A stretch of 64,000 bases of DNA, from the IMG/VR virus record IMGVR_UViG_3300044712_001462, positions 124,001-188,000 of that record. One strand, 5' to 3'. A program made the translations under genes and the position numbers. Below the pieces are notes generated by a model. That model saw only the letters and a list, made by a program, of their open reading frames with translations, ran no database searches and was not told the origin of the DNA. Origin of the DNA: a virus. How positions within the stretch are numbered: position 1 is the first letter of the stretch; the number at the start of each line of letters is the position of its first letter. Positions 1 through 64,000 of the stretch are shown one piece after another.

Positions 1-108
1 TTGGGGGTCCTCGTTATGAATCCAGCCGTTTTCAGCCCAAAAGCGTGATCCGCGCAGTATCGCAACGTGCGCTTTGTTGTGTTGTCCACCAATAATCGTG
101 TAAACCAT
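1..108 (-). CDS. Partial conserved small protein (5' end only)
   Basis: A reading frame starts at an ATG (108) behind a good AGGGG ribosome site and runs off the left edge of the window, giving 36 visible residues beginning MVYTIIGGQHNK. I do not recognise the family. The C-terminus lies outside the window. Confidence 0.55.
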   Translation of the reverse strand, partial: MVYTIIGGQHNKAHVAILRGSRFWAENGWIHNEDPQ

Positions 109-162
109 AAACCCCTGTCTTTCTATTTACCCAGAATGAATCCTATTTCGCTGAATTACCCA

Positions 163-264
163 TTACCCAGTTGTTGCTCTCTCGGCATTGTCATCTGTAC
201 TTGAAAACACCTGACCAAAAGGTATGTTTGGATGCCCAGTTGCGTTGTCTGGCGCTGTAATACC
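163..264 (-). other. Coding-like extension after TGA of the preceding gene
   Basis: Directly after the TGA of the gene ending at 265, the same frame stays open for 33 codons (residues such as ITAPDNATGHPNIPFGQ) to a TAA at 163-165. It has no start codon or ribosome site of its own. It may be a read-through extension, a decayed C-terminus or chance. The rest of 109-264 shows nothing else convincing. Confidence 0.3.
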
Positions 265-585
265 TCATACCCCGTGTGTCCCCTCTACAGCTCTCAGCTC
301 CCTATTCTTTGTCCTCTCATTGAGAACTCTCAGAGCCTCAGCCAGGTAATGCACGGCTAAGGCATTTTCTTCACAGTTGAACTTACTGTTCTGGTAGAAG
401 TTGATCCTATCCTTCGCCGCGGCAATCACATCCTCAACGAACGCTCCATTAGGCTCTTTGCGCTCTTCTCCTCTACCCAGAGGACCATTCTGCCAGCTAA
501 TCGTAAATCCCTTACCCGTCGTCACTCCACCAGCAGGATTACCGTTTTGATCTACCCAGTGCCGACTAAAAAACCCCTGTTGCAT
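265..585 (-). CDS. Conserved phage protein of unknown function
   Basis: The 106-residue product has an N-terminal beta-rich part (GVTTGKGFTISWQNGPLGRG), then two predicted helices, and ends with VEGTHGV. I recognise this pattern from many tailed phages and prophages, where it is an uncharacterised small protein. The ATG at 585 is chosen over an upstream GTG (618) because GGGGGA sits nine bases before it. The gene ends in TGA and the frame stays open beyond it. Confidence 0.75.
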   Translation of the reverse strand: MQQGFFSRHWVDQNGNPAGGVTTGKGFTISWQNGPLGRGEERKEPNGAFVEDVIAAAKDRINFYQNSKFNCEENALAVHYLAEALRVLNERTKNRELRAVEGTHGV

Positions 586-638
586 CGATCTATTCCCCCA
601 CTTGTATCCAACAATCACTGCAAAACGTCTTATTTCAA

Positions 639-806
639 CTATGACTGATCTGTGTTAGCGCTATCAGAGTCTGCGATTACCCAGTAGTTATCTGCTGGGA
701 AATACAGCCTGTTATCACCAATCTCGAGATAGTCGTCATTCGGCTTGAAGAAAGCCTTGATCTTCTCAAGCTCTTCACACGTCTTGATGTATTTAGGAAC
801 ATCCAT
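639..806 (-). CDS. Small acidic hypothetical protein, 55 aa
   Basis: The frame runs from ATG at 806 to TAG at 639 and encodes a charged 55-residue protein starting MDVPKYIKTCEELEKIKAF. No Shine-Dalgarno sequence is obvious. Its 3' end contains a copy of the dispersed operator-like motif (653-666). Function unknown. Confidence 0.6.
   Translation of the reverse strand: MDVPKYIKTCEELEKIKAFFKPNDDYLEIGDNRLYFPADNYWVIADSDSANTDQS
653..666. promoter_or_regulatory. Operator-like palindrome copy (TGTTAGCGCTATCA)
   Basis: This copy differs at one position from the inferred palindrome TGATAGCGCTATCA. It lies inside the end of the 55-aa gene, upstream of the next minus-strand gene, like a phage stoperator. 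Function is inferred from recurrence only. Confidence 0.4.
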
Positions 807-814
807 ACGCGCGA

Positions 815-1639
815 TTATGACAACCCAAAGGCTTTAGGCACTAGACTAGTTACTAATCCAGCCCACATCCCTGTTGATTTGAGTTTGTCTTGTGTCTCTG
901 GGGGCATACCCATCAAGGCTCCTAAGCCTGCGCCTACTAATGCTCCAGAGAGATATCCAGCGCCCATCCCAGCCGCCATACGACCTACATCCATAGGCGT
1001 AACCCATCTTGGATTCTGTTTACCGGGCAGATTGGCAGCACCCGTAAGAAGTCCTGTAGCAGCCGCTTGCATCTGAGGTGTCATAGGCTGCGAAACACGG
1101 GGATCCTTCCACACAATCTGGTTGAATTCATTGACGTCAATGGGCTCGAGATCAAACAACCCAGTAGTAGACTGATAAGCCTGTTTGATTGTCTCGTGGG
1201 CTTCTTGTGGTAAAGTCTTCACTGCTGACTGCCACATCGACATATCGTTAAACGGCTTATTCCCTATCAGATTCGTAGCGCCCATCCCGGCTGGAATAGT
1301 GGCTCCTAAGGCACCCCCCAATAGAGCTAAACTACGTCGTAATTTCCCTCTTTCCCAGTTATTTGGAAGGAGTTTCTCGCCTAATGCGCCTGCCCCGTAT
1401 CCAAGCCCAGCGCCAGCGAGTCCTCCGAAAAGCATGCCTGTTAATGGAGAAGCATGATTGGGGATTGTTCCTAAGTACTTACCAGGTAAGTAGTTAAGGT
1501 TTTGAGCGATTGTTGCTAGGTAGTCAGAATACCCAGACTCTTTCGTCCAGGCCTCAGCAATCGCCTCTCTATGCTCTTCTGCCAGCTTAGCGAGACGCTC
1601 TGGGACCAGTCGCCACTGAAGATGGGAGAGGAGATCCAT
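815..1639 (-). CDS. Glycine/alanine-rich putative virion or membrane-associated protein
   Basis: The 274-residue protein has three long Gly/Ala-rich hydrophobic stretches (about 66-85, 105-125 and 220-245) between soluble helical parts. This composition is common in phage internal virion or membrane-penetration proteins, but no family is recognised. Its ATG overlaps the stop of the upstream gene (TAATG), so the two are translationally coupled. It is larger than its neighbours. Confidence 0.7.
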   Translation of the reverse strand: MDLLSHLQWRLVPERLAKLAEEHREAIAEAWTKESGYSDYLATIAQNLNYLPGKYLGTIPNHASPLTGMLFGGLAGAGLGYGAGALGEKLLPNNWERGKLRRSLALLGGALGATIPAGMGATNLIGNKPFNDMSMWQSAVKTLPQEAHETIKQAYQSTTGLFDLEPIDVNEFNQIVWKDPRVSQPMTPQMQAAATGLLTGAANLPGKQNPRWVTPMDVGRMAAGMGAGYLSGALVGAGLGALMGMPPETQDKLKSTGMWAGLVTSLVPKAFGLS

Positions 1640-1959
1640 TAAAACTGCTCCACAACCTTGTCTACTGGATGAGAGATCACAGGGTTCTCACCCCTCAGAT
1701 ATTCCCTGAAACGATCCCATTTTTGGGAATCAGGAAGATATGCCATCCTCGTCGCTTCATCCGCATACGCTAACTGAACGTTACGTTTCCCCTGTTGCCA
1801 CACCGATTGAAGGTGATTTGAGAGGTTTTTGAGGAGTGGCTGATGCTCATTCCAGATCAAGGGAGTCTGTTGAATCGCTCGTAAGGCATAGCTCTGAGTC
1901 GCGTCTTTGGTGAATCCTAGGCGCTCGAGCTCGGCATCATCCCAAGGTACTTCATCCAT
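1639..1959 (-). CDS. Hypothetical protein, 106 aa, downstream of the tRNA
   Basis: The start is the ATG at 1959 (MDEVPWDDAELERLGF) preceded by AGAGGA; the longer open frame upstream only reads through the tRNA gene. The protein is helical and charged, with no recognised domain. It is co-directional with the tRNA and coupled to the glycine-rich gene, suggesting one transcript: tRNA, this gene, then the virion-like gene. Confidence 0.7.
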   Translation of the reverse strand: MDEVPWDDAELERLGFTKDATQSYALRAIQQTPLIWNEHQPLLKNLSNHLQSVWQQGKRNVQLAYADEATRMAYLPDSQKWDRFREYLRGENPVISHPVDKVVEQF

Positions 1960-1983
1960 AAAGTAATCCTCTAAGAGGGTAAA

Positions 1984-2054
1984 GCCGACGACTGGATTCG
2001 AACCAGTGTAAACTGATTTACAAAAACAGCGCCTAGCCACTCAGCCACGTCGGC
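1984..2054 (-). tRNA. tRNA, probably Thr (anticodon UGU)
   Basis: A 71-nt cloverleaf fits well: acceptor GCCGACG/CGTCGGC (7/7), a 3-bp D stem with GG in the loop, T stem ACTGG/CCAGT with loop TTCGAAT, and a 5-nt variable loop. The anticodon loop TTTGTAA gives UGU (threonine), and acceptor GCCGAC matches bacterial tRNA-Thr. The anticodon stem has a U-U mismatch at 30:40. CCA is not encoded. It sits just after a terminator and a TACAAT box (2063-2068). Confidence 0.85.
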
Positions 2055-2095
2055 ACTAAATAATTGTAGCGCAGAGAGTTAAAACGCTGATAGCT

Positions 2096-2128
2096 AAAAA
2101 AAAAGACCCCACATTACTGTGAGGTCTC
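2096..2128 (-). terminator. Intrinsic terminator
   Basis: On the minus strand AGACCTCAC/GTGGGGTCT forms a hairpin followed by at least eight Ts. It ends the operon that finishes with the gene at 2151 and separates it from the tRNA operon. Confidence 0.85.
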
Positions 2129-2150
2129 TCTTTCGCAGTCTAACAACGGT

Positions 2151-2477
2151 TCAACTTGAAAGCGCACTCCCCGCGGCTCTCAGTCGCCGAATCATATCAC
2201 TCCGCAAATCTTCCCAAGCCTCATAGAGCTCAGATATGCCTGGCAGATCCTTAATCATCTCCATGGCCTCTTGCTCTACCTCCCACGTCCAATGCTCCTT
2301 AAAGGCGTCGAGGAACTTGCGAAAATCAACCTCTTTCCCCTCGATCGAGAACTCAATTCGGTAGTTCCCGTCCGGTGTTGGATCAGAAAAATCCCCAAGC
2401 GCCGCCATGATCGCACGCAGGAAGATTATTTTCTGGGTATGAGGTAACTGGGGATCATCAAACTTGATCACTTGCAT
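2151..2477 (-). CDS. Hypothetical protein, 108 aa
   Basis: The product begins MQVIKFDDPQLPHTQKIIFL and is an acidic alpha/beta protein of unknown function. It overlaps the 3' end of the upstream gene by ten bases and is the last gene before the terminator. Confidence 0.7.
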   Translation of the reverse strand: MQVIKFDDPQLPHTQKIIFLRAIMAALGDFSDPTPDGNYRIEFSIEGKEVDFRKFLDAFKEHWTWEVEQEAMEMIKDLPGISELYEAWEDLRSDMIRRLRAAGSALSS

Positions 2478-2752
2478 TTCTTGATTTCCTTACTCAGCAG
2501 CTCACCCAAACGCCGGATTACCGAGTAGATGTTCGCCCGACCATCCCCGCTCTTCTCGTAATCCGCATCTGCAGAGAAGAACAGATTACGGCCAAAATGA
2601 CCGTTCCAATCTACCGTGTTGTAAAAGGCACCAGCTTTCTCCAAGGCATTAATCACCTTGGTTACAGACAGCCTATCCAAGGCCTCCCACTGCTCTTCGG
2701 TGAGAGGCACACAGACATCAAAGCGGGTAATCTCGTAATTCAGCTCCACCAT
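2468..2752 (-). CDS. Hypothetical protein, 94 aa
   Basis: The product starts MVELNYEITRFDVCVPLTEE and ends with a basic Lys-rich tail. No domain is recognised. Its ATG overlaps the stop of the preceding small frame (TAATG). Confidence 0.7.
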   Translation of the reverse strand: MVELNYEITRFDVCVPLTEEQWEALDRLSVTKVINALEKAGAFYNTVDWNGHFGRNLFFSADADYEKSGDGRANIYSVIRRLGELLSKEIKKCK

Positions 2753-2859
2753 TAATTGTTCTCCTCGTCAGGACTCTCAGCAGCCACCTCCAAGCCAATC
2801 TCACTTAGCGCTTTAGTGAGAGCGTCTTGAGATAGCTCGGAGCGCTGATCATTGTTCAC
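2752..2859 (-). CDS. Very small acidic protein, 35 aa (GTG start)
   Basis: A GTG-initiated frame links the zinc-ribbon gene and the 94-aa gene and overlaps both. It encodes VNNDQRSELSQDALTKALSE and an acidic tail. No clear ribosome site is seen, so support is mainly its perfect fit between two coupled genes. Confidence 0.45.
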   Translation of the reverse strand: MNNDQRSELSQDALTKALSEIGLEVAAESPDEENN

Positions 2860-3388
2860 GTTTACCGATCTTGGGAAACACCCCGCCTTTGAGAGCAGAA
2901 TGAATCAGGTTCAAAGTCTGACCTGGGCTGAACGTCTCAGACAATCTGTCATATAGCTCGTTGACCGAGGATACAACCCACTGAACGTCGTCTTCCATCT
3001 GGAGGGCTGGGGGCTTCGGCGCACCCGTCCCAGAGGCTGTAAGTATCTCCAGAGCCGAAAGAGCCTGTTGCATGAGATACGCGTCGTAGCCTGGTGAGCC
3101 ATGCAGCTGTCCAAGACGCGTTTTCAGAAGTTCAATAATCTCGAAGGGAGTCTTCTTTACAAAAGTATCTTCCGATTTACTGCCAGTAACTTCCACTGGT
3201 ACCTCCTTAGCGTTGTACGTCCGCTTGACTCGCTCCACCACTAGGAATTTGGTTCCACAGTGCGTGCACTGAGCCAGAAGCTCTGAGCCACATCGGGTGA
3301 CGGGTAGATGCGAGAGAACAAGCTGTCTTGAACACGCAGGACAAAACGGAACAGAAGTATTTTCGGCAAACAAGAACTCAGTACTCAT
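2849..3388 (-). CDS. Zinc-ribbon hypothetical protein, 179 aa
   Basis: Near the N-terminus it has CPACSRQ (Cys 16 and 19) and CTHCGTK (about 41-44), a standard Cys4 zinc ribbon. A helical region with a Pro/Ala-rich linker follows. Zinc binding is likely; function is not known. The start overlaps the end of the upstream gene, another Cys-rich protein. Confidence 0.7.
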   Translation of the reverse strand: MSTEFLFAENTSVPFCPACSRQLVLSHLPVTRCGSELLAQCTHCGTKFLVVERVKRTYNAKEVPVEVTGSKSEDTFVKKTPFEIIELLKTRLGQLHGSPGYDAYLMQQALSALEILTASGTGAPKPPALQMEDDVQWVVSSVNELYDRLSETFSPGQTLNLIHSALKGGVFPKIGKREQ

Positions 3389-4119
3389 ACCGGATGTACC
3401 TTTGCTGAATTGGGGACAACGAAGCCATCGTGGTCAATATCCGCAGACAACAGAAAAGCCGCCTTTCTCCCGTCTGACTCCACCTGCTTCAAGGCTTGTT
3501 CCCTCGTGCCTCGCCAGAACTCGGCAATACCATCCGTAGTGATTACACGCCAGCGCTGGGTGACCGGAGGAACAAGTGCGTCATCTGACCATCTTCGGTC
3601 AACAAACGTCGTACCGTCTGTGTGGTAGGTGCTTATAAAACGATCATCTCCCGCAGCGCTTTCGACCACACCTATCAGAGTATGCTTCTCAGGCGCGCCT
3701 ATTGCCAACTCCGGAGGAAGTTCAGCCACGATCGTAACATCCCTATCAAAACCATCCTTATACCTACCCAAACCAAACTTATAGCCCACTGGTTTCTCCT
3801 CTTCTGTTTTGGACTCTGTGATAGCGCTATTTCGATTCAACAACTCATCCACCTCTATGAACCACCTGCGAGGTAGGTAAATATCCGCCTCCTGTTTCTC
3901 TCGCTCGTTTCGCTCGCCTTCGTAGGCGGAAGTCGCGTCCCAGGCTTCTACTAAGAGCTTGTGGTACCAGTTCAAAGCTCCCAGAATATCTAGAGCGTGC
4001 GCTTTGCCGTACCGAGCGTGAATCTCGCAAAGAGAGCTGCAGTAGTTCTGCGTCTCCATGGCTGTACACGAAGTATCCGTGTCATACTCTCCGCCGCACT
4101 GCTTACACGTTAATCTCAT
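3385..4119 (-). CDS. Hypothetical protein with N-terminal zinc finger, 244 aa
   Basis: The N-terminus MRLTCKQCGGEYDTDTSC, then CSSLC, suggests a Cys4-type metal site within the first 35 residues. A helical middle and a beta-rich C-terminal half follow. No named family is recognised. An operator-like palindrome (3819-3832) lies inside it. Confidence 0.7.
   Translation of the reverse strand: MRLTCKQCGGEYDTDTSCTAMETQNYCSSLCEIHARYGKAHALDILGALNWYHKLLVEAWDATSAYEGERNEREKQEADIYLPRRWFIEVDELLNRNSAITESKTEEEKPVGYKFGLGRYKDGFDRDVTIVAELPPELAIGAPEKHTLIGVVESAAGDDRFISTYHTDGTTFVDRRWSDDALVPPVTQRWRVITTDGIAEFWRGTREQALKQVESDGRKAAFLLSADIDHDGFVVPNSAKVHPV
3819..3832. promoter_or_regulatory. Operator-like palindrome copy (TGATAGCGCTATTT)
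   Basis: Twelve of fourteen positions match TGATAGCGCTATCA. It is intragenic and encodes part of NSAITES, so some of the match could be protein-driven, though another unrelated gene carries the same motif. Confidence 0.3.
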
Positions 4120-4520
4120 GCGCTCTCCTCATACCTCTTCATCTGTTTTGCCCGACACTCAGCACACTTCGTCGTAATCCAGCCTCGAGGGGCCGCAACG
4201 GTAACCCCCTCTGTAGAGCCGCACTCCTCACATATCTCATACGATCGCTTTTCAGCCTGCTCTACCGCGTTATACGCCTCGATAGACGAGCCAGACGTGT
4301 AAAATCTCAAGCCCCCAAATTTCTCTTTGATCTGGTAGATCTCGAAATCTTCGGGAACTCCTAATTGTTCCAGCTCTAGGCAGAGATCCCAGAGCAGCTG
4401 AAACCAACCATCCGCACATTCCAGCCCAAACGCCATATTGGATTCCATCGGGGACTTTGTCATCCCGCGGAACCAATTAGGCCATCTCGCTGGGAACTTA
4501 TTTGCTAACTCTTTGCGCAT
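4116..4520 (-). CDS. Conserved phage protein with C-terminal zinc motif
   Basis: The central pattern FEIYQIKEKFGGLRFYTSGS followed by CEECG and CAEC pairs is familiar from uncharacterised proteins in many tailed phages. The 134-residue length fits. Four cysteines at the C-terminus probably bind zinc. It overlaps both neighbours by a few bases. Confidence 0.75.
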   Translation of the reverse strand: MRKELANKFPARWPNWFRGMTKSPMESNMAFGLECADGWFQLLWDLCLELEQLGVPEDFEIYQIKEKFGGLRFYTSGSSIEAYNAVEQAEKRSYEICEECGSTEGVTVAAPRGWITTKCAECRAKQMKRYEESA

Positions 4521-4951
4521 AGTACCTCGTGAGCTTTCCGGTAGTCTTTTACCAGTAAGTCAAAGTGATGAGTGTGATGATCGAGAGCATATTCAGGGAT
4601 CTGGGCCCCGACGTTCGCAAAGGGAATCAGCGCCGTCGTCAGACTTTGGATCTGCTTACGCGCTGCAGAAAGTGGATGATCTGGACATTGTTCAACATGC
4701 TGAGTTAGCACATCGGCCATGGAAACCGGTGTACTATCCGCAGGTCCGTAGCGATGCCCGCAGTAAACACAGTTTACGTATGTGCCTTCCTGCAAGTCAT
4801 TAACCTGAGATTCAAGCCGCCCAATACGAGCTTTGAGATCCTTAATCTCCTGAGCTTGGGCGTCACAGATCAATGCGAGGTCTGACTTTAAAACATCAGA
4901 ATCTACCTGAAACGTCCTGTTACACTGAGGACAATCCGCTTCAATTAACAT
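4505..4951 (-). CDS. Conserved phage protein with two Cys pairs and a coiled coil
   Basis: It opens with CPQCNRTFQV, continues with a short coiled coil (about 30-55), then has CVYCGHRYGP and HVEQCPDHPLS, a C2HC-like zinc motif I recognise from phage hypothetical proteins. The C-terminal helical region is unassigned. No catalytic residues are visible. Confidence 0.75.
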   Translation of the reverse strand: MLIEADCPQCNRTFQVDSDVLKSDLALICDAQAQEIKDLKARIGRLESQVNDLQEGTYVNCVYCGHRYGPADSTPVSMADVLTQHVEQCPDHPLSAARKQIQSLTTALIPFANVGAQIPEYALDHHTHHFDLLVKDYRKAHEVLCAKS

Positions 4952-5136
4952 TCCTCATCCCCCGTCGTGTCCAACAGAACATAGAGTCGCGCACAACAAG
5001 CCAGGTGTACGGAAACAGCTAACGCCGAGGCTATGTAACTACCCGTCCCTGTAACGTTGTACATAGCTATCACGGCGCAGATGAGCGTCAGCACTACCCA
5101 GAGCAGGCACCACAGTTTCTCACTCATACGATTCAT
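4945..5136 (-). CDS. Small membrane protein, 63 aa
   Basis: Two hydrophobic segments (about 8-28 and 33-53) predict a small inner-membrane protein. No lysis-protein signature is visible. It is overlapped by genes at both ends. Confidence 0.65.
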   Translation of the reverse strand: MNRMSEKLWCLLWVVLTLICAVIAMYNVTGTGSYIASALAVSVHLACCARLYVLLDTTGDEEC

Positions 5137-5437
5137 CCTCCTCAGCGTCGTAACTGGGATACTCAGCAGCAGGATCCATCCACTCTCCTACGCAGAACAC
5201 TTCCACACGTCCGTTTTCAAACCGAAAATTATCCTCAAAACCATCCAGCCCTACGGCAGCCATGTAAATACGATTCTTCAACAGGCTGATGATCTGCTTA
5301 TCCACAGCAATCTGACCGCGAAGCTCGTTAATTTCGTTTTTAGCCCGGGCCAGTAATGTGTAAGCATCAGAACTCACACCTTCCAGATACTCTTGAATAT
5401 CCTTGGTGATATCCGTAGACCGTTCTTCCTGTGTCAT
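5120..5437 (-). CDS. Hypothetical protein, 105 aa
   Basis: An N-terminal helical half with heptad-like leucines is followed by an acidic tail (YDAEEDESYE). Family not recognised. It begins three bases after the upstream gene ends. Confidence 0.65.
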   Translation of the reverse strand: MTQEERSTDITKDIQEYLEGVSSDAYTLLARAKNEINELRGQIAVDKQIISLLKNRIYMAAVGLDGFEDNFRFENGRVEVFCVGEWMDPAAEYPSYDAEEDESYE

Positions 5438-5439
5438 AT

Positions 5440-5796
5440 TCAGCCTCCTAGTCCTTTAGCCTTGTCCCGCCAGTAATCACGATCGTTTTCAAGTACCTGG
5501 ATAAGACGCGCAGCATCCTTAAAGATACCGGCATTACTCCCGCCGAGTAACTTTCTGATTCTCTCCTTCGGGGTAGCATGAGGATAAAGCGCATCGAGCA
5601 GAAGGTCAGACGCCGTCTGTCCGCGTTCCGCCAGCTCCGCCGCAATCTCCTCCTGTTCGTCACAGTAAGCCTTGAACTTATTCAAGGCTGAAACCAGCGC
5701 GTTGTGACTTGTTTCTGACTTTCCGGCTTGTCGACCAACCCGGATCAGACTCTCAGTAACAAACTTGTTCAGCTCTTCATTACCGTCGCCCATCAT
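5440..5796 (-). CDS. Helical hypothetical protein, 118 aa
   Basis: The start overlaps the upstream stop in TAATGATG; the second ATG (5793) is better spaced from GAGGAG and may be the true start. The protein is helical and charged, with no recognised motif. Confidence 0.65.
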   Translation of the reverse strand: MMGDGNEELNKFVTESLIRVGRQAGKSETSHNALVSALNKFKAYCDEQEEIAAELAERGQTASDLLLDALYPHATPKERIRKLLGGSNAGIFKDAARLIQVLENDRDYWRDKAKGLGG

Positions 5797-6014
5797 TACT
5801 CCTCCTCAGGGTCATCCCACCAATGTGAATCACCATGCTCAAGACCACACTCGACAAACGGCGCATGCTTACGAGCCGTATGCCAGGCCACTTCCTCGTC
5901 GGTTAGTTCCCGACAAGGCTTATCAAAAGAGAAAAGCCACCACTTTCCATTGTGTAAGCGGTGACTTTGATGAAAAAGATCGCCAATCAACTCTGCTAAA
6001 TCACTCGCTTTCAT
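5796..6014 (-). CDS. Hypothetical protein, 72 aa
   Basis: The product starts MKASDLAELIGDLFHQSHRL and contains WWLF and HWWDDPEEE aromatic/acidic patches. Its family is not recognised. It overlaps its upstream neighbour by 14 bases. Confidence 0.65.
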   Translation of the reverse strand: MKASDLAELIGDLFHQSHRLHNGKWWLFSFDKPCRELTDEEVAWHTARKHAPFVECGLEHGDSHWWDDPEEE

Positions 6015-6339
6015 TCATCTCCCATCGTTCATTCTCACGGACCTCAATCTGGTCCAGTGCGGCACACAGAGCGTCTTGTAGCTTATCTCGCTGAGCGCTC
6101 ATATCGCTAATCAGCGACTCAGTCTCCTCAATCGTCGCCACGGACATCGCTTCAGAGCCCTCGAGCTCTTTGATCCGCTCATCTCGTTCTCTAACCATCC
6201 GGATCAGAGTAATAATCGACGAGAAGATCACTTGCCTCACTGCGTCCAGCATGTCCTCAGAATACCAGTCCCGAAGTACCGCTGGGTCAATAATTCCCAA
6301 CGGCCAAAGACCGTTTTCTGTCTGTCTCCACTCTGGCAT
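6001..6339 (-). CDS. Coiled-coil hypothetical protein, 112 aa
   Basis: The ATG at 6339 (MPEWRQTENGLWPLGI) follows AAGGAG at ideal spacing, so it is preferred over an upstream GTG. Residues 45-105 form long charged heptads typical of a coiled coil. Function unknown. Confidence 0.7.
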   Translation of the reverse strand: MPEWRQTENGLWPLGIIDPAVLRDWYSEDMLDAVRQVIFSSIITLIRMVRERDERIKELEGSEAMSVATIEETESLISDMSAQRDKLQDALCAALDQIEVRENERWEMNESE

Positions 6340-6350
6340 AGTTAACTCCT

Positions 6351-6701
6351 TTACCGCAGGTGCCACACATAAGAACGCCAGGTTGGACAGAGATCCTCAA
6401 GGTCTTTCTGCAGTCTATCAAACGGCAGAATGCCACACTGTATGCGCTGCGTCGAATCCCACTGCTTATCGCGGATGACCATCTCAATAGCCCTGATCGC
6501 GTCTCGATCCTGGTCGCTGTACTGCATCCAGCTTGATTCATGCAAAAACGTAGCCACAGCCTTCACCAGCCACTCAAATTTCCGCGTCATCTCCGAGGCC
6601 GAATTCACCGTCTCATAAGAATCAATAAGGTGGTTCCAAGTACACCCTTCCAAAGAATCAGCCAACTCTCGCAGATTATGCGACAACTCACTCAGTGTCA
6701 T
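6351..6701 (-). CDS. Hypothetical protein, 116 aa
   Basis: The start at 6701 (MTLSELSHNLRELADSLEG) has GGAGG seven bases upstream. The product is mostly helical with several Trp residues and no recognised domain. It overlaps the stop of the zinc-protein gene upstream. Confidence 0.7.
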   Translation of the reverse strand: MTLSELSHNLRELADSLEGCTWNHLIDSYETVNSASEMTRKFEWLVKAVATFLHESSWMQYSDQDRDAIRAIEMVIRDKQWDSTQRIQCGILPFDRLQKDLEDLCPTWRSYVWHLR

Positions 6702-6943
6702 ATTACCTCCGATACTAATTGTTCCGCCTCTTCTACCCATTCTTCTGGCAACTCTAGTCGCCATTGACCGGCAACGAATTCACCCTCATCTACGCCATCT
6801 AAAGCTCGACCCAGCAGAGTATGTGCTTTCGTGCCCCATATCTTCCAGCGCATAATTTCAGCGCTTCTCCAGCAGCAATCGCACAGGACTTTGGCTGGAT
6901 CGTCGTTGATGGCGTAGGAGCCACACTTACATTGTTGGGACAT
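6698..6943 (-). CDS. Small zinc-binding hypothetical protein, 81 aa
   Basis: CKCG and CDCC near the N-terminus (residues 5-24) suggest a compact metal site. The C-terminal half is acidic. No family recognised. Confidence 0.65.
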   Translation of the reverse strand: MSQQCKCGSYAINDDPAKVLCDCCWRSAEIMRWKIWGTKAHTLLGRALDGVDEGEFVAGQWRLELPEEWVEEAEQLVSEVI

Positions 6944-7253
6944 ACATAAGCTCCTCCCACAGGTTCAGGACAGTGCTCCCAATACAGGTGGCGTTGTGGG
7001 ATGTGCCGTACTCGCTGATCCAGCAAGTCGTGTACTCATGCATAAAGAACTCGCCGCCGTGAAAACCCTCGTACGTGGATCCCAGCGCGTTTCGGGCGTG
7101 ATTCAACATGTCTCCAATACACGCATCTTCCTTAGGCTCAAAAGCCAGATCGTCGTAGATACCCCTGAACGAGTCTGGGCTCCCAAATCCGTGAGGGACA
7201 TGGGCCTTAGGATCCTGTTTCTCCAACCACTCAATAAGGTCTTTTAGGAACAC
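6927..7253 (-). CDS. Hypothetical protein, 108 aa (GTG start)
   Basis: The frame opens at a GTG (7253), giving FLKDLIEWLEKQDPKAHVPH. The LIEWLEKQDP start recalls small phage proteins of unknown role. The N-terminal helix is followed by mixed sequence with several His and Cys residues. Confidence 0.65.
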   Translation of the reverse strand: MFLKDLIEWLEKQDPKAHVPHGFGSPDSFRGIYDDLAFEPKEDACIGDMLNHARNALGSTYEGFHGGEFFMHEYTTCWISEYGTSHNATCIGSTVLNLWEELMYVPTM

Positions 7254-7267
7254 GGCATACTCACTTT

Positions 7268-7540
7268 CTATGCTTCACAGGTACACAATTCCGATTCCGC
7301 CACATGAACACCTCCGCAGGTCGGGCAGTGGTATTTGGCCCTAGCGGCCCGCGCATAAACACGCCACCGCGTGAGCCGTTCATTTTCAGCTTGCGCCTCC
7401 GCGAGCTGCTGTTGGATATTTCCCTCCATCACGAACACGGTCGTCGGATTATGCTCATCATTCTGCTGCTGATTCAGCCAATCGATCAGTCGGCGCAACA
7501 GCTTACCGTCATTCGTTATTATGCACGTACTACTAACCAC
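7268..7540 (-). CDS. Coiled-coil protein with C-terminal zinc motif, 90 aa (GTG start)
   Basis: The GTG at 7540 follows GGAGGGGATC, the repeated start junction of this cluster. The middle has QQQLAEAQAENERL heptads like three neighbouring proteins, and the C-terminus has CPTCGGVH and CTC. The longer upstream frame belongs to the overlapping gene. Confidence 0.65.
   Translation of the reverse strand: MVSSTCIITNDGKLLRRLIDWLNQQQNDEHNPTTVFVMEGNIQQQLAEAQAENERLTRWRVYARAARAKYHCPTCGGVHVAESELCTCEA
7395..7410. repeat. Repeated DNA segment encoding QLAEA (copy 1)
   Basis: GCCTCCGCGAGCTGCT recurs almost identically at 8366, 8624 and 8752 in three other genes. All copies encode a QLAEA heptad on the minus strand. 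Confidence 0.6.
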
Positions 7541-7697
7541 GATCCCCTCCCGCCTCGGCGGCTTCTGGATTGCGTTTCTCATCTCGTTTGCGTTGCGCGA
7601 TTTCAGCCTCGCGTTTTCGCTCCATAGCACGAAACATGTCATCCCATGTGCAGTAACACGCAAGCCTCAACGTCGATCCACAATTAGGACACAACAC
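7533..7697 (-). CDS. Small zinc-finger protein, 54 aa (GTG start)
   Basis: VLCPNCGSTLRLACYC at the N-terminus forms a Cys4 motif, followed by a very basic helix (MERKREAEIAQRKRDEKR). The GTG at 7697 lies behind GGAGGGGATC. Its 3' end (AGGDRG) is formed by the next gene's ribosome site, overlapping it by eight bases. Confidence 0.6.
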   Translation of the reverse strand: MLCPNCGSTLRLACYCTWDDMFRAMERKREAEIAQRKRDEKRNPEAAEAGGDRG

Positions 7698-7720
7698 GAT
7701 CCCCTCCCGCCTCTTTGGCT

Positions 7721-7855
7721 CTACTCGTCACTACTTGAAAAGAACATGACCGTCGCCAGCACAGCTGTGATGAACGCACCCTCCATGCCGAGAACTGCTG
7801 CTGCCACCGCTAGCCCCGTCGTGAAACCAGCCAGGAACATTCTGATGGACCTCAT
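7721..7855 (-). CDS. Small membrane protein, 44 aa
   Basis: Starting at ATG 7855 behind GGAGGGGATAA, it encodes one or two hydrophobic segments (MFLAGFTTGLAVAAAVLG and AFITAVLATVMFF). The length and topology resemble very small phage membrane proteins, but no function is assigned. Confidence 0.6.
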   Translation of the reverse strand: MRSIRMFLAGFTTGLAVAAAVLGMEGAFITAVLATVMFFSSSDE

Positions 7856-8061
7856 TTATCCCCTCCAGCATTCGTGTAAAACCACAACTCTTTGCGACAT
7901 TTTGCTAGCTCCGCGTTACTCAGGTGAGTAAGCCGCTCCCACTCTCGCGCATTCCTCTGGGCGTCTTCGTGTTCCAAAGCACGGCCTAGCGCCAATCCGC
8001 ACAGAAACGTGAACGCCGATATCGCAACACTCAGAACCACGGTGTCCAGCCAGTCACTCAC
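7852..8061 (-). CDS. Single-pass membrane protein, 69 aa (GTG start)
   Basis: An N-terminal transmembrane segment (about 7-28) precedes a charged helix ending in AGGDK, where the codons double as the next gene's ribosome site. Type II topology and unknown function. Confidence 0.65.
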   Translation of the reverse strand: MSDWLDTVVLSVAISAFTFLCGLALGRALEHEDAQRNAREWERLTHLSNAELAKCRKELWFYTNAGGDK

Positions 8062-8076
8062 TCCACACCTCCCGCC

Positions 8077-8235
8077 TTACTCGACTGATTCCATCACGGC
8101 CTCAAGCTCCATCCATATATTACCAACGGCAACATACCACGAGTACATTCCGCGTCCGTCCTTATCACGAAGTAGCTTCGCAAGTCGCTCAGCGATCTCC
8201 GCTGCCTTGTCAACGTCGAATGCTTCACTACTCAC
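8077..8235 (-). CDS. Small hypothetical protein, 52 aa (GTG start)
   Basis: The GTG at 8235 (VSSEAFDVDKAAEIAERLAK) follows GGAGGGGATC exactly as in neighbouring genes. The upstream frame belongs to the preceding overlapping gene. The product is a helical acidic protein. Confidence 0.6.
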   Translation of the reverse strand: MSSEAFDVDKAAEIAERLAKLLRDKDGRGMYSWYVAVGNIWMELEAVMESVE

Positions 8236-8506
8236 GATCCCCTCCCGCCGCTGCTCGTTTGATTTCTTTCCACCCGCAATCACACACATGTGCCTCACCT
8301 ATTGAATAGGGGCCGTTAAACGAACAACCACCAGCATGATCTCCGTATTTCAGCAGAGCGTTCTGCGCTTCCGCGAGCTGCTTGGTGAGGGATTCAACTT
8401 GTCGCGACATCTCAGATGCCCGCTTTGTCATCGCAATCAACTGCGACTTTCTCCCTTCCTCGTCCAGTGCGTCCCACAGCAATCCACCTGCTGTTGTCTC
8501 ACTCAC
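8228..8506 (-). CDS. Coiled-coil hypothetical protein, 92 aa (GTG start)
   Basis: VSETTAGGLLWDALDEEGRK leads into a heptad region with QVESLTKQLAEAQNAL and a Cys-containing tail (VCDCGW). It shares the QLAEA DNA repeat with its neighbours and ends in AAAGGDRE, encoded by the next gene's start junction. Confidence 0.65.
   Translation of the reverse strand: MSETTAGGLLWDALDEEGRKSQLIAMTKRASEMSRQVESLTKQLAEAQNALLKYGDHAGGCSFNGPYSIGEAHVCDCGWKEIKRAAAGGDRE
8366..8382. repeat. Repeated DNA segment encoding QLAEA (copy 2)
   Basis: CGCTTCCGCGAGCTGCT differs by one base from the other copies and encodes QLAEAQ in the coiled-coil gene. Confidence 0.5.
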
Positions 8507-8834
8507 TACTCCACCCTCCCTTCGCCGCATTGATTTTGTTAATGGTCTCATCCGTGATCGGTGACTGTTCTGCGACTACAGTTAGTGCCTCTACCCGTCG
8601 TCGCAGTTTGGTATTCTCCGCCCGCGCCTCCGCGAGCTGCCTATCACGCTCTGCAACGTCGAGGCGAGCTGCATCGCGTTCTGCTTGCGTGGTGCCAATA
8701 TCTCGGCACGCTTCCGTGAATGCGTTGAACCACCGCAGTTTTTCTGCATTTGCCTCCGCGAGCTGCTCTCGGAGTTCATCGTTCTCCTGCCGTTCGCGAT
8801 CGTACAGTTCCCATACGTCTCGTTCTCTGCTCAC
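8499..8834 (-). CDS. Coiled-coil hypothetical protein, 111 aa (GTG start)
   Basis: From GTG 8834 (behind GGCGGAGATC) the protein is almost entirely charged heptads, with QLAEANAEK and QLAEARAEN units at about 22 and 69. Two internal repeat copies suggest growth by unequal recombination. Predicted elongated coiled coil, function unknown. Confidence 0.65.
   Translation of the reverse strand: MSRERDVWELYDRERQENDELREQLAEANAEKLRWFNAFTEACRDIGTTQAERDAARLDVAERDRQLAEARAENTKLRRRVEALTVVAEQSPITDETINKINAAKGGWSSE
8624..8640. repeat. Repeated DNA segment encoding QLAEA (copy 3)
   Basis: CGCGCCTCCGCGAGCTG, followed by C, encodes the second QLAEA unit of the 111-aa protein. Confidence 0.55.
8752..8766. repeat. 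Repeated DNA segment encoding QLAEA (copy 4)
   Basis: GCCTCCGCGAGCTGC encodes the first QLAEA unit of the same 111-aa protein. Confidence 0.55.
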
Positions 8835-9172
8835 GATCTCCGCCCTTCTTTCTCCGCAATAGCCGCAGCTGCAATCGTGGCATCCGCGACCCAAGCCAAC
8901 TTCATGGACTCAATCTGTTCTCGCAGTTCAGTGATCTGGTCTTCGCGGTTGTTACAGGCCTTAAGCGTGTCGAGGTATTTTGCATGACTGTCACGCGCTG
9001 CCTGTTGATTATCCTCAAGCTGTTTCTTGAGCTCGGCAAGTTGCTTTTCATGCCTTTGAGAAATTCGCAGAGCCAGTCGCTCTCTCGCCTCATCGAACAT
9101 GGCAGCACCAACGCTGGCATAAATGCAGCAGATGTTGTTGATGTCCTTGCGGACTAATTCAGCTTCACTCAT
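8831..9172 (-). CDS. Coiled-coil hypothetical protein, 113 aa
   Basis: The N-terminus MSEAELVRKDINNICCIYAS is followed by long heptads (about 40-95) and a short Ala-rich stretch. It is the first gene of the coiled-coil cluster, and its last codons (GRRS) overlap the next gene's ribosome site and GTG start. Confidence 0.65.
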   Translation of the reverse strand: MSEAELVRKDINNICCIYASVGAAMFDEARERLALRISQRHEKQLAELKKQLEDNQQAARDSHAKYLDTLKACNNREDQITELREQIESMKLAWVADATIAAAAIAEKEGRRS

Positions 9173-9178
9173 GATTTT

Positions 9179-9361
9179 TTACCGATTTTTGGATCCTGTA
9201 TTTGCAAACTGATAAGAAGTACGCTGTCGGCTGTATTGTCGCGTGCGATTCTGAAGTCCGTTTGTCCAGATGAATCCACACGCACGACAGCGGTATGCAC
9301 GCCTACCATCTAGTGAGCGGCCTTTTTCTACATCTGCACATCGACAGCGCTCACACTTCAC
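9179..9361 (-). CDS. Zinc-finger protein, 60 aa (GTG start)
   Basis: CERCRCADVEKG and CRACG form a Cys4 zinc ribbon, followed by a basic tail. The GTG at 9361 lies behind GGAGAAG and overlaps the end of the upstream gene. Such ribbons often bind nucleic acid, but no function is assigned. Confidence 0.65.
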   Translation of the reverse strand: MKCERCRCADVEKGRSLDGRRAYRCRACGFIWTNGLQNRTRQYSRQRTSYQFANTGSKNR

Positions 9362-9539
9362 AATCTTCTCCTTCTTCCTCGCTGCTGTAGTTCGGATTGA
9401 TCTTGCCGCAGCGGATACAAAATGGTGACTGAAAATAACACCATCTCTCATAGTACAAGAGACCTTTATCTCGCGTACTCACCAGAATTTTGGATATCCA
9501 TCTATGCCCCAGCAAACCACACAGAAACCACCTCAGCAT
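9351..9539 (-). CDS. Small Cys-containing protein, 62 aa
   Basis: MLRWFLCGLLGHRWISKIL then CIRCGKINP resembles short phage proteins pairing GHxW with a CxxC motif. It ends acidic (EEEGEDCEV). Possibly zinc-binding. Confidence 0.6.
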   Translation of the reverse strand: MLRWFLCGLLGHRWISKILVSTRDKGLLYYERWCYFQSPFCIRCGKINPNYSSEEEGEDCEV

Positions 9540-9542
9540 TAC

Positions 9543-9905
9543 TCACTCCTCCACCTGTTTGCGAACATCCATTTTAGCTCTACGCCGAGCACGCTTATTC
9601 ATGGCTCGCTTCACCTGTTTACCCAGGCCTGTCCAGTTGTCATACACCTTGAGAACCCAGCGCCATCCAGACGTCCAATCCATTTCGTTTCCATTCTTGG
9701 CAGGCTCTTTGCGCATCTCTGGTCTCCCTATCAACTCAGAACTCGTATCAAACGCTAATTCCGCGAGCGCCATGTGATAAACATCCAGCCACCTATCGGG
9801 CCAGTAACAAGGATCGTGGTCACAAAAAGGAAGAGGAGCTATGCGCTCCTCGTGATCTGCAATATGGGACGCTCTGAGAGCCAGGTTAGCTGTGTGGTGC
9901 TTCAT
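9543..9905 (-). CDS. Hypothetical protein with basic C-terminus, 120 aa
   Basis: An N-terminal half rich in His, Asp and Trp leads to a strongly basic helix (KQVKRAMNKRARRRAKMDVR) that could bind nucleic acid. No family recognised. Confidence 0.65.
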   Translation of the reverse strand: MKHHTANLALRASHIADHEERIAPLPFCDHDPCYWPDRWLDVYHMALAELAFDTSSELIGRPEMRKEPAKNGNEMDWTSGWRWVLKVYDNWTGLGKQVKRAMNKRARRRAKMDVRKQVEE

Positions 9906-9929
9906 TGTCCCGTTCGGTAAAACACATGG

Positions 9930-10199
9930 TTATTCGTCCTCCTGATCGACGGGTTTATCCTGTTCGGGATCGTTTTCGTCCCTATCGGGATTATCCACTA
10001 GCCACGGATAAAACTCTTTCCAGTCCTCAACTAGTTGTCGCAGCTCAGGAATACCTCCCGACATCGGCAGCAACGTAGTCTTAAAAAGGATTTTCGCGGC
10101 TTCTCTAGCTTCCCGTAGATCTTTGTGAATATCCGTCTTGTTCTCAGGAGCCAGATACTTCTCGTGGAGACTGTAAGAGTGTGTGTATGCGGATTCCTG
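9930..10199 (-). CDS. Coding-like frame without a start codon (in-frame after TGA)
   Basis: The frame stays open for 89 codons from the TGA at 10200 to TAA 9930 and looks coding (APENKTDIHKDLREAREAAK; ELRQLVEDWKEFYPWL; acidic tail). It has no ATG/GTG/TTG near its beginning and continues exactly the frame of the 106-aa gene upstream. It is either a read-through extension giving a protein of about 196 residues or the remnant of a gene cut by a stop mutation. Confidence 0.45.
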   Translation of the reverse strand, partial: QESAYTHSYSLHEKYLAPENKTDIHKDLREAREAAKILFKTTLLPMSGGIPELRQLVEDWKEFYPWLVDNPDRDENDPEQDKPVDQEDE

Positions 10200-10520
10200 T
10201 CAGCATCCCTGTGCATCCAGCCAGTACTCCGTGTCTGGGATGAACAGCAACACAAAGTGGTCGTCTCGGTAGTCGACTGATTCAATGCGGCCTGTGGCCC
10301 CTCGGGCTAGAGTCTTATCACAATGCTTCCAGCCTCCAGAACAAGGTACTTCTCCCACGATTTTGGCTCTTTCGCCCTCTTTAACCGGCGCAAACCGAGT
10401 AAGAAGCGCCTCACTATGTTTCACCAGTTTATCCAACGTGTACTCGATGGGCCCTTGTCGAAACTTGTTCACCGCTTTGTACAAATACTGTAGAGCCTCT
10501 TTAACGTCATCAATGTCCAT
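10200..10520 (-). CDS. Hypothetical protein, 106 aa, ending in possibly leaky TGA
   Basis: The N-terminal half is helical (MDIDDVKEALQYLYKAVNKF); the C-terminal half looks beta-rich (EGERAKIVGEV, GRIESVDYRDDHFVLLF), like a small SH3-type fold. It ends TGC TGA CAG and the frame stays open 89 more codons. No named family. Confidence 0.65.
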   Translation of the reverse strand: MDIDDVKEALQYLYKAVNKFRQGPIEYTLDKLVKHSEALLTRFAPVKEGERAKIVGEVPCSGGWKHCDKTLARGATGRIESVDYRDDHFVLLFIPDTEYWLDAQGC

Positions 10521-10707
10521 CGCAGTCCTCTTCCTTTTTGTGAAAACAAAGGTTCACACGGCGCTCTAGAGCCCTCAATCTGTTCAGTTCGGTAGTCTGG
10601 TCCTCCATCTTCCACCGCAACCGCTCATACCTGAACGACTGAATGACCACCGTCACCGCAGACGCCAGACATAAAACAAACAACATGACATGATCAAACG
10701 CGCTCAT
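10510..10707 (-). CDS. Single-pass membrane protein with coiled coil, 65 aa
   Basis: A transmembrane segment (about 7-26) is followed by a charged coiled coil (LRWKMEDQTTELNRLRALE). The layout resembles an inner-membrane spanin, but no outer-membrane partner lies nearby, so function stays open. Confidence 0.6.
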   Translation of the reverse strand: MSAFDHVMLFVLCLASAVTVVIQSFRYERLRWKMEDQTTELNRLRALERRVNLCFHKKEEDCDGH

Positions 10708-11143
10708 CTGAATTCCCTTTCAGCTTGTCGTACTGTTTCCATACCTGACAGAGGATGCACGACTCTTCATAATCAGGACAGCGTTCTCCCCATTGCTCCT
10801 CGATCGCCTCCACGATGGGATCCTTTTCCGGCTCAGCCTCTTCCTGACTGCAAGGTCGCACTGAAGACAAAAACTCAGACTGTCGGATGCGCTCCGCCTC
10901 AAACTCCTGACAGACCTTTGTAATAGCGCTATCTCGATGTCGGATCGACTCTAGGAGCCAGTTGACGGTGAACGTCTTTTGTTCCAGCTCCTTCTTCGCG
11001 GTGACCAGCTGCTTGATCAGCTCTGATTCCCTTCTTGTGCAGTTCCAGTACTGCCCATCATGCCCCCACCAGTACCCATCTGGAAACTCAAGAGCTTGGT
11101 AATCAGTCAGCCCGTCTTCTACTTTGATACCTGTAAAACGCAT
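10694..11143 (-). CDS. Hypothetical protein, 149 aa
   Basis: An N-terminal WWGHDGQYWNCTRRE stretch precedes a coiled-coil region and a C-terminal CPDYEESCILC motif. Unknown function. An operator-like palindrome copy lies inside the gene (10921-10934). Confidence 0.7.
   Translation of the reverse strand: MRFTGIKVEDGLTDYQALEFPDGYWWGHDGQYWNCTRRESELIKQLVTAKKELEQKTFTVNWLLESIRHRDSAITKVCQEFEAERIRQSEFLSSVRPCSQEEAEPEKDPIVEAIEEQWGERCPDYEESCILCQVWKQYDKLKGNSDERV
10921..10934. promoter_or_regulatory. Operator-like palindrome copy (TAATAGCGCTATCT)
   Basis: Twelve of fourteen positions match TGATAGCGCTATCA. It is intragenic and encodes DSAIT, like the copy at 3819 in an unrelated gene. Confidence 0.35.
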
Positions 11144-11151
11144 GCGATCTC

Positions 11152-11478
11152 CTACTCTGAAAGTCGTTTCACTGTTTCCCTGAGCCGCCGAATCTCTTCC
11201 ACTGCTTTCCTCAGGGTTTCCGTCTCATGGGCATCCCAGTCGTTCATCCAATCAGCCAAGCCATTCAGAGTCTCGATGATGTCCTCTTCTGGCTCTTCTT
11301 CCTCTTCAGGCTCCTCGCTTGTGAAGCCTAATGCGTAAGCTTCTTTTGAAGATAGCTCGAACTCAGTATCGCTGGGCATACCCTCATTCACAGCCCACGG
11401 GTTTATACCCCGCAACTCACAGAACACGTCCCAGCTGTAGTTGTCTAGCAGCTCTTTTGCCGTCACGACGATCTTCAT
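11152..11478 (-). CDS. Acidic hypothetical protein, 108 aa
   Basis: The central run of Glu (EEPEEEEEPEED) separates a mixed N-terminal domain from a short C-terminal coiled coil. No family recognised. Confidence 0.65.
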   Translation of the reverse strand: MKIVVTAKELLDNYSWDVFCELRGINPWAVNEGMPSDTEFELSSKEAYALGFTSEEPEEEEEPEEDIIETLNGLADWMNDWDAHETETLRKAVEEIRRLRETVKRLSE

Positions 11479-11744
11479 ATCAGGTACTCCCTAGCCCATC
11501 GTTCACCATGTTTGTAATAACGCCGCAAAATGACTGGCTTACCGCCCAGTCGTTTCATCCGCATAGCCAGTCTATAAGCCTGCTTAAAGCTCCAGGCAGG
11601 TCGCCAGCTGGAGCAGGGACCAACCACATCGTCAGCATTAAAATCTATCCACCCTTGTCCCGGTTTCCACCAGAACCAAGTGGTGTTGCCTGGCATGTGA
11701 TCATCATAAATGTGGTAGTGAATCTCTCGTCTCCGTCGGGTCAT
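11475..11744 (-). CDS. Basic hypothetical protein, 89 aa
   Basis: Starts MTRRRREIHYHIYDDHMPGN and contains WFWWKPGQGW and a C-terminal Arg/Tyr-rich helix. It overlaps both neighbours by four bases (ATGA type). Confidence 0.65.
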   Translation of the reverse strand: MTRRRREIHYHIYDDHMPGNTTWFWWKPGQGWIDFNADDVVGPCSSWRPAWSFKQAYRLAMRMKRLGGKPVILRRYYKHGERWAREYLI

Positions 11745-11962
11745 TCCAGCATCCTCTTTAGCTCATACGTGCTACCGTCGCGGATCGCCTCAATGAGAGG
11801 AACGATCCAGGTATCCACATATACTTCGGTAGCCAGTTGGATCTTCAACGTATCGTCGTCATCAAAACTCGATCCTGGTAAGCGCAGTTTCGCTTCCTTG
11901 TACCGAACTCGGTCGATCAGCTGACGACACGCTTCCTGAACTGTCTTGTTGGGTTTTGGCAT
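11741..11962 (-). CDS. Hypothetical protein, 73 aa
   Basis: A short helical protein starting MPKPNKTVQEACRQLIDRVR, coupled to the 89-aa gene. No recognised motif. Confidence 0.6.
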   Translation of the reverse strand: MPKPNKTVQEACRQLIDRVRYKEAKLRLPGSSFDDDDTLKIQLATEVYVDTWIVPLIEAIRDGSTYELKRMLE

Positions 11963-11971
11963 CAGCTTCCT

Positions 11972-12232
11972 TTAACTCGTGTGTTTTGAAACGTGACTCT
12001 TCTCCCAGCTCTCACCACCCAGTGCCCACAGCCAGGTGAAGATACATAAGATCGGGTTCGTTCTCCAGAAATACGAAGTCGCCAGGATTGCGACGGTTAG
12101 CCGCGGCGCGAAAAACCAACCTAACCAATACAGCGGACCACCGCCAACGGTAGTTGCCGCCAGCATTGTGATACGCGGAAAGAAGAACATACAAATCAAA
12201 AATCCAATCCCGTGATACTCCCAGAAACTCAT
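11972..12232 (-). CDS. Small multi-pass membrane protein, 86 aa
   Basis: Three hydrophobic, Trp-rich segments (about 7-24, 31-47 and 50-69) predict a multi-pass membrane protein. A holin is possible by size, but the gene is far from the spanin pair. Confidence 0.6.
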   Translation of the reverse strand: MSFWEYHGIGFLICMFFFPRITMLAATTVGGGPLYWLGWFFAPRLTVAILATSYFWRTNPILCIFTWLWALGGESWEKSHVSKHTS

Positions 12233-12235
12233 TCC

Positions 12236-12634
12236 TCACTCCTCATACAACAGCGACACGTACATACCTGAACCGAATACGAGATAAAAGTCGTGTGCTA
12301 GACTGCCCAGTCGATAACCTGCCTCAAAGAACTCATAGCCCCGGTCTGTCTCTGACGTGCCCGGCTGACGCAGAAAGATGCCAGTCACGGCACCTCGATC
12401 GTCCACTAGCGCCGTCGCTGCAGCTACATAGTACGCGTCTTCAGTGAGGCACACATGTGAAATACGCAACCAAACACTTTTTGCTGTGTCCGGTAAGTCA
12501 TAGTATCGGCACAGCCCGTCGTGGCATACAGCTAACTGGTACTCCCTGCCTTGTAGTGAAAACAATCCTGAGATCCATTTATCTTCTGTTCGAAACAACT
12601 GAATGTCGACAGGCATGTCCATGATCCTCTGCAT
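12236..12634 (-). CDS. Beta-rich hypothetical protein, 132 aa
   Basis: Alternating hydrophobic strands (ALVDDRGAVTGIFLRQ; YRLGSLAHDFYLVFGSG) suggest an all-beta fold. No catalytic motif. Several ATGs exist; the first is used, and one six codons in is possible. Confidence 0.6.
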   Translation of the reverse strand: MQRIMDMPVDIQLFRTEDKWISGLFSLQGREYQLAVCHDGLCRYYDLPDTAKSVWLRISHVCLTEDAYYVAAATALVDDRGAVTGIFLRQPGTSETDRGYEFFEAGYRLGSLAHDFYLVFGSGMYVSLLYEE

Positions 12635-12660
12635 GCTGGTCTCCTTTACTATGTGTGAAG

Positions 12661-12873
12661 TTAAAACAACCAGGGGCGTTCTCGTTTAATCTCTCGGCCA
12701 GCCTCGAATATGTTCGTTTCCTCGGTGGTTTCCGGCAAATAGTCAAACATCAGTTGCACCACCTCCATCAAATAACCTATCAGCTTGTCCGTAGTTACTG
12801 TGTTTCTGCAAAAGCCATGTTCCATCCTTGCATGCAATGAGACCAATTTTATCTGTTTCTCTGTGTACGCCAC
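12661..12873 (-). CDS. Hypothetical protein, 70 aa (GTG start), first gene after a phage promoter
   Basis: The GTG at 12873 follows GGGAG. The product (AYTEKQIKLVSLHARMEHG...) is small and helical. It is the first gene downstream of the promoter at 12918-12946 and probably leads the long operon running toward 2151. Confidence 0.65.
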   Translation of the reverse strand: MAYTEKQIKLVSLHARMEHGFCRNTVTTDKLIGYLMEVVQLMFDYLPETTEETNIFEAGREIKRERPWLF

Positions 12874-12917
12874 CTCGTAACTCCCTCCTAAAAGTAGTAA
12901 CTAACAGGCCCTCACTT

Positions 12918-12946
12918 ATTGTGCCGCATTTTGGCTTGTAATTTAG
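12918..12946 (-). promoter_or_regulatory. Phage promoter, CTAAATT-N16-CACAAT
   Basis: On the minus strand CTAAATT is followed after exactly 16 bases by CACAAT, one of six identically spaced instances. It lies between the terminator of the spanin operon and the operon starting at 12873. Confidence 0.7.
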
Positions 12947-12956
12947 TTTGATAGGT

Positions 12957-12988
12957 AAAAAAAAGCCCCATCAAAATGATGAGGCTAT
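12957..12988 (-). terminator. Intrinsic terminator after spanin genes
   Basis: A GCCTCATC/GATGGGGC hairpin with a run of eight Ts (minus strand) follows the gene ending at 13007. Confidence 0.85.
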
Positions 12989-13006
12989 AGTCGTTATCCG
13001 AGATCG

Positions 13007-13198
13007 TTACTTCAGGATCTCACGCAAACTGTCTAGAGTCTGTTCAAGCTTCTCTTGTTCCGCAGTCACTTGCGCTTTCTGCTGATCCACGGCACTGGCT
13101 GCACTCGACAGCATTCCAGCCGACAGCATGGCACCCAAGCACAGACCGAGAAGAACGAACGCCGCACGCTCCAACAGGTACACTTTCCACGTCTTCAT
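13007..13198 (-). CDS. Putative inner-membrane spanin-like protein, 63 aa
   Basis: A basic N-terminus and one transmembrane segment (about 12-35) are followed by a periplasmic coiled coil (VDQQKAQVTAEQEKLEQTL). This is i-spanin architecture, though short. The next gene upstream is a tiny lipoprotein, so the two may form a two-component spanin that fuses inner and outer membrane at lysis. Assignment rests on topology and context. Confidence 0.5.
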   Translation of the reverse strand: MKTWKVYLLERAAFVLLGLCLGAMLSAGMLSSAASAVDQQKAQVTAEQEKLEQTLDSLREILK

Positions 13199-13213
13199 GT
13201 TAAATCTCTTTCT

Positions 13214-13339
13214 CTATTTGAGTTCCCATCGGGCTTCAACATCGACATCATCGATGACTGTCTTCGCACACAGAGTCACACGACTCGAAGCGCATCCTGC
13301 CAACAACAGACACAACACGATCACAATCCATGTACGCAT
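13214..13339 (-). CDS. Putative outer-membrane lipoprotein, o-spanin-like, 41 aa
   Basis: The frame encodes a signal peptide with lipobox LLLAGC (Cys 16) and a mature part of only 26 residues, ending ARWELK. Rz1-type o-spanins are such small lipoproteins. It directly precedes the TM/coiled-coil gene in the same transcript. Confidence 0.55.
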   Translation of the reverse strand: MRTWIVIVLCLLLAGCASSRVTLCAKTVIDDVDVEARWELK

Positions 13340-13354
13340 TGCTTTGCTCCCCTA

Positions 13355-13399
13355 GAAAAACAAAAACCCCGCTAACAACGTGAAGTCATTAGCGGGGCT
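13355..13399 (-). terminator. Intrinsic terminator between promoter and lipoprotein gene
   Basis: The minus strand has CCCCGCTAA...TTAGCGGGG followed by TTTTTG. It lies only about 35 bases downstream of the predicted start of transcription from the promoter at 13439-13467, so that promoter may make a short RNA or be attenuated. Confidence 0.85.
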
Positions 13400-13438
13400 C
13401 GATACGAAGACTACATACTAAGAGGCTAGTCCTCGTGT

Positions 13439-13467
13439 ATTATGCCCGAAATCCGGCCTGAATTTAG
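13439..13467 (-). promoter_or_regulatory. Phage promoter, CTAAATT-N16-CATAAT
   Basis: An exact match to the shared motif. The TAA of CTAAATT is the stop codon of the 29-aa gene. Transcription would start near 13432 and meet a strong terminator within about 75 bases. Confidence 0.75.
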
Positions 13468-13553
13468 GGTAGCAAGAGATACAGACATGCCGACAGTACG
13501 TCGGACAGAAAGCAGATCAACCCAATCCCCGCCGCAACGTGTAACAGCTTCAT
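13464..13553 (-). CDS. Tiny membrane peptide, 29 aa
   Basis: Starting behind GAGGTAG, the frame encodes MKLLHVAAGIGLICFLSDVL and a second hydrophobic part. It overlaps no other gene and its stop codon forms part of a promoter. The translation signal supports a real peptide. Confidence 0.5.
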   Translation of the reverse strand: MKLLHVAAGIGLICFLSDVLSACLYLLLP

Positions 13554-13555
13554 GA

Positions 13556-14113
13556 CTACCTCACAGTTGGAAGTTCCATACCCTGCCGATAATAACACCT
13601 CCGACCACCCCGCCACTCATTCCACGCCAAAATTGATCGAACCCGCATCGAGTGAGCTTTCTTCTTTGATACTGGCTCACCGTGCACAGAGAGCAGGTAC
13701 TTGCGCAGACGAGCTCTGGGATCACTCTGGTCATCCACGCCATCGCGGACTCCCTTCCAGAACTGCCGAGCCTGCTTGTGGTGTTTCTTGAAGGTGTCAA
13801 CCATGGTGCCGATCACCGGCGCTTTGCGAATATGACGCGCCCGACGCTTCAAGACGTCTGGATACAACATGTCATCCAGAAACTGCACCAGCCGATTCTC
13901 TCCCCGCAGCCGACGAGCCCGCTCGATAGGCGACGAACCATTGGGGAGTGCGCTGCGTTCGGAGTAGAGCTCCAGACCCATAACCGCGCGGTCAACCGCA
14001 GAGGCGCTGGCATCAATCCCGTAAAACTCAGCGCACTTCGAGTTCAACTGACTGGTTGTTACAGGGAGCTCCGCTAGCAGACCATGAACCATGTCAAGCA
14101 ATCCAGACTTCAT
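13556..14113 (-). CDS. Basic hypothetical protein, 185 aa
   Basis: The ATG at 14113 (MKSGLLDMVHGLLAELPVTT) follows AAGGAG. The protein is basic, with Arg-rich helices (ERARRLRGENRLV; DVLKRRARHIRKA), suggesting nucleic-acid contact. It is the first gene after the promoter at 14161-14189. No family recognised. Confidence 0.7.
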   Translation of the reverse strand: MKSGLLDMVHGLLAELPVTTSQLNSKCAEFYGIDASASAVDRAVMGLELYSERSALPNGSSPIERARRLRGENRLVQFLDDMLYPDVLKRRARHIRKAPVIGTMVDTFKKHHKQARQFWKGVRDGVDDQSDPRARLRKYLLSVHGEPVSKKKAHSMRVRSILAWNEWRGGRRCYYRQGMELPTVR

Positions 14114-14160
14114 TCCATCTCTCCTTAGTTGGGACATAAAAGGTAACCAGGTGGTCACGT

Positions 14161-14189
14161 ATTATGCCGCTAGGGAGCCCGGAATTTAG
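14161..14189 (-). promoter_or_regulatory. Phage promoter, CTAAATT-N16-CATAAT
   Basis: Perfect match with 16-base spacing. Its CTAAATT contains the stop codon of the 2H phosphoesterase-like gene. It reads into the basic 185-aa gene with a leader of about 40 bases. Confidence 0.75.
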
Positions 14190-14713
14190 CTGGCGCGAGA
14201 GAGCTCATTCGCCTGCAACACACCCGTCTTCCTCGTTGCCACAGTAATGTGGAACTTGAACTCATTGTCTTTAGGAAGCGGCGTGAGCCCATAGCTTTTT
14301 CTTAGCTGTTGGAGCTCAGGCGAATTCACTTCAATAAACCAGACGCGAGAGATACCGGGCCACCCGGCCGGTTTAACCGACCGGAGTGGACCCAGTGTAT
14401 ACCTGAAGACCTGACCCCGTTCTTTGACTTTGTCAGGTCCGCCGATCTGGTCAAGATCTTCGGGCCGCAGCACAGAAATATGTGCATTGAACCCCGGCGG
14501 AAGTTCGGCTCCCGGTTCATGAAGCGCGGCGAACGCTCCACGTACAAGAGCGTTGGGGACTGATAGCAGGCCCCAACCGGACTGGGAGATGAACAATCGA
14601 CCTCCTAAGCTGTACGACAGCTCAGGCGTATCTGCCGCCCGTTTTACGGCGTACCTGCCGAGCAGTTCGGGCAACTGCAGATCGTAACTGTCTGTTATCG
14701 ATATCAGAGACAT
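14186..14713 (-). CDS. 2H phosphoesterase-like protein
   Basis: The 175-residue protein has two HxS/T motifs, HISV (His 78, Ser 80) and HITV (His 155, Thr 157), 77 residues apart, the hallmark of 2H phosphoesterases. The family includes RNA ligases, cyclic phosphodiesterases and the phage anti-CBASS nuclease Acb1, with which length and motif spacing fit. No other Acb1 residue could be checked. It forms its own short unit ending at a promoter; anti-defence is one option, RNA repair another. Confidence 0.6.
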   Translation of the reverse strand: MSLISITDSYDLQLPELLGRYAVKRAADTPELSYSLGGRLFISQSGWGLLSVPNALVRGAFAALHEPGAELPPGFNAHISVLRPEDLDQIGGPDKVKERGQVFRYTLGPLRSVKPAGWPGISRVWFIEVNSPELQQLRKSYGLTPLPKDNEFKFHITVATRKTGVLQANELSRAS

Positions 14714-14909
14714 AAAGGGCCTCCCTGCCCGTTACGATCAACCAACTTCGCTGTCACAGAGATGCATGAGCATCTAACTGGTCTCGGTTTTACCACGCAG
14801 TCCCGTGTGCGCTACTTAAAGTCTGCATCCGTGCAGAGGGATCGATCTAAAACGGCTGTGAAAAGCATCTACTAAATAATGTAGCCAGGCTCTTCACATT
14901 AGCGCTAGG
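14714..14909. other. 196-bp intergenic region
   Basis: No convincing frame. It contains an AGATGC/GCATCT inverted repeat with a four-base loop near 14760 but no T-run. It probably holds the start signals of the 2H gene. Confidence 0.4.
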
Positions 14910-15869
14910 TCAAACGGCTACGGCCTGATCCGAGAACTCTGCAATTGCTTCCTGCCAGGTGGGCATCTCAATCGGAGTCAGGGCTTCCAACTTCTCGATC
15001 GAGAGGGGTGTGGAGTGCACAATCTCAGCAGGCGAATCCCCCATCAGCTGAGCGATCTCCTTGTGCGGAGCGGGTTCGAAAACACGCCCCTGCCAATGAA
15101 TCGCGTTTCGGAGCCGGTATGCAAAGTCAAAGGGCGTGGTCACACCCGAGTTTGCCACATGGTACAGGCCCTGAGGTACCGTCTTCCGGTTCTCAGCCAG
15201 CCAAATGATGACCTTAGCCAGATGCGGCACAAAGCACGGAGTAATCTTCAGATCGTTCGCCAACAAGTGCGAAGGCATTTGTGACGTTCTAGGAGGAGAC
15301 AGAACCTGCTGAGTCAGATCCGTCCGCCACTGACGGTGCTCTGAATACGGAGAAAACAGATGGCCGCATCGGAGAACCCAGTACGAGAAGCCATCGAGCT
15401 GACCCGTCTGGCCCAAACGCATGACTGCGTGCTCGGAATAGGACATGGCAGAGGCCAGGAAGTTGGGAGGGGCCACAGGATCGGTCTCTGTGTACAGATG
15501 AGATGAGGGCTGCATCCCCATCCCAAATACCGAGTGGCACGATAGATGAATTAGTGGGATCTTGAGGAAGGCACCAAGCTTGGCCAGGTTATCTGCCCCC
15601 CGGACAAGCGTATTCCACGTTTGTTCCCTGTTTCGGGCGGCTGCCCTCCAGTCTGCAACTCCCGCGGTGTTAACAATGACGTCTGGCTTCAACAGCTCAA
15701 GCTGCTCGCGGCAAGCCTGAAAATTCGAAACATCAAGCATCTCTCTGGTTTTAACAACGTAATTCCTGACCCCTCCTCCATTCTGTGCATCAAGTTCTCG
15801 TACAATCGCTGATCCTAATTGTCCCGTCGTCCCGGTAATCAGTATCTGGGCGCGTCTTCTCGATACCAT
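14910..15869 (-). CDS. RmlD-like NAD(P)-dependent sugar reductase/epimerase
   Basis: The 319-residue protein has a Rossmann motif near the N-terminus (ILITGTTGQLGS, 9-20), VNTAGVADW, the HLSCHSVFG segment equivalent to ISTDYVFDG, and an RmlD_sub_bind-like C-terminus. It would act on nucleotide-linked deoxysugars. The usual YxxxK is YSEHA here, so the catalytic Lys is missing and activity is uncertain. The ATG at 15869 follows AGGGGAAG. It may serve the glycan genes at 36-40 kb. Confidence 0.7.
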   Translation of the reverse strand: MVSRRRAQILITGTTGQLGSAIVRELDAQNGGGVRNYVVKTREMLDVSNFQACREQLELLKPDVIVNTAGVADWRAAARNREQTWNTLVRGADNLAKLGAFLKIPLIHLSCHSVFGMGMQPSSHLYTETDPVAPPNFLASAMSYSEHAVMRLGQTGQLDGFSYWVLRCGHLFSPYSEHRQWRTDLTQQVLSPPRTSQMPSHLLANDLKITPCFVPHLAKVIIWLAENRKTVPQGLYHVANSGVTTPFDFAYRLRNAIHWQGRVFEPAPHKEIAQLMGDSPAEIVHSTPLSIEKLEALTPIEMPTWQEAIAEFSDQAVAV

Positions 15870-15910
15870 ATCTTCCCCTATTGACAAGAAGGAATTGAGC
15901 CACCAGCGCT

Positions 15911-15938
15911 AATATACCAATTCGCGCGCGCGGATCAA
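15911..15938 (-). promoter_or_regulatory. Sigma70-type promoter for the reductase gene
   Basis: TTGATC and TATATT are separated by 16 bases on the minus strand, about 45 bases upstream of the ATG. It differs from the CTAAATT promoters, suggesting a different transcription class. Confidence 0.5.
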
Positions 15939-15958
15939 CTAGCCTACAGGGGATAGCT

Positions 15959-15994
15959 AAAAAAAACCTGGCCCCCACGAATGTGAGGACCAGG
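15959..15994 (-). terminator. Intrinsic terminator
   Basis: A strong CCTGGTCCTCAC/GTGGGGGCCAGG hairpin followed by eight Ts on the minus strand ends the operon containing 16059-17476. Confidence 0.9.
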
Positions 15995-16058
15995 CTTGTC
16001 ATAGATTCACTGCTCATACAAAGCAGCAAGTCGAATATAGCTCAGAAAAAGGAGCTGT

Positions 16059-16199
16059 CTAGTACTTGTCGGCGCACTCGCAACAAGTTAAACGCCACTC
16101 CGGCACGTAGTACTCCTCGAGCTCTAGATCACAGTCGCTACGACCACAACAGCTGCATCGTTCGGGTTCTCGGGCAGATTCAGGGTACTTTGTGGGCAT
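16059..16199 (-). CDS. Small zinc-finger protein nested in the preceding gene's end, 46 aa
   Basis: From ATG 16199 behind GGAG, the frame encodes MPTKYPESAREPERCSCCGR, then CCEC near the C-terminus. It overlaps the last 76 bases of the coiled-coil gene in another frame. Cysteine spacing suits a zinc ribbon. Confidence 0.55.
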   Translation of the reverse strand: MPTKYPESAREPERCSCCGRSDCDLELEEYYVPEWRLTCCECADKY

Positions 16200-16636
16200 T
16201 TGTCTGTCTCCAAAGGCTGGTGTCCGAGAATCAGACGCGCAGCATATTCCTTGTACTCATCCCAGTCACGCAATCGCTCCGAAGGTGTAATGAACACCAT
16301 ACAAGCGTCTTTCAGTGTTTGCAGCTCTGTCTCCAGATCCGAGACGCGTTGAGTCACGCCTTCCTTCATCGCCTCGTAGCACTCAACCTCTTCACGAAGC
16401 AGGTAGCACTGATCCGTCAGCTTAGAAATGCGGGCATTCGCACCTTTGAGAAGCTCATCCTGATGCGACACACCATCTCGCAGCTGGTCGATAACACGCT
16501 GGGCATGTGTCGCAGCCACAACATACTCGGCGTTGCGAAGCTGCAACCGCTCCTTATCAGCTTTAAGCTGATTATTCTCTTTACCCAGCTCACGGATGCG
16601 CTCAAGCATCTGCATTTTCGAAGCACCGATCGACAT
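16124..16636 (-). CDS. Long coiled-coil protein, 170 aa
   Basis: Residues 8-115 are nearly continuous heptads (MLERIRELGKENNQLKADKE), then a short tail. No enzymatic motif. The 3' end overlaps the 46-aa zinc protein. Confidence 0.7.
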   Translation of the reverse strand: MSIGASKMQMLERIRELGKENNQLKADKERLQLRNAEYVVAATHAQRVIDQLRDGVSHQDELLKGANARISKLTDQCYLLREEVECYEAMKEGVTQRVSDLETELQTLKDACMVFITPSERLRDWDEYKEYAARLILGHQPLETDKCPQSTLNLPENPNDAAVVVVATVI

Positions 16637-16638
16637 GA

Positions 16639-16947
16639 TTATCTCCCAAAATCAGGTACTACGTCACCGGTCGGTTTTGATTTTGACGTGATTTCTACCT
16701 TGCCGCAAAGCGTACACTCTCGTGTCCAGGCTCTCCGGTACCGAGTAACCCAGTTTGTCTCATACCAGATGTCTGAACCCTGCCGAACGCAGTTGCCCAT
16801 TTCCGGAGACTGATAGGCCTCTTGAATAGCCTTAGGCTCACTAAATTGATGAGGACACGCCGCTTCGACTTTTTGAAGCTCATCCCGCAGCTGCTTCACT
16901 TCCAACTGCAGCTGTCTTAGATGTTCCCGTTTTTGCGATATACTCAT
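16639..16947 (-). CDS. Coiled-coil and zinc-motif protein, 102 aa
   Basis: An N-terminal coiled coil is followed by CPHQF, a conserved-looking WYETNWVTRYRRAWTREC region and CTLCGK. The pattern suggests a C3H or C4 metal site. Function unknown. Confidence 0.65.
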   Translation of the reverse strand: MSISQKREHLRQLQLEVKQLRDELQKVEAACPHQFSEPKAIQEAYQSPEMGNCVRQGSDIWYETNWVTRYRRAWTRECTLCGKVEITSKSKPTGDVVPDFGR

Positions 16948-16950
16948 GCC

Positions 16951-17244
16951 TCAGCTCCTGAAGTACAGAACACGAAGCATCTTCACCTCAGCCTTTTCAG
17001 CGGCTCCCTTGGTGAAGAATGCCCCGTGCTCGTCATAGGTCGTAACCCCTCCCATCCGCTCAGCAAACTCACCGAGCCAACGGATCACCCACGTAGGGCG
17101 TCCATCCACAAGCGGGCCTGGGTCGATATGCGAGACCCGCTCGATTTGGCCAAGCGCTCCGAGCTTACTGAGGAATGGCAGAAACTCATCGTGCCATTCG
17201 GCGGTAGTCCCGGACTCCCCGAATTTGATCATACATGATGTCAT
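16951..17244 (-). CDS. Hypothetical protein, 97 aa
   Basis: The ATG at 17244 (MTSCMIKFGESGTTAEWHDE) has GAGG upstream; another ATG is four codons later. It overlaps the previous gene by 59 bases. Product of unknown family. Confidence 0.6.
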   Translation of the reverse strand: MTSCMIKFGESGTTAEWHDEFLPFLSKLGALGQIERVSHIDPGPLVDGRPTWVIRWLGEFAERMGGVTTYDEHGAFFTKGAAEKAEVKMLRVLYFRS

Positions 17245-17476
17245 ACTCGTCCTCGTTCTCCGCTTGGCGCAACTGCGCAAGCTCGCCTGCGAGCCGATCC
17301 ACAACCAGATCGAACTCTTCGTCGTCGAACTCCCTGTCATTCACAGTGATACAGGGATCGGAAATGTACTCTTCCATACAGGTGTGACACACAAACACCT
17401 GCCGACCATCAATACGCTCACCGGCCGACAGAATATCATGGGACTCGCCACAGTAGCAACATTCCTTCGTAGCCAT
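17186..17476 (-). CDS. Zinc-ribbon acidic protein, 96 aa
   Basis: MATKECCYCGESHDILSAGE and CHTC (residues 6-42) form a Cys4 ribbon, followed by a very acidic C-terminus. The start behind GAGGG is preferred to an upstream one. First gene after the promoter/terminator pair at 17510-17603. Confidence 0.65.
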   Translation of the reverse strand: MATKECCYCGESHDILSAGERIDGRQVFVCHTCMEEYISDPCITVNDREFDDEEFDLVVDRLAGELAQLRQAENEDEYDIMYDQIRGVRDYRRMAR

Positions 17477-17509
17477 TTTTGAACACCCTCTAAACAAGAG
17501 ATACCGAGA

Positions 17510-17546
17510 AAGAAAAAGAGGACACAGGTTTTACGCTGTATCCTCT
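17510..17546 (-). terminator. Terminator directly downstream of a phage promoter
   Basis: AGAGGATACAG/CTGTGTCCTCT followed by TTTTCTTTC on the minus strand. It lies between the promoter at 17575-17603 and the first gene, so transcripts from that promoter must pass it. Confidence 0.8.
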
Positions 17547-17574
17547 TTGGGCCGAGGGACTATTCGGTCCACGT

Positions 17575-17603
17575 ATTATGCCGCCATTTTCAACGAAATT
17601 TAG
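17575..17603 (-). promoter_or_regulatory. Phage promoter, CTAAATT-N16-CATAAT
   Basis: Perfect copy of the shared motif; CTAAATT includes the stop codon of the 395-aa gene. Predicted start near 17568. Confidence 0.75.
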
Positions 17604-18787
17604 GCAGCTTCAGCCGTCTCAGTCTCCTTGTCAGAGGGCTCCTCAGCCGGGACCGGGTCAGGTCGCAACACCTTTCTTCGGGTCGTCTCAGAAGACATAC
17701 CCATGATCGAGGTGAACAATTCATCCATGCGTCCCAATACGAACTCACGCTGCGTCCCATCTTTCCGCAAACGATTCGCTACCGTCGTAGCATCCTCGCC
17801 TACCCCTTTCAGAACGTTGTGGAGCTCTTCGAACTGGGCCCCAATCTGGCGACCATTCAAGATGCCAAACGGCTCAATCTTCGACTTGTACTCCTCAATC
17901 GCTTTGAAGACGCGCTCAATCACGCCATCCTTAAACGACTTTTGCGTACCATCCTGCCAGCCGCGGATCGAAGACACCATCTGCTGCAAACCCATCGCCA
18001 TCGCTTCTTCGATCAACTCCGCCTGCTTCTCAGCGACTTCGGTAAATTGCGCATTCAGTCGCGCCTGTTGTCGCCGGTATTCAGCCGGGTTCACCGCCTT
18101 CAAATACTCCGGCAACTCGAAGTTGTAGGTCTCAAAGCCCACGCCGATCTCCTGGTGGAGCCGTTCAGACGTCGGGTAATCCGACTCGTCATGCAACTCT
18201 CGGAGACGCTCCCGACACGTCGCCATGACTTCTGACCAGTTATTAGCCAGCTCATCAATAGCCTGCCGGAAGTCTGAGATCAGATCGTTGATCTCATCCA
18301 GGAACACACGCACTTCCTCATTCTGATCCTGTTCGGTCTCCCCGCGGACACCAAACAAGCGCACCCCATCTTCGGGGTACTTGAGGGTTTTCGATTGCCA
18401 GTACTTGATGAGCTTGGCCTTGGCCACCTGAACCGCGTGAATCGAAGGATGCTTCGCATACAACACTTTAGTAAAGCGGAGATGCGAGGGATCGCAGTCC
18501 ACGCTGCCAGCCAGCTTATGCGCTGCATCACCCTTAATCTTCCGGCTCTTACTCAGGTCATTGAACTTCAACCGGAAAGCTCGGGCGACTGCCTTAATGG
18601 TCTGCCCAGCTTCACGATAGCGCTCACGCTGTACCGCACGATCTTCTGCTGGAGGCAGATCCGCCAGCATCTTATCCACCTGCTCTTTGGTCAGGTGCTT
18701 CGTTGTCGTCTTCTTCTTTTTCTTCGACGACTTCTTCCCCACGTGCTGCTTAAGCTTCTGTAACAATTCAGGAGAGATACTTGCCAT
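17600..18787 (-). CDS. DUF3150-like protein paired with AAA+ ATPase
   Basis: The 395-residue protein has a Lys-rich N-terminus (KKSSKKKKKTTTKH), a helical core with W..V...CRERL..L and DYPTSERLHQEIGVGFETY, and a long C-terminal helical region. This resembles DUF3150 proteins known from phages, but the match is by eye. Its ATG overlaps the ATPase stop (TAATG), so the two are coupled and probably work together, perhaps as substrate adaptor and motor. The acidic tail ends at a promoter. Confidence 0.6.
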   Translation of the reverse strand: MASISPELLQKLKQHVGKKSSKKKKKTTTKHLTKEQVDKMLADLPPAEDRAVQRERYREAGQTIKAVARAFRLKFNDLSKSRKIKGDAAHKLAGSVDCDPSHLRFTKVLYAKHPSIHAVQVAKAKLIKYWQSKTLKYPEDGVRLFGVRGETEQDQNEEVRVFLDEINDLISDFRQAIDELANNWSEVMATCRERLRELHDESDYPTSERLHQEIGVGFETYNFELPEYLKAVNPAEYRRQQARLNAQFTEVAEKQAELIEEAMAMGLQQMVSSIRGWQDGTQKSFKDGVIERVFKAIEEYKSKIEPFGILNGRQIGAQFEELHNVLKGVGEDATTVANRLRKDGTQREFVLGRMDELFTSIMGMSSETTRRKVLRPDPVPAEEPSDKETETAEAA

Positions 18788-21700
18788 TAGTTAACATTGG
18801 GTCGAACTACCGACCGCCTCTTACCTCCGCCAGTGATGTCTGACACGCTGACCACTTGTTTCGCTCCTACATCGTAAAGCCCCGGAGCTGAGGCGTTCAA
18901 ACATCGTCCAGAGGCCCAGGCTCGCAGATCCTGCAGTTTGGTATCTGCCATTCGAGTGACAGGTACCACCTGCTTCGCAGCTTCGTCCAGAGAAACCTCA
19001 CGAATTGCCGCTAGGCGACAGCACGCCTTAATTTCAGCACCCGTCCAGCCCTCACTCAGCGTAAGGAGACTGTGCTTCACCTTGTCTGTCCGCGACTCCG
19101 CATGGCCATACAGATGCAAGTAGATCTGCCAAATAGCCAGGCGCTCTTCCTCTGTGGGAACATCCACAAAGAACACCGCATCAAAACGCTCCGCCCGAGA
19201 GAATTCTGGTGGGAGCATCGAGATGTTGTTGCAATTATGAACCACAACCCCAGACGCCATAAACGAGTGATGGGGCTCCTCAATAACCACATCGTAAACA
19301 GTCTGCTCACCAAGCGGAGAGGGTTCAACAGACACCACACTGACCCACTTCTGAGACCAAATACGTCGAACCTGCTCCAGCTCGTCTGCAATTTCGCGAG
19401 CCGCAGACTCGGACATCTTGGCAACATAGTGATCTACAATCACCTGCCACAACTCCGCCGTATCCGCCGATATTAGCGGAGTGTACTGCCTGTAGTTTGG
19501 CAACACCGATGTATAGCGACCAGCCGCTTTTAAAATAATCTCCAAACAATCATGCATTCCCGGAACACTCCGAACTCCATCTCCGTTAACCTCCTTAGGC
19601 CTACATATCCGACTTTTCTTGTCCGGGTGCTGAAACGGAATGAGCTGTGCAAACCGATGACAAGACTCCGAATCGCGGATACTCAGCTTAGTTACATCCT
19701 TGCGAGGAAGCTTTCGCGAAATCGTTGCAACAGAACCTTGAATATCAAATCTCGTTAAGAGAAGTCGAAGCTGGTCGATCATGACTGGGCTAGTTACCGC
19801 AATCTCAATTCGCCCACGTTTACTGATATAGCCCTCGGCGTCAAAAAGACCCGCTATAAAGGACAACACCACATCCTTGTCCGGAGATGCCATTACATCT
19901 TGAGGTATTTCTCGCACACATTGCAGGCATAAGATGTCTGGAAAATACTGCTCAAACCAATCTAACAGAAGACGACGATCCAGATAGATGTAGTACGACT
20001 GTGCTTTTGGACGCTTATCAATAACCTTTGGCTCTACTCCAAACAAACTACGAATCAGCGAGCATAGGTGCTGAGTCAGACCTGCGCTAAACTCAGATAA
20101 TTGAAGCCGATGGGCCTTCCTGTTTAAAAGCTTACCTTTACCCCCGTCCCCGCAGCAAAATCCAAGAAAATACGCCAATTCTGCTGTTAAGTACTCTGGT
20201 TGTTTAACAGGTTTCTGTCGGGATCGTGCTGGTAACGGCAGATACCGTTTTGCGGGTTTTGATCCCACTGGAGCTTTAGCTTTAGAAAGCAATAGATCAT
20301 CAGCAGTAAGATGCTTCGCTTCTTTCTCAGCTATTTTACCGTTTTGAAAGACAAAGAATCTGTGATCAGGCGTTGCATCGATGAACCCAGCTGACGTACG
20401 TATGCGTAGCATGTCGCGAATACCGCGGCTGTACACTAGCCCGGAGCCAGATACCCACTGACCAGTCTCGTCATCCACACTCAGGAACGTTTCACGTTGG
20501 CCTACAAGCGACTCAAGTTTACAGATACGCCCGTCCGCCAACTCAACAAGTGTTCCACCGGCCAAACACGTACCGATGAAAAACACATCTGACGTATGGT
20601 CGTTCAACCAACTGAGTAACTTACCAAAAATGCGATCACCAGAGCCGCCATCTGTCATCGATGATGACTGACCTGCTCCGGACAGTGCTTTCTCGATTTC
20701 CACTTGTGTTACGAGATACCCGTTTCCGGTACCTCTCTTACGGTTACCCGTAAGGTCAGACTATTTCATCCTGTCGCTGCGACAGGGCCCCCGTTTCGAG
20801 ATCACTTGATCTCTACTTCCTTTCGGAATAGTCGTTGAACGTTTCAGTCATAGACTGACTTCGCTGCAGATAATCCAGGCTAGTGGACTTCCCTGCAATT
20901 AGAGGGCTTTGCATCGGCATGTCACCACGCCGAGGGACTAACGTTAATCCACAAAGAGAATGCACGGCTGCATAGCATCAGCCAGCTTCAGAGCCATCCG
21001 GACATTGGCATCCGTTTCACCCTGAAACTTCGATCTGAGTGCGCCCATATCCATCATGAGCACTTTGCGCTGGGTCTCATTACCCATCGCCTTAATGATC
21101 GCACTCTTACCGGCACCAGGCACACCAAGGAGCAGCATACCACGAGGCTGAAGCAGAGGATTATCTCGTCGCCGAAGTAGCTGCTTCGAGAACTCCTTGA
21201 ATTGCTGCAACCCACCCAACTGCGCATAAGTGTCTGTGCCTTTGTAGATCTCCAGTACACCGCGCTTCTTGAGATCCTGAGCCTTCAGGTCCCAGATCTC
21301 ATTGGGATCGAGCTTACCGGTCTTCGCCAGAGACAAACTCAGAGCATCCTCGAAACCACGTCGAGACAATCCCGCCGCAGCATCTAAGACCAGTCGTTTG
21401 TCGTCATCCGTTTTAGGTAACTCCGTCTCCGCACAGATGTTCTTAGCGATCGACCAGAGTTGTTCCTTACCTGGCAGCTCGTGCTCCAGGATTACAAAGT
21501 CCTTCTCTAGCTCTCGAGGGATCTCAATCATCGGAGAGAGCACAATGGCGCAGCAGGAGACCTGGCCCTCCGCCTTACAATCCGTTACCGCGTTCTGCAG
21601 AGCCTGCATGATGGGTAGGTTGTGAACCAGCTGCTGGTGATGGAAATTCTTGAGAATCCAGATGACGTGAGTAGCACCCTCGCTACCCTGGGACTCTTGA

Positions 21701-21981
21701 GCCTGCCGAAGGGCCAGAGACATCACAGGCATGTCCTGAACCAACGGGAGAGGCTTCATCTGGTAGTTAGTATTCTTCGAAATGAAATCTCTTAGCGTCT
21801 CAGCTGTATCTCGGGGGCATTTGAGGCCCGCGGCGAAGTCCCACACAATGACCGGCCATTGTCTCTCAGCACATACCGGTACGATCTCTGCGATAGCATC
21901 CCCAAACTCATAAGTCTCAACCCAAAGGCCGGTGAAACCGGCTCGCAAATACTGCCGTACTTGCTCCCCAAGTGCTGGCAC
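18787..21981 (-). CDS. Ycf46-like AAA+ ATPase, interrupted by a group I intron and an intein
   Basis: Coding parts are 21981-20947 (345 aa) and 20700-18787; the first codon is GTG. The host protein after splicing is about 537 aa. It has a Ycf46-type N-terminal domain (IVWDFAAGLK, about 45-54), Walker A GVPGAGKS (286-293), Walker B ILFVDE split by the intron after Asp 345, the FFIGT/CNN sensor region split by the intein, and an RFD arginine motif. ATPases of this kind act as chaperone-like motors; the substrate is unknown. It sits between DUF2997 and DUF3150-like genes. Splicing signals in both elements look intact, so the protein is probably active. Confidence 0.85.
19234..20568 (-). mobile_element. 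Intein with LAGLIDADG homing endonuclease, 445 aa
   Basis: The intein begins with Cys 1 (CLAGGTLVELADGR), has the block B histidine in ATPDHRFFV, two DOD endonuclease motifs (FLGFCCGDG and IAGLFDAEG) and ends VVVHN before the extein Cys. All residues for standard splicing are present, and both DOD motifs keep their acidic residues, so homing may be active. Insertion is between FFIGT and CNN of the ATPase sensor region, only 132 bases from the intron site. Confidence 0.92.
20701..20946 (-). ncRNA. Group I self-splicing intron, 246 nt, no ORF
   Basis: Exon 1 ends GTGGAT and exon 2 resumes GAAATCGAG, restoring FVDEIEKAL. The intron starts after a U and ends in G (20701), as group I introns do. 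The R element GTTCAACGACTATT (20829-20840 core) and matching S element GATGAAATAGTCTG (20757-20770) form P7, and extra hairpins lie between them. No endonuclease is encoded, so it is a minimal ribozyme, possibly mobilised in trans. Subgroup IA is likely but not proven. Confidence 0.9.
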
Positions 21982-22175
21982 TAATTCGTCTCCTGTTGGT
22001 AGTCTGTCCCCAACTCCGGATTGTAGAACTCAGGTAGGAGCTCTGGTTCACCCAGAGGGACTCCCATCTTGTTGGCGAAGTTCTGCGCAATCTTCAGACA
22101 CCCCTCACCCTGGTGTCCTTCCACAGTCATCTTAAAGCGCCCATCGGGCCCGCTGGTAAACACTAGCTTTGTCAT
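21981..22175 (-). CDS. DUF2997 family protein, 64 aa
   Basis: The sequence has the DUF2997 pattern: FTSGPDGRFKMTVEGHQGEG, a Cys, a helix and the C-terminal PEFYN. In cyanobacteria and others DUF2997 genes sit beside ycf46-type ATPases and DUF1257 genes, as here. The ATG at 22175 follows GGGAG; the stop TAG overlaps the ATPase GTG. Function unknown. Confidence 0.75.
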   Translation of the reverse strand: MTKLVFTSGPDGRFKMTVEGHQGEGCLKIAQNFANKMGVPLGEPELLPEFYNPELGTDYQQETN

Positions 22176-22372
22176 CGAATCAGCTCCCATTCTCCAATTG
22201 TCGGCAGCAAGTCCACCAACGTTTTCCTACGTTCAGCGGCAGTTTCTAACATCGCGTTATACTTAGATAGCTCTCGCAAAATTGAATTCTCCAGAACGAG
22301 TACTTTGTTCTCAGCGGTCAGCCGCTCTACCTCGCTCTGCAGTACAAGATTTTCATTTACGCCTAATCCCAT
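22172..22372 (-). CDS. Coiled-coil protein, 66 aa
   Basis: Starts MGLGVNENLVLQSEVERLTA; heptad leucines continue to about residue 35. Linked by a four-base overlap to DUF2997. Function unknown. Confidence 0.65.
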   Translation of the reverse strand: MGLGVNENLVLQSEVERLTAENKVLVLENSILRELSKYNAMLETAAERRKTLVDLLPTIGEWELIR

Positions 22373-22385
22373 CGCCTTACCCGCC

Positions 22386-22667
22386 TCACAGTCCCAACAT
22401 ACGTCGTTCGTCCATCGTCAACTTATCCAACGCAGCTTGCTTCATACGTTCGCGTTCTCCACGTTCTTCCTCAGCCTTAATGCGCATCGCATCCGCATAA
22501 TCGTGTTCTCTGATCCACTCTCGGGACTCAGCACACAGTTCAGACTCCAGGCCATGTCGCCGAAGAATCGTCCGCATATCACAACAAAAACGTGTCAACT
22601 CGTTCAAACTCTGGCGTAGCCAGCCTTCTGGAGAATCCTCGTAGTAGTCGTCACAGCGACAGGGCAC
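22386..22667 (-). CDS. MPCRCD-type phage protein, 93 aa
   Basis: The N-terminal MPCRCDDYYE is a recurrent start of uncharacterised phage proteins, followed by a helical, charged region ending with ALDKLTMDERRMLGL. It overlaps its neighbour by one base. Two Cys pairs could bind metal. Confidence 0.7.
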   Translation of the reverse strand: MPCRCDDYYEDSPEGWLRQSLNELTRFCCDMRTILRRHGLESELCAESREWIREHDYADAMRIKAEEERGERERMKQAALDKLTMDERRMLGL

Positions 22668-22876
22668 TACGCCACCTCCGGATTGTTAGGCCCATTAATA
22701 CCTAACAACATTTTGACCACGTCAGAGTACGAAGCTGTCACGTCGGTCATCATCTCCTCACCCGCGAAGGCAATAGATGCACTGCTATCCTCATTTTTCA
22801 GTACATAGTTCACGCGACGGAGATTGACCAATATTGGTGTTTTCGCAACGCTTAGTTCGAATTCCATCCACATCAT
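22667..22876 (-). CDS. Hypothetical protein, 69 aa
   Basis: Starts MMWMEFELSVAKTPILVNLR; beta-strand pattern followed by a helix. Follows the next gene without a gap. No recognised family. Confidence 0.6.
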   Translation of the reverse strand: MMWMEFELSVAKTPILVNLRRVNYVLKNEDSSASIAFAGEEMMTDVTASYSDVVKMLLGINGPNNPEVA

Positions 22877-23242
22877 TCACATAATCCCCTGTGCTAGAAG
22901 CTCATTCGGATCATCCACTGTGGCGCTCTTTACCATCCCCGTGTCCGGGTCGATCTGCTCTTCGTACGCCAAACCAAAGCTGTGGGCTGTCAGCTTTGCC
23001 TTCTCGGCCTCATAGAAATTTTGAAGCATCTTCTGGGTGAGGGATCCTCGATCCTCGTCCATCCCAAGATACTTAGAGTCTTTGTAGAAATAGACCCGAG
23101 TACGTTGGTCAGAAATCACGGTACCTGTGAAGTAATTTCCGTTCTCAGGCTCATAGATGTCCAACAACCGACACCGCAGCATGCTCTCCACAACCGTCCG
23201 ATCTTCCATCTCGTCCATTTTCACTGGAACTGTTGCCGACAT
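22877..23242 (-). CDS. Hypothetical protein, 121 aa, possibly divergent DUF1257-like
   Basis: The C-terminal part (LTQKMLQNFYEAEKAKL, then SFGLAYEEQIDPDTG) loosely resembles the DUF1257 ending found beside Ycf46 and DUF2997. The similarity is weak and partly drawn from gene context. Confidence 0.5.
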   Translation of the reverse strand: MSATVPVKMDEMEDRTVVESMLRCRLLDIYEPENGNYFTGTVISDQRTRVYFYKDSKYLGMDEDRGSLTQKMLQNFYEAEKAKLTAHSFGLAYEEQIDPDTGMVKSATVDDPNELLAQGIM

Positions 23243-23244
23243 AG

Positions 23245-23418
23245 TTACTCCTCAGTAATGTCCCACCAATCGTAATGCCCGTCATAGGAATCCATATCAT
23301 CCGCCACCAGAAAGTCCTCTTCGGGACCATCCACAGGCAGGCCAGAAAGTGCCACCAACTCTTCCGGTAGCTCACGGTGCGTAGCCAAAGGGAGATTAAC
23401 CAGAATCACTTCGTTCAT
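23245..23418 (-). CDS. Small acidic protein behind an operator, 57 aa
   Basis: A strong AGGAGG precedes ATG 23418 (MNEVILVNLPLATHRELPEE). An operator-like 14-mer sits ten bases upstream of the ribosome site. Its position between the integrase module and the ATPase operon makes it the first gene of that operon. Confidence 0.65.
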   Translation of the reverse strand: MNEVILVNLPLATHRELPEELVALSGLPVDGPEEDFLVADDMDSYDGHYDWWDITEE

Positions 23419-23428
23419 AGCTGCCTCC

Positions 23429-23442
23429 TGTTATCGCTATTA
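23429..23442. promoter_or_regulatory. Operator-like site (TGTTATCGCTATTA)
   Basis: Identical, in inverted orientation, to the sites at 48064 and 53804. It lies in the short gap between DUF1580 and the 57-aa gene, close to the integration module, where a lysogeny repressor might act. Confidence 0.55.
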
Positions 23443-23447
23443 GGAAC

Positions 23448-23729
23448 TTACACTTTGTATCCGCGTTTCCTCAATTCCGCGTCAGCATGTACCACGCTGC
23501 CAGGGATACTAGTAGAGCGCATGGGCTCAGGGCGCGTCGAGGTTGCCTCAAAAAAACACTGGAGAGCGCGCCTGCTCGTAAAAATCCGTCCACCTATGCG
23601 CAGAGTATCTAACAGAACCCCGCGATAACCGACGGTGGCCCAGCGCCAGACTGTCGAAGAAGATGTTTTCCCAGGTAACGCCTTCGCTGCCTCAGAGAGC
23701 GAAAGCACGTCTTCGTCGTCGAATTTCAA
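23448..23729 (-). CDS. DUF1580 protein, probable excisionase-like DNA-binding protein
   Basis: The 93-residue protein shows LSLSEAAKALPG, TVWRWATVGYRG and a C-terminal FTSRRALQCFFEA, the pattern of DUF1580, a helix-turn-helix family found largely in Planctomycetota next to integrases. The start is TTG behind GGAGGAA, overlapping the integrase end by four bases. It likely directs excision or regulates integrase, by analogy with MerR-like excisionases. Confidence 0.8.
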   Translation of the reverse strand: MKFDDEDVLSLSEAAKALPGKTSSSTVWRWATVGYRGVLLDTLRIGGRIFTSRRALQCFFEATSTRPEPMRSTSIPGSVVHADAELRKRGYKV

Positions 23730-24919
23730 CCAAATTCCTCCGCAATTGATCGAGCCAGCTTCAAGTTCTTCTCCGCGTAGATTTCGCTGGTGCGAATATG
23801 CTTGTGCCCTAACAACACCTGGCTGCCTTCTACCCCGTACTTTTCACGTACGCGAGTAGCAAGGTTGTGCCGGAGCTGATTAGGAGCCCACGGAGTTACT
23901 CCTGCTGTGATACACGCTCGCTGAACTGCGCGCCGATAGGAATTGTGGTCATAGTGTGTCCCAGGTGATTTCACACGTCTTATCTTGCGGTTAGAGCCTG
24001 GTTTGTTACCGCACGATACGGGAGTAGTGCGCCGCTTATGTCGGGCGGCTAAACGCTGCTCTTCCGCCTCCCGCGGTGAAAAGCAGTATTCCAAGGGTGA
24101 TCGTTGCAAAAAGCGACGGAGTATTTTCTGCGCCCGTCGCCCTATCGAAATTTCCCTGCGAGCATCTTCCTGGTGTGCCAGCTTGTGATCAGGTGGCACG
24201 TAGAGCCACACGGGATCTTTCATGGAAATATCACACGGCCTGAGAAGACAGATCTCCATCGGCCTCATCCCTGTCCAGTACTGCAAACGAACCATCTGCG
24301 CCACCACTTTGGGCAGGTATGGAATCGTCTGTCTCAAGTCTTTCTCAGGCACCGGCAAAATCTTTTCGGTCTCCCTGGCCTTCGTCAGCCCTTTTCTTAA
24401 CCCTTCGAGGGTATTGAGATGAGCATGCGTATTCTTCTCTACCAGCCCAGCGCTCTCTGCCCACTTGAAGAGCCGCTTCACACAACCGATATACCGGTTC
24501 ACCGTGGAGCGCGAGAGCTTGCCTTCGCGGACTAACTGGGACTGGAGATCTCGGAGAGACCGAGCATCAAAGCGATCAGCTAACGTGTGCCCATAGTATT
24601 TGAGCAGCACATCGTTAGCCGCCTTGATTACCGCTACCTGGGAGGATAGCTTCCCCCTCTTAGACTGGTAACGGATATCCACGAACTCGTCCAGATAGCG
24701 CAGGACGAGGTGGTTGACGAACAGCGGTTGAGACCTCTCTTTGGCCACCACCGCGGACCCAGGATGCACCTGCCTCCCAGCGAGATGGTCGGCAATGAGC
24801 TGCGTACCCTGCGCCTCTGCAGAGCTCTTTTCCCGGCCTAAATAAATTCGCTTTCCAGCGATGTGAACGTAGAACTGACCGGTTGCGGCATGCAGACGAA
24901 CTTGGGGTTTGCGTGGCAT
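23726..24919 (-). CDS. int: Tyrosine recombinase (phage integrase)
   Basis: The 397-residue protein starts MPRKPQVRLHAATGQFYVHI, typical of planctomycete integrases, has a SAM-like core-binding domain (about 65-160) and catalytic residues Arg 219, Arg 350, His 372 and Tyr 381 (EIYAEKN). The HxxR motif reads NQLR, with Asn for the first His, as in some relatives. It would join phage and host DNA at att sites. A longer frame upstream starts inside the palindrome; ATG 24919 is preferred. Confidence 0.92.
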   Translation of the reverse strand: MPRKPQVRLHAATGQFYVHIAGKRIYLGREKSSAEAQGTQLIADHLAGRQVHPGSAVVAKERSQPLFVNHLVLRYLDEFVDIRYQSKRGKLSSQVAVIKAANDVLLKYYGHTLADRFDARSLRDLQSQLVREGKLSRSTVNRYIGCVKRLFKWAESAGLVEKNTHAHLNTLEGLRKGLTKARETEKILPVPEKDLRQTIPYLPKVVAQMVRLQYWTGMRPMEICLLRPCDISMKDPVWLYVPPDHKLAHQEDARREISIGRRAQKILRRFLQRSPLEYCFSPREAEEQRLAARHKRRTTPVSCGNKPGSNRKIRRVKSPGTHYDHNSYRRAVQRACITAGVTPWAPNQLRHNLATRVREKYGVEGSQVLLGHKHIRTSEIYAEKNLKLARSIAEEFG

Positions 24920-24930
24920 GGCTGACCTTT

Positions 24931-24956
24931 TTAGTTGGTAGTCGACTACCAACTAA
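24931..24956. repeat. 26-bp perfect palindrome upstream of int
   Basis: TTAGTTGGTAGTC is followed by its exact reverse complement, 12 bases upstream of the integrase ATG. Each half contains AGTTGGTAGT, which recurs twice at 25187-25207 beyond the tRNA-like sequence. Likely an integrase arm site or an autoregulatory operator. Confidence 0.8.
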
Positions 24957-25026
24957 ACTGTAAAGCAATCAGCAGGCCAGCCCTGGCTGTTTTCCTAAGT
25001 TCTTATGCTGTAAGGCTTTACTGAGT

Positions 25027-25107
25027 GGGCCGTGACAGACTCGAACTGTCGCCCTCTTGCATGTCAAGGAAAAACAGGCGAAATGAGGTCACTCGTAAAA
25101 ACGGCCC
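25027..25107 (-). tRNA. tRNA-Val(GAC)-like sequence, likely attP core or divergent tRNA
   Basis: Acceptor GGGCCGT/ACGGCCC pairs 7/7, the T arm GACAG-TTCGAGT-CTGTC is perfect and the anticodon loop TTGACAT gives GAC. The D-arm region is 28 nt and abnormal, and the anticodon stem has a C-C mismatch at 30:40. The 3' half is what a tRNA-integrating phage must carry to restore the host gene. It may be the attP core rather than a working tRNA. Confidence 0.65.
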
Positions 25108-25186
25108 AAAACCTTTACAGATAAGCACTTAAGCGTCATTGCATACTTCGCAGCTGGCTTTACTTTTTGCCCATTTTTTCAGCGAT

Positions 25187-25207
25187 AGTTGGTAGTTAGT
25201 TGGTAGT
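25187..25207. repeat. Two direct copies of AGTTGGTAGT
   Basis: Copies at 25187-25196 and 25198-25207, eleven bases apart, repeat the arms of the palindrome at 24931-24956 on the other side of the tRNA-like core. Candidate integrase arm-binding sites. Confidence 0.7.
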
Positions 25208-25249
25208 CCTAACCGCCAACATACCGCGCCAAAAACGTGCGCCAAGTAA

Positions 25250-25287
25250 CAAAAAACGGCTGTGACAGTTTCCCATCACAGCCGTCT
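25250..25287 (-). terminator. Intrinsic terminator
   Basis: ACGGCTGTGA/TCACAGCCGT followed by TTTTTTG on the minus strand, after the gene ending at 25311. It shields the attP region from upstream transcription. Confidence 0.9.
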
Positions 25288-25310
25288 CTCAGGTTGCTCG
25301 GAGGGCCGAG

Positions 25311-26663
25311 CTATGCTGCAGAATCAACAACCACATCCAACCCCGGTACCGCCTCTCCCCAGAACTCCTCTTCATTGATTCTCGAGGCGTTGAACAGTCG
25401 ACGACCAATAAAGGCATTCCAGGCCTCAATCAGAATCCGCCGATAACACATTCCTGCGGTGTCCGAGCCGCCTTCAGACCGATTAACATCTTTCGCAAAG
25501 TTACACGCCACACGGAGTGCCGAGTAGGACGTATTCGCATTCGCTGTCTGATCAGTCAGTCCTGTGACAAAACTAATAGCAGACGCGGGAAGAGCGTGAA
25601 TGATGTTGTCTTTGGCTTTCTTGTCAGACACCACATGCTTCTTGATGTGATCTGTAATCCGGTCGCACATCGTCCAGCGATCCATCTTCTCCATACCAGG
25701 CAACGGAGTCCAACACGGTAACGGACCACCCGTCAGAGGCTTCTTACCTGTGTACCAACCGTTGGAGCCCAGATAAACCACCGCGGCAATGTCCGAGGCA
25801 TCAAATGGAAAAGCGTTCACCCACTCGTTACGAGTAGTCCGCTTGTTGTAGACCTTTCTAGGGTGATACCGGTCGACGGCCCAAGCGTAAGCATGAATAT
25901 TACGCAGCTCGGAAAGGTAATCGAACAAAATCTCCGCATCAAACGTCGAACACAGTTGCCAAGGCCTACCGCTATTACGACACACATCGTAACTGTGAAT
26001 TCGACGAATAACAGCAGTCACCTGGGAACCAGGACTCCAGCCTAGGGCACCCAGGAGACGTCCAAATTCATCGCTCTGGAAATCACTGGGCAAGGAAAAC
26101 TGCATGGTGTGCCCGCAGAAAGAGGGCAACGTCAATGTGTGAAATGTCCGGTCATCCGGCGCAGGCACGCAGGTTCGTCCGCGGCGAATAGAACATTGAT
26201 AGGCTGGCTCTAAAGCCGCCTGGGGCTCTGGAGGCATGACCTCGTCTACTGGACGGCTGCACTCACCGCCAACAGCTCGCAGCAGTCGATTGTACTCGGC
26301 TACTGTAATGCGCTTCTCTGCGTATTCAGACCAGTTGTGGGAAATCAAAATGGATGTGTGCTTCTTCTTACTTGCGTCAACCGTGTTGTCGAGCACAATA
26401 TCCGAATCGGTTACCACCAGATCAGGGTAGACAGTAGCCTCGTATACGGCATCCTGTTTATAGCTTTGTAGCATAGCCTGTCTGTTAACCGCAACTGTCT
26501 TGTCGGGGGTTGTCTTGTTAGTCTTTTGGATCAGCTCCTCAGTGATCGGAACCACCCCCAACGTAAAAGCGGGTGAGGAATAGAGACGATGTCCACTATT
26601 CTGAAGAAAGGTCTCAAACCATCCTGGTTTGTGGTTAAAAGGTAAAGGCAGCTGACTAGTCAT
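25311..26663 (-). CDS. Hypothetical protein, 450 aa
   Basis: One of the largest frames in the window, starting MTSQLPLPFNHKPGWFETFL. It has several Cys/His residues and mixed alpha/beta character, but no catalytic motif I recognise. It is last in its operon, before a strong terminator and the integration region. The ATG at 26663 overlaps the upstream stop and follows GGAG. Confidence 0.7.
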   Translation of the reverse strand: MTSQLPLPFNHKPGWFETFLQNSGHRLYSSPAFTLGVVPITEELIQKTNKTTPDKTVAVNRQAMLQSYKQDAVYEATVYPDLVVTDSDIVLDNTVDASKKKHTSILISHNWSEYAEKRITVAEYNRLLRAVGGECSRPVDEVMPPEPQAALEPAYQCSIRRGRTCVPAPDDRTFHTLTLPSFCGHTMQFSLPSDFQSDEFGRLLGALGWSPGSQVTAVIRRIHSYDVCRNSGRPWQLCSTFDAEILFDYLSELRNIHAYAWAVDRYHPRKVYNKRTTRNEWVNAFPFDASDIAAVVYLGSNGWYTGKKPLTGGPLPCWTPLPGMEKMDRWTMCDRITDHIKKHVVSDKKAKDNIIHALPASAISFVTGLTDQTANANTSYSALRVACNFAKDVNRSEGGSDTAGMCYRRILIEAWNAFIGRRLFNASRINEEEFWGEAVPGLDVVVDSAA

Positions 26664-26958
26664 ACGTCGAACACTCCATTTTCCTGTACACGTCACGAAA
26701 GAAATCAATCACCTGTTTTGGCGACTCTGCGTGCAGAAGTTCAACGTTAAACGTTGGACCGTCGCCCCGGGTATTGAACTGAGCTTCGGCACTGATGGCT
26801 GACTGCCCCTGATGCTCGAACAGCTCAATACCTACGTTAACCGCCCGGGTCCCCCGGTCATAAATCCACATGTAAGCAGCCCGTCGAGCAGTCGACAGCA
26901 CAAAAACGTTGCTCTCCTTGAAGCCATAATCCAGATAATCATTCCAGGTTGCTGACAT
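26656..26958 (-). CDS. Hypothetical protein, 100 aa
   Basis: ATG 26958 (MSATWNDYLDYGFKESNVFV) follows GGAGAAG. The pattern suggests a small alpha/beta fold (VNVGIELFEHQG; FNVELLHAESP). Unknown function, coupled to the 450-aa gene. Confidence 0.65.
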   Translation of the reverse strand: MSATWNDYLDYGFKESNVFVLSTARRAAYMWIYDRGTRAVNVGIELFEHQGQSAISAEAQFNTRGDGPTFNVELLHAESPKQVIDFFRDVYRKMECSTYD

Positions 26959-27151
26959 CAAACTTCTCCACGGAGTTCTTATACCCGCACGCCGGGCAAA
27001 TACACTCCGACTCACGATCCCACTCAAAACCACCTTCCTGAACAATGTCACTATCCGTGAGAAGAATAGTGCACTCTGCTGCGATCTGCAGAGTCGAGGA
27101 CTGGCCGCACGCCGGGCAGGCCAGTCCCTCTAAGAATCCTGTGTTACTCAT
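26939..27151 (-). CDS. Zinc-ribbon protein, 70 aa
   Basis: CPACGQ at 12-15 and CPACGYK near 53 form a Cys4 ribbon around a beta-rich acidic middle. No other domain. Confidence 0.65.
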   Translation of the reverse strand: MSNTGFLEGLACPACGQSSTLQIAAECTILLTDSDIVQEGGFEWDRESECICPACGYKNSVEKFDVSNLE

Positions 27152-27731
27152 CCTCGAACTCGTCCTCCAGCCATCCTAGAGACTTGAATGCGCTCCATAC
27201 CTCGTCTTCCCCGAACTCACCGTCCCCGATGTTGTGCTCCCACAACCAACTAGAGACCTCTTCTGCCCAGTCATCGGGAAGACCACATATGGCATCACTC
27301 GGACACAACCACTGAATCCGCTCAATAGCGTCTTCGTGTTCTCGCTCATTGAGGTCCGAGTCGTCAAGAACAGGATAGTCTTCTAGCCGATCCTGGATTT
27401 CGTTCCACTTTTTGAAGGCAGGAGTGATCTGCCCTTGGGCGTCATAGACACGGATGGAATACCCTGAGATCCATCCGCAGGCCCAATGACTGTGCTCCTC
27501 CGGAACAGCTGTACCGTCTTCCACAAACGGCTTCATTTCCTCAACGATCGCTGCGGCGTTACTCTGGTCTAAAACATCGGAGTCGCGATTGTGGGTGTAG
27601 ACAATGCACCAGTTCTCAGAATCATCAGGCTCGCCAAACCAACAGAAGCATTCCATCTTGCGCCAACTGCCAGCTGCTTCTTTGGCTAGGTCTTCGAGCT
27701 GAGAACTACTCACGTCGAGCGTCCCAGGCAT
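27144..27731 (-). CDS. Acidic hypothetical protein, 195 aa
   Basis: Highly acidic, with WAEEVSSWLWEHNIGDGEFG near the C-terminus. No recognised domain. Overlaps neighbours on both sides. Confidence 0.65.
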   Translation of the reverse strand: MPGTLDVSSSQLEDLAKEAAGSWRKMECFCWFGEPDDSENWCIVYTHNRDSDVLDQSNAAAIVEEMKPFVEDGTAVPEEHSHWACGWISGYSIRVYDAQGQITPAFKKWNEIQDRLEDYPVLDDSDLNEREHEDAIERIQWLCPSDAICGLPDDWAEEVSSWLWEHNIGDGEFGEDEVWSAFKSLGWLEDEFEDE

Positions 27732-27879
27732 TCAATAGACCTGCCAACTCATCCAGGTCACGATCCCGAATCGTGTAGTATTCCTGCCGCACAAACTCTG
27801 CGGCTTCCTCGTCTGACCAGTCTGGACGGTAGGCCAGAACCCCATCAACACACGACATCTCGTGAATGACTCTAAGCAC
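27706..27879 (-). CDS. Small acidic protein, 57 aa (GTG start)
   Basis: GTG 27879 lies behind GGGAGAAGATC, the same kind of junction as the 7-9 kb cluster. The product reads VLRVIHEMSCVDGVLAYRPD and continues with an acidic helix. Confidence 0.6.
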   Translation of the reverse strand: MLRVIHEMSCVDGVLAYRPDWSDEEAAEFVRQEYYTIRDRDLDELAGLLNAWDARRE

Positions 27880-28069
27880 GATCTTCTCCCTCCACGACTT
27901 CGATCTCGAAATCCTCCAGACAACCGATGGGTATGGTTCTGTGAAACTCATCTAGCGATGCGAAGGAATACTCGCTCCACGCACCTAATCTGTTTTCTCC
28001 GGCTGGCAGAAATGCTCTGTCATCACCGTCACTCAGGTCATTCACAATCTGTGTCACCTTAATCCGCAT
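27872..28069 (-). CDS. Small acidic hypothetical protein, 65 aa
   Basis: ATG 28069 (MRIKVTQIVNDLSDGDDRAF) has CGGAGG at good spacing. The last codons (VEGEDRA) also form the next gene's ribosome site. Confidence 0.65.
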   Translation of the reverse strand: MRIKVTQIVNDLSDGDDRAFLPAGENRLGAWSEYSFASLDEFHRTIPIGCLEDFEIEVVEGEDRA

Positions 28070-28733
28070 GTTTCCTCCGATAGACAAACAATGCATCCCT
28101 GATACCAGGCCACTGCGGGATGCTACATACTTTTACCGACTTCCAGTACTTGTCGAGCTCGCGATGAAACCCCTCGCTGCCTGTACAGCCCCAAGTACCC
28201 TCTCCGACGTACAGGAAATACTCTCCCCGGTAAGTGCGCAGAGCCCTTAAAGCCAAATGGCTTCTGTACGGGGGCCAGCACATAAATAGAGTTCTACCTT
28301 GGTGCTCTCGAGGCGTACGAGATGTTCCGCGATGCACAGAGGTGTACGTTACATAATGCCCGTACGGGTTCTCGCTACAGGCACTTCCAGGCGGGTTCTT
28401 ATCCACAGCCAGAACATCAACACCGCGATGTTCTAATAAGCTGGCCCAATAGCCTGTCCCAGCGCCCACTTCCAGAATGGGAGAAAAGTCAGCCAGCGTA
28501 TCCAAGGCATTCTCGTCGGGAATAGCCCACGCCCACTTGCAAGTACAGGCGTGGCGCAGGGCCCGTACTAACATGAAATCCCAAGGTCGCTCCTTATGAC
28601 AAATCTCAAACACTTGGTGGACAGTCAGATACGGATTCGAGCCCTCTGAGTTTTGCTCAATAAAGAGTCGGGCGAATTCTTTGTTATCCAGCTCTCGCTC
28701 AGTATAAGTAGTCGATTGGTACAACGACTCCAT
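28059..28733 (-). CDS. SAM-dependent methyltransferase-like protein, 224 aa
   Basis: Motif I is ILEVGAGTGYWASLLEHRG (about 86-104) with the acidic end of strand 2 in VLAVDK. MCWPPY resembles the (D/N)PPY motif of N-methyltransferases, with Cys-Trp replacing the first residues. Substrate could be DNA, RNA or protein. Confidence 0.7.
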   Translation of the reverse strand: MESLYQSTTYTERELDNKEFARLFIEQNSEGSNPYLTVHQVFEICHKERPWDFMLVRALRHACTCKWAWAIPDENALDTLADFSPILEVGAGTGYWASLLEHRGVDVLAVDKNPPGSACSENPYGHYVTYTSVHRGTSRTPREHQGRTLFMCWPPYRSHLALRALRTYRGEYFLYVGEGTWGCTGSEGFHRELDKYWKSVKVCSIPQWPGIRDALFVYRRKHAD

Positions 28734-29214
28734 ATTGCTGCCTTTCTAGTTCAGTAGCCACGCGGGCCCGAAACACTTTACGGCCAAAATACTCATCCTC
28801 ATCGCCATCCGCTTCTTCTCGCTGGTACTTGAGCCAATGAGCCATATCTTGAGCCACACACTCAATCCCACGAAACCAACGATCAACCTCCCACTTCCGA
28901 TTGATGTTGAAGGTATTGCTACCTCCCTCGTAGCGAGACTCAATGATTGCTAGAGGTAGCCGCGGGCGAGTAAACTCTTTTTGCTGTTCCTCGCGCTTGT
29001 CTCGGAGGCTCCAAGGAATCCCATCTGGCCAGCGGTCGTACTGCCAACGAGGCATGTTGTGACTACGACATTGGTGCTGACCTTCCCACTTCGTTCCGCA
29101 GAAACCGCAATAGTTGGTTCCGAAACTGCACGCAAGCCAGCGCTCCCCGCAAGCCATACACTCGTACTCTGTCATGCCATCGTCGACATATCCGACCGCT
29201 CGCCATTTGTTCAT
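28699..29214 (-). CDS. Zinc-finger hypothetical protein, 171 aa
   Basis: CMACGERW and CGFCGTKW near residues 19-42 form a Cys4 ribbon. A helical C-terminal half with EADGDEDEYFG follows. Role unknown. Confidence 0.65.
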   Translation of the reverse strand: MNKWRAVGYVDDGMTEYECMACGERWLACSFGTNYCGFCGTKWEGQHQCRSHNMPRWQYDRWPDGIPWSLRDKREEQQKEFTRPRLPLAIIESRYEGGSNTFNINRKWEVDRWFRGIECVAQDMAHWLKYQREEADGDEDEYFGRKVFRARVATELERQQYGVVVPIDYLY

Positions 29215-29226
29215 CCCACTAACCCC

Positions 29227-29790
29227 TTACCAGGAAGATGTGTAAATGTATTCGACGTTGTAGTCGCCTTCATCCTGCTCCAGCAACTCCTCAAGCAGCT
29301 TCTTCGTGTATTGGAGATCCTGAACGTACCAGCCGTTGTACTCGGTCTCTCCGAAAAAGAACCCACTTCTCGTGGGCAAGAGCTCTTCGCATACCTGCGT
29401 ATTGACCACGATCTCCCCGTCTACCATAGTGGTTTCTACCCTGCCGTCACCATGGTACGTCGTACACCCAGGAAGCGGGCACGGAGTTAGCTCCACAGAG
29501 GCCAACACCTCGTTAATTGTTGTCAGCAGCTCTTTGAGTCCCGCTCGATCTGCTCGAAATTCTCGACAATTATCCACGCCATCTTGCACGTTATCGACGA
29601 ACCAGTTGTGTATGGCGTTCGCTTTGCGCCAGTAACCCACCTGCTCAGTAACGTAGCTAACCTTCTTAGGATCAATCTCGGTGTAAGGCTCTCCGCCCCG
29701 CGTCACAGTAACCCAAAACTTATCTTCGTCTTTCTGATGGTCCCAGCGCTGAACGTACGTGCGCCGGTACAAGTACATGTCTAAACCCAC
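29227..29790 (-). CDS. Conserved phage protein (MGLDMYLY family), 187 aa
   Basis: The start GLDMYLYRRTYV, then GYWRKANAIHNWFVDNVQDG and GFFFGETEYNGWYV, is a pattern I know from many phages and some bacteria, always uncharacterised. The GTG start gives Met. Confidence 0.8.
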   Translation of the reverse strand: MGLDMYLYRRTYVQRWDHQKDEDKFWVTVTRGGEPYTEIDPKKVSYVTEQVGYWRKANAIHNWFVDNVQDGVDNCREFRADRAGLKELLTTINEVLASVELTPCPLPGCTTYHGDGRVETTMVDGEIVVNTQVCEELLPTRSGFFFGETEYNGWYVQDLQYTKKLLEELLEQDEGDYNVEYIYTSSW

Positions 29791-30074
29791 TACTTTGGCT
29801 CCGATTCTGTTTTCGCTATCTCAATGTCGCGCACACCCCAAACACGATGTGCATCCTCGTCATACCCCAGTGCATAAAGCTGCTTTTGCAACTCTGGATC
29901 CTCAATCTCCGACGGATATACGCCGAAACTGTCATCTGGAGCCAGATACTCCCCTGAATCAACATCTGGCTCAATCTCCCCTCGCCTGACCATTTCCAGG
30001 GCCTCTTGAAGGTTCTCAGCATCTACGCGATAGTCACAACACCACAGCTCGTAGAGTTGAACCCTATACTTCAT
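29790..30074 (-). CDS. Hypothetical protein, 94 aa
   Basis: ATG 30074 (MKYRVQLYELWCCDYRVDAE) is used. The strand-helix-strand pattern with DAENLQEALEMVRRGEIE resembles small alpha/beta phage proteins. Unknown function. Confidence 0.65.
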   Translation of the reverse strand: MKYRVQLYELWCCDYRVDAENLQEALEMVRRGEIEPDVDSGEYLAPDDSFGVYPSEIEDPELQKQLYALGYDEDAHRVWGVRDIEIAKTESEPK

Positions 30075-30333
30075 TAAAGCACTCCTCACACACTCCGGGC
30101 CCGTAAGGACTGACACGCTCCTGACCACACTCCGTACAGAGAGGCTGGGATGTGACCTTGATCCCAAGATCCTTCAATAGGTCAAAAGCACTATGGTAGG
30201 TGGAGCCCAGATCTGGCCACCATAGCGAGCAATCCGTGTCGTAAAGACTGTGAACTCCGCCCATATGATGCACATCGTCCACAAACTCGAGTATCACTCG
30301 AATCATCCGTTCGGCATCTCGGGGATCTGTCAT
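30064..30333 (-). CDS. Hypothetical protein with C-terminal zinc ribbon, 89 aa
   Basis: The helical N-terminal part is followed by CTECGQERVSPYGPGVCEEC, a Cys4 ribbon. It overlaps the next gene by eleven bases. Confidence 0.65.
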   Translation of the reverse strand: MTDPRDAERMIRVILEFVDDVHHMGGVHSLYDTDCSLWWPDLGSTYHSAFDLLKDLGIKVTSQPLCTECGQERVSPYGPGVCEECFNEV

Positions 30334-30533
30334 GCCGGAACTTGTTCGTTTACCGGCGCATACAACTTCGTATAGTGCTGCGTTGCTGCCAACGCCTCCA
30401 GTCCCTTAAGCGTGTATGCCACCATGACCTCGGCTGGAATATTACAATGCCCCGGCAGTCCGTGCTTCTTGAACAGAGCCTCCAAATCAGACCGCAACAC
30501 AATGTTCTCAATGTACATATCTTTCATATACAT
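30330..30533 (-). CDS. Hypothetical protein, 67 aa
   Basis: Starts MYMKDMYIENIVLRSDLEAL, with a helical remainder. No motif. Confidence 0.6.
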   Translation of the reverse strand: MYMKDMYIENIVLRSDLEALFKKHGLPGHCNIPAEVMVAYTLKGLEALAATQHYTKLYAPVNEQVPA

Positions 30534-30548
30534 GTTCTTCTCTCCTGA

Positions 30549-30704
30549 TTAGTTACTTGTTATTGGCTCAACAGGCACAACATTCCACTCTTGACCGCGG
30601 AACTCCAAATCAGCGTACTCGTTGGCCTGATCCGCGAAATCAAAAGGGCCATACAGACCAATACCATCAAACACATTCCCTACGGCAATAACGTAAAGAC
30701 CCAT
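30549..30704 (-). CDS. Small conserved phage protein, 51 aa
   Basis: Sequence MGLYVIAVGNVFDGIGLYGP, then a helix and EWNVVPVEPI, resembles short phage proteins with an NxFDGxxLxGPF pattern. Its ATG overlaps the stop of the methyltransferase-like gene (TAATG). Confidence 0.65.
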   Translation of the reverse strand: MGLYVIAVGNVFDGIGLYGPFDFADQANEYADLEFRGQEWNVVPVEPITSN

Positions 30705-31144
30705 TAGGCCCTCATCTCATAAGTGACATACCCAGACGTTTTACAGACCACTGGCAGAGGCAACACAATCAGCCCCTGCCAGGTACCAATAGAGGTCCAG
30801 CCATTTAACGCCTCTTTGTCCGCTCGGACTGTGATGTAGGCTGAACCGTTGTGCGCTAGATAAGCAGCGATATCACTGAGTACCGCTTCGCGCTGAGAAA
30901 TATCTGGTATCACGTTTAAGACAAACGTGTTGAGTACCGTATCAAAGAGTCCCTGTGGGCGGTCTGGGAAGAAGTACGGATCATACTTCTCCCAGCCGTA
31001 GGTATCAGCATCTGTGCCGTGACCACACCCGTAGTCCAGCGTACGTCCTGTGATTAACTTCTTTTCAACCAGTTTCCTAGCTGGGGCCGAAGGTTGCTTT
31101 CTGTGCAGCGCTGTTTTGTGTGATTTATTAGATCGCTGGAGCAT
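30704..31144 (-). CDS. SAM-dependent methyltransferase-like protein, 146 aa
   Basis: TLDYGCGHGTDADTYGWEKY is a clear motif I, followed by DPYFF and NVIPD. Short for a methyltransferase but a known phage/bacterial type. Substrate unknown. The N-terminus is basic. Confidence 0.75.
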   Translation of the reverse strand: MLQRSNKSHKTALHRKQPSAPARKLVEKKLITGRTLDYGCGHGTDADTYGWEKYDPYFFPDRPQGLFDTVLNTFVLNVIPDISQREAVLSDIAAYLAHNGSAYITVRADKEALNGWTSIGTWQGLIVLPLPVVCKTSGYVTYEMRA

Positions 31145-31580
31145 CCAGCCTTACTTCGGCCTCAACGTCTGGTTGAAACGTCTGTACCATCCAACCATGC
31201 GATCCGGCTACCCAGGAATCAAAGGCTTTCCGGCGCAGCGACTCTTCGATCTGGTCAGCCGACCAATCCGCCGGTACCCACCCTTGAACGCACTTAGACA
31301 AGTCCACGGTCACTGTCACTGTTGCAGAGACGTGTTTGTAACCGGCCACAAAAGACGGATCTATGGAGTCAAGTGGTGTGAACTCAGCCAGGGAAATAGG
31401 CTCCCATACCTCATACACCTCAGCCCGACCCCAATCATCATCGTCGTCCCAGGCAATTAAGTCGTCAATGCGTAAGCATCTCCACGCCAACTCTTCAGCG
31501 TCGTCTTCGGATTTAGCATCCACGGAAATTACTGCGCCTACATTGGCCAGACGCGTAACTCCTACTTTATACACTGGCAT
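31128..31580 (-). CDS. Hypothetical protein, 150 aa
   Basis: The MPVYKVGVTRLANVGAVISV start and a domain with DAKSEDDAEELAWRCLRIDD suggest an alpha/beta fold. The C-terminal half is beta-rich. Overlaps both neighbours. Confidence 0.65.
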   Translation of the reverse strand: MPVYKVGVTRLANVGAVISVDAKSEDDAEELAWRCLRIDDLIAWDDDDDWGRAEVYEVWEPISLAEFTPLDSIDPSFVAGYKHVSATVTVTVDLSKCVQGWVPADWSADQIEESLRRKAFDSWVAGSHGWMVQTFQPDVEAEVRLDAPAI

Positions 31581-31791
31581 TCTTACACCCCATACATTGT
31601 TTGCAGCTTGGACACACAATATGAGCCATACCTGGACCCAGAACCCCTACTGTGTACTCCTCGTGTGGCTGTGTCCTGTCGAACGGCGCTCCACAATGAG
31701 GACAGTCCCAGTAATCCGGCTCAGGTGGCGGAGGCGTTGTCGTGGGCTTCTCAACCGGTAAAAGAAGCCCATTACGTTTCTTGTACTGCAT
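31567..31791 (-). CDS. Small double zinc-motif protein, 74 aa
   Basis: CPHCGAPF and CPSCKQCMGC at the C-terminus suggest zinc binding after a Pro-rich linker (TTTPPPPEPDYWD). Confidence 0.65.
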   Translation of the reverse strand: MQYKKRNGLLLPVEKPTTTPPPPEPDYWDCPHCGAPFDRTQPHEEYTVGVLGPGMAHIVCPSCKQCMGCKNASV

Positions 31792-32032
31792 TTACCTTCT
31801 TCCTTTGTCTGGAAAACAGGTACGGAATTGAAGACTCAGACCACGGGCTGATTTCCAAATATTCGTCATCTCGATCTTCTTCGAAATCAATACCCAGAGC
31901 TCTAATAACATCATCGTCGTCAGGGACATCTTGACCGTCCGACACATAATAAAACAGTTGAAAGTCTGTGCCATGCCTGTGCGTATGCTCTACCACGTAC
32001 AGTTGCTTACCCCCAACACACAGCTTACTCAT
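31772..32032 (-). CDS. Hypothetical protein, 86 aa
   Basis: Begins MSKLCVGGKQLYVVEHTHRH; beta-rich then acidic. ATGA overlap with the upstream gene. Not recognised. Confidence 0.6.
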   Translation of the reverse strand: MSKLCVGGKQLYVVEHTHRHGTDFQLFYYVSDGQDVPDDDDVIRALGIDFEEDRDDEYLEISPWSESSIPYLFSRQRKKVNAVQET

Positions 32033-32433
32033 GCCGCCTCCTCCACAGCCTCATCATCAATCGTATCAATGTCAGCGGTGGTTACAGCATCCGGATTGAA
32101 GTAGGCCCGAATGTAATCAACCCCCTCGCCTCGCTTAGTTTTTGAAAGGCTGTCGTCACAAATATCCGCGTCATCCAGCATCGCTTCCCGCAGCAGTTCC
32201 AGCGCCCGCTCTGGTGACTTTGCATACACGCCGCCACAAAAGCCGACAGGCCCCTCAAACGAATTACCACAGTCAAAATGATAGTACTTAATCGGCTTAG
32301 CTGTCATAGTCGTTGTTCCACCAGTTCCTTTACACGCTTCGCAAGCCAACCAACTTGAAGCATCATCCGGGCGAACCCCCCAGCGGCTCGCCCCCGTACC
32401 GCCACAGCGGCTACACACCTCTTGCTGCAGCAT
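32029..32433 (-). CDS. DnaJ-like zinc-motif protein, 134 aa
   Basis: CSRCGGTGASRWGV and CEACKGTGG repeat the CxxCxGxG unit of DnaJ zinc centres. After TMTAKPIKYYHFDCGN comes a second, separate-looking domain; that internal ATG could also be used. Function unknown. Confidence 0.65.
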   Translation of the reverse strand: MLQQEVCSRCGGTGASRWGVRPDDASSWLACEACKGTGGTTTMTAKPIKYYHFDCGNSFEGPVGFCGGVYAKSPERALELLREAMLDDADICDDSLSKTKRGEGVDYIRAYFNPDAVTTADIDTIDDEAVEEAA

Positions 32434-32863
32434 AATCCTCTTTCGCAAACTGTAGGCAGCGCTCACGCAGCGATCCCAACTCGCTGATGTGACAGAACTG
32501 ATCGTAGATGTCGGTAGGCGAATCACCCCACGACATCCCTCCGGTAATCAGACAACTGTAAGTCATCTCTGCCAGTCTCAGCGTATCTACGTCGCGACGA
32601 CCGCTACTCATAGCAACATCTCTTAGCGCCTCAACCAAATAATCTCGCACAAGCTGGGCCTGATGCGATTTCCAAGATTCTTCAGTGTGGTCATCTGGAT
32701 GAGTTTCATCCAGCTCCACAACGTGAACGCTTAAAGCCCAGTCGTCAGCAAAACCGAGTAGCTCCTCTGTCGGCTCCCGCTGTAGATCCTGCTTAAACAA
32801 CTCTTCACGCTTCTCGCTCCACTTAAAATGAGGAACGATGGCATACATGAAATCAGCGCCCAT
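32411..32863 (-). CDS. Hypothetical protein, 150 aa
   Basis: Helical, acidic protein beginning MGADFMYAIVPHFKWSEKRE. The MxYAIVP start and the ETHPDD segment recall phage hypothetical proteins. Overlaps the DnaJ-motif gene by 23 bases. Confidence 0.65.
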   Translation of the reverse strand: MGADFMYAIVPHFKWSEKREELFKQDLQREPTEELLGFADDWALSVHVVELDETHPDDHTEESWKSHQAQLVRDYLVEALRDVAMSSGRRDVDTLRLAEMTYSCLITGGMSWGDSPTDIYDQFCHISELGSLRERCLQFAKEDYAAARGV

Positions 32864-32875
32864 AAACCCTCTCGA

Positions 32876-33142
32876 TCAATAGAAACTATGGGGACTACGA
32901 CCAGTGTACGGAGCATATCGCTCGTAAAAATCGATAATCGACTCACACGGACTATGTAGCTCGATGACGGGAGGCTGATTCGCTCTCCACAGAACAGCAA
33001 CAACTGTCAACGTGAGTTGGAATCCATGATTCCACACCTGAGCCGACTGCACCTTGTCTCCGACTCGCGGAACCTCAGGTAGCTCGGTCGGCCATTCTTC
33101 ATAATCCAGATCCAAGTTAGTACGACAATGTACAGCTACCAT
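32876..33142 (-). CDS. Beta-rich hypothetical protein, 88 aa
   Basis: VPRVGDKVQSAQVWNHGFQL and TVVAVLWRANQPPVIELHSP suggest a small beta barrel. No family assigned. Confidence 0.6.
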   Translation of the reverse strand: MVAVHCRTNLDLDYEEWPTELPEVPRVGDKVQSAQVWNHGFQLTLTVVAVLWRANQPPVIELHSPCESIIDFYERYAPYTGRSPHSFY

Positions 33143-33153
33143 AGTGAACTCTC

Positions 33154-33456
33154 CTAATAGTTGAGGTTACGAATCCACACTATCGCGTAATCAACACCCA
33201 GCTCTGTCATTTTCTGACAAATTGCCTCCCAGATATCGTCCGGGAGAACGCTAGGATCTTCTATCTCAGGAGCATTTGACCCGTCGCCGCGGTCATAGGT
33301 AACAAACACATCTGAAAACTCATGTGGAATTTCGCCTTGTGTGTGCCAGGTAGCTACACACGACGAATTAAGGAAAAGGCGAAAATCATCACGCTCATAC
33401 CAGTCAGGCGCGTTGATGGTTACAACGCGCATGGGGGCAATCTCAGCACTTAACAT
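33154..33456 (-). CDS. Hypothetical protein, 100 aa
   Basis: Starts MLSAEIAPMRVVTINAPDWY; an ATG eight codons later (MRVVTINAP) is an alternative start. No known motif. Confidence 0.6.
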   Translation of the reverse strand: MLSAEIAPMRVVTINAPDWYERDDFRLFLNSSCVATWHTQGEIPHEFSDVFVTYDRGDGSNAPEIEDPSVLPDDIWEAICQKMTELGVDYAIVWIRNLNY

Positions 33457-34493
33457 CAGGCTGCCTCGTCAGGTCTCACCAACGGATTCTTCTTACTAGC
33501 CTTTGTGATCAGGTTAGTTGTCTCACTCGTAATGCGGTGCTTCGCGTGCAGAGAAGTCCACTTGTCGTAGGCTTCCTTGGCCTCTCCCACCAGCGGGAAG
33601 CAGTCTAGGGAAGTTGTCGAGCGACTCTTCTTACGATCCTTCTGCTTAATGAAAGCAGCCAGATCGCTCTGTACGCGGGCATACAAAGCTCGTCGAGCTT
33701 CCCGTGACCCTTTCAACTTCGTGCCCATAATGTACTCACGCAAATGCAACGGGCCGGTTTCGTAGTCATGCTTTTTCTTATAGTCCGGGCCCTGCCGATA
33801 AATGTCGCAAAAGTGCTCAAGAATCTCCAAGCGGGTATGCGGAATCGCTCGCGCAACCGCTGCCTGCAGACTAACGTTATTAGCCTTCTGTGGGCAACCT
33901 TTAAGCATCGCTACCGACGGGAGCACCAGCGGCAACATGAGCCGCGTCATGTCTACCGTCTCAGCCCCGGTTGTCTTCCGCTCGTTCACTCCGGGAGCAA
34001 ACCAAGCCATCCGACAAATACCGGAATGCTCTCCAGACACACCGCAGGTGTACTGGATCACTTGGCTGGGAGTTCGACTGGATCCCCTGTCGATGCTGGT
34101 GATGGCGTCTTCAAACGTCATCCCGAACGTCATGTTGAAGGTCTGAGGTTCGCCACAATCGATGAGCGCGGCGAGACGATTTTGCCCGGATAGGAGCTCT
34201 TCCAGGACGCTAATAATCAATGGATCCGCAGAGTGCAGGAACTGTTCCAGCTCCATATCCACTCGCAAAGCCGTGGCGTTGGCCTTGTTGAAAGGCCGAT
34301 TCCGCTTGTTCAAGGTGGCTAGGTGAATAGCCTGATCCTTGTTTATCCGTACGCTCACCGTCGGCAGACCGTCTACCGTGTTGGCGTACGACACGCCATC
34401 CTTGATAAATTTCGCGAACACGGGTACTGATGCAAACGAATGCACCTTCCCGTCCATGTACTTCTGACAGAACATTGACCGCGATCTTCCCAT
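33456..34493 (-). CDS. ParB-like 'GQNRL' phage protein, 345 aa
   Basis: RNRPFNKANATALRVDMELEQ followed by LLSGQNRLAALIDCG is the core pattern of a phage family with a ParB/sulfiredoxin-like fold, where GQHRLxA is typical (Asn here for His). DRGSSRTPSQVI also fits. The C-terminus is basic and may bind DNA. Known relatives are mostly unassigned; nuclease or NTP-dependent roles are possible. Confidence 0.65.
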   Translation of the reverse strand: MGRSRSMFCQKYMDGKVHSFASVPVFAKFIKDGVSYANTVDGLPTVSVRINKDQAIHLATLNKRNRPFNKANATALRVDMELEQFLHSADPLIISVLEELLSGQNRLAALIDCGEPQTFNMTFGMTFEDAITSIDRGSSRTPSQVIQYTCGVSGEHSGICRMAWFAPGVNERKTTGAETVDMTRLMLPLVLPSVAMLKGCPQKANNVSLQAAVARAIPHTRLEILEHFCDIYRQGPDYKKKHDYETGPLHLREYIMGTKLKGSREARRALYARVQSDLAAFIKQKDRKKSRSTTSLDCFPLVGEAKEAYDKWTSLHAKHRITSETTNLITKASKKNPLVRPDEAA

Positions 34494-34507
34494 AGACCGG
34501 CCTTTCT

Positions 34508-34657
34508 TTACTGTTTGACCTCACCATCCAGCAGCATTACACCATCGTAATGCGCTTTCTGGATCTTCTCGACCAGATACTCCCACACGTCGTCCCACGC
34601 CTCTTCTTCGCAATCACCAATCCCCACAGCTGTCACTGTGAACTCGTATGCCGCCAT
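34508..34657 (-). CDS. Small acidic protein, 49 aa
   Basis: ATG 34657 overlaps the stop of the upstream gene (TGATGG). Encodes MAAYEFTVTAVGIGDCEEEA and a short helix. No separate ribosome site is needed if coupled. Confidence 0.6.
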   Translation of the reverse strand: MAAYEFTVTAVGIGDCEEEAWDDVWEYLVEKIQKAHYDGVMLLDGEVKQ

Positions 34658-35247
34658 CACACACTCCTATACTTATCTCGCAACTCGCAGTAGAGCCGCT
34701 CGATCCCTTCGTCCGCCTCAATCCACATCGTTTCATACGGTGCAATGACTTTCTCCGCCGCTTCAATGACTCGCTCCGCAGTCTCTTTCACCGTATCCGC
34801 CCAGGGAACAGACACAGTCTCACTGAAGAAAAGACACCAGTCATCGCCGGTCCACTCACCAGAGCATCCCACATCACAAACCACGCTAAGCGCTAACATG
34901 GAATAACTAGATTTGTCCTCTGCGGTTAAGTCCCATTCACACTCATATGTCGGGTCAACCAGTGTTTTGTGGCCCGATACCCGTACGGTAACAGTCTCGT
35001 CGTTAGCCCCCAGAATCGAATCAATCCCCGTGCAACCTGTCGGCTCCAGGTCCGCATCCTTCCAGCCAAAACTGATTAGATCGAAACACCCAGACAAGCA
35101 CCGCCCGTCGTCGTCATAGCGCTTCAGATTGCGGCCTTCATTCATCTCTCGAAGGGTTATTCGTAACTCATCGATCGCGGCAGCAAGTTCGACCTCCTCC
35201 TGTTCACGGCAATACCAATCCCAGTCTTCGCTAGGACATCTCGCCAT
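34657..35247 (-). CDS. Acidic hypothetical protein, 196 aa
   Basis: Starts MARCPSEDWDWYCREQEEVE; a helical N-terminal and C-terminal part flank a beta-rich middle (TVRVSGHKTLVDPTYECEWD). No motif. Confidence 0.65.
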   Translation of the reverse strand: MARCPSEDWDWYCREQEEVELAAAIDELRITLREMNEGRNLKRYDDDGRCLSGCFDLISFGWKDADLEPTGCTGIDSILGANDETVTVRVSGHKTLVDPTYECEWDLTAEDKSSYSMLALSVVCDVGCSGEWTGDDWCLFFSETVSVPWADTVKETAERVIEAAEKVIAPYETMWIEADEGIERLYCELRDKYRSV

Positions 35248-35520
35248 TTACTCCTCCTCATCCTCTTCTTCCTGCGCCGGTCTGCGGTTTGCCACGTCTT
35301 CAAACGTGCGCCCATCCGAGTCCTCCCCGCCAAAAAAGCAATAATCAAAGACATGCTCGAGGGCTGCATAAGTCTGGGGGTCCAGCTCCGTCGCATCCTC
35401 GTATTCCTCGAAATACGTGTTTACCAGCAGAACAAAAGCATCGGTAAGCTCCTGTTCTTTGAAGTGGTGCTGTATGGATTGCACCAAACAGTTAAATCTC
35501 GCAACTGGATCTTCTTTCAT
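35248..35520 (-). CDS. Hypothetical protein, 90 aa, first gene after promoter and operator
   Basis: The ATG at 35520 (MKEDPVARFNCLVQSIQHHF) follows AAAGGAG. The product is helical and acidic. It is the first gene after the promoter at 35602-35630, with an operator-like site in the leader, so it may be early or repressor-controlled. Confidence 0.65.
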   Translation of the reverse strand: MKEDPVARFNCLVQSIQHHFKEQELTDAFVLLVNTYFEEYEDATELDPQTYAALEHVFDYCFFGGEDSDGRTFEDVANRRPAQEEEDEEE

Positions 35521-35576
35521 ACCCGTCGCTCCTTTGGCTAGACATTCAGACAGAAATGGCAACAAAGAGAACTCTC

Positions 35577-35590
35577 TAATAGCGATATCA
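35577..35590. promoter_or_regulatory. Operator-like site just downstream of a phage promoter (TAATAGCGATATCA)
   Basis: It lies about +5 to +18 from the predicted start of the CTAAATT-type promoter, where a bound repressor would block transcription. It sits within a longer CTCTCT...AGAGAG inverted repeat. Confidence 0.6.
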
Positions 35591-35601
35591 GAGAGTCACA
35601 T

Positions 35602-35630
35602 ATTATGACGCAGAAGTGTCGAGAATTAAG
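35602..35630 (-). promoter_or_regulatory. Phage promoter, CTTAATT-N16-CATAAT
   Basis: One mismatch in the first box, exact spacing. The first box includes the TAA stop of the gene at 35626. Predicted start near 35595. Confidence 0.7.
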
Positions 35631-35862
35631 AAACAGGCTGGATAGCACCACTGCCACCGCGTGTAGCAGTTCCGAAGCCGATCGGTTTGGGCCAAGGACG
35701 CCGCCTCGCTACGACTTGAAGCCCCGGGTTACCCCGCATTCCTGGCGCTATCCGAGACGGCCTTGCAGGCGCGAGGAGCCGTCTTACCCACATAGCCGCA
35801 CACATGCCAATGCGGTCTACCGGGTTACAGATGTTGTCCAAATCTAAGCCTGCCGACAACAC
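35626..35862 (-). CDS. Hypothetical protein, 78 aa (GTG start)
   Basis: GTG 35862 (VLSAGLDLDNICNPVDRIGM) lies behind AGGTGA; an upstream TTG is less likely. The C-terminal half is Arg/Gly/Pro-rich. Last gene of the glycan operon; role unknown. Confidence 0.5.
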   Translation of the reverse strand: MLSAGLDLDNICNPVDRIGMCAAMWVRRLLAPARPSRIAPGMRGNPGLQVVARRRPWPKPIGFGTATRGGSGAIQPVS

Positions 35863-35866
35863 CTTC

Positions 35867-36400
35867 TCACCTGTTATCAACTTTCAAAAGAAATTGCGTA
35901 CCGTGCTGCTGGACGGAGCCAAAACGCCCTAGTTCTTCCGCGGTCCAAGCAGACAGATGACGCTCATAGATATTACCAAATACCTGACTCTGGGCGAAAA
36001 AGTCCACAGGAGTTGCTACAAGGGCTGTCTGGCAGTGTTTCTTTAGAAGTCCGAGAAACTCCAGGGCTGTAGGCTTTTCAAGATGCTCCAGGGCATCGAC
36101 GCACAGGGCCAAATCCCAGTGCTCTCCGCGGCGCATGAATTCAACCATGTCACCGATGATGATGTCGTTGTAGAGAGCTCGGTGCCAGGGTTGGACGTAG
36201 GGTTCGTAAATCTCCACGCCAGCCAGGTAGGTGCGCCGTCCTGGGTATTCTTTTTCTCCCCAACCATCCACATACTCCCGCACCAAGGCTCCCCACTTAC
36301 CGCTCCCAATACCCAGATCCACAATCCGTCTTGGCTTAGGCTTGAGCCACAGCAATTCACAGCAGACGGGACGAAGGTTATCGACAGAAGAGAAGGGCAT
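35867..36400 (-). CDS. Class I SAM methyltransferase, 177 aa
   Basis: RIVDLGIGSGKWGALVREY is motif I and LALCVDALEHLEK is motif IV-like, as in methyltransferases of surface-polysaccharide clusters. It overlaps the glycosyltransferase start by one base. It probably modifies a sugar. Confidence 0.75.
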   Translation of the reverse strand: MPFSSVDNLRPVCCELLWLKPKPRRIVDLGIGSGKWGALVREYVDGWGEKEYPGRRTYLAGVEIYEPYVQPWHRALYNDIIIGDMVEFMRRGEHWDLALCVDALEHLEKPTALEFLGLLKKHCQTALVATPVDFFAQSQVFGNIYERHLSAWTAEELGRFGSVQQHGTQFLLKVDNR

Positions 36401-37206
36401 TAATGGAATACCTCAGGCATCGTTCCTCCAAACCGCCACAAACGCAGACCGTCAGGTAACTCTTCCTGAAACCAAGCTTCACGGCTCACGATCGTCTTAG
36501 GTCTTGTAGCTCGCTCACCTCGGTTGCAGTAGTAATCATTCTTGTCTCGAATGTGCTCTGGATCCTTACAGAACCCAAAGTGCAAACACACTGGCCCAGC
36601 TATCTGCCAAGCATCATCAGCAGAAACTAACCGTCTATCGTGCACGCGCAGACCAAAATCCTGTAACGGATGCGTACCTCGCTCAGGGTAATTGTGATTC
36701 TGTCGATACCGGTCTCCCGAACGCACCCGCCAGAACCGGATATGCTCGATGTCGTAATACCCGCCGGTAATGAACTGATCTGTTGTCTTCCAGAAATGGA
36801 GTGACGGAAACCGCCACGCCCACTTCGAGTCGTCCTGCCTTATCTGTTTGATAATGGCAGACAGCTCATCTCGACGATAGAACTCATCAGCATCAACCGC
36901 GATCAGCAACCCAGGCGTGACATTCTCCATATACCGATTACGAAGCTCACACTTAGCCTGGGCCCCTCCAGTTGAAGTCCAACCATGCTGGATGAATCGA
37001 ATCTTCTTATCTGGGTCTGGAAAATCTCGGACCAGGCTAGCTGTCTCATCAGTTGACAGACCATCCGATGTCACTCGTGTAGCCGGATACAGTCTGTCTG
37101 CTCCCTCCACGACTGTAATGCTATCAGCCAGCGGATAGTGCTGCTCCAGGTTACGCGCAATGTACTGAGCCTCGTTTAACACGATCATACCGATCGATAC
37201 GTGCAC
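36400..37206 (-). CDS. GT2-like glycosyltransferase, 268 aa
   Basis: The N-terminus VSIGMIVLNEAQYIARNLEQ, a GLSTDETASLV stretch and the DADEFY metal-binding motif (about 102-107) are typical of GT-A family 2 enzymes acting on nucleotide sugars. The rest is Trp/Arg/His-rich. Confidence 0.8.
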   Translation of the reverse strand: MHVSIGMIVLNEAQYIARNLEQHYPLADSITVVEGADRLYPATRVTSDGLSTDETASLVRDFPDPDKKIRFIQHGWTSTGGAQAKCELRNRYMENVTPGLLIAVDADEFYRRDELSAIIKQIRQDDSKWAWRFPSLHFWKTTDQFITGGYYDIEHIRFWRVRSGDRYRQNHNYPERGTHPLQDFGLRVHDRRLVSADDAWQIAGPVCLHFGFCKDPEHIRDKNDYYCNRGERATRPKTIVSREAWFQEELPDGLRLWRFGGTMPEVFH

Positions 37207-37215
37207 GGCAGTCTC

Positions 37216-38220
37216 CTAACAGATAGCATTCAACCAAGCTTCCACATGATCTTCTGGCCTGTGTTTATCCGCAGCCCCAGGCCTTACAGCAGGTAAGGGT
37301 CCGCGCATAGCTGCACTAAGCTCAGCCACACTACCCAAGGACGTTACTATCAGTCCGGGTGTGTCTGGTGCTTCCAGAGCCGCGCTACCTACATCCGAGA
37401 CAATTACCGGACGTCTACGAGCCAAGGCTTCGGCAATGGTTAAGTCATACCCCTGTCCATAAGCTGTCGGTACCACTAAGGCGTCCACTCCGTCATACAC
37501 AGCAGGCATATCCCGACGTTTGACATTCGAGATTGTGGATAACCTCACGCCAGCCAACTGTGCTGCTTCGGCTGCTGTCTCAAATAACCGAGTTCCCTGT
37601 CCCGAAATAGAAGCGCACAGAAAAGTATCCTGACGCTTAACAGGAGCCGTCGGAGAACGGAAAAAGTACCCAGGAATCGGGTTGTAAACCAACTTAGCCT
37701 GGGGAAGACACATGTAGTGCCTGAGCATCTGATACTCGTGACGACTGATCCCTAGCACCGTATCAAAAGTAGCTAGAGCCTTACGTTCCCGAAGCATACC
37801 AGGCGCATCAAACCGGGGCTCCTCGCTCGTCTTACCTAGCCAGTACAGATTCCACTGGGTCAGAAACGATCCCCAGCCAAAACCGTGTAACGTACAGGCG
37901 GTTGTCGTATTCGGTAAGTCAGCCCACCAGGTCCTGTGTACATCTAGGGAGTCGCAATGCACGACGTCAGGCCTGATTCGCTCACAGAATGCGCGGCATC
38001 CTTCTGCAAACTCTGTCGAATAGACATGCGGCTCACAGTCAAGATGGTGAACAACCAGGTTAGTTACCTGTGTTACTGCCTGTAATGTTGGATGTCCGGT
38101 AGTTAAAACAAATACCGTATGTCCGGCGGCAGCCAGCGCTTCCGCTCTGTCCTGAACCACAAACGGCATCCCACCACTACGATGTGTAGGATATACCCGA
38201 CAGACAAGTATGATCTTCAT
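37216..38220 (-). CDS. GT4-like glycosyltransferase, 334 aa
   Basis: A GT-B fold is indicated by MKIILVCRVYPTHRSGGMPF, by HGFGWGSF and by the C-terminal GYDLTIAEALARRRPVIVSD, which carries the E-x7-E-like donor site in shortened form. It probably transfers a sugar in the same pathway as its neighbours. Confidence 0.8.
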   Translation of the reverse strand: MKIILVCRVYPTHRSGGMPFVVQDRAEALAAAGHTVFVLTTGHPTLQAVTQVTNLVVHHLDCEPHVYSTEFAEGCRAFCERIRPDVVHCDSLDVHRTWWADLPNTTTACTLHGFGWGSFLTQWNLYWLGKTSEEPRFDAPGMLRERKALATFDTVLGISRHEYQMLRHYMCLPQAKLVYNPIPGYFFRSPTAPVKRQDTFLCASISGQGTRLFETAAEAAQLAGVRLSTISNVKRRDMPAVYDGVDALVVPTAYGQGYDLTIAEALARRRPVIVSDVGSAALEAPDTPGLIVTSLGSVAELSAAMRGPLPAVRPGAADKHRPEDHVEAWLNAIC

Positions 38221-38720
38221 TTACGCGTGCCCCTTAGACAAGCCACAAAATTCAGAGTCAATCTACCACTATCCAGCGAACCAGCGTCATAAGCATGGAA
38301 GTCTAGTAGCGCCGGGCCCAGCATAGACAGATCAAATACGCCTGCTCTGGTGTCTGGTCCAAATGTATACCGCATCTTGTCGCCATCCGGACCTAAACCG
38401 TTCTCTCCGCGATGTCTGAACAACAGGTCCTGAATCCAAAAGCGTTTGCAACACCCCAGCACATTGGAGAACCACCTGCCAGGATCCGGCGAATAATGAA
38501 ACACATTACAAGCCACAACCAGATCCGTTAACTCTCTGCCTTGGTTATTGAGATCCCAGTCACTTACTCGCCAACGTAGAAACTCAGCCCTTGGATATAG
38601 ATTACTAACAATGCGACACTGGCGATCGTTCAACGATAACCCAATAATCTTGCTGACAGGCTCTTTGGACCACTTGAGAAAATATCTCTCGCAAGCCTCA
38701 TAGTCCTGGTCTACAGCCAT
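38217..38720 (-). CDS. Methyltransferase-like protein, 167 aa
   Basis: LVVACNVFHYSPDPGRWFSN resembles the post-motif segment of class I methyltransferases, but the glycine-rich motif I is not obvious (KIIGLSLNDRQ). Possibly a degenerate or shortened member. Confidence 0.5.
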   Translation of the reverse strand: MAVDQDYEACERYFLKWSKEPVSKIIGLSLNDRQCRIVSNLYPRAEFLRWRVSDWDLNNQGRELTDLVVACNVFHYSPDPGRWFSNVLGCCKRFWIQDLLFRHRGENGLGPDGDKMRYTFGPDTRAGVFDLSMLGPALLDFHAYDAGSLDSGRLTLNFVACLRGTRK

Positions 38721-39325
38721 TCCAGCACCTTCTCTACGGGTACTAACAGTGTTCGAATCCGTTCCACGAGATCTCGAACAGGTTTTGGATCAGTCTCCCA
38801 GGGCACATGCAGAGTAAGGACTAGCGGGTACCCAAAGGTCGCCGGGATCCTCTCTACTAACTCGGAAGCTCGTCCATATAGCTCTTTACAGGCAGGCATG
38901 TAGACCGCTGCGCCAACCCGAGAAGGTAGGCAACTAGACGAGATATTTCCCTCATAACCTCCCAAGAAGATTGAGCCACCAGCTTCTGACCAGTTAAGGA
39001 CTGTCTGTCGCGTATAGGCGTTGAATGGTGGAATGTACACCCCTGTCTGAAGCTTTAACCTAGACTCGCGCATTCTGTCCGCCGAGACATCTGCTCCCCG
39101 AGTATGGTCGTAGCCATGAACCGACCACCGCTCTGGTTCCTGCAGATCGACACGCGCCGCAGCTCCCGGCTCCAACCAAGCCGGTACTGCGCCGTAAATG
39201 GCTGGTGTGCCTATCAGACCACAAGCACCCCTCCACCAGTCAAAATAACGCAGAGCGCCATCCGATCCCTGTTCCGGCTTGTCTCCCTCTCGTCTCCCTA
39301 CGTCATCAATCCGTAAGACAATCAT
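38711..39325 (-). CDS. Polysaccharide deacetylase-like protein, 204 aa
   Basis: LRIDDVGRR provides the Asp-Asp pair and VHGYDH the HxxxH metal motif of the NodB/CE4 fold, with PPFNAY matching the RxPxG-type region. It may remove acetyl groups from a glycan. Length is short for the family. Confidence 0.65.
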   Translation of the reverse strand: MIVLRIDDVGRREGDKPEQGSDGALRYFDWWRGACGLIGTPAIYGAVPAWLEPGAAARVDLQEPERWSVHGYDHTRGADVSADRMRESRLKLQTGVYIPPFNAYTRQTVLNWSEAGGSIFLGGYEGNISSSCLPSRVGAAVYMPACKELYGRASELVERIPATFGYPLVLTLHVPWETDPKPVRDLVERIRTLLVPVEKVLEWL

Positions 39326-40272
39326 GCTGCCTCCACAAGCGCCCTAAACGATTCCTTCTTCTGCTCCCACGAACGCTGCTCAGCCCACTGTCGCGCAGCC
39401 AGACTAGCTTCTGAAATATCCTTCCCCAGCCACTTCTGACACAACAGCAACAGGTGGTGCGCATCCGGTAGGTACCAATCTACCGATCGGCCTATCTTTT
39501 TGGTCACCGCACGCGAGTTGATCCTGTCTAGAGCTGGGTATTCGTTCCACGGATTACCGTTCGTGGAGATGACAGGCATTCCACTGGCTGCCGCCTCGAG
39601 GATCTCTAAGCCAATACCGTCCACTGAGTGGGGCACAAGAAGAACATCCCCCTCTGTGTACAGCTCTGCGTTGGACTCAGGACTCGAAGTAGACGCCCAG
39701 TCCAGTTTCTTCTGGCTATAAACTGCAATAGGTATATCCGGCCAGTTATGCCTCAGCCGCTGCACGAGCCCGCCGCCTTTTCTCCCCAAGTACCCACCGT
39801 GCCCGTTGATAAACACAAAACGGCGACAAACAGTTCTCTGTCTGAATACAAACCTAGTCAGATCTACCGGCCAGGGAAAAAAGACACAGGGCAGCCGATC
39901 CTTAAACTGGTTGAAACAGTGTTCAGTCGGACACAGATAACGAGATACACCCCACTGTCGGGCGCTGTCTGGCAACCACTCCTGCATAGGAATGCAGATA
40001 GCAGGGCGACTGTACTCACGGCAGAGCGCAGGCAGAGTAGCAAAATAAGGGTGTTCGCAGAAAACAACCCTATCTACCTTGTCTCGCACGAAAGAGAGTC
40101 CAGCCTGCTCGTCACCGTATGTTGAGTACTCCGCGCGATCAGGAGTTGTGGTGGGAAAATCTCGATGTTTCACCACCAGCCAATGGGCTAAATCAACGTG
40201 GGAATCAATCTGGCGATTGAGTTCACCCAATCCCGAAGCGCAGCAATACCCCGCTAATCCAATACGCGACAT
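39322..40272 (-). CDS. GT-B glycosyltransferase-like protein, 316 aa
   Basis: The C-terminal half has DVLLVPHSVDGIGLEILEAAASGMPVISTNG, here given in part: GIGLEILEAAASGMPVIST, the donor-site signature of GT4-like enzymes. The N-terminal GYCCASGLGELNRQI loop also fits. First full enzyme of the operon. Confidence 0.75.
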   Translation of the reverse strand: MSRIGLAGYCCASGLGELNRQIDSHVDLAHWLVVKHRDFPTTTPDRAEYSTYGDEQAGLSFVRDKVDRVVFCEHPYFATLPALCREYSRPAICIPMQEWLPDSARQWGVSRYLCPTEHCFNQFKDRLPCVFFPWPVDLTRFVFRQRTVCRRFVFINGHGGYLGRKGGGLVQRLRHNWPDIPIAVYSQKKLDWASTSSPESNAELYTEGDVLLVPHSVDGIGLEILEAAASGMPVISTNGNPWNEYPALDRINSRAVTKKIGRSVDWYLPDAHHLLLLCQKWLGKDISEASLAARQWAEQRSWEQKKESFRALVEAA

Positions 40273-40278
40273 ATCCTC

Positions 40279-40506
40279 TTAATCCAAAACAGGTGGATCG
40301 ATAATGATTCCCCGAACCACGCAATTAGGGCGCAGCAGGGGTGGTAACCCTCTCAAGGCAGCTTTGGCTGCGGGGTAGTTATTGAAGACAGGCAAGGCAT
40401 CCTCTAACCCGTGATGATTCTTCCGCATAAAGTCCCACACAGTAATCCAACGATCCTCAGGCGCGAGCCAAATAGAGAACATCCCGGAATACCCGTGATC
40501 ATCCAC
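40279..40506 (-). CDS. Hypothetical protein, 75 aa (GTG start)
   Basis: GTG 40506 follows GGAGG. Starts DDHGYSGMFSIWLAPEDRWI, no known motif. Seven bases before the glycosyltransferase start, so likely the lead gene of the glycan operon. Nothing is seen in 40507-40586. Confidence 0.6.
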   Translation of the reverse strand: MDDHGYSGMFSIWLAPEDRWITVWDFMRKNHHGLEDALPVFNNYPAAKAALRGLPPLLRPNCVVRGIIIDPPVLD

Positions 40507-40586
40507 AATCTGCCTCCATGCTCAGCGAAGATGATTCTCCCCTGTCTGGGACCTATCTTACTACCCTTCAGCAACTTAGAGCCAGA

Positions 40587-40805
40587 TTAACCACTCAGGC
40601 CCATTCCCAGCGGTATAAACACCACACCTATCTTCGCACACTGAATCGCCATCAACGTGCACACGTAGCTCATCGGATCCTCAAAGTAGAAGAAGCTACA
40701 CCCCTTCTGTCTCACCGCGTTCACGGGGTTCGTTGTTAACGCCAGCCACACGAACTGACCTTGTGTCAGCCCAATCATAGCTACGCTCGCCTGGGGAGCA
40801 CTCAT
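40587..40805 (-). CDS. Small membrane protein, 72 aa
   Basis: The ATG at 40805 (MSAPQASVAMIGLTQGQFVW) follows AGGAGG. Two hydrophobic stretches (about 8-28 and 47-69) predict a small membrane protein. It is divergent from the plus-strand operon at 40918. Confidence 0.6.
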   Translation of the reverse strand: MSAPQASVAMIGLTQGQFVWLALTTNPVNAVRQKGCSFFYFEDPMSYVCTLMAIQCAKIGVVFIPLGMGLSG

Positions 40806-40917
40806 CGTCACTACCTCCTCTCGGGTTATGTAACTGATATTGCGCTAGGGTCGCACAACCCTTCACACTGGGAAACACAGGCTGATAAATACAAGACACC
40901 CAAGCGCTGGTCACAAC

Positions 40918-41229
40918 ATGGATGGAATTCCTGTCACCGTCAACCAGAAACGCTGGCGACTTGTATTCCGGCAGTTGGATAAAAACGAACATGGGCGTTG
41001 TGATGCGCCTCATGTGAAAAACAAACAAATCTCTATTTCTCCCACGGTTCTCAACGACGAGGAACTGTATCTAGCCACTGTCCTCCACGAGATCCTCCAT
41101 GCAGCCTGTTGGAGCCTCGACGAGGAATATGTAACGGAATACGCCAAAGCAGCAGCGAAAACAGCCATTCGTCTTGGGTTTCGACTCACTGAGGAGCCCC
41201 ATGGCAAAAAGCCAAAAAACACTCGTTGA
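40918..41229 (+). CDS. HEXXH zincin-like protein, 103 aa
   Basis: HEILHAACW (His 57, Glu 58, His 61) is a zinc-metalloprotease motif, in a short protein with an N-terminal beta sheet (WRLVFRQL). Similar HEILHA zincins occur in phages without known substrates. First gene of the only plus-strand operon; no strong ribosome site seen. Confidence 0.7.
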   Translation: MDGIPVTVNQKRWRLVFRQLDKNEHGRCDAPHVKNKQISISPTVLNDEELYLATVLHEILHAACWSLDEEYVTEYAKAAAKTAIRLGFRLTEEPHGKKPKNTR

Positions 41230-41473
41230 TCTGGCTCGTTCTAAAACTCCTAAACAATCTCCCACGCAAATCAGCTTCATCGACAAACTGCCAGACGAGA
41301 TTCGTCAACAGCTGCTTGATCTGCGTGAGCAATTCCTCGCCGGGAATCTAGGCAACTGGACTCCACGAGGACTCTTGGAAGAAATCGTGGAACCAGCCGG
41401 TGTGGAGATCGGCGTTTCCTTAGCAACGTTTCGACGCTGGCTTTATGAGGGACAACGGAAGAACAAGAAATGA
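41201..41473 (+). CDS. Putative helix-turn-helix protein, 90 aa
   Basis: ATG 41201 follows GAGGAG. The C-terminal TPRGLLEEIVEPAG then SLATFRRWLYEGQR looks like a DNA-binding helix-turn-helix. It overlaps the zincin gene by 29 bases and the phosphoesterase by four. It might regulate or guide the enzyme. Confidence 0.6.
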   Translation: MAKSQKTLVDLARSKTPKQSPTQISFIDKLPDEIRQQLLDLREQFLAGNLGNWTPRGLLEEIVEPAGVEIGVSLATFRRWLYEGQRKNKK

Positions 41474-42750
41474 GAAACACCGGCAGGAAAAACTCAAAGA
41501 GCATGGTTGCCACAGCCAAAGAGCTGGGGAAAAAGAAAGTCATCGACTCACTGGCTAACGACGCCGCGGAAGATACACCTTCTGAGCAGATTAAGATCGT
41601 CCCTATCGGCAAAGACGGCCTCGAGCTGATCATAGCCGGGCCCACTATCCGTACCGTCGAGGAGGCTCTCAAACGCGCTGAAATCGACTTAGCGATCTGG
41701 GACGTTGTTACTCAGGAAGTCAACTCCTGGGAATGTGTGGGGAAGATTAAGCAGGGCCAGGACGCCAGTGGGCGCTGGAGACGAGAGAAGTTGTGGAAAC
41801 AGCCGCTCTGGCAGGTCAAAATCAAACTCCAGAGAAAAGCCCCGAAGCCTATCCAGGAGGCTATCAAAGGCCTGGTGGAGGAGTTCTCAAAGAAGCCGCC
41901 AGCACTGCCCAAAGTCAAATACAGTAAGAGCACCAAGCCCTACATGCTCGAGCTGTCGCTCTTTGATGTGCATCTCGGGAAACGGTGCTGGGGTGCTGAA
42001 GCGGGGGCGGGCGACTACGATCTCAAGATTGCCGAGCTGGATTACCTGGCGGCTGTAGATGACCTCCTGGAGAAGATTCAGCACTACAAGATCGGCAAGA
42101 TCCTGATGCCTCTCGGTTCTGACTTCTTCCAACAGAATAGCTGGATCGCGGAGACGGCTCGAGGAACTCCGGTAGACAGCGTGGATGACCGGTTCCAGAG
42201 AGTGTTCCAAGTCGGATGTCGGGCCCTGGAACATGCCATCAAGCGCTGCCGAGAGGTGGCTCCGGTGCACACCCTGCACATTGCAGGGAACCACGACCCG
42301 GCTACTTCGTGGTATATGTGCGAGTGGCTCAATGCCCGGTTCAACGGGGACAAGCATGTCAGCTTTGACAATGGCCCCTTGTTCCGGAAATATCAGCGCT
42401 GGGGTATCTCCCTGCTAGGCTTCACACACGAGGCTCTCAAGAACCTGCCATTGATTATGGCCCGAGAGCAACAAGAGGCGTGGGCAGAAGCCAAGCACTT
42501 TGAATGGCACGTCGGCCACCTCCATAAGAAGATGGAGACAGTCTACGTAGCGGGAGATACCTACAACGGGGTGCGCGTAGCTGTGCTTCCCAGCCTATCA
42601 GGTACCGACCGCTGGCACCATGAACAAGGGTTCGTGGGCGGGCTGCGTACTGCGGAAGCCTATCTCTGGGGGACAGACGAAGGCTACGTCGGGCATTTCT
42701 CTACCATTGCCCGCACTGAAAGAGCTCGACTAGGGTTGAAAGCGGCTTAG
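41470..42750 (+). CDS. Metallophosphoesterase (calcineurin-like), 426 aa
   Basis: The core has LFDVHLGKR (Asp 166, His 168), LGSDFF (Asp 218), GNHD (273-276) and a late GHLH motif, all ligands of a dinuclear metal site as in SbcD/Mre11-type enzymes. A 150-residue N-terminal extension with charged and beta segments is of unknown role. Likely a phage nuclease or phosphatase acting on DNA. Its stop overlaps a convergent minus-strand gene by four bases. Confidence 0.85.
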   Translation: MRNTGRKNSKSMVATAKELGKKKVIDSLANDAAEDTPSEQIKIVPIGKDGLELIIAGPTIRTVEEALKRAEIDLAIWDVVTQEVNSWECVGKIKQGQDASGRWRREKLWKQPLWQVKIKLQRKAPKPIQEAIKGLVEEFSKKPPALPKVKYSKSTKPYMLELSLFDVHLGKRCWGAEAGAGDYDLKIAELDYLAAVDDLLEKIQHYKIGKILMPLGSDFFQQNSWIAETARGTPVDSVDDRFQRVFQVGCRALEHAIKRCREVAPVHTLHIAGNHDPATSWYMCEWLNARFNGDKHVSFDNGPLFRKYQRWGISLLGFTHEALKNLPLIMAREQQEAWAEAKHFEWHVGHLHKKMETVYVAGDTYNGVRVAVLPSLSGTDRWHHEQGFVGGLRTAEAYLWGTDEGYVGHFSTIARTERARLGLKAA

Positions 42751-42926
42751 AAGCCGTACTTCCTCAACAGCTTCTTTGCTGTGACTTTCTGGGCTTCCGT
42801 CAGATTCTTACGCTGACGGAAGCACACGTTTTCCAGAAAGTCTGCCTCAGCCGACGTGACATCGACGTCCACAGCATTGTCTAGCTCGAGTAGCCTATCT
42901 TTAAGAGCGCGATCCTCAGCGTTCAT
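42747..42926 (-). CDS. Small conserved-looking protein, 59 aa
   Basis: Encodes MNAEDRALKDRLLELDNAVD and ends with RKNLTEAQKVTAKKLLRKYGF-type basic helix (final residues LLRKYGF). It converges on the phosphoesterase gene. Not recognised. Confidence 0.65.
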   Translation of the reverse strand: MNAEDRALKDRLLELDNAVDVDVTSAEADFLENVCFRQRKNLTEAQKVTAKKLLRKYGF

Positions 42927-42943
42927 CTACACATCCGTGTGTC

Positions 42944-43402
42944 TCAGTTGTAGTCATCAATGTAGCCGGATCCGTGATACCGAGCCTCAGACTCGAGAAC
43001 CGCCCAATTCCCTACGTTGTAACCAGGATGTTCACCAATCTCTGGCCGGTGCCCGCTGTATTTCACACGCGTCAAATAGCACCGAGAGCAGTATCCGTGT
43101 ACTTCTCCTACCCCATCCGTATGGTGATAGGCTACATGGTCACCACAGAGCTCGCACCCATAAGCAATCGCGCTTAAAGCCTTCTGCAAAGCCCTTCGTC
43201 GCAACGAAGTCGTACGCACAAGAGACTCGTCGTCAAACAGAAACTGCCAGCAAGAGATATCCTTCTCAAACTGGCAGAGTACTCGGCGTAGCAGTGACTC
43301 GTCATCTGGCAACATCATCTGCTTGACTTGTGCGTACTCGGCATAGCGAGCTTGAAGACGCCCATCCTGGCGGGCAGAGAACACAAGTGATACTGCTGTC
43401 AT
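42944..43402 (-). CDS. Hypothetical protein with Cys/His motif, 152 aa
   Basis: CELCGDHVAYHHTDGVGEVH and CSRC resemble an HNH-like or zinc-ribbon centre. A degenerate HNH nuclease is possible, but the catalytic His-Asn pair is not clear. Confidence 0.6.
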   Translation of the reverse strand: MTAVSLVFSARQDGRLQARYAEYAQVKQMMLPDDESLLRRVLCQFEKDISCWQFLFDDESLVRTTSLRRRALQKALSAIAYGCELCGDHVAYHHTDGVGEVHGYCSRCYLTRVKYSGHRPEIGEHPGYNVGNWAVLESEARYHGSGYIDDYN

Positions 43403-43448
43403 CGTATGTCCATAAATCTAGGGTTGGGTCCTAACTCCTCTGATAGCA

Positions 43449-44039
43449 TCATTTTATCGACATAGCGTGCGATACCAAAGAGAAACCACACGTATCGTCA
43501 TAAAACTGTCCCGCCACACAGTAATGCAGCGCTTCAATTGTTGACGTGTTGTAGATAACCACATCAACACACTCGTCTGGAATCTGCTCAGAGGAATGAG
43601 CCGGAAGTCCGTTATCAAAACCCGGCCTGACGATCTTATAGATCCTCCCGCCGCGCCTGTGAATCGCCTCTGCCTCTTCTACAAACCGCACATCTTTGAT
43701 CACGTAGTCATCCGGCTCACTATCCACCAGACGCTCAAAAATCTTTACCCAGCAATCATACCCGTGGATGTCGCGGCCACCCTCGGTACCATAGCGCTGC
43801 ATCAGGCGTCGAACCTCTGGGTTCTTCTTCGCCTCATCCCAGCCCACTTCCGATATGAGCTGGGATAAGCGCACGATCTGACCAAGCGACACCGGCACCC
43901 ACGGATCGACAGCCAGCAAGCCCTTCTTCATGGCATCCGCAAACGCAAACGGCTTAAACCCCGCCTTGAGAAACGGGATCGCTGCTGTGTCTTTACCATG
44001 CTGGGCTTCACCAGCTAGTCCGATCAAGTGGTATGTCAT
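43449..44039 (-). CDS. Deoxynucleoside monophosphate kinase-like protein, 196 aa
   Basis: The P-loop GLAGEAQHGKDTAA (residues 7-20) is the dNMP kinase version of Walker A, as in T4 gene 1 and its relatives. DVRFVEEAEAI fits the LID/NMP region. It phosphorylates dNMPs for phage DNA synthesis, perhaps including modified bases. ATG 44039 overlaps the previous stop. Confidence 0.8.
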   Translation of the reverse strand: MTYHLIGLAGEAQHGKDTAAIPFLKAGFKPFAFADAMKKGLLAVDPWVPVSLGQIVRLSQLISEVGWDEAKKNPEVRRLMQRYGTEGGRDIHGYDCWVKIFERLVDSEPDDYVIKDVRFVEEAEAIHRRGGRIYKIVRPGFDNGLPAHSSEQIPDECVDVVIYNTSTIEALHYCVAGQFYDDTCGFSLVSHAMSIK

Positions 44040-44146
44040 TTCGTAGTCCACCCGCCATAGTAGCCGGAGTAATGTGGAGAATTACAAATTGCATCCGTGT
44101 ACGCGCGCATGAGCTCTTCCTGCGCGCGCTGCTGGTCATATTGCAT
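44036..44146 (-). CDS. Tiny Tyr/Gly-rich protein, 36 aa
   Basis: From ATG 44146 the frame encodes MQYDQQRAQEELMRAYTDAI and ends SGYYGGWTTK. The same frame stays open upstream (KRAISAISAKTTTLSYDW) without a standard start, so the real N-terminus may lie earlier. Overlaps the kinase by four bases. Confidence 0.5.
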   Translation of the reverse strand: MQYDQQRAQEELMRAYTDAICNSPHYSGYYGGWTTK

Positions 44147-44210
44147 GCTCAAAGCCGACCAGTCATACGAGAGGGTCGTGGTCTTTGCCGAAATAGCTGA
44201 GATAGCCCGC

Positions 44211-44420
44211 TTAACCGCGGCGAAAGGGAATTACCCGGACCTCAAGCCGGTCATCCATGTTCACGAATTCCTCAGGCACCAAGCGCATAGCACGAATCGT
44301 GGCATGCTTCTCGTCTTTCGCCATTACAGCGCTGGGCTGCACCACGATCGAAGTGACTCCGCCCTCTTCCTTCTGCTTTTCCGTGGGGTTCAACAATACG
44401 ATTACCAGATACGGTTCCAT
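44211..44420 (-). CDS. Hypothetical protein, 69 aa
   Basis: Starts MEPYLVIVLLNPTEKQKEEG and has alternating strands (GVTSIVVQPSAVMAKDEKHA). Resembles small phage proteins with an MEPYLVxxLxPT start. Not named. Confidence 0.65.
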   Translation of the reverse strand: MEPYLVIVLLNPTEKQKEEGGVTSIVVQPSAVMAKDEKHATIRAMRLVPEEFVNMDDRLEVRVIPFRRG

Positions 44421-44434
44421 CTTTTTCTACCTCT

Positions 44435-45013
44435 CTACTTCACAACGTTGTTTCCGGTGGCGGCGTACACAGCCTCCACCTGACCAATAATTGATTCCTG
44501 AAAGCTGTTAAACCTCTTTGATAAGAGACCTTGCAGCCTGATAAGCTCTTCAATCCACTTCGCACAATCATCCGTGAATTGCTTGTCTGTAGCGATACGA
44601 TTACTCCACCTAGCTAGCACATCACACCTGCGTGCTTCGCTGATATCGAAATCCTTTTCAAACCGATCTCGTTCCTCTGTCATCTCCGACAGACTAAGTT
44701 CAAGCTCCTCAATCCGTTCCCGCCGTTCCCGCTCAACTGCATAAGTCTGGCGTGCGATGTCCCAGGCCTTCTGAATATCATCACGCTCTGCGGTCAGCTT
44801 GTTGACCTGATCTGCCAACATCGCGATCTCTGACTCGCGCTTCACCAGAAGATCTGACTTATCCGCACACTTGCGCACGATGGCGTTAGTCACATCGAGC
44901 TGCTTCTCAAGCTCCTTCACGACCTTGTTGTACCGGGCCTGCATCGCTATCAGATCGCCCTGGTAGTAATCCTCTCTCCGCCACCGCTTCAAAAACCGCT
45001 TGCACCAATTCAC
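44435..45013 (-). CDS. Long coiled-coil protein, 192 aa
   Basis: Residues 20-140 are heptads (ELEKQLDVTNAIVRKCADKS and following). N-terminal basic/aromatic region MNWCKRFLKRWRREDYYQ. Possibly structural or scaffolding; overlaps the VWA gene by four bases. Confidence 0.65.
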   Translation of the reverse strand: MNWCKRFLKRWRREDYYQGDLIAMQARYNKVVKELEKQLDVTNAIVRKCADKSDLLVKRESEIAMLADQVNKLTAERDDIQKAWDIARQTYAVERERRERIEELELSLSEMTEERDRFEKDFDISEARRCDVLARWSNRIATDKQFTDDCAKWIEELIRLQGLLSKRFNSFQESIIGQVEAVYAATGNNVVK

Positions 45014-45666
45014 TGGGCATCTCCTTCCGCGGACATCTGGGCCCGCTGCTCATCCGTATAGCTCAGCGCCGAGGTGTATACCGCTCGATCCAATCCAGAA
45101 TCCTGCAGCATGCGACTGCGCAGCACATTCCCAGAGGATGCCGCATACACGCCTTTTACGCCAGCTGAGTTGTTCACAAACGAAGCCGACATGTGTTGGC
45201 TCATTCCAAGTGCACCAGACGTAGCAAAGGCATCGATGTTCGCACCCAGGAACAGGAAGGACCAGTTATCCTTCTCCTTGTCCGCCAGCAGCTGCTTTAC
45301 GCGCTCAAGAGAGAACTCGGTAGACGAGTTTTCCTCGCCATCCGTAATGATCATGCAGATCACTTCCGGCTTAGTACTCGCCTTATTAATGCGCTCCGTC
45401 ACATGAGCCACGCCCAAGCCAATGGCGTCTAGGAGCGGCGTACCACCCCGAGGCACCAACGTAATGTCCTTCACCTCGTCCAGCCGAACTCCATCATAAA
45501 CCACTTCCCGCGGATTCACGTTGTCGAACTGAATCAGCGTAAACCGAACGTCTCCATCCAGCTTCTTCTGGTCTTCTACAAAGCTCCGTAGCCCACCCTC
45601 GTGATCCGACTTCGCCGACTGCATCGAACCTGACCGATCAAGGATCACCACAATCTCAGTACTCAT
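45010..45666 (-). CDS. VWA-domain protein, 218 aa
   Basis: VVILDRSGSMQSA (Asp 10, Ser 12, Ser 14) forms a MIDAS metal site; GGTPLLDAIG supplies the Thr and IITDGEENSS the Asp. Such phage VWA proteins often accompany AAA+ ATPases, though here the ATPase lies 24 kb away. The ATG at 45666 follows GGAG; the longer frame belongs to the upstream gene. Confidence 0.8.
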   Translation of the reverse strand: MSTEIVVILDRSGSMQSAKSDHEGGLRSFVEDQKKLDGDVRFTLIQFDNVNPREVVYDGVRLDEVKDITLVPRGGTPLLDAIGLGVAHVTERINKASTKPEVICMIITDGEENSSTEFSLERVKQLLADKEKDNWSFLFLGANIDAFATSGALGMSQHMSASFVNNSAGVKGVYAASSGNVLRSRMLQDSGLDRAVYTSALSYTDEQRAQMSAEGDAQ

Positions 45667-46261
45667 ACAACAACTCCCTATAGCGCTCTGAAACCCCAAA
45701 ATACGCTGCCAGACTCTCCAGAGTCGTGAACACCGGAATGTCTGCCTCGTAAGCCAGCTGAACTTCCTCGTCCGCACCTTTCGAGTCACCTGACACCCGG
45801 TATACCGCTTCCGACCCTAACACCCAAGGCTTGTCTATTTCCGTCCAGATGGCATACGGCACCTCTTCCCAGTTAGGATGAAAAACAGAGAAAGCCGGGT
45901 TCAGCGGTGCCAAACCCAGCTTCCAAATCGCATCAAAAGCTTCTACCGAACGCTTGAGATTCGCTTCCCTAGTCTCAACGCCGCGTAAGGTATCCCCGTT
46001 GCTGATCGGGCACGCAATATAGACTCGTCGGCGCATAATCAAAGAATCCGTTCTCGTGCGAAAACTCCGAATAGCCTTCTCGGCGTCCTCTTTTGAGGCC
46101 CAACGCTGATCGGCATCACTCCGAATGCCCTCAAACCACTCGCCAACCTTATCCATGTACATGAGCCCATCAGGCTCATATACATACCACCCGCGACCGT
46201 CCGCATTACCGACCCGGGCTGATGCCAGCATCCTCTGACGGTACCCTGCGCTGACTTTCAT
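45656..46261 (-). CDS. DUF4406/nucleoside deoxyribosyltransferase-like protein, 201 aa
   Basis: The C-terminal part RRRVYIACPISNGDTLRGVE, NPAFSVFHP and SKGADEEVQLAYEADIPVF is the Rossmann-like DUF4406 pattern related to nucleoside 2-deoxyribosyltransferases. The N-terminal 70 residues form a separate domain (GWYVYEPDGLMYMDKVGEWF). It may act in nucleotide metabolism with the dNMP kinase nearby. Confidence 0.7.
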   Translation of the reverse strand: MKVSAGYRQRMLASARVGNADGRGWYVYEPDGLMYMDKVGEWFEGIRSDADQRWASKEDAEKAIRSFRTRTDSLIMRRRVYIACPISNGDTLRGVETREANLKRSVEAFDAIWKLGLAPLNPAFSVFHPNWEEVPYAIWTEIDKPWVLGSEAVYRVSGDSKGADEEVQLAYEADIPVFTTLESLAAYFGVSERYRELLYEY

Positions 46262-46521
46262 TAGGTCCTCTTCGGCGTGTGAACATAGTGCATGGCAGTC
46301 AAAAATCCCCAGAACCACAGTACCCCAGTCCCGAATCCGCACACAAGCGCAGTCAGAAAACTGTCTGAGATCTGGTGCCCTGCCACAAATCCCAACCCGG
46401 CGCTCAGACAGACATCAATCAGAGCCCGATACGGGTAGGGTTCCGGTTCCGACGGTTTCAGCACAATTTTCGGTTCCTGGTAAATCTGGTCCCACATTTG
46501 CGGACTGATGCGTTGAATCAT
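46261..46521 (-). CDS. Membrane protein, 86 aa
   Basis: ATG 46521 follows AAGGAG. Two hydrophobic segments (about 35-53 and 58-78). Overlaps the DUF4406 gene in TAATG. Function unknown. Confidence 0.65.
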   Translation of the reverse strand: MIQRISPQMWDQIYQEPKIVLKPSEPEPYPYRALIDVCLSAGLGFVAGHQISDSFLTALVCGFGTGVLWFWGFLTAMHYVHTPKRT

Positions 46522-46744
46522 CTTTGCTCTCCTTGATTTCTTGGGATAATCGGGCGCTCGCTTCGTCATATTCGCGCAGCGCCACAACCATCTCGGTTTT
46601 CAAGACACGGGTGTACATATCTCCGCCTATGTCTCCGTAAGATGTATAGGCTTTGAGTAAGTCATAGAATCTGCGCCGGTACTCCGATTCCAAGCCGATG
46701 GCTCGAAGTATGGAGTAGCCCCAACTCAAGTGTGGAGGCCCCAA
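46415..46744 (-). CDS. Hypothetical protein, 109 aa, start uncertain
   Basis: The frame looks coding (SILRAIGLESEYRRRFYDLL; EMVVALREYDEASARLSQEI) but opens with TTG codons and no clear ribosome site. Its last 107 bases overlap the membrane-protein gene in another frame. Confidence 0.45.
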   Translation of the reverse strand: MGPPHLSWGYSILRAIGLESEYRRRFYDLLKAYTSYGDIGGDMYTRVLKTEMVVALREYDEASARLSQEIKESKDDSTHQSANVGPDLPGTENCAETVGTGTLPVSGSD

Positions 46745-47367
46745 GCGCGAGAGGTATCGCCAATTCGGACTGCGAACACTTCGCCTTTACCAGGCCCGTG
46801 ATAAAGAAAGCCGCCGTTAAAGCTATAGGCGTAATAGACCGGTCGGCCCTCGTTGCTCCGCAGATCCCAGATCGTTTCCTTCAGCTCAGCTCCGAACCAG
46901 GTTTGCCTCGTGATGCTCAAACGACGATCAGTTTCTACGTCTACCTCAACGTCATACCACTCCGGATGAGCCATAATTACAGCACTCCGCGTCTCTGCGT
47001 ACAGCTTGGGATGAACAGGCTCATACAAACTGACGGATAATCCGTGAAAAGTACCATCATCGCAGGCCACTACCTTGCGCGAAGGCACCTTATAGTGCAG
47101 ACCAGCGTAGTCATACTCGCAGTAGTCTCCATTGCGCACCAGGTAGTCCAAGCCCTCTCGGAGATCTCTAACAAGTTTCTCAGCCATCTCCTGCTGACCT
47201 GCGGCATACAGCCCCGTAAGCCAGCCGTGAATATGCGCCAGGCGAGTCTTTCCTTCGTTGGACAAATACAACCGTCGATACATCTCTGTGCGGTCAAGGA
47301 TACGCGCTAACTTGCCATATCCCAGGTCTAAAAAATCAAGCTCAGGCGTTCGAACGTCAGTTGCCAC
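46726..47367 (-). CDS. Hypothetical protein, 213 aa (GTG start)
   Basis: GTG 47367 has GAGG upstream. Helical N-terminal third, then a beta-rich part (DYAGLHYKVPSRKVVACDDG). No motif recognised. Confidence 0.65.
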   Translation of the reverse strand: MATDVRTPELDFLDLGYGKLARILDRTEMYRRLYLSNEGKTRLAHIHGWLTGLYAAGQQEMAEKLVRDLREGLDYLVRNGDYCEYDYAGLHYKVPSRKVVACDDGTFHGLSVSLYEPVHPKLYAETRSAVIMAHPEWYDVEVDVETDRRLSITRQTWFGAELKETIWDLRSNEGRPVYYAYSFNGGFLYHGPGKGEVFAVRIGDTSRAWGLHT

Positions 47368-47378
47368 TAATTAGAGCC

Positions 47379-47570
47379 TCACTTTGACCGGTCTTTGTAA
47401 TACGCAGAGTAACAAATAAACTCCCCTATCTCATCCAAATATCCGTTGTCAATCAACGCCCCATAGAATCCCTCGCCAGTCTCTGACGAATGAATCTCGG
47501 CACGCTGCCATAAAGCAACAATAGCTGCTAGTCGTACTGACTCAGCCTCATGGTTAATCTCACGCGGCAT
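47379..47570 (-). CDS. Small hypothetical protein, 63 aa
   Basis: ATG 47570 (MPREINHEAESVRLAAIVAL) follows GGGGAG. Helical with an acidic middle. Overlaps the next gene by eleven bases. Confidence 0.6.
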   Translation of the reverse strand: MPREINHEAESVRLAAIVALWQRAEIHSSETGEGFYGALIDNGYLDEIGEFICYSAYYKDRSK

Positions 47571-47859
47571 TGGTTCTCCCCGCTTCCTGATGCTCCACAG
47601 CATGAAGGGCATCAAACACAAAATCAGCATACTCCGAATCACCCAAGTGCTTTCCTGCCTCGCGCAGCACTCGTGAGATCTTGTCCACAGCTGCCTTGAA
47701 TTGCTCCCGAGACATCGGATAGCTCTCAGACAAACGATCCAAAATGGCCTCCAGTTGCTCTACGGTCATCTCGGCAAGACACAGCTGGATGACCTGGGAA
47801 TACCCGTTTACCGAAGGTTCAATATGCCTCCAGATATCGTCGATCAACTCATTCCTCAT
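47560..47859 (-). CDS. Hypothetical protein, 99 aa
   Basis: All-helical pattern MRNELIDDIWRHIEPSVNGY onward; no motif recognised. Overlaps both neighbours. Confidence 0.6.
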   Translation of the reverse strand: MRNELIDDIWRHIEPSVNGYSQVIQLCLAEMTVEQLEAILDRLSESYPMSREQFKAAVDKISRVLREAGKHLGDSEYADFVFDALHAVEHQEAGRTNAA

Positions 47860-48049
47860 CTAGTAGGTACTCCAGAATCTCGGCCATTGACTCTTTCACC
47901 GGCAACGTACTTCGACCCGACATGTGGACATAACACCCTGCCACACCGTCGGTGAGCTTAATCTCCGAGATCGCTGCAATGTGTCTGGTGAAGATCACTA
48001 GCCGCTCTGTGTCAAATGACTGCGACGTAAGATAGATGTACTCAGGCAT
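47849..48049 (-). CDS. Hypothetical protein behind an operator, 66 aa
   Basis: Starts MPEYIYLTSQSFDTERLVIF; a beta-rich small protein. An operator-like 14-mer lies 15 bases upstream of its ATG. Confidence 0.6.
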   Translation of the reverse strand: MPEYIYLTSQSFDTERLVIFTRHIAAISEIKLTDGVAGCYVHMSGRSTLPVKESMAEILEYLLDEE

Positions 48050-48063
48050 AGCGTCTCTCTTTG

Positions 48064-48077
48064 TAATAGCGATAACA
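48064..48077. promoter_or_regulatory. Operator-like site (TAATAGCGATAACA)
   Basis: Identical to the copies at 53804 and (inverted) 23429. Sits in the gap between 47849-48049 and 48082-48348. Confidence 0.55.
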
Positions 48078-48081
48078 GAAA

Positions 48082-48348
48082 CTACACAGGCAGCCAGATG
48101 CTGTCCTCGACTTCCACAGGGTGAAGCCCCGTGTCATGTAGCCACTGCTCTACGAAGTCAGACAGGTCCAAATCTAGCTCGTCCTTACACAACACGACCT
48201 GTTTACCGTTCACAGTGTCATCCACGAAAAAACAGAATTGCAACTGCTCCACGAGAAGCTCTATCTGCTCGAGTTGCTTGACTTCTTCATCAGTCAGATT
48301 TTCAAATATCCCTGACCTGAATCTAAATCTCGGCAAAGCTAATCCCAT
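48082..48348 (-). CDS. Hypothetical protein, 88 aa
   Basis: Begins MGLALPRFRFRSGIFENLTD; then a helix rich in Leu/Glu and an acidic C-terminus. No motif. Confidence 0.6.
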   Translation of the reverse strand: MGLALPRFRFRSGIFENLTDEEVKQLEQIELLVEQLQFCFFVDDTVNGKQVVLCKDELDLDLSDFVEQWLHDTGLHPVEVEDSIWLPV

Positions 48349-48929
48349 TACGCGCTCTTCCTTTTCTGTTCAAACCGGTCTGCAGCCCAGGCTGCCTCTC
48401 CCGTAAATTCCACTTCCTCATAGTCCACAGGCATGTAATCCCAGACACACGCCATCATGTAATCCGGGTCGTCGTACCCACAGCATCCTTCCACGTAGAG
48501 TCCATCCTCGTCGTAGATCGAAAACTGGTAATACTCGCCGTTGACCCAGGTGTTGTAGGATCCCAGAAAATTGCGGGCATACTCCTTACGCTTCTCATAA
48601 TCCTTAGGCAGGAACTTGGCGTTCTTGGAGATAATGAGCCCACCTACATCCGCAGTATCCCAGCGACATTGCATCCCCTCGCCGCGGAGACTCCAGACCG
48701 TACCGCTGTGCTGGTAGCAGCTGAGAATGAATGCCGAACCTACATCCAGCTTTCTCCGCATCCCGATTGTGGCAGGTGTCGGATCACCAAACTCGTCTCT
48801 TGGACCCAGGTACTTGAAAGGGTCCTGGAAATTAACATGCCGATCACAGAACGAAACAATCTCCCAGTCGCCATACTTACACGGGCTTTCAGCATCTGAA
48901 TCGTATTCCAGCCGCACTTCGTAATTCAT
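48348..48929 (-). CDS. Conserved phage protein (YEVRLEYD type), 193 aa
   Basis: Starts MNYEVRLEYDSDAESPCKYG; the pattern with CDRHVN and a C-terminal YDEDGLYVEGCCGYDDPDY resembles uncharacterised proteins of many phages. ATG 48929 chosen over the upstream frame. Confidence 0.7.
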   Translation of the reverse strand: MNYEVRLEYDSDAESPCKYGDWEIVSFCDRHVNFQDPFKYLGPRDEFGDPTPATIGMRRKLDVGSAFILSCYQHSGTVWSLRGEGMQCRWDTADVGGLIISKNAKFLPKDYEKRKEYARNFLGSYNTWVNGEYYQFSIYDEDGLYVEGCCGYDDPDYMMACVWDYMPVDYEEVEFTGEAAWAADRFEQKRKSA

Positions 48930-49063
48930 ACTGGATCCCAGATATCCAAAGTCATGCGAACATCCGTCACGGATTGAAACTGCGCTGGGCAAATACTCAC
49001 CAGGTCGCCCTCTTCGTCATAAACTCGCTCGTCTTCTTGTGAGACATCTAACACACGTAACAC
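48926..49063 (-). CDS. Small protein, 45 aa (GTG start)
   Basis: GTG 49063 follows AGGAGG. Encodes VLRVLDVSQEDERVYDEEGD and a hydrophobic C-terminal half. Overlaps the next gene by four bases. Confidence 0.6.
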   Translation of the reverse strand: MLRVLDVSQEDERVYDEEGDLVSICPAQFQSVTDVRMTLDIWDPV

Positions 49064-49081
49064 GACACACCTCCTATAAAT

Positions 49082-49116
49082 GAAAAGAGCCTCACCGGTT
49101 TCCCGATGAAGCTCTT
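49082..49116 (-). terminator. Intrinsic terminator
   Basis: An AGAGCTTCATCGG/CCGGTGAGGCTCT hairpin followed by TTTTC on the minus strand, after the gene ending at 49151. Confidence 0.75.
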
Positions 49117-49150
49117 TATCGCGCGCCACTCTTTTCAAATGCCAGAGCAA

Positions 49151-49540
49151 CTACTCTGGCTGTTTGATCTCGGTCTTCTTGTCAATCATCTCGATATACA
49201 GAGCGATACCGTACTTGCCGCACAACCTGGCAGCTCGCACAAGGAACTGCCACTCTGTAGCAGGATCGCTCAGTAGAAGTATCACGCCCGGCTTCTTACC
49301 AGTCAGTTCAGCGTAGTGCAGAGACTGGCCAATGGATTCAGCCCATTTCTTCGGGTAATCTACCTCGATCGCGTAATCATCACTAAGGAGATCTACACGT
49401 GAGCCGTCTTCCAGCCGCACCTCTGTTTTAGCCTTGTACTTCGGAGCCAGGCGAGCGCACTCGTCAAGCTCCCCTGCAAAAGCGGAACCCAGGCACAACA
49501 CACCGCACAACCAGCAGATTATCTTCGTTGCAGAATTCAT
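49151..49540 (-). CDS. Exported PD-(D/E)XK nuclease-like protein, 129 aa
   Basis: A signal peptide (about 1-22, cleavage after AFA) precedes a small domain with RVDLL (Asp 50), AIEVDYPKKW (Glu 59, Asp 61, Lys 64) and GQSLHYAELTGKKPGVILLL. The D...ExD...K and Q/Y pattern fits the PD-(D/E)XK fold. I recognise similar signal-peptide-bearing phage proteins of unknown role. Could degrade incoming DNA in the periplasm (superinfection exclusion); that is inference. Confidence 0.7.
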   Translation of the reverse strand: MNSATKIICWLCGVLCLGSAFAGELDECARLAPKYKAKTEVRLEDGSRVDLLSDDYAIEVDYPKKWAESIGQSLHYAELTGKKPGVILLLSDPATEWQFLVRAARLCGKYGIALYIEMIDKKTEIKQPE

Positions 49541-49558
49541 AGCTTAAAACTAGCGCAT

Positions 49559-49816
49559 CTACTTGTCTTTGAGCAACTGCAACTCGTCACACCAGTCCAC
49601 ATACCTCTCTTGGTCAACTTCGGCCCATTCACCATTCGGTCGAAAGCAGTTATCCTCAATCGTGTTACTCATGTACTCTCGCAGTAACTCCTCATACCAG
49701 GCCGCATACTTCTCCTGGTCAACATCTGCCCATTCAGCCATCGGGCGGCAATCATTGTCCTCAATCATGTTAATCATCTGCATGTGCAGCTCGTCCTCGC
49801 GAGAAAGTGTTGTCAT
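49559..49816 (-). CDS. Protein with internal duplication, 85 aa
   Basis: Two copies of a unit (IEDNDCRPMAEWADVDQEKY and IEDNCFRPNGEWAEVDQERY) follow a short N-terminus, each ending in a W..EL helix. Clear tandem duplication. Function unknown. Confidence 0.7.
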   Translation of the reverse strand: MTTLSREDELHMQMINMIEDNDCRPMAEWADVDQEKYAAWYEELLREYMSNTIEDNCFRPNGEWAEVDQERYVDWCDELQLLKDK

Positions 49817-49987
49817 CTACTTCTCCCTAGTCTTGATTAACTGTAACTGGTCATACCACTGCATGTACTGCTGGCGCGCCTCAGGCGACCAGACATATAC
49901 AGGGGCGTAATCGTAGCTGGTAATCAGATCCAGCATCTTTAGGCGGAGACAGTCGGGATCCAGATCCTCAAGTGTCGATGTGACCAC
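49817..49987 (-). CDS. Paralog-like small protein, 56 aa (GTG start)
   Basis: GTG 49987 follows AGGAGGTGAC. The end YVWSPEARQQYMQWYDQLQL resembles the repeat unit of the neighbouring duplicated protein. Its stop abuts that gene's start. Confidence 0.65.
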   Translation of the reverse strand: MVTSTLEDLDPDCLRLKMLDLITSYDYAPVYVWSPEARQQYMQWYDQLQLIKTREK

Positions 49988-49988
49988 G

Positions 49989-50183
49989 TCACCTCCTTGC
50001 TTCCGGCTCCATGAGCGCAGGGACGCTCACCGAGACCGGGACATAAGATTCAAACCACAGCTTCTCAGCCGCGGTCAGAAGAGAAGACCCACAAATCGGG
50101 CACACTGGCAGGGCAGGGGGTGTAGCGTCTTGCCAGCTGCAATCCACTTCCACCCCGCAACACACCCTGGAGAACTTAATCAT
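49989..50183 (-). CDS. Zinc-motif protein, 64 aa
   Basis: MIKFSRVCCGVEVDCSWQDA and CPICGSS indicate a C4-like site. The ATG overlaps the end of the upstream gene. Confidence 0.6.
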   Translation of the reverse strand: MIKFSRVCCGVEVDCSWQDATPPALPVCPICGSSLLTAAEKLWFESYVPVSVSVPALMEPEARR

Positions 50184-50412
50184 CCGTTGCCAACGGGTTG
50201 AACCGCAGCATCTGCTTTCCATTCCACGTATGGGTAGACGTTGCAGGAGCGGCTTTCCCGGTGCGCTGGTACTTCATATAGGCCGCATGCTCGTAGCAGT
50301 CACGGCAGAAGCGATGGGGCTTTCGCTGCTGATCTTTTATGGTATACCCCCGAAAATCGGTCAGTCCGCAATTCTCGCAAGGCTCTTTTGACAGGTCCGT
50401 CGACTGCAACAT
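50176..50412 (-). CDS. Zinc-finger protein, 78 aa
   Basis: CENCGLTDFRGYT and CRDCYEH (residues 15-40) form a Cys4 finger, followed by a basic helix. Possible HNH remnant or RNA/DNA binder. Confidence 0.65.
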   Translation of the reverse strand: MLQSTDLSKEPCENCGLTDFRGYTIKDQQRKPHRFCRDCYEHAAYMKYQRTGKAAPATSTHTWNGKQMLRFNPLATDD

Positions 50413-50930
50413 CAGAATTCAGCCTCCTTCGGGAGATTCGTTGTGATGTTCCTGGCGACAATATCTCGCGGCGTCTCGTCGAGAGAGGTAACCGGGAAGC
50501 TACTACCTGCCTGAGTCACATAGCGCCAGTCATAGCATTCCCCAAGAGGAATATCACGCTCACCACAGAAGTCGCGTAATGGTGTTCCTACCTCGCTATG
50601 AATCGGTAAATAACGCCCGTTTTTCAGGTTGTGCCACGATCCATCAACCTTCGTCATAGAGTAGACCCGCTCAGGCTGACTTTCTTCTTCCTCTTCTTCC
50701 TCCGTCTCACCCGACGCTCTGTCTGCCGCACAGATCAATGCCTCCAACTCATCGGCCAGATCGTGAAGATCCTCAGGAGTGACCGCCCATCGATCTGTCC
50801 TCAGACAAGCGAAGTGACCACCTCCGCCGGATTCGAGACTGACCTCCAGGTGCTGGGGCATGTCATTGCAGCAATCACCTTCGTAGTCTGTGTACGAGAC
50901 CCGCGACACAAACGTATTCTTCTCTGTCAT
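50412..50930 (-). CDS. Acidic hypothetical protein, 172 aa
   Basis: Starts MTEKNTFVSRVSYTDYEGDC; EEEEEE linker around residue 75; the C-terminal half is mixed. Overlaps neighbours in ATGA style. Confidence 0.65.
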   Translation of the reverse strand: MTEKNTFVSRVSYTDYEGDCCNDMPQHLEVSLESGGGGHFACLRTDRWAVTPEDLHDLADELEALICAADRASGETEEEEEEESQPERVYSMTKVDGSWHNLKNGRYLPIHSEVGTPLRDFCGERDIPLGECYDWRYVTQAGSSFPVTSLDETPRDIVARNITTNLPKEAEF

Positions 50931-51220
50931 GCGAACATCTCCAATCCACCATCTTCATAGCGCACACCGCAACGAACTAAGCTACGAATGTCCTCATCCG
51001 TGGCCACAGCTGCCAACTCCTCGACATCGGTGTCCAGGTAAATAACATCGTGTCTTGCGCCAGACACCATATCCCGCATACCCGGAACCAGCCGATCCAG
51101 AAGCAAAAAGGCATGCAGATCCATACGCTGTGATAGCCTCTCAGTTTCAGGAATGCGCTCGAACTCCAGAAACTCATCATCCAATTCCTCAAACAGATCG
51201 TGCACAGGTTTGCTGAGCAT
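50927..51220 (-). CDS. Helical hypothetical protein, 97 aa
   Basis: MLSKPVHDLFEELDDEFLEF onward; acidic, helical. No recognised motif. Confidence 0.6.
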   Translation of the reverse strand: MLSKPVHDLFEELDDEFLEFERIPETERLSQRMDLHAFLLLDRLVPGMRDMVSGARHDVIYLDTDVEELAAVATDEDIRSLVRCGVRYEDGGLEMFA

Positions 51221-51455
51221 TCTGAACTCCTGTTTTCTCTAGTACGTCGATCATCTTCTTCCAGTCCGCCTTTTTCACCAACCCGCGTCTGAGCCAGATC
51301 TCTGCCATCTGGCTCAGATTCTTCCTAGCCAACTCAGCGTTGATATCCAGATCCTCCATAAATCTCAGCAACATCCATGATGCCTCTGTCAATATGTGTC
51401 GCTGACGCTGATCCAGCGCACACGCATGTTTCTGACTGGCTTTCTTATTACCCAT
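51189..51455 (-). CDS. Hypothetical protein, 88 aa
   Basis: MGNKKASQKHACALDQRQRH onward; a helical body. Similar in size and style to the next gene upstream (51448), perhaps related. Confidence 0.6.
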   Translation of the reverse strand: MGNKKASQKHACALDQRQRHILTEASWMLLRFMEDLDINAELARKNLSQMAEIWLRRGLVKKADWKKMIDVLEKTGVQNAQQTCARSV

Positions 51456-51681
51456 TTTCTCCCGTTCGATGCATGATGTCGTACAGTGTTCCCCACTCCT
51501 GCGCTTTAGACGTCTGGATCAAGTACACCTCCAGCGCCTTAGCCCAATCCTGCTCCGCGCGAATGTAGTCCTCTTGCTCAAGGCTATAGACAACTGATGA
51601 CAAATGCTGGCACAACAAAGCCAGCATGTTCTGTTGTCGACCTGTCAAATATACAGGCTTCCTAATTGTCACATCGGCCAT
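51448..51681 (-). CDS. Hypothetical protein, 77 aa
   Basis: MADVTIRKPVYLTGRQQNML onward; helical; shares layout (RQ, helix, W...LE) with the 88-aa neighbour. Confidence 0.6.
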   Translation of the reverse strand: MADVTIRKPVYLTGRQQNMLALLCQHLSSVVYSLEQEDYIRAEQDWAKALEVYLIQTSKAQEWGTLYDIMHRTGENG

Positions 51682-52039
51682 ATCTTCGCTCTACTCGTTC
51701 TAGCAGCTGTCGCGCTGCAGCAGACCACCCAGCCATCCCTGGTGACGTACACGCCGCAATGCTTGAAATAAAACTCTCTAGCTCCTCAATCCGCTCTGGA
51801 TACTTGGCCTGAATCCAACCCCGTTCCTGAGTATCCTGTACACACTCCATCAAAATCTCTGCCGCCCGAGACCGGGAGATATCCCCTGTCTCATAAGCGG
51901 CTTTCACCAGCGTCTCCATAGTCTGTACAGGCAGGTCTGGATTGATGCTTTTAAACATCTTGTACAGGGCCTGGGCATGCTCGTGCTGCGCAATCTTGGC
52001 CTGTAACTCCTTAATGTATAGTTGCGTGTCCAGAGTCAT
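51662..52039 (-). CDS. Helical hypothetical protein, 125 aa
   Basis: ATG 52039 (MTLDTQLYIKELQAKIAQHE) is used; a GTG six codons earlier is possible. Mostly helices, no motif. Confidence 0.65.
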   Translation of the reverse strand: MTLDTQLYIKELQAKIAQHEHAQALYKMFKSINPDLPVQTMETLVKAAYETGDISRSRAAEILMECVQDTQERGWIQAKYPERIEELESFISSIAACTSPGMAGWSAAARQLLERVERRYGRCDN

Positions 52040-52108
52040 GATAAAACCTGCCTCCACAGCCTAAACACAGGCAGACCCAAAACCCGCCACGTCGTAACAG
52101 ACCACCAG

Positions 52109-52339
52109 CTAGCGTGTTTCCGTACCCGCTCGTTTCTCGTCACTGAGATCAGACTTAGCATTTCCAGTCTCCAGTTGCTCTAAATGCCAACGAAGAACCG
52201 ACGCCGCCCAGCCGTGTCCAGAAAAATAGCCACCATGACCTCCTTTGCCATCGCCGGGTGTCTTATCTGGGCGATACGTATCCTCGCCATAATCCAGAAA
52301 ACACTTGATGGCGTTTCTCACTTCATGCGCATCGTACAT
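52109..52339 (-). CDS. Hypothetical protein with Gly/His-rich patch, 76 aa
   Basis: ATG 52339 follows GGAGG. MYDAHEVRNAIKCFLDYGED, then GDGKGGHGGYFSGHGW, a Gly/His stretch that may bind metal or nucleotide. Confidence 0.6.
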   Translation of the reverse strand: MYDAHEVRNAIKCFLDYGEDTYRPDKTPGDGKGGHGGYFSGHGWAASVLRWHLEQLETGNAKSDLSDEKRAGTETR

Positions 52340-52736
52340 CGCACTCCTCCTCTTCCTCCTCGAAATCACGCACTCCAAGTTCTTCCAGATACTCAGCTAC
52401 GGAAATGTACCATTTCTCAGGCATAGTCACGTAACTTGTACCATCCTCTGTCATGTACACCCCGGTACACTTCGTATCCAACAGCTCAACGCAGCGCTCA
52501 TACTCCGCTACTAGCGCGTCATATTCTCCTTTCAGGACCGCAAAATCTCGGTTGTAGATCGCAAAGTAGTCATTTAACTCTTTCGCCATGCGCTTCTGTT
52601 CCTGCGCAATCTTTTTCAGCTGCCTATCTGGAGATCCAGACCCGGTGATACACCACGCAAAGATCGCCGCGCATACCGACACAGCAAGAATCATGTAATA
52701 AGGAAGCATCTGTTCAAATGTCAACTCAGCTAACAT
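52323..52736 (-). CDS. Membrane protein with coiled coil, 137 aa
   Basis: ATG 52736 follows GGAG. One transmembrane segment (about 13-33), then a long coiled coil and an acidic EEEEE end. Spanin-like in outline but too large to decide. Confidence 0.6.
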   Translation of the reverse strand: MLAELTFEQMLPYYMILAVSVCAAIFAWCITGSGSPDRQLKKIAQEQKRMAKELNDYFAIYNRDFAVLKGEYDALVAEYERCVELLDTKCTGVYMTEDGTSYVTMPEKWYISVAEYLEELGVRDFEEEEEECDVRCA

Positions 52737-53136
52737 TGCGTTTCTCCGCGCCAAGCCTAACAGCTCTCGTATCGATATGGTACGTATTTTTCTGATACCG
52801 GGCGGAAGCCATAGCAGCTTTACGACTCCGGTAGACGAGCATGCCTTCGTCCTCGTCCGTATTCCCGTCCACAGGTAGTACAGGTTCAAACGTATCGGCC
52901 ATCACAACTACCCAGTACCCCTGCTCACACTCCTGAAGCAAACAATCCTTACCCATCGCATCATGTAGATAGTCCGCAACAGCATCCAGCAGGTCTGATA
53001 ATCCTGCTGCCTCATCGCCAGCCTGCTCCAGTAACCACTGGCGTTGTCGACGAAAAAGCGGACCATCTACCGCCCGCAAAGCATTTCGAAACTTCTTAAC
53101 ACGGTCAACACTTAACTCTTTATCCCGAGTATTCAC
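52726..53136 (-). CDS. Hypothetical protein, 136 aa (GTG start)
   Basis: Helical, charged; contains DYLHDAMGKDCLLQECEQGY. GTG 53136 lies behind GGAGGATC. No motif. Confidence 0.6.
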   Translation of the reverse strand: MNTRDKELSVDRVKKFRNALRAVDGPLFRRQRQWLLEQAGDEAAGLSDLLDAVADYLHDAMGKDCLLQECEQGYWVVVMADTFEPVLPVDGNTDEDEGMLVYRSRKAAMASARYQKNTYHIDTRAVRLGAEKRNVS

Positions 53137-53508
53137 CTACAGATCCTCCTCACTTTCTTGGGACAGCCACTCAGTTGTTCTGGCGTCTAAAGCATGTTGG
53201 TTCTTCCTATCCGTCTTCGAACGAGAATTACTACTCGTACCCGCGTGATAATGGTCGTCATAAAAATCAACACCTCCCCCTGACTCTACCAGTTTCTCGA
53301 AGCTCTTCTGAAAAGCCTCGTGAATTCTCTGCAACTCCGATTCCGACTCCACACACCGCACACCCGCCATCGCCGTCTTAGCATCGCGGTACAGCAGGTA
53401 TAAGGCTTCCTGCGATCGCTGGAGCGCACCACGTAACGACTCCAGCTTGCAGCCGTCTCTGTACAAGAGGTCGTACACGTCGTCTAATTCATCAAACAGG
53501 CGGCTCAT
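53137..53508 (-). CDS. Hypothetical protein, 123 aa
   Basis: MSRLFDELDDVYDLLYRDGC onward, helical with a Ser/Arg-rich end. Preceded by a terminator at 53522 for the operon upstream. Confidence 0.6.
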   Translation of the reverse strand: MSRLFDELDDVYDLLYRDGCKLESLRGALQRSQEALYLLYRDAKTAMAGVRCVESESELQRIHEAFQKSFEKLVESGGGVDFYDDHYHAGTSSNSRSKTDRKNQHALDARTTEWLSQESEEDL

Positions 53509-53521
53509 AAACCCTCTTAAA

Positions 53522-53553
53522 TAAAAAACCCACCAGATGGAAAACTGGTGGGA
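53522..53553 (-). terminator. Intrinsic terminator
   Basis: CCCACCAG/CTGGTGGG hairpin with T6 on the minus strand, after the 68-aa gene. Confidence 0.85.
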
Positions 53554-53584
53554 TTATGAACTACGTCGGAGACGGGCGACTAGA

Positions 53585-53791
53585 TCAAGCGTCTTCTTCC
53601 TCGAGCACTCGGTACTGACGACGACACTCCGTAGCCAAATCTCTCAGATTCGACGAGAACTCTTCTACACTGTACCGACCAAACAGCAGCACATGGGCCA
53701 ATTGAACTAGTTTGTCCTCGACCTCTGGACGGTGAGCTGTGAAATGCTGATTGTCGCATACTGTCAACAACTCATACAAAGCATGAAGCAT
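53585..53791 (-). CDS. Hypothetical protein behind an operator, 68 aa
   Basis: ATG 53791 (MLHALYELLTVCDNQHFTAH) follows AGAGGG; a longer GTG frame would translate through the operator. Helical product. It is flanked by operator and terminator, so it may be a single-gene unit under repressor control. Confidence 0.6.
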   Translation of the reverse strand: MLHALYELLTVCDNQHFTAHRPEVEDKLVQLAHVLLFGRYSVEEFSSNLRDLATECRRQYRVLEEEDA

Positions 53792-53803
53792 GTGATCCCT
53801 CTC

Positions 53804-53817
53804 TAATAGCGATAACA
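53804..53817. promoter_or_regulatory. Operator-like site (TAATAGCGATAACA)
   Basis: Same 14-mer as at 48064; 12 bases upstream of the 68-aa gene's ATG. Confidence 0.55.
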
Positions 53818-53825
53818 CAAAGTCC

Positions 53826-54233
53826 TTAGTGCTCAGACGGGAGCATCACCACAAAGCCCATTCGCCCCGGCGAAAGCTCCTGTGCCCCCACAAACAGTCT
53901 AAACGGCTCATCTCCGTCAAACTGGAAATCCGTGTACTCAATATCCTGCGTGATCAGAGCAGGCTCACTGGAATCCGTGCGGGCAGTAATGACCGCTCCA
54001 TCCCCATCGGCCTTTGTCAGCGTCCAGACATGAAAAGAAGCAAAGTTGGGCCCATACAGGGCCTCACATGACTTAAAATTCATCAGGTAGCTGGCAATAA
54101 GGTCTGCCAGCCAATAACACTTACCTTCTTTCAACAGGTGAGCTACCCCATCCGTGCACACAACGTTTCGGTTAAGTGTGACAATGTGGTAATTCTCGGT
54201 CCCAATAAACTGTCGCAATTCTTCGTGTAGCAT
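53826..54233 (-). CDS. Hypothetical protein, 135 aa
   Basis: ATG 54233 (MLHEELRQFIGTENYHIVTL) follows AAAGGG. The product has alternating strands; YWLADLIASYLMNF and ACYG-type residues recall DUF6876-like phage proteins, tentatively. Ends PSEH. Confidence 0.6.
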   Translation of the reverse strand: MLHEELRQFIGTENYHIVTLNRNVVCTDGVAHLLKEGKCYWLADLIASYLMNFKSCEALYGPNFASFHVWTLTKADGDGAVITARTDSSEPALITQDIEYTDFQFDGDEPFRLFVGAQELSPGRMGFVVMLPSEH

Positions 54234-54253
54234 ATGAAAACCCTTTTGTTTAC

Positions 54254-54574
54254 TTATTCGCCCCGGCATTCTTTTTGAAACGCGTCAATAATCGCGCCAA
54301 TCTTGTCGTCATACTCCTGGGTCACACGCTTGGCCTCTTCGGAGTACCGCAGCACTATCTTGTTGCACTCGTGACAGATCATCTCCATGCTGTCTCCGTA
54401 ATCATCCCCCGTTAGCGGGTCCCTCCAGAGCACAACACCACAGTGCATTGTCTCGCAAATGTCCTTGCCACAGCCGTAACACGCATGGAGGCTCGGTGTC
54501 TTTTTTCCGCACACGTCGCAAAAATAGACTGTCCTAGTTTGCTCAACAGTCGTTGTTTCTGTCCTACGGCCCAT
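54254..54574 (-). CDS. Zinc-binding hypothetical protein, 106 aa
   Basis: CDVCGKK, CYGCGKDIC and CHEC motifs (residues 19-70) indicate one or two zinc sites. A helical C-terminus follows. Confidence 0.65.
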   Translation of the reverse strand: MGRRTETTTVEQTRTVYFCDVCGKKTPSLHACYGCGKDICETMHCGVVLWRDPLTGDDYGDSMEMICHECNKIVLRYSEEAKRVTQEYDDKIGAIIDAFQKECRGE

Positions 54575-54941
54575 TAGGTGCCTCCGCTGAAACTGGTGGC
54601 TCAGATAGCTCTGTCAAAGAAGCCAGCCACCCTGTACTGCCGATCTTAATCTCGTATTTATGCCCCTTCTTGATCTGAATGGCATGCATGCAGGCAACAG
54701 TCGTCACAATCTCTACACTTTTGTCATCCTGCAGAGTAAGCGCCAACCAGTAACAGCAATTGGAGCTGCCGCCTCCGCCAATCTGGACGTCTGTGACACG
54801 TCCGGTAACGACTTTCCCCTCCACCTGGTATTCCTTGGGTGTGGCACAGCCAACGATCAGAGCGCTCCCTCCGATAGCCAGCCCAAACAAAATGACCACA
54901 GCTAGAACACTGCCCAGAAGATTACTAATCCGCAATAGCAT
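54564..54941 (-). CDS. Lipoprotein or membrane-anchored protein, 125 aa
   Basis: MLLRISNLLGSVLAVVILFG then IVGCATP give a long hydrophobic segment ending in a lipobox-like Cys. The rest is a beta-rich domain. ATG 54941 lies behind AAGGAG. Probably exported and envelope-bound. Confidence 0.65.
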   Translation of the reverse strand: MLLRISNLLGSVLAVVILFGLAIGGSALIVGCATPKEYQVEGKVVTGRVTDVQIGGGGSSNCCYWLALTLQDDKSVEIVTTVACMHAIQIKKGHKYEIKIGSTGWLASLTELSEPPVSAEAPNGP

Positions 54942-55143
54942 CTGTAGACTCACTCCTTGTTACGTCACTGGAATACGGAACACTCCTATAAGAGTAAGGC
55001 GAAACATACCCACCATCTTCCGCCTTACGCTGTAGCTGGATGACTTCATTCACTAGCCTGGCCGCATCTAAAGACCCAGCCGGTCGCCGATAACGAACCT
55101 CTTCTCGACCACTGGGCCAGGTATACACAATCTCAATGATCAC
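54925..55143 (-). CDS. Hypothetical protein, 72 aa
   Basis: MIIEIVYTWPSGREEVRYRR onward; an N-terminal beta hairpin then a helix. Four-base overlap upstream. Confidence 0.6.
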   Translation of the reverse strand: MIIEIVYTWPSGREEVRYRRPAGSLDAARLVNEVIQLQRKAEDGGYVSPYSYRSVPYSSDVTRSESTDAIAD

Positions 55144-55373
55144 TCCGAATGCTCCGTATCAACTAGGAACGGCCATTGTTCCGATGCCTTCCTTCCTTCA
55201 ATCAAATCATGTACAGACACAACATGAAACAAATATTGAGCCGCGGCCATGGCTGTAGCCTCTTGCAGACTCAGCTCCGCGACGGTGTTAATAAGCCTCT
55301 CGTTCTCCCGAGTCAGCCTGCGCACTTGGTCTCGCAGAGTGGTTGAGGAGAACGACTTACTTGGTTTCTTCAT
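55140..55373 (-). CDS. Coiled-coil protein, 77 aa
   Basis: ATG 55373 (MKKPSKSFSSTTLRDQVRRL) is used; heptads run through the middle. Overlaps the next gene. Confidence 0.6.
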   Translation of the reverse strand: MKKPSKSFSSTTLRDQVRRLTRENERLINTVAELSLQEATAMAAAQYLFHVVSVHDLIEGRKASEQWPFLVDTEHSE

Positions 55374-55887
55374 CGGCGCTCTTTTCTGTCTTAAGGCATC
55401 GAATCTCCCAGGCTCTCGCCGCGGCTCGTGTGCCAAGATAAGCCTGCTCAATGGCCCACAACTGCTCCCAGGCAGTGGAGTTTCCGACGTTCGGATAGTC
55501 GGGTGCCACGGTACGGGCAATATCAGCAATGCGCTGGAAAAGCTGGGTCACCGTAAACTTCGCTGCGTTACACACGCGGACTGGTTGAAGTTCATCCCGA
55601 TTTTCCGGAAGAACATCAGAGATACTGCGTTGCACGCAGTCCACTGTATCCTCGATACACTGTCGATACTCTTTGGCGTAATGGGCAGAATCACGGATGC
55701 GGTCTATGTTCCGGTACACCCACCGAAGCTTCTCTTCGAGTTCCAGCTCTCGCTCTCGAGACTCAGTCAGCCGAGCGTCTAACTCTCGAAATCGCTCCTC
55801 ATTCCGTTGGTCGAGCTGGTTCCACTGCTGGACTGACGCTGCCAGTTCCTGCGTCAGGTCTTTTATCTTTTGGTCTTTGCTGTCCAT
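55357..55887 (-). CDS. Coiled-coil protein, 176 aa
   Basis: N-terminal heptads (MDSKDQKI...LTESRERELELEE) and a more globular C-terminus with WEQLWAIEQAYLG. Unknown function. Confidence 0.65.
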   Translation of the reverse strand: MDSKDQKIKDLTQELAASVQQWNQLDQRNEERFRELDARLTESRERELELEEKLRWVYRNIDRIRDSAHYAKEYRQCIEDTVDCVQRSISDVLPENRDELQPVRVCNAAKFTVTQLFQRIADIARTVAPDYPNVGNSTAWEQLWAIEQAYLGTRAAARAWEIRCLKTEKSADEETK

Positions 55888-56158
55888 CAGTCCTCACCTT
55901 GTAACGGTTAAGCCAACGCATCCAGAAACCGGCTTCAATCTGGTATTTCAAAACCTGCGCCTCGTAGAACGCACGCTCACAATCATTAAGCTGGCGATAA
56001 TGCGTTTCCCAGGTCAACGACGAACACGAGTATCTGACCCGCGGTACCAGTTTGGTTAGCAGACACTTACGGTAGTGCTGTTGTTGTTTTTGACTGTTTC
56101 GGTACCGCTCTTTAGCCTCCCGGCGCATAGCCTGGTACATGGCTGCTTCGCTAGTCAT
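55799..56158 (-). CDS. Hypothetical protein, 119 aa, overlapping next gene
   Basis: MTSEAAMYQAMRREAKERYR onward; basic helical protein. Its last 89 bases overlap the coiled-coil gene in another frame; that tail (Pro/Arg-rich) may be poorly conserved. Confidence 0.55.
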   Translation of the reverse strand: MTSEAAMYQAMRREAKERYRNSQKQQQHYRKCLLTKLVPRVRYSCSSLTWETHYRQLNDCERAFYEAQVLKYQIEAGFWMRWLNRYKVRTDGQQRPKDKRPDAGTGSVSPAVEPARPTE

Positions 56159-56589
56159 TGTCGTTTCTCCAGTTCATCCAGCCGACGTCGCAAAAATCCA
56201 ACCTCATCCACTAGGTCAGCAATCCGCTGATCTTTGGAGTCCAGTTGCGATAAGAGATTCTCCTCGCACTCTTGCATCGCAGCCAACATCCGCTCCAGGC
56301 GCTGCACAGGAGTCTCTGCAGGTTTTGATCTACCACGACACATATGGACTGTGCCGTCCCCGTGGAACAAACGCCAACCACGCTCTGTCTGGCCCCACAC
56401 AAAAGGGCCCTGACCACAGTACTTACAAGAGATGGCTCGTTTGTATCCAGGAGAGTAATACGCGCCATTCTCATCCAGTACGCCTTTGTCCTGGGCCTCT
56501 TCAACAGACAAGTGACCCGAAAAGTGCGCGGAGACATCTTCCTCGAAATCAAGGCACTGATCTGTTAAATCGTCAGCATGTATGCCCAT
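56155..56589 (-). CDS. Hypothetical protein, 144 aa
   Basis: An acidic N-terminus, CKYCGQGPFVWGQTERGWRL in the middle (a zinc-knuckle-like CxxC with FVWG) and a C-terminal coiled coil. The CxxCG...F.W pattern is found in phage proteins of unknown role. Confidence 0.65.
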   Translation of the reverse strand: MGIHADDLTDQCLDFEEDVSAHFSGHLSVEEAQDKGVLDENGAYYSPGYKRAISCKYCGQGPFVWGQTERGWRLFHGDGTVHMCRGRSKPAETPVQRLERMLAAMQECEENLLSQLDSKDQRIADLVDEVGFLRRRLDELEKRQ

Positions 56590-56755
56590 CGGCTAACACC
56601 TCGAACTCATGATCATAGAGACACAGATCTAAGTCATGCCCGTCTGTAGTCTGAATGCGTACGACCGTGTAATCCCAGTCCGGAATCTCATCGATCACGC
56701 GCCCAATAAATCCCTGCCAATGCTCTGAAAGCAATCTAACTGTTGTCACAATCAC
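56573..56755 (-). CDS. Small beta-rich protein, 60 aa
   Basis: MIVTTVRLLSEHWQGFIGRV, then VVRIQTTDGHDLDLCLYDHE; SH3-like pattern. Overlaps both neighbours. Confidence 0.6.
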   Translation of the reverse strand: MIVTTVRLLSEHWQGFIGRVIDEIPDWDYTVVRIQTTDGHDLDLCLYDHEFEVLADGHTC

Positions 56756-56978
56756 AACTCGCTAGCAACCGACTAGACAGAACAAGACAGGCTTTCTGCA
56801 AACTCTGGATCGTATGAGCAGCATCCAAGTCCAGCTCTGATCCGCTTTCTTCTTCTAATTCGCGCAGCAATTCACCGTCAAACCCACACTCATCAAATAG
56901 ACCAGTCATGTCCTCGTCATACCACGATTGTGGCGGAGGATACTTCTTAACCAAATCCCGCAGATCATTATTATTCAT
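56736..56978 (-). CDS. Acidic hypothetical protein, 80 aa
   Basis: MNNNDLRDLVKKYPPPQSWY onward; a helical, acidic body. No motif. Confidence 0.6.
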   Translation of the reverse strand: MNNNDLRDLVKKYPPPQSWYDEDMTGLFDECGFDGELLRELEEESGSELDLDAAHTIQSLQKACLVLSSRLLASCDCDNS

Positions 56979-57228
56979 CCGTTATTCCCAGAAACAATTT
57001 GGTAACTGAGTCGTGCCCAAACTGACACTCACTTTCAGACAACCCTCCCTGACAGCCTCCATAATGCAGCAGTTTAATAGCCTCTACAGCCGCCTCTTGC
57101 ATATCTCGACAACAATATTCACAAGGTCGAGACGGATAACCCTTAAACCACTTCTCAGCACCCTTGCACCAGTGATAGCCGTACTTACACACGACACGGC
57201 CTCCACCAATGCTTATAGTCCTGCGCAT
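56971..57228 (-). CDS. Zinc-motif protein, 85 aa
   Basis: CKYGYHWCKG and CEYCCRD suggest a metal site near residues 14-40. Overlaps the upstream gene by 44 bases in another frame. Confidence 0.55.
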   Translation of the reverse strand: MRRTISIGGGRVVCKYGYHWCKGAEKWFKGYPSRPCEYCCRDMQEAAVEAIKLLHYGGCQGGLSESECQFGHDSVTKLFLGITDE

Positions 57229-57499
57229 TCTCGTAATCTAACTCGATCTGCTTCCACACCTCCTTGAGCGACTTCCCCTCCACACACTCCTTGTGCAGGA
57301 AACAATTAGGCATATCGGATCCACTTGGGATCACAATAATCACAGACGACGTCAGAGCAGGCACAAACTGCTTATGACACAACGGACACCCGTCATACTT
57401 TCCGTAATGATTTCGGGCCTTAATGAAATCCTTTCCATGAGATACCTCTCCAAACTGGATCCGCTTGCCTTCAACAATAATCGTCTGAGAATTCACCAA
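57185..57499 (-). CDS. Hypothetical protein, 104 aa
   Basis: MVNSQTIIVEGKRIQFGEVS, CPLCHKQF and a late HKEC; a C2HC-type zinc site is likely. Function unknown. Confidence 0.6.
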   Translation of the reverse strand: MVNSQTIIVEGKRIQFGEVSHGKDFIKARNHYGKYDGCPLCHKQFVPALTSSVIIVIPSGSDMPNCFLHKECVEGKSLKEVWKQIELDYENAQDYKHWWRPCRV

Positions 57500-57704
57500 T
57501 CACCTCCTCGGCCCGTACTCTAATCAGCTTCGGATCCACTCCTGACGCGCTGTATCTGACTAATTGCTTGACACAACGCTCAAGCTTCTCAATGCGACAT
57601 GCCAGACACGTCTTGCCTGTCTGCTTGTCCCTGTGGTCCGGGCACAGGGGAAGCATCCTGCTTAGCGCCCTGAGTTGGCCCTGCAACACTGTTTCTAGTG
57701 ACAT
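57471..57704 (-). CDS. Cys-containing protein overlapping a membrane gene, 77 aa
   Basis: ATG 57704 follows GGAG. MSLETVLQGQLRALSRMLPL, then CPDHRDKQTGKTCLACRIEK, a C/H-rich site. Its first 116 bases overlap the upstream gene's C-terminal part in another frame. Confidence 0.6.
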   Translation of the reverse strand: MSLETVLQGQLRALSRMLPLCPDHRDKQTGKTCLACRIEKLERCVKQLVRYSASGVDPKLIRVRAEEVIGEFSDDYC

Positions 57705-57822
57705 CTGATTTCTCCGACTTAACAGATAGCTCCAACCGGCACGTACCCTGTGTAATCAGGGCAATCAGCACCGCGGCAATCGCAATCGCGCCCCAGTCGC
57801 TGCACTTCGTACTCTTTTCCAC
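57589..57822 (-). CDS. Single-pass membrane protein, 77 aa (GTG start)
   Basis: GTG 57822 follows AAGGAAC. A transmembrane segment (about 10-30) ends at TQGTC, then a soluble Ser/Pro/Gln-rich tail lies over the next gene. Layout resembles nested Rz/Rz1-like genes, but the second frame lacks a signal peptide. Confidence 0.55.
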   Translation of the reverse strand: MEKSTKCSDWGAIAIAAVLIALITQGTCRLELSVKSEKSDVTRNSVAGPTQGAKQDASPVPGPQGQADRQDVSGMSH

Positions 57823-58128
57823 TTATAGTTCCTTTCCACAGAGATCACACGAGGTATATGCCGCACTACCGCCCGCCGGATCTCCATGATGTGTAGTTTC
57901 CCAGTGCATACAGCTGTTCTGGATTCCACACAACCTGTAGTGCAACTCCTCGTTCTCTTGCATATGTCGCTTCGTTGTCTCCAGGCGGTCTCGGGAGAGA
58001 TCAACAAGCCTCTGCTTAATAGTTCTCTCTCCATCAAGCACCGTTGCCAGGTGTTCACCTAGCGCACTTTCGCGACCATCTTGACCAAGGTAATGATCAA
58101 TAACTCTCTGCAACGTTTCGGCTTTCAT
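57823..58128 (-). CDS. Hypothetical protein with C-terminal zinc motif, 101 aa
   Basis: ATG 58128 (MKAETLQRVIDHYLGQDGRE) follows GGAAC. Helical; ends with TSCDLCGKEL after CMHWETTHHG. C2HC zinc site likely. Confidence 0.6.
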   Translation of the reverse strand: MKAETLQRVIDHYLGQDGRESALGEHLATVLDGERTIKQRLVDLSRDRLETTKRHMQENEELHYRLCGIQNSCMHWETTHHGDPAGGSAAYTSCDLCGKEL

Positions 58129-58130
58129 GT

Positions 58131-58460
58131 TTAGTTCCACAGCGCTGTAAAGTACTCTCCGAACAACCCGTGTCCACGCTGAACTCTCTCCTCATCTACT
58201 TCGTTGTCATACCACAACTCGTCGTTTGCCGAGTATTCCATGGCGTAGATCATGTCATCCAGAATCGCTGCCCACTGCTCCTCTGTGAGCGGATCGGGAA
58301 TACCCGAAATATCTCTGCGAAATGCTTTGAGCCGCGGCAACACAAACTTGGCTATCGTACTATCCAAGCTCCACAACTCACTGTCGTCCCACCCTCGGGT
58401 CCATCGCTGCCACAAATGCCGACACGATCGTCCAATTCTCCACCACGACAAACGACGCAT
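58131..58460 (-). CDS. Helical hypothetical protein, 109 aa
   Basis: MRRLSWWRIGRSCRHLWQRW onward; basic Trp-rich start then helices. The start could be later; no motif. Confidence 0.55.
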   Translation of the reverse strand: MRRLSWWRIGRSCRHLWQRWTRGWDDSELWSLDSTIAKFVLPRLKAFRRDISGIPDPLTEEQWAAILDDMIYAMEYSANDELWYDNEVDEERVQRGHGLFGEYFTALWN

Positions 58461-58479
58461 ATCTCACTCCTTGCCCATA

Positions 58480-58522
58480 AAAAGGAAACAGCCCCAAGCT
58501 AGAGGCTCAGGGCTGTTTTTCG
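58480..58522 (-). terminator. Intrinsic terminator
   Basis: An AACAGCCC/GGGGCTGTT hairpin followed by TCCTTTTT on the minus strand, after the repeat protein at 58549; the reverse side also has T5, so it may be bidirectional. Confidence 0.75.
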
Positions 58523-58548
58523 CAACGACAATCAGACACTACGCGGAC

Positions 58549-59484
58549 TTATTCCGCTGGCGGTTCGTCAACCGGAGGCTCATCCACCGGAGGCTCATCC
58601 ACCGGAGGCTCATCAACCGGCGGCTCTTCGTCGGGAATCTCGACATCGACTTCACCCAACGCCACCAAGCCAACTTCGCCCGGAGCCACTGGAGGAACCG
58701 TGTCCTTGACTTCGACAACAAATTCGGTCTTCTGGCTGACATTGCCAGAGTCGTCGATGTACGCGAACGTACCGACCACAGTCGTGTCTTGGAGCACAAC
58801 GAACTCATCACCAGTAACCTGACGCTCGGCCGTCAGCTGTTGATCCTTCGTGGTCTCAACCGTGATCGCCTTGTCACCGATCACCAGTTCCAACACGCCC
58901 TTCTGGATTTCATTCCATTCGGCTTCATCGGCCGGGGGCGCTGGCAACACTGCCGCGAACTGAATACCTTTCACTTTCGCCATACTAACTTCTCCTACGG
59001 AAACTAAAGAAACTTGACCTGGACGACTTAACAAAAACTTAATACGCCGCAACATGCAGCGCACTTGTATCAATTCCTCACAAGGAGGAGCTGAAATGAT
59101 TGACTGCAGCTTAGACTCAACACTCGCTAACGCACCGGCCAGATACTCAGCCAGATCCGCGACTTGCTGTCTAGACTCACCATACAGCTCTTGCATGTTC
59201 TGGCGCAAGCTGTGAATGTCACCTCGAATCTCTGACACATCAGAACGCAGAGAGGAAATGTCAAGGCGAGCCCCGTATACTGAGGATCTCAGCGCAGTCA
59301 TGTCACTGCTGAGACCCCGGATTTCCGTACGTAGTGCAGCGATGTCACTACGTGAACCTGCAATATCCGTACGCAAGGCCGCAACGCTCTTTTGAAGCTC
59401 AAGCAATACAGTCAACGACATGCTTACTCCAGTATCTGGCTGAGAGCCTCCGCTCCACCACTCACGCAATCGGCGAAACAACAT
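58549..59484 (-). CDS. Coiled-coil and acidic repeat protein, 311 aa, with internal start
   Basis: The N-terminal half has dense heptads (AALRTDIAGSRSDIAALRTE and further RSD units), the C-terminal half is acidic and ends in four copies of PPVDE. ATG 59484 follows AGAGG. Inside the frame GTAGGAGAAGTTAGT precedes ATG 58983, an excellent ribosome site that would give a 144-aa C-terminal protein starting MAKVKGIQF. The two may be separate genes read in one frame, or a full-length and a short form. Possibly a virion or fibre-associated protein. Confidence 0.65.
   Translation of the reverse strand: MLFRRLREWWSGGSQPDTGVSMSLTVLLELQKSVAALRTDIAGSRSDIAALRTEIRGLSSDMTALRSSVYGARLDISSLRSDVSEIRGDIHSLRQNMQELYGESRQQVADLAEYLAGALASVESKLQSIISAPPCEELIQVRCMLRRIKFLLSRPGQVSLVSVGEVSMAKVKGIQFAAVLPAPPADEAEWNEIQKGVLELVIGDKAITVETTKDQQLTAERQVTGDEFVVLQDTTVVGTFAYIDDSGNVSQKTEFVVEVKDTVPPVAPGEVGLVALGEVDVEIPDEEPPVDEPPVDEPPVDEPPVDEPPAE
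58558..58630. repeat. 15-bp tandem repeats encoding PPVDE
   Basis: Four to five copies of ACCGGAGGCTCATCC, with small changes, encode PPVDE units. Copy number may vary between isolates by slippage. Confidence 0.85.
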
Positions 59485-59561
59485 GTGCGCCTCTGTGCTC
59501 AACAGTTGATTAACTGTTCCCAGGCTAGCGCAGAAAGGATTTCGCCGTCAACAGAAGATTG

Positions 59562-59575
59562 AGATAGCGGTATTA
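59562..59575. promoter_or_regulatory. Operator-like site, weaker (AGATAGCGGTATTA)
   Basis: Ten to eleven positions match the palindrome. It covers the stop codon of the 118-aa gene and lies about 80 bases upstream of the repeat-protein start. Confidence 0.35.
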
Positions 59576-59929
59576 GGGACCACCGCTGAAACAACTGAGG
59601 TCGCGCCAGTCATCGACTCCCCAGGGGGCCTCGGAGTCGTAATATCGGCCGTTGTAGCGAACAAAGCAGTGATAGGCATAATCATCCGTATCTTCGTTCA
59701 CCCCGGTCAGCTCGTCTCCCCAGAACGCCTCCGCCCCGGGTACCAAGCCACAAACCTCCTCAGCAAACCACTCGCAGTCTCCAAAGTTGACACCTGCCGC
59801 AGAGCTGTCAAACAGCTCTTTCCAGAGCTTCACTAAAACATCGATCGCCTCGGTTATCGTCCACGACCTCTCTTTTAAAGCATCAATGCGCTGACGAAAT
59901 GTCAGATAATCGTCGGACACAGTAGTCAT
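59573..59929 (-). CDS. Hypothetical protein, 118 aa
   Basis: Contains GVNFGDCEWFAEEVCGLVPG and AYHCFVRYNGRYYDSEAPWG, with Cys and His residues spaced as in papain-like NlpC or amidase folds. The Cys-His pattern is suggestive only. Confidence 0.55.
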   Translation of the reverse strand: MTTVSDDYLTFRQRIDALKERSWTITEAIDVLVKLWKELFDSSAAGVNFGDCEWFAEEVCGLVPGAEAFWGDELTGVNEDTDDYAYHCFVRYNGRYYDSEAPWGVDDWRDLSCFSGGP

Positions 59930-60498
59930 GCTGCTAATTTCCCTGTCAGACGTCCTAGCTCTCGCTTGACATAGGACATTGGGTCATCAGCTAATCGCTC
60001 AAGACTATTCCAGGGTCGAGGAAACAGAATTGCCTCACCGCCCGCGGAATAAAACTCTTTCACATTCTGCTCATAGTCATCGATTAGCACGGCATCCCGG
60101 TGCGCCAGAAAATGCTTAGGTGGACTGCCGCCCTTCTTGGACCGGGTCATAATCGTCGGGATGTACGAGAAGTGCTTCTCAACCCAATCAATCTTCCCCT
60201 CAACACAGCCCGCAGTGTGCGCTGGTGAAGTAACAAACGCCACGTTCGACTGCCCAACAGACTGGATAGCCAGCTCAATTAGCTGGAACGCCCATGAGTA
60301 GGGCTCCAACGTAGCCCAGAACGTGCGGTCCATTCCGTGCCAGAACTCAGCGGGCGTCATATTCCACAACTTATAGACATCCCACCCTGCAGTCCCTCGG
60401 TTAGCCGGGTTATCATACGGCCACGGTTTTCCATGCAGCTTCATCGCCCCTTGGTTAAAATCCACGATCGTTCCATCCAAATCGACTAGCGCCTTCAC
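59926..60498 (-). CDS. HAD-type 5'(3')-nucleotidase, 190 aa
   Basis: VDLDGTIVDF (Asp 6, Asp 8) is HAD motif I, FVTSP motif II, a Lys follows (RSKKG), and LIDDYEQN is motif IV. This matches deoxyribonucleotidases of the NT5C type, which remove phosphate from dNMPs. It overlaps the radical SAM gene by four bases; the pair may make or salvage an unusual nucleotide. Confidence 0.8.
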   Translation of the reverse strand: MKALVDLDGTIVDFNQGAMKLHGKPWPYDNPANRGTAGWDVYKLWNMTPAEFWHGMDRTFWATLEPYSWAFQLIELAIQSVGQSNVAFVTSPAHTAGCVEGKIDWVEKHFSYIPTIMTRSKKGGSPPKHFLAHRDAVLIDDYEQNVKEFYSAGGEAILFPRPWNSLERLADDPMSYVKRELGRLTGKLAA

Positions 60499-61184
60499 TC
60501 AACAACCTCCTCACAGGCCTCTTCTTCGGCCCTTGTAAATTCAGGACTCCACCAACACTCGCCCGGACACGCGGCGATACTAATTCCCGTGTCAACACTC
60601 CCTATCTCAGGAGAATCATCACAACCGCACTGTGTGATCGATCCGTTTGTGCGCACAACCCATTCCGTACAGGCGCACATCCAAGACTCGCGGTCAGCAG
60701 GCTCATCCAATAAGACGTAACCTCTCCCAGCCGGTAGTGGCTCTTGTGTGCCACCCTTAGTAACATCACGGATCGCATCGATCTTTGTAAAGGCATCCAC
60801 CACATCCAGATCGATCGGGTCGTGATACTGATCTTGAGACAGATAGCCGTCGATTACCTTCGCTTTAGTCAGCTGAGCGATCAGAAGAGCCCTGCGCTTG
60901 ATAGAGCCGTTTGTCACGATAAACACAGGATTACCCGTATCCGCAGCGGCAGCCATAGCCTCCACCAGCATCAACTCAAACTGCGGATGTAGCGTAGGCT
61001 CCCCGCCTCCTAGGCAGATGAAGCTGTCGTACTCCGTGGCAATCTCCAGACCTTTTCGGAAAACATCAAGCGACATGTCACTGCCATTGGCTGTTGCAGA
61101 CATACAGCAGTGGGCACAAGACATGTTGCAGCGAGTTGTGAGTTCTAGGTACGTGGGTCGTCCTCCGGACCTGTTACTATCCAC
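60495..61184 (-). CDS. Radical SAM protein, 229 aa (GTG start)
   Basis: CNMSCAHC (Cys 19, 23, 26) binds the iron-sulfur cluster and GGGEPTLHP (about 59-67) binds SAM. Late CAC, CGCD and C residues suggest a second cluster, as in SPASM-type enzymes. Short for the family. Substrate unknown; coupling to a nucleotidase hints at nucleotide or peptide modification. Confidence 0.85.
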   Translation of the reverse strand: MDSNRSGGRPTYLELTTRCNMSCAHCCMSATANGSDMSLDVFRKGLEIATEYDSFICLGGGEPTLHPQFELMLVEAMAAAADTGNPVFIVTNGSIKRRALLIAQLTKAKVIDGYLSQDQYHDPIDLDVVDAFTKIDAIRDVTKGGTQEPLPAGRGYVLLDEPADRESWMCACTEWVVRTNGSITQCGCDDSPEIGSVDTGISIAACPGECWWSPEFTRAEEEACEEVVE

Positions 61185-61456
61185 GTTCCACCGTCGTGAC
61201 GGATCATTTGTGGATACGGCAACAGCGTCTCTAGGAATCTCTCAAACTGACCTGTCAGCCATTTGTCGTTAGGCCATTCGTCTAACTCACCATCATGCCT
61301 GTGTCCTGCAATACCCGCCACAAACCGACGCAGGTCACCCTTACCAATGTCTAAATAAACACACGCATCATCCGCAGCATACAGATATTCCAAGTACATA
61401 TTTATCGCTACTCGTAAAGCCATAACAGCCTTGTCGGTGACTTTATCCCGCGTCAT
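61145..61456 (-). CDS. Hypothetical protein, 103 aa
   Basis: ATG 61456 (MTRDKVTDKAVMALRVAINM) follows GGAGG. Helical start, Asp/Trp/His-rich end. Overlaps the radical SAM start by 40 bases. Confidence 0.6.
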   Translation of the reverse strand: MTRDKVTDKAVMALRVAINMYLEYLYAADDACVYLDIGKGDLRRFVAGIAGHRHDGELDEWPNDKWLTGQFERFLETLLPYPQMIRHDGGTWIVTGPEDDPRT

Positions 61457-61748
61457 AATCATCCTCCTCGTCATCCTCAATGCCCAGATCGTCGTTGTAG
61501 AGCCATAGCCAGGCTTGGACCCAGGTGCCATCGTCCGCCTCACTAGTACCGGCATCATCATCGACTTCAATCTCGTTTCCATCCCGATAATGACCGTACA
61601 CCTCTTGGGCCGTCTTAACCTCGTGAGGTGTAGCTTGCTGGAACGGTCTGACCTCACGGACTTTCACACCTGGAAATGTTTTAATCATGTCAGCAATGGC
61701 ATCCGCTTCCTGCTGGGTACAACCCTCGATCCAGATCTTATGGCTCAC
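61443..61748 (-). CDS. Tandem paralog A, 101 aa
   Basis: MSHKIWIEGCTQQEADAIAD and WVQAWLWLYNDDLGIEDDEE share their layout with the next gene; a clear tandem duplication. Acidic; function unknown. Confidence 0.65.
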   Translation of the reverse strand: MSHKIWIEGCTQQEADAIADMIKTFPGVKVREVRPFQQATPHEVKTAQEVYGHYRDGNEIEVDDDAGTSEADDGTWVQAWLWLYNDDLGIEDDEEDDYDAG

Positions 61749-62038
61749 AGGCTTTCATCCTCCTCCGCATATTCAAGACCCATCTCTTCATTGCTCACCC
61801 AGGTCCAGGCCTGCACCCAAACGCCTTCGTCGGATTGGATGGTTCCCGCATCGTCTTCAATCTTCAGATCATAAGCGTCGGCAGCTTCACTCTCGCGGGC
61901 TGCCTTTATATACCGTGGTGTAGCCAGCTGAAACTCTACCGGGTCGTGTACTATGACCCCCGGCATGGACCTCATCGCACTTACAATCCCGTGCGCATCC
62001 TCTTTCGTGCAACCTTCAATCCAGATCTTGTAACTCAC
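61745..62038 (-). CDS. Tandem paralog B, 97 aa
   Basis: MSYKIWIEGCTKEDAHGIVS and WVQAWTWVSNEEMGLEYAEE match paralog A along the whole length. Overlaps it by four bases. Confidence 0.65.
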   Translation of the reverse strand: MSYKIWIEGCTKEDAHGIVSAMRSMPGVIVHDPVEFQLATPRYIKAARESEAADAYDLKIEDDAGTIQSDEGVWVQAWTWVSNEEMGLEYAEEDESL

Positions 62039-62433
62039 AGGTATCCCTCCACTAACTTTGTCTTACCCAGAACCTTGTCCTGCTGCACTAAGACATCGCA
62101 TAGAGACAATTGACCGGCCAACCAATCCCGGCCAGGCATCTCCGCCGCTGTCACTGCCACATGTCGCAACTCCTCATACAGCGCCTTGTAATCAGGCGGA
62201 GGAACTGGTTTCGCCTGTCTCTCCTCCTCGACGTACTCCATAAACTCCTCAAAAGCTTCGTCCTCATCCCAGTCGTGCTCACTAAAGGGAAAAATCCGCT
62301 GAATAAAGTCTCGCAGATTCGGCAGGGCACAGTTTACCCCGTTTCGCAAATCATCCAGGTCGTCCTGGAAATCCAGGAGATCAGCAACAGCCTGCTCCAA
62401 CAATTTCTTTAACTGAGCTTCAGACAACGCCAT
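62035..62433 (-). CDS. Acidic helical protein, 132 aa
   Basis: ATG 62433 (MALSEAQLKKLLEQAVADLL) follows AAAGGG. Helical and acidic, with a C-terminal LCDVLVQQDKVLGKTKL. No motif. Confidence 0.65.
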   Translation of the reverse strand: MALSEAQLKKLLEQAVADLLDFQDDLDDLRNGVNCALPNLRDFIQRIFPFSEHDWDEDEAFEEFMEYVEEERQAKPVPPPDYKALYEELRHVAVTAAEMPGRDWLAGQLSLCDVLVQQDKVLGKTKLVEGYL

Positions 62434-62437
62434 TCTA

Positions 62438-62743
62438 TTACGCCCTTTCTTTATGCCCACACAACTGACACTGGATATATGCATTGGTTCCATTAAACAC
62501 CACCAGAGGCATGTCATTTCGGCCTAGTCGCCAAACATGCTTACATGGCGGCCCCTTTGACTCTTGTCCAAGATCAATACCACGAGCCATAGCCAGTCGG
62601 TACTGCTCCGTCAGCCACTCGGCAAACTCTCTCGATCGAATGTCCGTAGGTACCGGACAGCCCTGCTCGTTCAAATACCTGAAAACCGCATCCACCTTAT
62701 ACCAGTCCGTGACAAACTCCCAAGTGTTCTTACCGTCGATCAT
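62438..62743 (-). CDS. Zinc-motif protein, 101 aa
   Basis: ATG 62743 (MIDGKNTWEFVTDWYKVDAV) follows GAGGTGG. Late CKHVWR and CQLCGHKE form a C3H-type zinc site. Unknown function. Confidence 0.65.
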   Translation of the reverse strand: MIDGKNTWEFVTDWYKVDAVFRYLNEQGCPVPTDIRSREFAEWLTEQYRLAMARGIDLGQESKGPPCKHVWRLGRNDMPLVVFNGTNAYIQCQLCGHKERA

Positions 62744-62750
62744 TTCCACC

Positions 62751-62951
62751 TCACTTCTCTGCCAGGCAATCACCATTAGTGTTATACGGGTCAAAAGCAC
62801 ACGAGCACTTACAGACAATCGCGCAATCAAAACAAGTAATGCGAAGGTCACATTCCGCGTTTCAATGCTTCAAGGCCTGTTCTGCCCGGTTAGCCCGTGC
62901 GATTAAGCTCTTAATTCTGTCATCCACGGTAGCCGCTGCTTCGTTGGCCAT
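62751..62951 (-). CDS. Cys-rich phage protein interrupted by an in-frame TGA
   Basis: From ATG 62951 the frame gives a 29-aa helix (MANEAAATVDDRIKSLIARA) to TGA 62862-62864, then continues in the same frame with CDLRITCFDCAIVCKCSC and AFDPYNTNGDCLAEK to TGA 62751. The second part looks like a conserved Cys-rich phage domain and has no start of its own. Either read-through or a recent nonsense change. Confidence 0.5.
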
Positions 62952-63129
62952 TTTTCGTTATTACCCTTTCGTGAACAGTCATCTTCCCGGTCTTCGTGAC
63001 ATAGACCTGAACCTCTCCGCGGGGTGATTTCAAGCGAATCACCACCCAGCCCTTCTTCTCGTCGGAGCACATGCGAGATACGTCGACAGCGCCGTACTCA
63101 AAGCCGTACTGAGTCTCTTGGTAGTGCAT
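62920..63129 (-). CDS. Small hypothetical protein, 69 aa
   Basis: ATG 63129 (MHYQETQYGFEYGAVDVSRM) is used; TTG two codons earlier is possible. Beta-rich middle, basic end. Overlaps the split Cys-rich gene by 32 bases. Confidence 0.6.
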   Translation of the reverse strand: MHYQETQYGFEYGAVDVSRMCSDEKKGWVVIRLKSPRGEVQVYVTKTGKMTVHERVITKNGQRSSGYRG

Positions 63130-63131
63130 GC

Positions 63132-63398
63132 TCAAGTCTCACTCGCCTGCTCATAGCCTCGCGAATACAACTCTTCTTTTCCACGGTGATGGCATTCCGC
63201 CCACAGAATATCCACATGCGTGTGATAGTCGCTTCTTGGGTTGTTTGCCGCAAAAGCACTCAGCCAGATCTTCTGTTCGCACTCCTCAACAATCTGCTCG
63301 TCAGTCATCTGAGCCACCTTTTCAATGTACTCTGCCCACGGCTTACCGTAATTGTCTTTGCCCTCAAACCGACTGGCATACTCTCTCGTCTCTACCAT
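63132..63398 (-). CDS. Conserved phage protein, 88 aa
   Basis: SAFAANNPRSDYHTHVDILW followed by ECHHRGKEELYSRGYEQA resembles small proteins of other phages with NPRxDYHxxVDxxxxEAxRRGK. First gene after the promoter at 63449. Function unknown. Confidence 0.65.
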   Translation of the reverse strand: MVETREYASRFEGKDNYGKPWAEYIEKVAQMTDEQIVEECEQKIWLSAFAANNPRSDYHTHVDILWAECHHRGKEELYSRGYEQASET

Positions 63399-63448
63399 TG
63401 GTTAGCTCCCGTAAAAAAAAAACGAACACTAAACCTGCCTCGTCAAAG

Positions 63449-63477
63449 ATTATGACACGAAAAGTGCCAAAATTGAG
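63449..63477 (-). promoter_or_regulatory. Phage promoter, CTCAATT-N16-CATAAT
   Basis: One mismatch in the first box, exact 16-base spacing. It is intergenic, between a terminator and the 88-aa gene. Confidence 0.7.
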
Positions 63478-63484
63478 TTAGCGA

Positions 63485-63522
63485 AAACAGAAAGGGCCAG
63501 TAAGCAAAAGCTCCTGGCCCTT
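63485..63522 (-). terminator. Intrinsic terminator
   Basis: AAGGGCCAG/CTGGCCCTT hairpin followed by TCTGTTTT on the minus strand, after the gene ending at 63551. Confidence 0.85.
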
Positions 63523-63550
63523 ACGTCGTCCACAGGTAAGTATCTCGTCG

Positions 63551-63997
63551 TTACGCCATCGAGGCTCTCGACAGCTCTCCACCTCCGCCACCTTGCGGAT
63601 AAAACTGTCCCCAGAAGTTCTTCATCGTATCATCGTCTTTGTCCTGGTTTTGAGCCAAGAGCTGCCCCAACATTGCACTGGTAGCGTTAGGCTCTCCTCC
63701 GTCCCGCGCAATCGACGGAGGAACCGGATCACGGTAACGCGGACTCAAACCAATCTGCGGAGCGAGTCGGTTATAGTCACTCAGCACATTACTTTTACCG
63801 TTCTGCCACAGACCCTTTATCAGATCCGTAAGACCTCCACCCTGCAGCATCGTGCCTAGACCCTGCATGACTGGGGACTGCGACATGGCATAAGCACCCG
63901 GAAATGCGCCTCGTATGCCTTCTTGAACACTATTCTGTACCTGACCTGGCAACTCTTTCATACGCTCATCAACATACTGCTTGCCCTGGTCCATCAT
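63551..63997 (-). CDS. Gly/Gln-rich putative virion-related protein, possibly partial
   Basis: 148 residues are visible, with a helical first part (QYVDERMKELPGQVQNSVQE), QGLGTMLQGGG and a Gly-rich end (PQGGGGGELSRASMA). The Met codon lies next to the window edge, so the true start may be outside. Composition resembles the 274-aa protein at 815; virion role is a guess. Confidence 0.55.
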   Translation of the reverse strand: MMDQGKQYVDERMKELPGQVQNSVQEGIRGAFPGAYAMSQSPVMQGLGTMLQGGGLTDLIKGLWQNGKSNVLSDYNRLAPQIGLSPRYRDPVPPSIARDGGEPNATSAMLGQLLAQNQDKDDDTMKNFWGQFYPQGGGGGELSRASMA

Positions 63998-64000
63998 CTG

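Follow-up and report, generated by a model that had tools for sequence, protein, structure and literature searches.

Results

Organization of the interrupted ATPase gene

The DNA analysed here (the window) is a 64-kb stretch that spans positions 124001-188000 in a virus record of 224,528 bases (record label G000). On its minus strand, a gene for an AAA+ ATPase begins with GTG at 21981, ends with its stop codon at 18787, and overlaps its neighbours at both ends: the stop of a DUF2997 gene lies at the GTG, and the stop of the ATPase gene lies over the next ATG. The features of the locus, in the direction of transcription, are as follows.

21981..22190, minus strand: DUF2997 gene (PF11211; 26 bits against a cut-off of 24.1), upstream of the ATPase gene
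20947..21981, minus strand: exon 1, with the N-terminal domain and Walker A (GVPGAGKS), ending at FVD of Walker B
20701..20946, minus strand: group I intron of 246 nt without an ORF, opening with an in-frame UAA and ending in G (RF00028, 71 bits; covariation with 5 orthologous introns)
20935..20950, minus strand: P1 of the intron, formed by GGAU of the 5' exon and GUCC of the intron, which places the splice site at a U-G pair (invariant in 6/6 introns)
20829..20833, minus strand: 5' strand of P7, GACUA (invariant in 6/6 introns)
20770..20786, minus strand: P8 hairpin of the intron, with a tight loop (alignment of six introns)
20759..20763, minus strand: 3' strand of P7, UAGUC, forming a pseudoknot with 20829-20833 (invariant in 6/6 introns)
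20569..20700, minus strand: exon 2, 132 nt, 44 codons, EIEKAL...VFFIGT
19234..20568, minus strand: intein of 445 aa, Cys1...His-Asn with a +1 Cys, at FFIGT/CNN (sensor 1) (Pfam and NCBIfam)
20140..20175, minus strand: LAGLIDADG motif 1 of the intein, AYFLGFCCGDGG (motif and Pfam domain)
19831..19860, minus strand: LAGLIDADG motif 2 of the intein, FIAGLFDAEG (LAGLIDADG_3, 4e-14)
18787..19233, minus strand: exon 3, CNNISMLPPEF, arginine finger region SRAERFD, lid, C terminus and stop
17600..18787, minus strand: gene for a 395-aa protein whose family was not recognised, downstream of the ATPase gene

The ATPase frame is open only when 20946-20701 is excised as RNA. Joining 20947 to 20700 (21981-20947 plus 20700-18787) yields an open frame of 982 aa that reads ...CILFVD/EIEKAL... 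across the joint, and the exons contain no stop codons. The 132-nt exon 2 is the only spacer between the intron and the intein. An earlier note on this DNA had placed a 246-nt intron at Walker B and a 445-aa intein at sensor 1, and its coordinates, sizes and frames proved exact to the base.

Homologs of the 395-aa protein were present in 103 fetched loci, a count that includes some contigs fetched twice; in the loci that were examined, they followed the ATPase gene on its downstream side. The protein is a candidate functional partner of the ATPase, and the position of the DUF2997 and 395-aa genes on either side of it suggests a conserved operon. The ATPase homolog of a Rhizobium phage likewise adjoins DUF1257 and DUF2997. 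The window also encodes a tyrosine integrase at 23726-24952 (Pfam 5e-15), which suggests that the virus may have a temperate life style.

The group I intron in Walker B

The Rfam model RF00028 matched 20956-20737 on the minus strand over its full length (model positions 1-253) with 71 bits (cut-off 50 bits; E 5e-16 in the 64-kb window), and this was the one match in the whole 224.5-kb record. The intron lies in Walker B, directly after FVD. Since it opens with UAA as the first codon past exon 1, translation of the unspliced RNA halts just past FVD. Many other splice joints would also keep the frame; these were rejected, since only 20947/20700 combines a U-G pair and an intron-final G with the FVDEIEK consensus. 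Hairpins P7.1 and P7.2 between P7 and P3' are the hallmark of subgroup IA, and the window intron, which has both, is subgroup-IA-like.

A group I intron at the same codon was found in six IMG/VR contigs (L070, L071, L073, L075, L076 and L077), which represent five distinct sequences because L070 and L071 are identical in this stretch. These introns are about 808-813 nt long and score 67-73 bits with RF00028, and their cores are 67-69% identical to that of the window intron. Each carries an HNH ORF in loop L8, at the place where the window intron has its tight hairpin; in L070 this ORF comprises 186 codons (Pfam HNH 3e-6). None of the six contigs has the intein.

The six intron cores (the window and its five distinct orthologs) were aligned on a group I structure that included the P3/P7 pseudoknot. 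Across 77 pairs, 99.8% of cells were paired, and two-sided changes occurred in 27 of the 77. None of 500 shuffles scored as high, and sliding the structure by 1-3 columns reduced the number to 0-2. P7 was invariant, and the remaining helices covary. The GGAU/GUCC P1 with U-G at the 5' splice site, the terminal G and an in-frame stop right after exon 1 were all retained in six of six introns. The introns are orthologous and share a conserved fold.

No HNH gene that might mobilise the intron in trans was found in the 224.5-kb record, and the window intron appears either to have lost its HNH ORF or never to have had one. Local similarity to the window intron was seen in unannotated stretches of many phages. 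In Serratia phage 2050HW (L264, 1-3062), the annotation splits the RNA polymerase beta gene into two parts that flank an endonuclease, beside an intron-core-like stretch, and this gene probably holds an unannotated group I intron.

The intein at sensor 1

The intein occupies residues 390-834 of the precursor, between FFIGT and CNN. It was recognised by Pfam Intein_splicing (PF14890; 50.2 bits, 3e-13, cut-off 35.8) and LAGLIDADG_3 (PF14528; 53 bits, 4e-14, cut-off 22.5), and by NCBIfam intein_Nterm (27.9 bits against a cut-off of 24.5) and intein_Cterm (19.5 against 15.6). The splicing residues are present, namely Cys1, TPDH in block B, the VVVHN end and the +1 Cys, and both LAGLIDADG motifs keep their acidic residues (GFCCGDGG and GLFDAEG). 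A single-sequence AlphaFold model of the intein alone was uninformative (pLDDT 42). The GC3 of the intein is 0.45, compared with 0.61 for exon 1 and 0.56 for exon 3, a difference that slightly favours a later arrival of the intein. No close relatives of the intein were found in phages or IMG/VR, and distant ones occurred only in 14 of 294 Planctomycetota genomes.

The same sensor-1 site is occupied in another contig (L235, about 4520-4990) by a nuclease-free mini-intein of 157 aa (T/C...HN/CNN), which matches the window intein with a BLASTP value of 2e-7. Because L235 re-uses the intein site without an intron, the intron and intein sites are filled separately elsewhere. A related ATPase (L262, 2201-4900) has an intein with an HNH_3 nuclease in its P-loop (GVPG/C...VHN/CGKS). 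With this P-loop intein added, the P-loop, Walker B and sensor 1 are all targets of splicing elements in the ATPase family.

Two further regions of the record, both outside the window, resemble inteins. At about 116.2-119.3 kb (L250), an RNA polymerase beta'-like phage protein has a LAGLIDADG_2 intein upstream of NADFDGDQM. At about 197.0-200.2 kb (L252) lies an intein-like MDRMC...VITGN/CYG, with 16.9 bits for Intein_splicing, below the cut-off; this protein carries a probable third intein of the record.

The uninterrupted ATPase and its family

The joined exteins form an AAA+ ATPase of 537 aa that matches PF00004 (AAA) with 95 bits; exon 1 is matched by Pfam AAA also by itself. Walker A, Walker B and sensor 1 lie at residues 286, 340 and 385 of the joined protein, which aligned with phrog_8638 over residues 6-515 at 7e-78, with both joints inside the match. 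Uninterrupted homologs align straight across both joints, as in L002 (VVLIDEIEKSL...FFIGTCNN). They are encoded by phages of Mycobacterium, Rhizobium, Agrobacterium, Rhodobacter and Aeromonas and by many IMG/VR contigs, of which several are about 200 kb long, and they also occur in Planctomycetota (43-46% identity), including Rhodopirellula and Neorhodopirellula. The Planctomycetota homologs suggest that the virus may have a planctomycete host. Identity to cyanobacterial AAA proteins was about 30-32% over about 365 residues; a "Ycf46-type" assignment, drawn solely from this identity and the DUF2997 neighbour, is plausible. The earlier note had also predicted a group I core, an intein, and alignment of the joined exons with uninterrupted homologs across FVD-EIEKAL and FFIGT-CNN. 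The covariance search with the covarying core pairs, the two Pfam intein domains above their cut-offs, and the phrog_8638 match bear out these predictions in turn.

One large branch of the family is permuted. In at least 21 ATPase homologs (L005 2989-4581, L227-L229, L231-L233 and L235-L248), among them the ATPase with the mini-intein, Walker B (DEIEK) precedes Walker A by 41-47 residues and sensor 1 follows about 100 residues past Walker B; Walker A and B are both highly conserved. The Walker-B unit is relocated ahead of the P-loop strand. AlphaFold with 19 rows modelled a permuted ATPase at pLDDT 86 and pTM 0.79, with p97/Cdc48 as a Foldseek match. A literature search found no report of a Walker B-before-Walker A arrangement.

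Distribution of the two elements

Most relatives of the ATPase have neither intron nor intein. The host tree shows at least 5 changes of intron state, and within the sister pairs L070/L016 and L076/L046 (SH-aLRT 100) the two members do not agree in this state. The distribution of the intron is therefore patchy and discordant between sisters, as expected for a mobile intron. The window ATPase falls outside the clade of HNH-intron carriers. A placement beside the permuted homologs in a quick FastTree run was dropped, because those rows lack Walker B and the branch lengths are large. No second double-occupied genome was found among the relatives retrieved via exon 3, which avoids both sites, or via exon 1. 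The simplest account of this history is that the two elements arrived separately, and that the HNH ORF was then lost or was absent from the start.

Discussion

Both elements and both joints are present in the gene. From their sequences we infer that the two elements splice, that the intein nuclease is active and that the elements arrived separately. It is very likely, in our judgement, that this phage AAA+ ATPase gene carries two unrelated self-splicing elements of separate arrival, and that RNA splicing followed by protein splicing produces the 537-aa ATPase. The ribozyme would use its terminal G and the pairing of GGAU with GUCC to ligate FVD to EIEKAL. The spliced mRNA would then be translated into the 982-aa precursor, from which the intein would excise itself through Cys1, His-Asn and the +1 Cys to leave an ATPase with Walker B and sensor 1 intact. 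Because unspliced RNA stops at the UAA after FVD, no active ATPase is expected before both splicing steps. In related phages the intron lineage would home by the HNH nuclease encoded in L8, whose ORF is missing in the window phage, and the intein with its full LAGLIDADG nuclease would be the potentially mobile partner.

A more intimate relation between the two elements is conceivable, though we consider it unlikely. A LAGLIDADG cut 132 bp away may co-convert the nuclease-less intron into intron-less alleles, so that the two would form a composite unit of RNA and protein, and the intron, hitchhiking on the intein endonuclease, would no longer have needed an HNH gene of its own. This agrees with an HNH ORF in the orthologous introns but not in the window intron, with a record in which no HNH gene was found, and with the intact nuclease motifs of the intein; PMC10643990 cites precedents between other element types (mobE/I-TevIII and I-PogI). 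However, plain decay of the HNH ORF, which is frequent in homing cycles, accounts for the identical facts, and adjacent inteins hampered co-homing in Haloferax (PMC10643990). The proposal also rests on one double-occupied genome, in which co-inheritance is not visible.

That the two splicing steps are retained as a switch, which would delay or condition ATPase activity, appears less probable still. With both insertions in catalytic motifs, nothing active results until the RNA and the protein have been spliced; an in-frame stop right past exon 1 is kept in 6/6 introns; and for inteins and phage introns at large such roles have been suggested (PMC5050341, PMC11878797). Most relatives, however, lack both elements, so a switch is not a conserved need, and homing nucleases are expected to target conserved motifs anyway (PMC2814812). 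As for a broken gene with chance matches, produced by assembly or decay, the virus record is one metagenomic contig, known from a single assembly, but exact consensus motifs are restored at both joints between stop-free exons, which makes this reading scarcely credible, and for the intron it is refuted by the same-codon orthologs in independent contigs with their compensatory changes.

The ATPase family offers several natural states: empty, an intron with HNH, an intein only, and an HNH-less intron together with a nuclease intein. Set side by side, these states allow a test of whether selfish elements that lie close together but differ in chemistry help each other, interfere or simply coexist.

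Double occupancy of one phage gene by a group I intron and an intein is known, as the earlier note had in part recognised, from bnrdE of Bacillus phage SPbeta (PMC3653736, PMC8270828); it is rare, and not new in itself. That gene encodes a ribonucleotide reductase and is interrupted at other motifs, whereas the window gene encodes an AAA+ ATPase. In the open-access literature we found no published case of an intron plus an intein in this ATPase family. The RF00028 core is common to the window intron and the HNH group I introns of T4-type phages, Twort and Bastillevirinae, and the orthologs of the window intron likewise carry an HNH ORF; the window copy differs in having no ORF and in its insertion in Walker B of an AAA+ ATPase. 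The window intein resembles the LAGLIDADG inteins in P-loop ATPases (terminase, MCM, mycobacteriophage) in being of the class-1 type, with Cys1, HN and +1 Cys, and in its insertion in a catalytic ATPase motif (PMC5050341), but is set apart by its sensor-1 site, its phrog_8638 ATPase host and an RNA-level element 132 nt away. Like the crAss-like phages (PMC7886860), the virus has a large genome with several splicing elements, in the record one intron and, besides the intein described here, two more inteins indicated; in contrast to them, it belongs to another phage group, its hosts are likely Planctomycetota, and the ATPase gene uses the standard code. Two points are new: relatives carry related elements at each of the two sites, and the window intron is without the nuclease ORF of its relatives. 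The ATPase family is a hot spot for splicing elements.

What the first reader, a model, noticed from the sequence alone, without database searches (positions are those of the whole stretch)
20701..20946. Compact ORF-less group I intron splitting Walker B
R and S elements, the U before the 5' site and the terminal G are all present in 246 nt. Without its own endonuclease, its spread may depend on the intein endonuclease next door, whose target would lie near the intron site (a possible collaborative homing system).
Basis: partly seen in the sequence, partly recalled or inferred. Interest (0 to 1): 0.7.

Follow-up and report, generated by a model that had tools for sequence, protein, structure and literature searches.

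The report
Stripped-down jumping intron in phage ATPase
A large, probably Planctomycete-infecting phage carries a 246-base self-splicing RNA intron exactly inside the catalytic motif of an ATPase gene; cousins of this intron sit at the very same spot in other phages and carry a DNA-cutting gene that this copy has most likely lost.

Summary
Minus-strand 20946..20701 is a complete group I intron (Rfam RF00028, 71 bits) between the D and E codons of Walker B in an AAA+ ATPase gene; the U·G pair at the 5' site, R/S elements, terminal G and exon join all hold. The interpretation changes. Searches of viral contigs found 11 other contigs with an intron at the identical codon junction, and in all of them the P8 loop holds an HNH endonuclease gene (one is cut off inside it). 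In the window P8 closes on three bases. HNH-bearing introns lie on both sides of the window's intron in the intron tree, so the simplest history is loss of its own HNH. The family is mobile: at least four separate changes in one phage clade, introns 92-98% alike where exons are 74-78% alike, and a synonymous footprint (GTGGAT|GAA in 5 of 5 carriers, 1 of 28 non-carriers). The neighbouring LAGLIDADG intein is real, 132 exon bases away, and found nowhere else; no relative carries both. Dependence on the intein endonuclease is possible but unsupported. Ordinary in kind; a good natural case of endonuclease loss, with a testable intron-intein pair.

The parts
20701..20946 (-). ORF-less group I intron, 246 nt
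   Evidence: RF00028 71 bits; boundaries shared with six complete same-site introns
20947..21981 (-). Exon 1 of the AAA+ ATPase gene (345 aa, Walker A to ...CILFVD)
   Evidence: Pfam AAA 7.8e-13, residues 282-345; PHROG 8638, function unknown
20569..20700 (-). Exon segment of 132 nt between intron and intein (EIEKAL...FFIGT)
   Evidence: tblastn with the spliced protein; sequence
19234..20568 (-). Intein, 445 aa, inserted in the sensor-1 motif (FFIGT|C...HN|CNN), LAGLIDADG endonuclease
   Evidence: Pfam Intein_splicing 3.3e-13 and LAGLIDADG_3 4.2e-14; extent; C1, TPDH, C-terminal HN and +1 C read from the sequence
18787..19233 (-). Rest of the AAA+ gene with stop codon
   Evidence: tblastn
20935..20950 (-). 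P1: exon GGAU|U with internal guide AGUCC; U-G pair 20947/20938
   Evidence: invariant in 6 of 6
20914..20933 (-). P2 hairpin
   Evidence: 5 of 8 pairs with two-sided changes
20865..20897 (-). P4-P5
   Evidence: outer and inner pairs of P5 not kept in relatives
20787..20907 (-). P3 (20907-20902 with 20792-20787), spanning P4 to P7.2
20759..20833 (-). P7 (20833-20829 with 20763-20759), guanosine-binding helix; P7.1 and P7.2 hairpins at 20828-20817 and 20813-20798
20770..20786 (-). P8, 7 bp closed by CAG (20779-20777); in relatives this loop holds the HNH gene
20713..20754 (-). P9 and P9.1 hairpins
   Evidence: 8 of 15 pairs with two-sided changes
20947..20952 (-). Exon side of the synonymous footprint, GTGGAT; the other side is GAA at 20700-20698

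Best explanation
This is a functional group I intron of the phage type with P7.1/P7.2, an ORF-less member of a mobile intron family dedicated to one codon junction (D|E of Walker B) of a phage AAA+ ATPase gene. It removes itself from the mRNA by the usual guanosine-started two-step reaction and joins VD to EIEKAL, so the ATPase is unharmed; a stop codon (UAA) directly at the intron start ends translation of unspliced RNA. The family spreads by homing with an HNH endonuclease encoded in the P8 loop. The window's copy most likely arrived by that route and later lost the HNH gene cleanly, leaving a closed P8; it now persists by vertical descent, or moves only when a nuclease acts in trans. Shown by sequence: intron, boundaries, conserved structure, same-site family, HNH in P8 of the others, repeated gain or loss. 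Inferred: splicing, HNH cutting the empty site, loss rather than primary absence, present immobility.
For: Intron and ends. Pair conservation: 26 of 74 pairs with two-sided changes. Same-site introns with HNH in P8: L115, L117, L121, L122, L146, L162 complete and L147 cut by the contig end inside the HNH gene; L248 and L249 (one identical sequence in two contigs), L250, L251, L252 in more distant ATPases. HNH: Pfam HNH 1.3e-6, PHROG HNH endonuclease 5.8e-11. Mobility: the label 'intron' needs at least 4 changes on well-supported branches of the exon-1 tree of 68 rows; intron cores 92-98% alike between four lineages whose exon 1 DNA is 74-78% alike. Loss: in the intron tree of 10, the window joins the clade plus L248 (100/99), while L250-L252, also with HNH, lie outside.
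Against: The loss inference rests on a midpoint root and 10 introns; the window branches first within its group (84/80 for the rest). No remnant of HNH coding sequence is left, and no HNH match in the record, so loss is not shown directly. P10 is weaker in the window (G-U, A-U) than in relatives (GAA with UUC), read from the alignment. No splicing data. Raised identity of exon flanks beyond the junction codons, expected after recent homing, was not seen in the relatives.
Confidence: 0.78

Rival explanations
1. Collaborative homing with the intein: the intein LAGLIDADG enzyme cuts intein-less alleles, and repair copies intein and intron together over the 132 intervening bases.
For: ORF-less intron and intein with both LAGLIDADG motifs in one gene; the intein is the only homing nuclease found in the record among four families tried. 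Free-standing nucleases doing this are in print (passages of PMC10448857, PMC3984707, PMC2988022), and co-conversion of flanks is established.
Against: No relative carries both elements: at the intein site 160 of the 162 non-window loci are readable and all 160 are empty. The known relatives carry their own HNH. The intein point lies 132 bases away, so its target would not be the intron site as in strict collaborative homing. Identity of the protein segment between the two elements is within the range of other distant rows.
Confidence: 0.1
2. Primary ORF-less intron: the window shows the older state and an HNH gene entered P8 in the ancestors of the others.
For: The P8 loop of the window is a clean 3-base loop with no remnant; such invasions are a published route to composite mobile introns (passages).
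Against: Homologous HNH proteins (44-50% identical to that of L122 in L248, L250-L252) sit in the same loop in both halves of the intron tree, with the window between them; this needs two separate entries by related HNH genes into the same loop.
Confidence: 0.15
3. Still mobile in trans: HNH enzymes of same-site introns in co-infecting phages, or a free-standing HNH, cut the empty site and the ORF-less intron is copied in.
For: Same footprint GTGGAT|GAA in the window as in the HNH carriers of the clade; a free-standing HNH, 43% identical to the intron HNH, lies directly downstream of an uninterrupted ATPase gene in L163.
Against: No such gene was found in the window's record (one search has no positive control, one search has). 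The footprint could also be kept by selection for P1.
Confidence: 0.2
4. Degenerate intron that no longer splices, so the ATPase is truncated after VD.
For: A stop codon follows the 5' site at once; no RNA data.
Against: All core helices are kept with compensatory changes between the window and relatives; exon 2 remains open and conserved.
Confidence: 0.04

Closest known systems
HNH-bearing same-site introns of IMG/VR contigs (L115, L117, L121, L122, L146, L162, L248, L250-L252)
   Same: Same codon junction, same flanking codons GAT|GAA, same P1/P7/P7.1/P7.2/P9 layout; 66-68% identical cores in the nearest group
   Different: They carry an HNH gene in P8 (809-911 nt in all); the window has none. 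L250-L252 lack P2 and have a longer P5
Phage group I introns with loop-encoded endonucleases (Bastillevirinae, T4 and relatives)
   Same: Phage protein-gene introns with loop-encoded HNH or other nucleases (passages of PMC11878797; PMC2988022)
   Different: Host gene and site: the two searches on group I introns with Walker B or with AAA ATPase listed no paper on this site (listings only)
[quoted passage not shown]
   Same: ORF-less group I intron with a homing endonuclease close by (passage of PMC10448857)
   Different: There the enzyme is free-standing and cuts at the intron insertion site; here it lies inside an intein whose insertion point is 132 bases away
crAss-like phages with many introns and inteins
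   Same: Introns and inteins in core phage genes (passages of PMC7886860)
   Different: No case of an ORF-less intron and an intein within 132 bases was seen in the passages read

Membership tests
Group I intron | Match to RF00028 above the gathering score | tested here: met
   71.0 against 50 bits
Group I intron | P3-P8 core with P7/P3 pseudoknot supported by covariation | tested here: met
   97.7% of cells paired, 26 of 74 pairs with two-sided changes; P1 and P7 do not vary and so say nothing
Group I intron | U-G pair at the 5' site and terminal G | tested here: met
   20947/20938 and 20701; 6 of 6 in the alignment
Group I intron | Self-splicing | not testable with these tools
   needs RNA
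Subgroup IA (label recalled) | P7.1 and P7.2 between P7 and P3' | tested here: met
   two covarying hairpins; the subgroup name comes from memory, from no call
Mobile (homing) group I intron | Presence/absence at one site across relatives with repeated gain or loss | tested here: met
   at least 4 changes in the relatives
Mobile (homing) group I intron | Own endonuclease gene in the window's copy | tested here: not met
   P8 loop of 3 bases
Mobile (homing) group I intron | Co-conversion of flanking exon | tested here: inconclusive
   junction codons differ sharply between carriers and non-carriers, but identity of flanks beyond is not raised
Collaborative homing | Nearby endonuclease whose target is the intron insertion site | tested here: inconclusive
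   a LAGLIDADG intein lies 132 bases away; its target cannot be tested
Collaborative homing | The two elements are inherited together | tested here: not met
   no relative with both
LAGLIDADG intein | Splicing and endonuclease domains | tested here: met
   Intein_splicing 50.2 against 35.8 bits; LAGLIDADG_3 53 against 22.5 bits

The most novel reading that the evidence does not exclude
Endonuclease turnover between two kinds of splicing element: after the intein entered the same gene, its LAGLIDADG enzyme could carry both elements by co-conversion, the intron's own HNH gene became dispensable and was purged, and intron and intein now home as one unit.
Probability: 0.08. Interest if true: 0.75.

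Novelty: new member of a known kind. Interest (0 to 1): 0.48.

Why it matters
The window plus its relatives give a natural series at one codon junction: empty site, intron with HNH, intron without HNH beside an intein, and a possible post-loss scar. That makes the proposed homing cycle (gain, endonuclease decay, loss) and the idea of endonuclease turnover testable in one gene. It also shows how a homing intron has specialised on the Walker B codons of a phage ATPase, including a guide sequence that follows the exon (GGAU with AGUCC, AUCGAU with GUCGAU).

Tried and rejected
A profile of seven distant ATPases had no stretch fit for a collection scan; one without the permuted member worked, but one of its two patterns straddles the intron site, which hid interrupted genes; the exon-1 profile removed that bias. 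A whole-record search of 47 of the 79 contigs found only one weak, sub-cut-off intron match (24.3 bits) and inteins in three records, none of which I traced to the ATPase gene; 32 contigs, mostly short, were left out. A junction pattern over viral contigs gave 66 stretches; only the seven contigs already known had the ATPase gene there, the rest are taken as chance. The intein has no relative in the phage collection or in a viral-contig scan (exact 8-residue seeds, so near relatives only); PDB gives weak matches to other inteins. Joint transfer of intron and intein as a block: no raised identity. Long co-conversion tracts in relatives: not seen, tested on four carriers against random quartets of 28 non-carriers. 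A first drawing of P6 was wrong by register and was corrected.

Structure prediction was not run: the spliced ATPase is not a letter-for-letter window protein, and the question turns on RNA and distribution. The ATPase matches in 129 phage records were not checked one by one for introns.

Full report
What is there. The window lies at 124001-188000 of a 224,528-base virus record. On the minus strand a gene for an AAA+ ATPase runs from 21981 to 18787. It is broken twice. Exon 1 (20947-21981) ends in ...CILFVD; a group I intron follows at 20946-20701; exon 2 resumes with EIEKALSG; 132 bases on, an intein of 445 residues (20568-19234) splits the sensor-1 motif FFIGT|CNN; the rest of the ATPase ends at 18787. 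Pfam finds AAA in exon 1, and Intein_splicing and LAGLIDADG_3 in the second open frame. PHROG 8638, of unknown function, matches both halves of the ATPase. I call the protein Ycf46-like from memory only; no call gave that name.

The intron. RF00028 scores 71.0 bits over its whole length. The fold beats all of 200 shuffles. The 5' exon end GGAU pairs with AGUCC, with the U-G pair at 20947/20938; the intron ends in G20701. Hairpins P7.1 and P7.2 lie between P7 and P3', as in introns that I recall as subgroup IA. P8 is a 7-bp stem closed by CAG. P10 is weak in the window (G-U and A-U) and three pairs in the relatives (GAA with UUC); this is read from the alignment. A UAA codon directly follows the last exon codon, so ribosomes on unspliced RNA stop before the ribozyme.

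Relatives and the intron site. Two profile scans of viral contigs, one single-protein scan and fetched phage records gave 165 sequences with a tblastn match to the spliced ATPase, three of which are the window itself. Of the other 162, 154 run through both sites, 6 are interrupted at exactly the intron site and run through the intein site, L147 is interrupted and then ends, and L155 ends before the site. The six introns are 809-814 nt and score 67-73 bits with RF00028; L147 scores 50.3. Scans overlap, so these are loci, not contigs; 112 distinct gene sequences remain after removal of duplicates among 152 mapped rows. The intein was found only in the window.

The HNH gene. In the six complete introns the P8 loop holds an open frame of about 186 residues, Pfam HNH 1.3e-6. 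In L122 its last codons overlap J8/7 and its stop lies in the 3' strand of P7. A scan with the HNH alignment found 14 loci. Besides the seven contigs above, L248 and L249 (identical sequence), L250, L251 and L252 have introns with HNH at the same D|E junction of more distant ATPases; of these Rfam passes its cut-off only for L248/L249 (55.1 bits); L250 has 41.1, L251 26.4, and L252 no match at E 0.1, so L252 is judged from its 90% identity to L251. L253 has a similar insert at another site of the gene; L254 has the HNH without the ATPase match. So 12 contigs including the window have an intron at this junction, and 11 have the HNH gene (L147 in part). All show GAT before the intron, and all whose 3' end is present show GAA after it.

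Shared ancestry. The window's core is 66-68% identical to the clade introns. Across six sequences 26 of 74 pairs change on both sides, mean 5.7 in shuffles; most of these changes separate the window from the rest, so they are few independent comparisons. The guide sequence follows the exon: GGAU with AGUCC in the window and clade, AUCGAU with GUCGAU in L250 and L251. In a tree of ten introns the window joins the clade and L248 (100/99), all with P2 and a short P5; L250-L252 lie outside. HNH carriers are on both sides of the window, which favours loss of HNH in the window's line. The root is a midpoint and the set is small.

Mobility. On an exon-1 DNA tree of 68 distinct rows (the last 30 bases left out; two partial rows dropped; 5 distinct carriers besides the window) the intron needs at least 4 changes on well-supported branches, not counting the window. 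Intron cores are 92-98% alike between the four lineages, while exon 1 is 74-78% alike. In the 33-row clade all 5 carriers have GTGGAT|GAA; 27 of 28 non-carriers have GTC or GTT, GAC, GAG. The exception, L142, is sister to a carrier (100/99) and may be a scar of exact intron loss. Among 107 distinct non-carriers overall, 2 have GTGGAT|GAA. The window has it too. All three changes are synonymous, and GGAU is what P1 needs, so either co-conversion or selection for pairing explains it; flanks beyond the junction are not more alike than in random non-carriers, which speaks against long recent co-conversion tracts.

The intein as helper. Both LAGLIDADG motifs and the splicing residues are in place, read from the sequence. 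It is the only homing nuclease found in the record with LAGLIDADG_3, HNH, GIY-YIG and HNH_3; other nuclease families were not tried. The insertion point is 132 bases from the intron. Collaborative homing in print concerns free-standing enzymes that cut at the intron site (passages); PMC10448857 also proposes turnover, in which a new endonuclease replaces the purged intron one. That idea fits the window in outline, but no other allele with both elements, or with the intein alone, was found, and the segment between them shows no raised identity. I put joint homing at about one in ten.

Host. In bacterial genome contigs, 12 of 15 ATPase matches lie in bins titled as Planctomycetes or Pirellulales (several from the same bin); L257 is titled only 'bacterium', L269 Nitrospina, L270 a proteobacterium. 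A DUF1580 protein and an integrase lie upstream in the window. A Planctomycete host is an inference. All 14 of these loci that reach the intron site have it empty; L265 does not reach it.

Literature. Passages were read of PMC2814812, PMC10448857, PMC2988022, PMC3984707, PMC7886860, PMC3653736 and PMC11878797. Searches with Walker B and with AAA ATPase beside group I intron listed no paper whose title or shown abstract concerns this site; their texts were not read.

Verdict. A real, precisely drawn group I intron; an ORF-less member of a mobile, HNH-driven family specialised on one codon junction. New member of a known kind, with an unusual neighbour.

Noticed in passing
L007 2989-4584 (Tunturiibacter phage Tunturi_3), L163 4614-6224, also L165, L167, L168, L172, L173, L174: ATPases of this family in which the Walker B stretch (e.g. 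FLFIDEVEKAVAG) comes before Walker A (GVPGTGKS): a permuted AAA+ core, seen by pattern in 8 of 161 loci scanned (65 showed the usual order, the rest fitted neither pattern).
   Followed up: partly
L163 6288-6689: Free-standing HNH gene, 43% identical to the intron HNH, directly downstream of an uninterrupted ATPase gene.
   Followed up: partly
L253 3774-4855: ATPase gene with an HNH-bearing insert at a different site, after ...SDG, and a second partial HNH copy.
   Followed up: no
L142, ATPase gene: No intron, yet the exon codons GTGGAT|GAA otherwise seen with the intron; possible scar of exact intron loss.
   Followed up: partly
L122 6134-6694 and relatives: The intron HNH protein has the same zinc-ribbon-like motif at both ends (CxxC...HMAKGLCxxCY and CxxC...HASKGLCxRC), flanking the HNH core.
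   Followed up: no
window 23448-24952 (-): DUF1580 protein next to a phage integrase in a record of 224 kb; suggests a temperate phage of Planctomycetes.
   Followed up: partly
window 1983-2054 (-): Single tRNA gene in the window, tRNA-Thr (TGT).
   Followed up: no
L163 3839-3907: Sub-threshold twister-P1 ribozyme match, 42.6 against 67.2 bits, E 4.5e-6.
   Followed up: no
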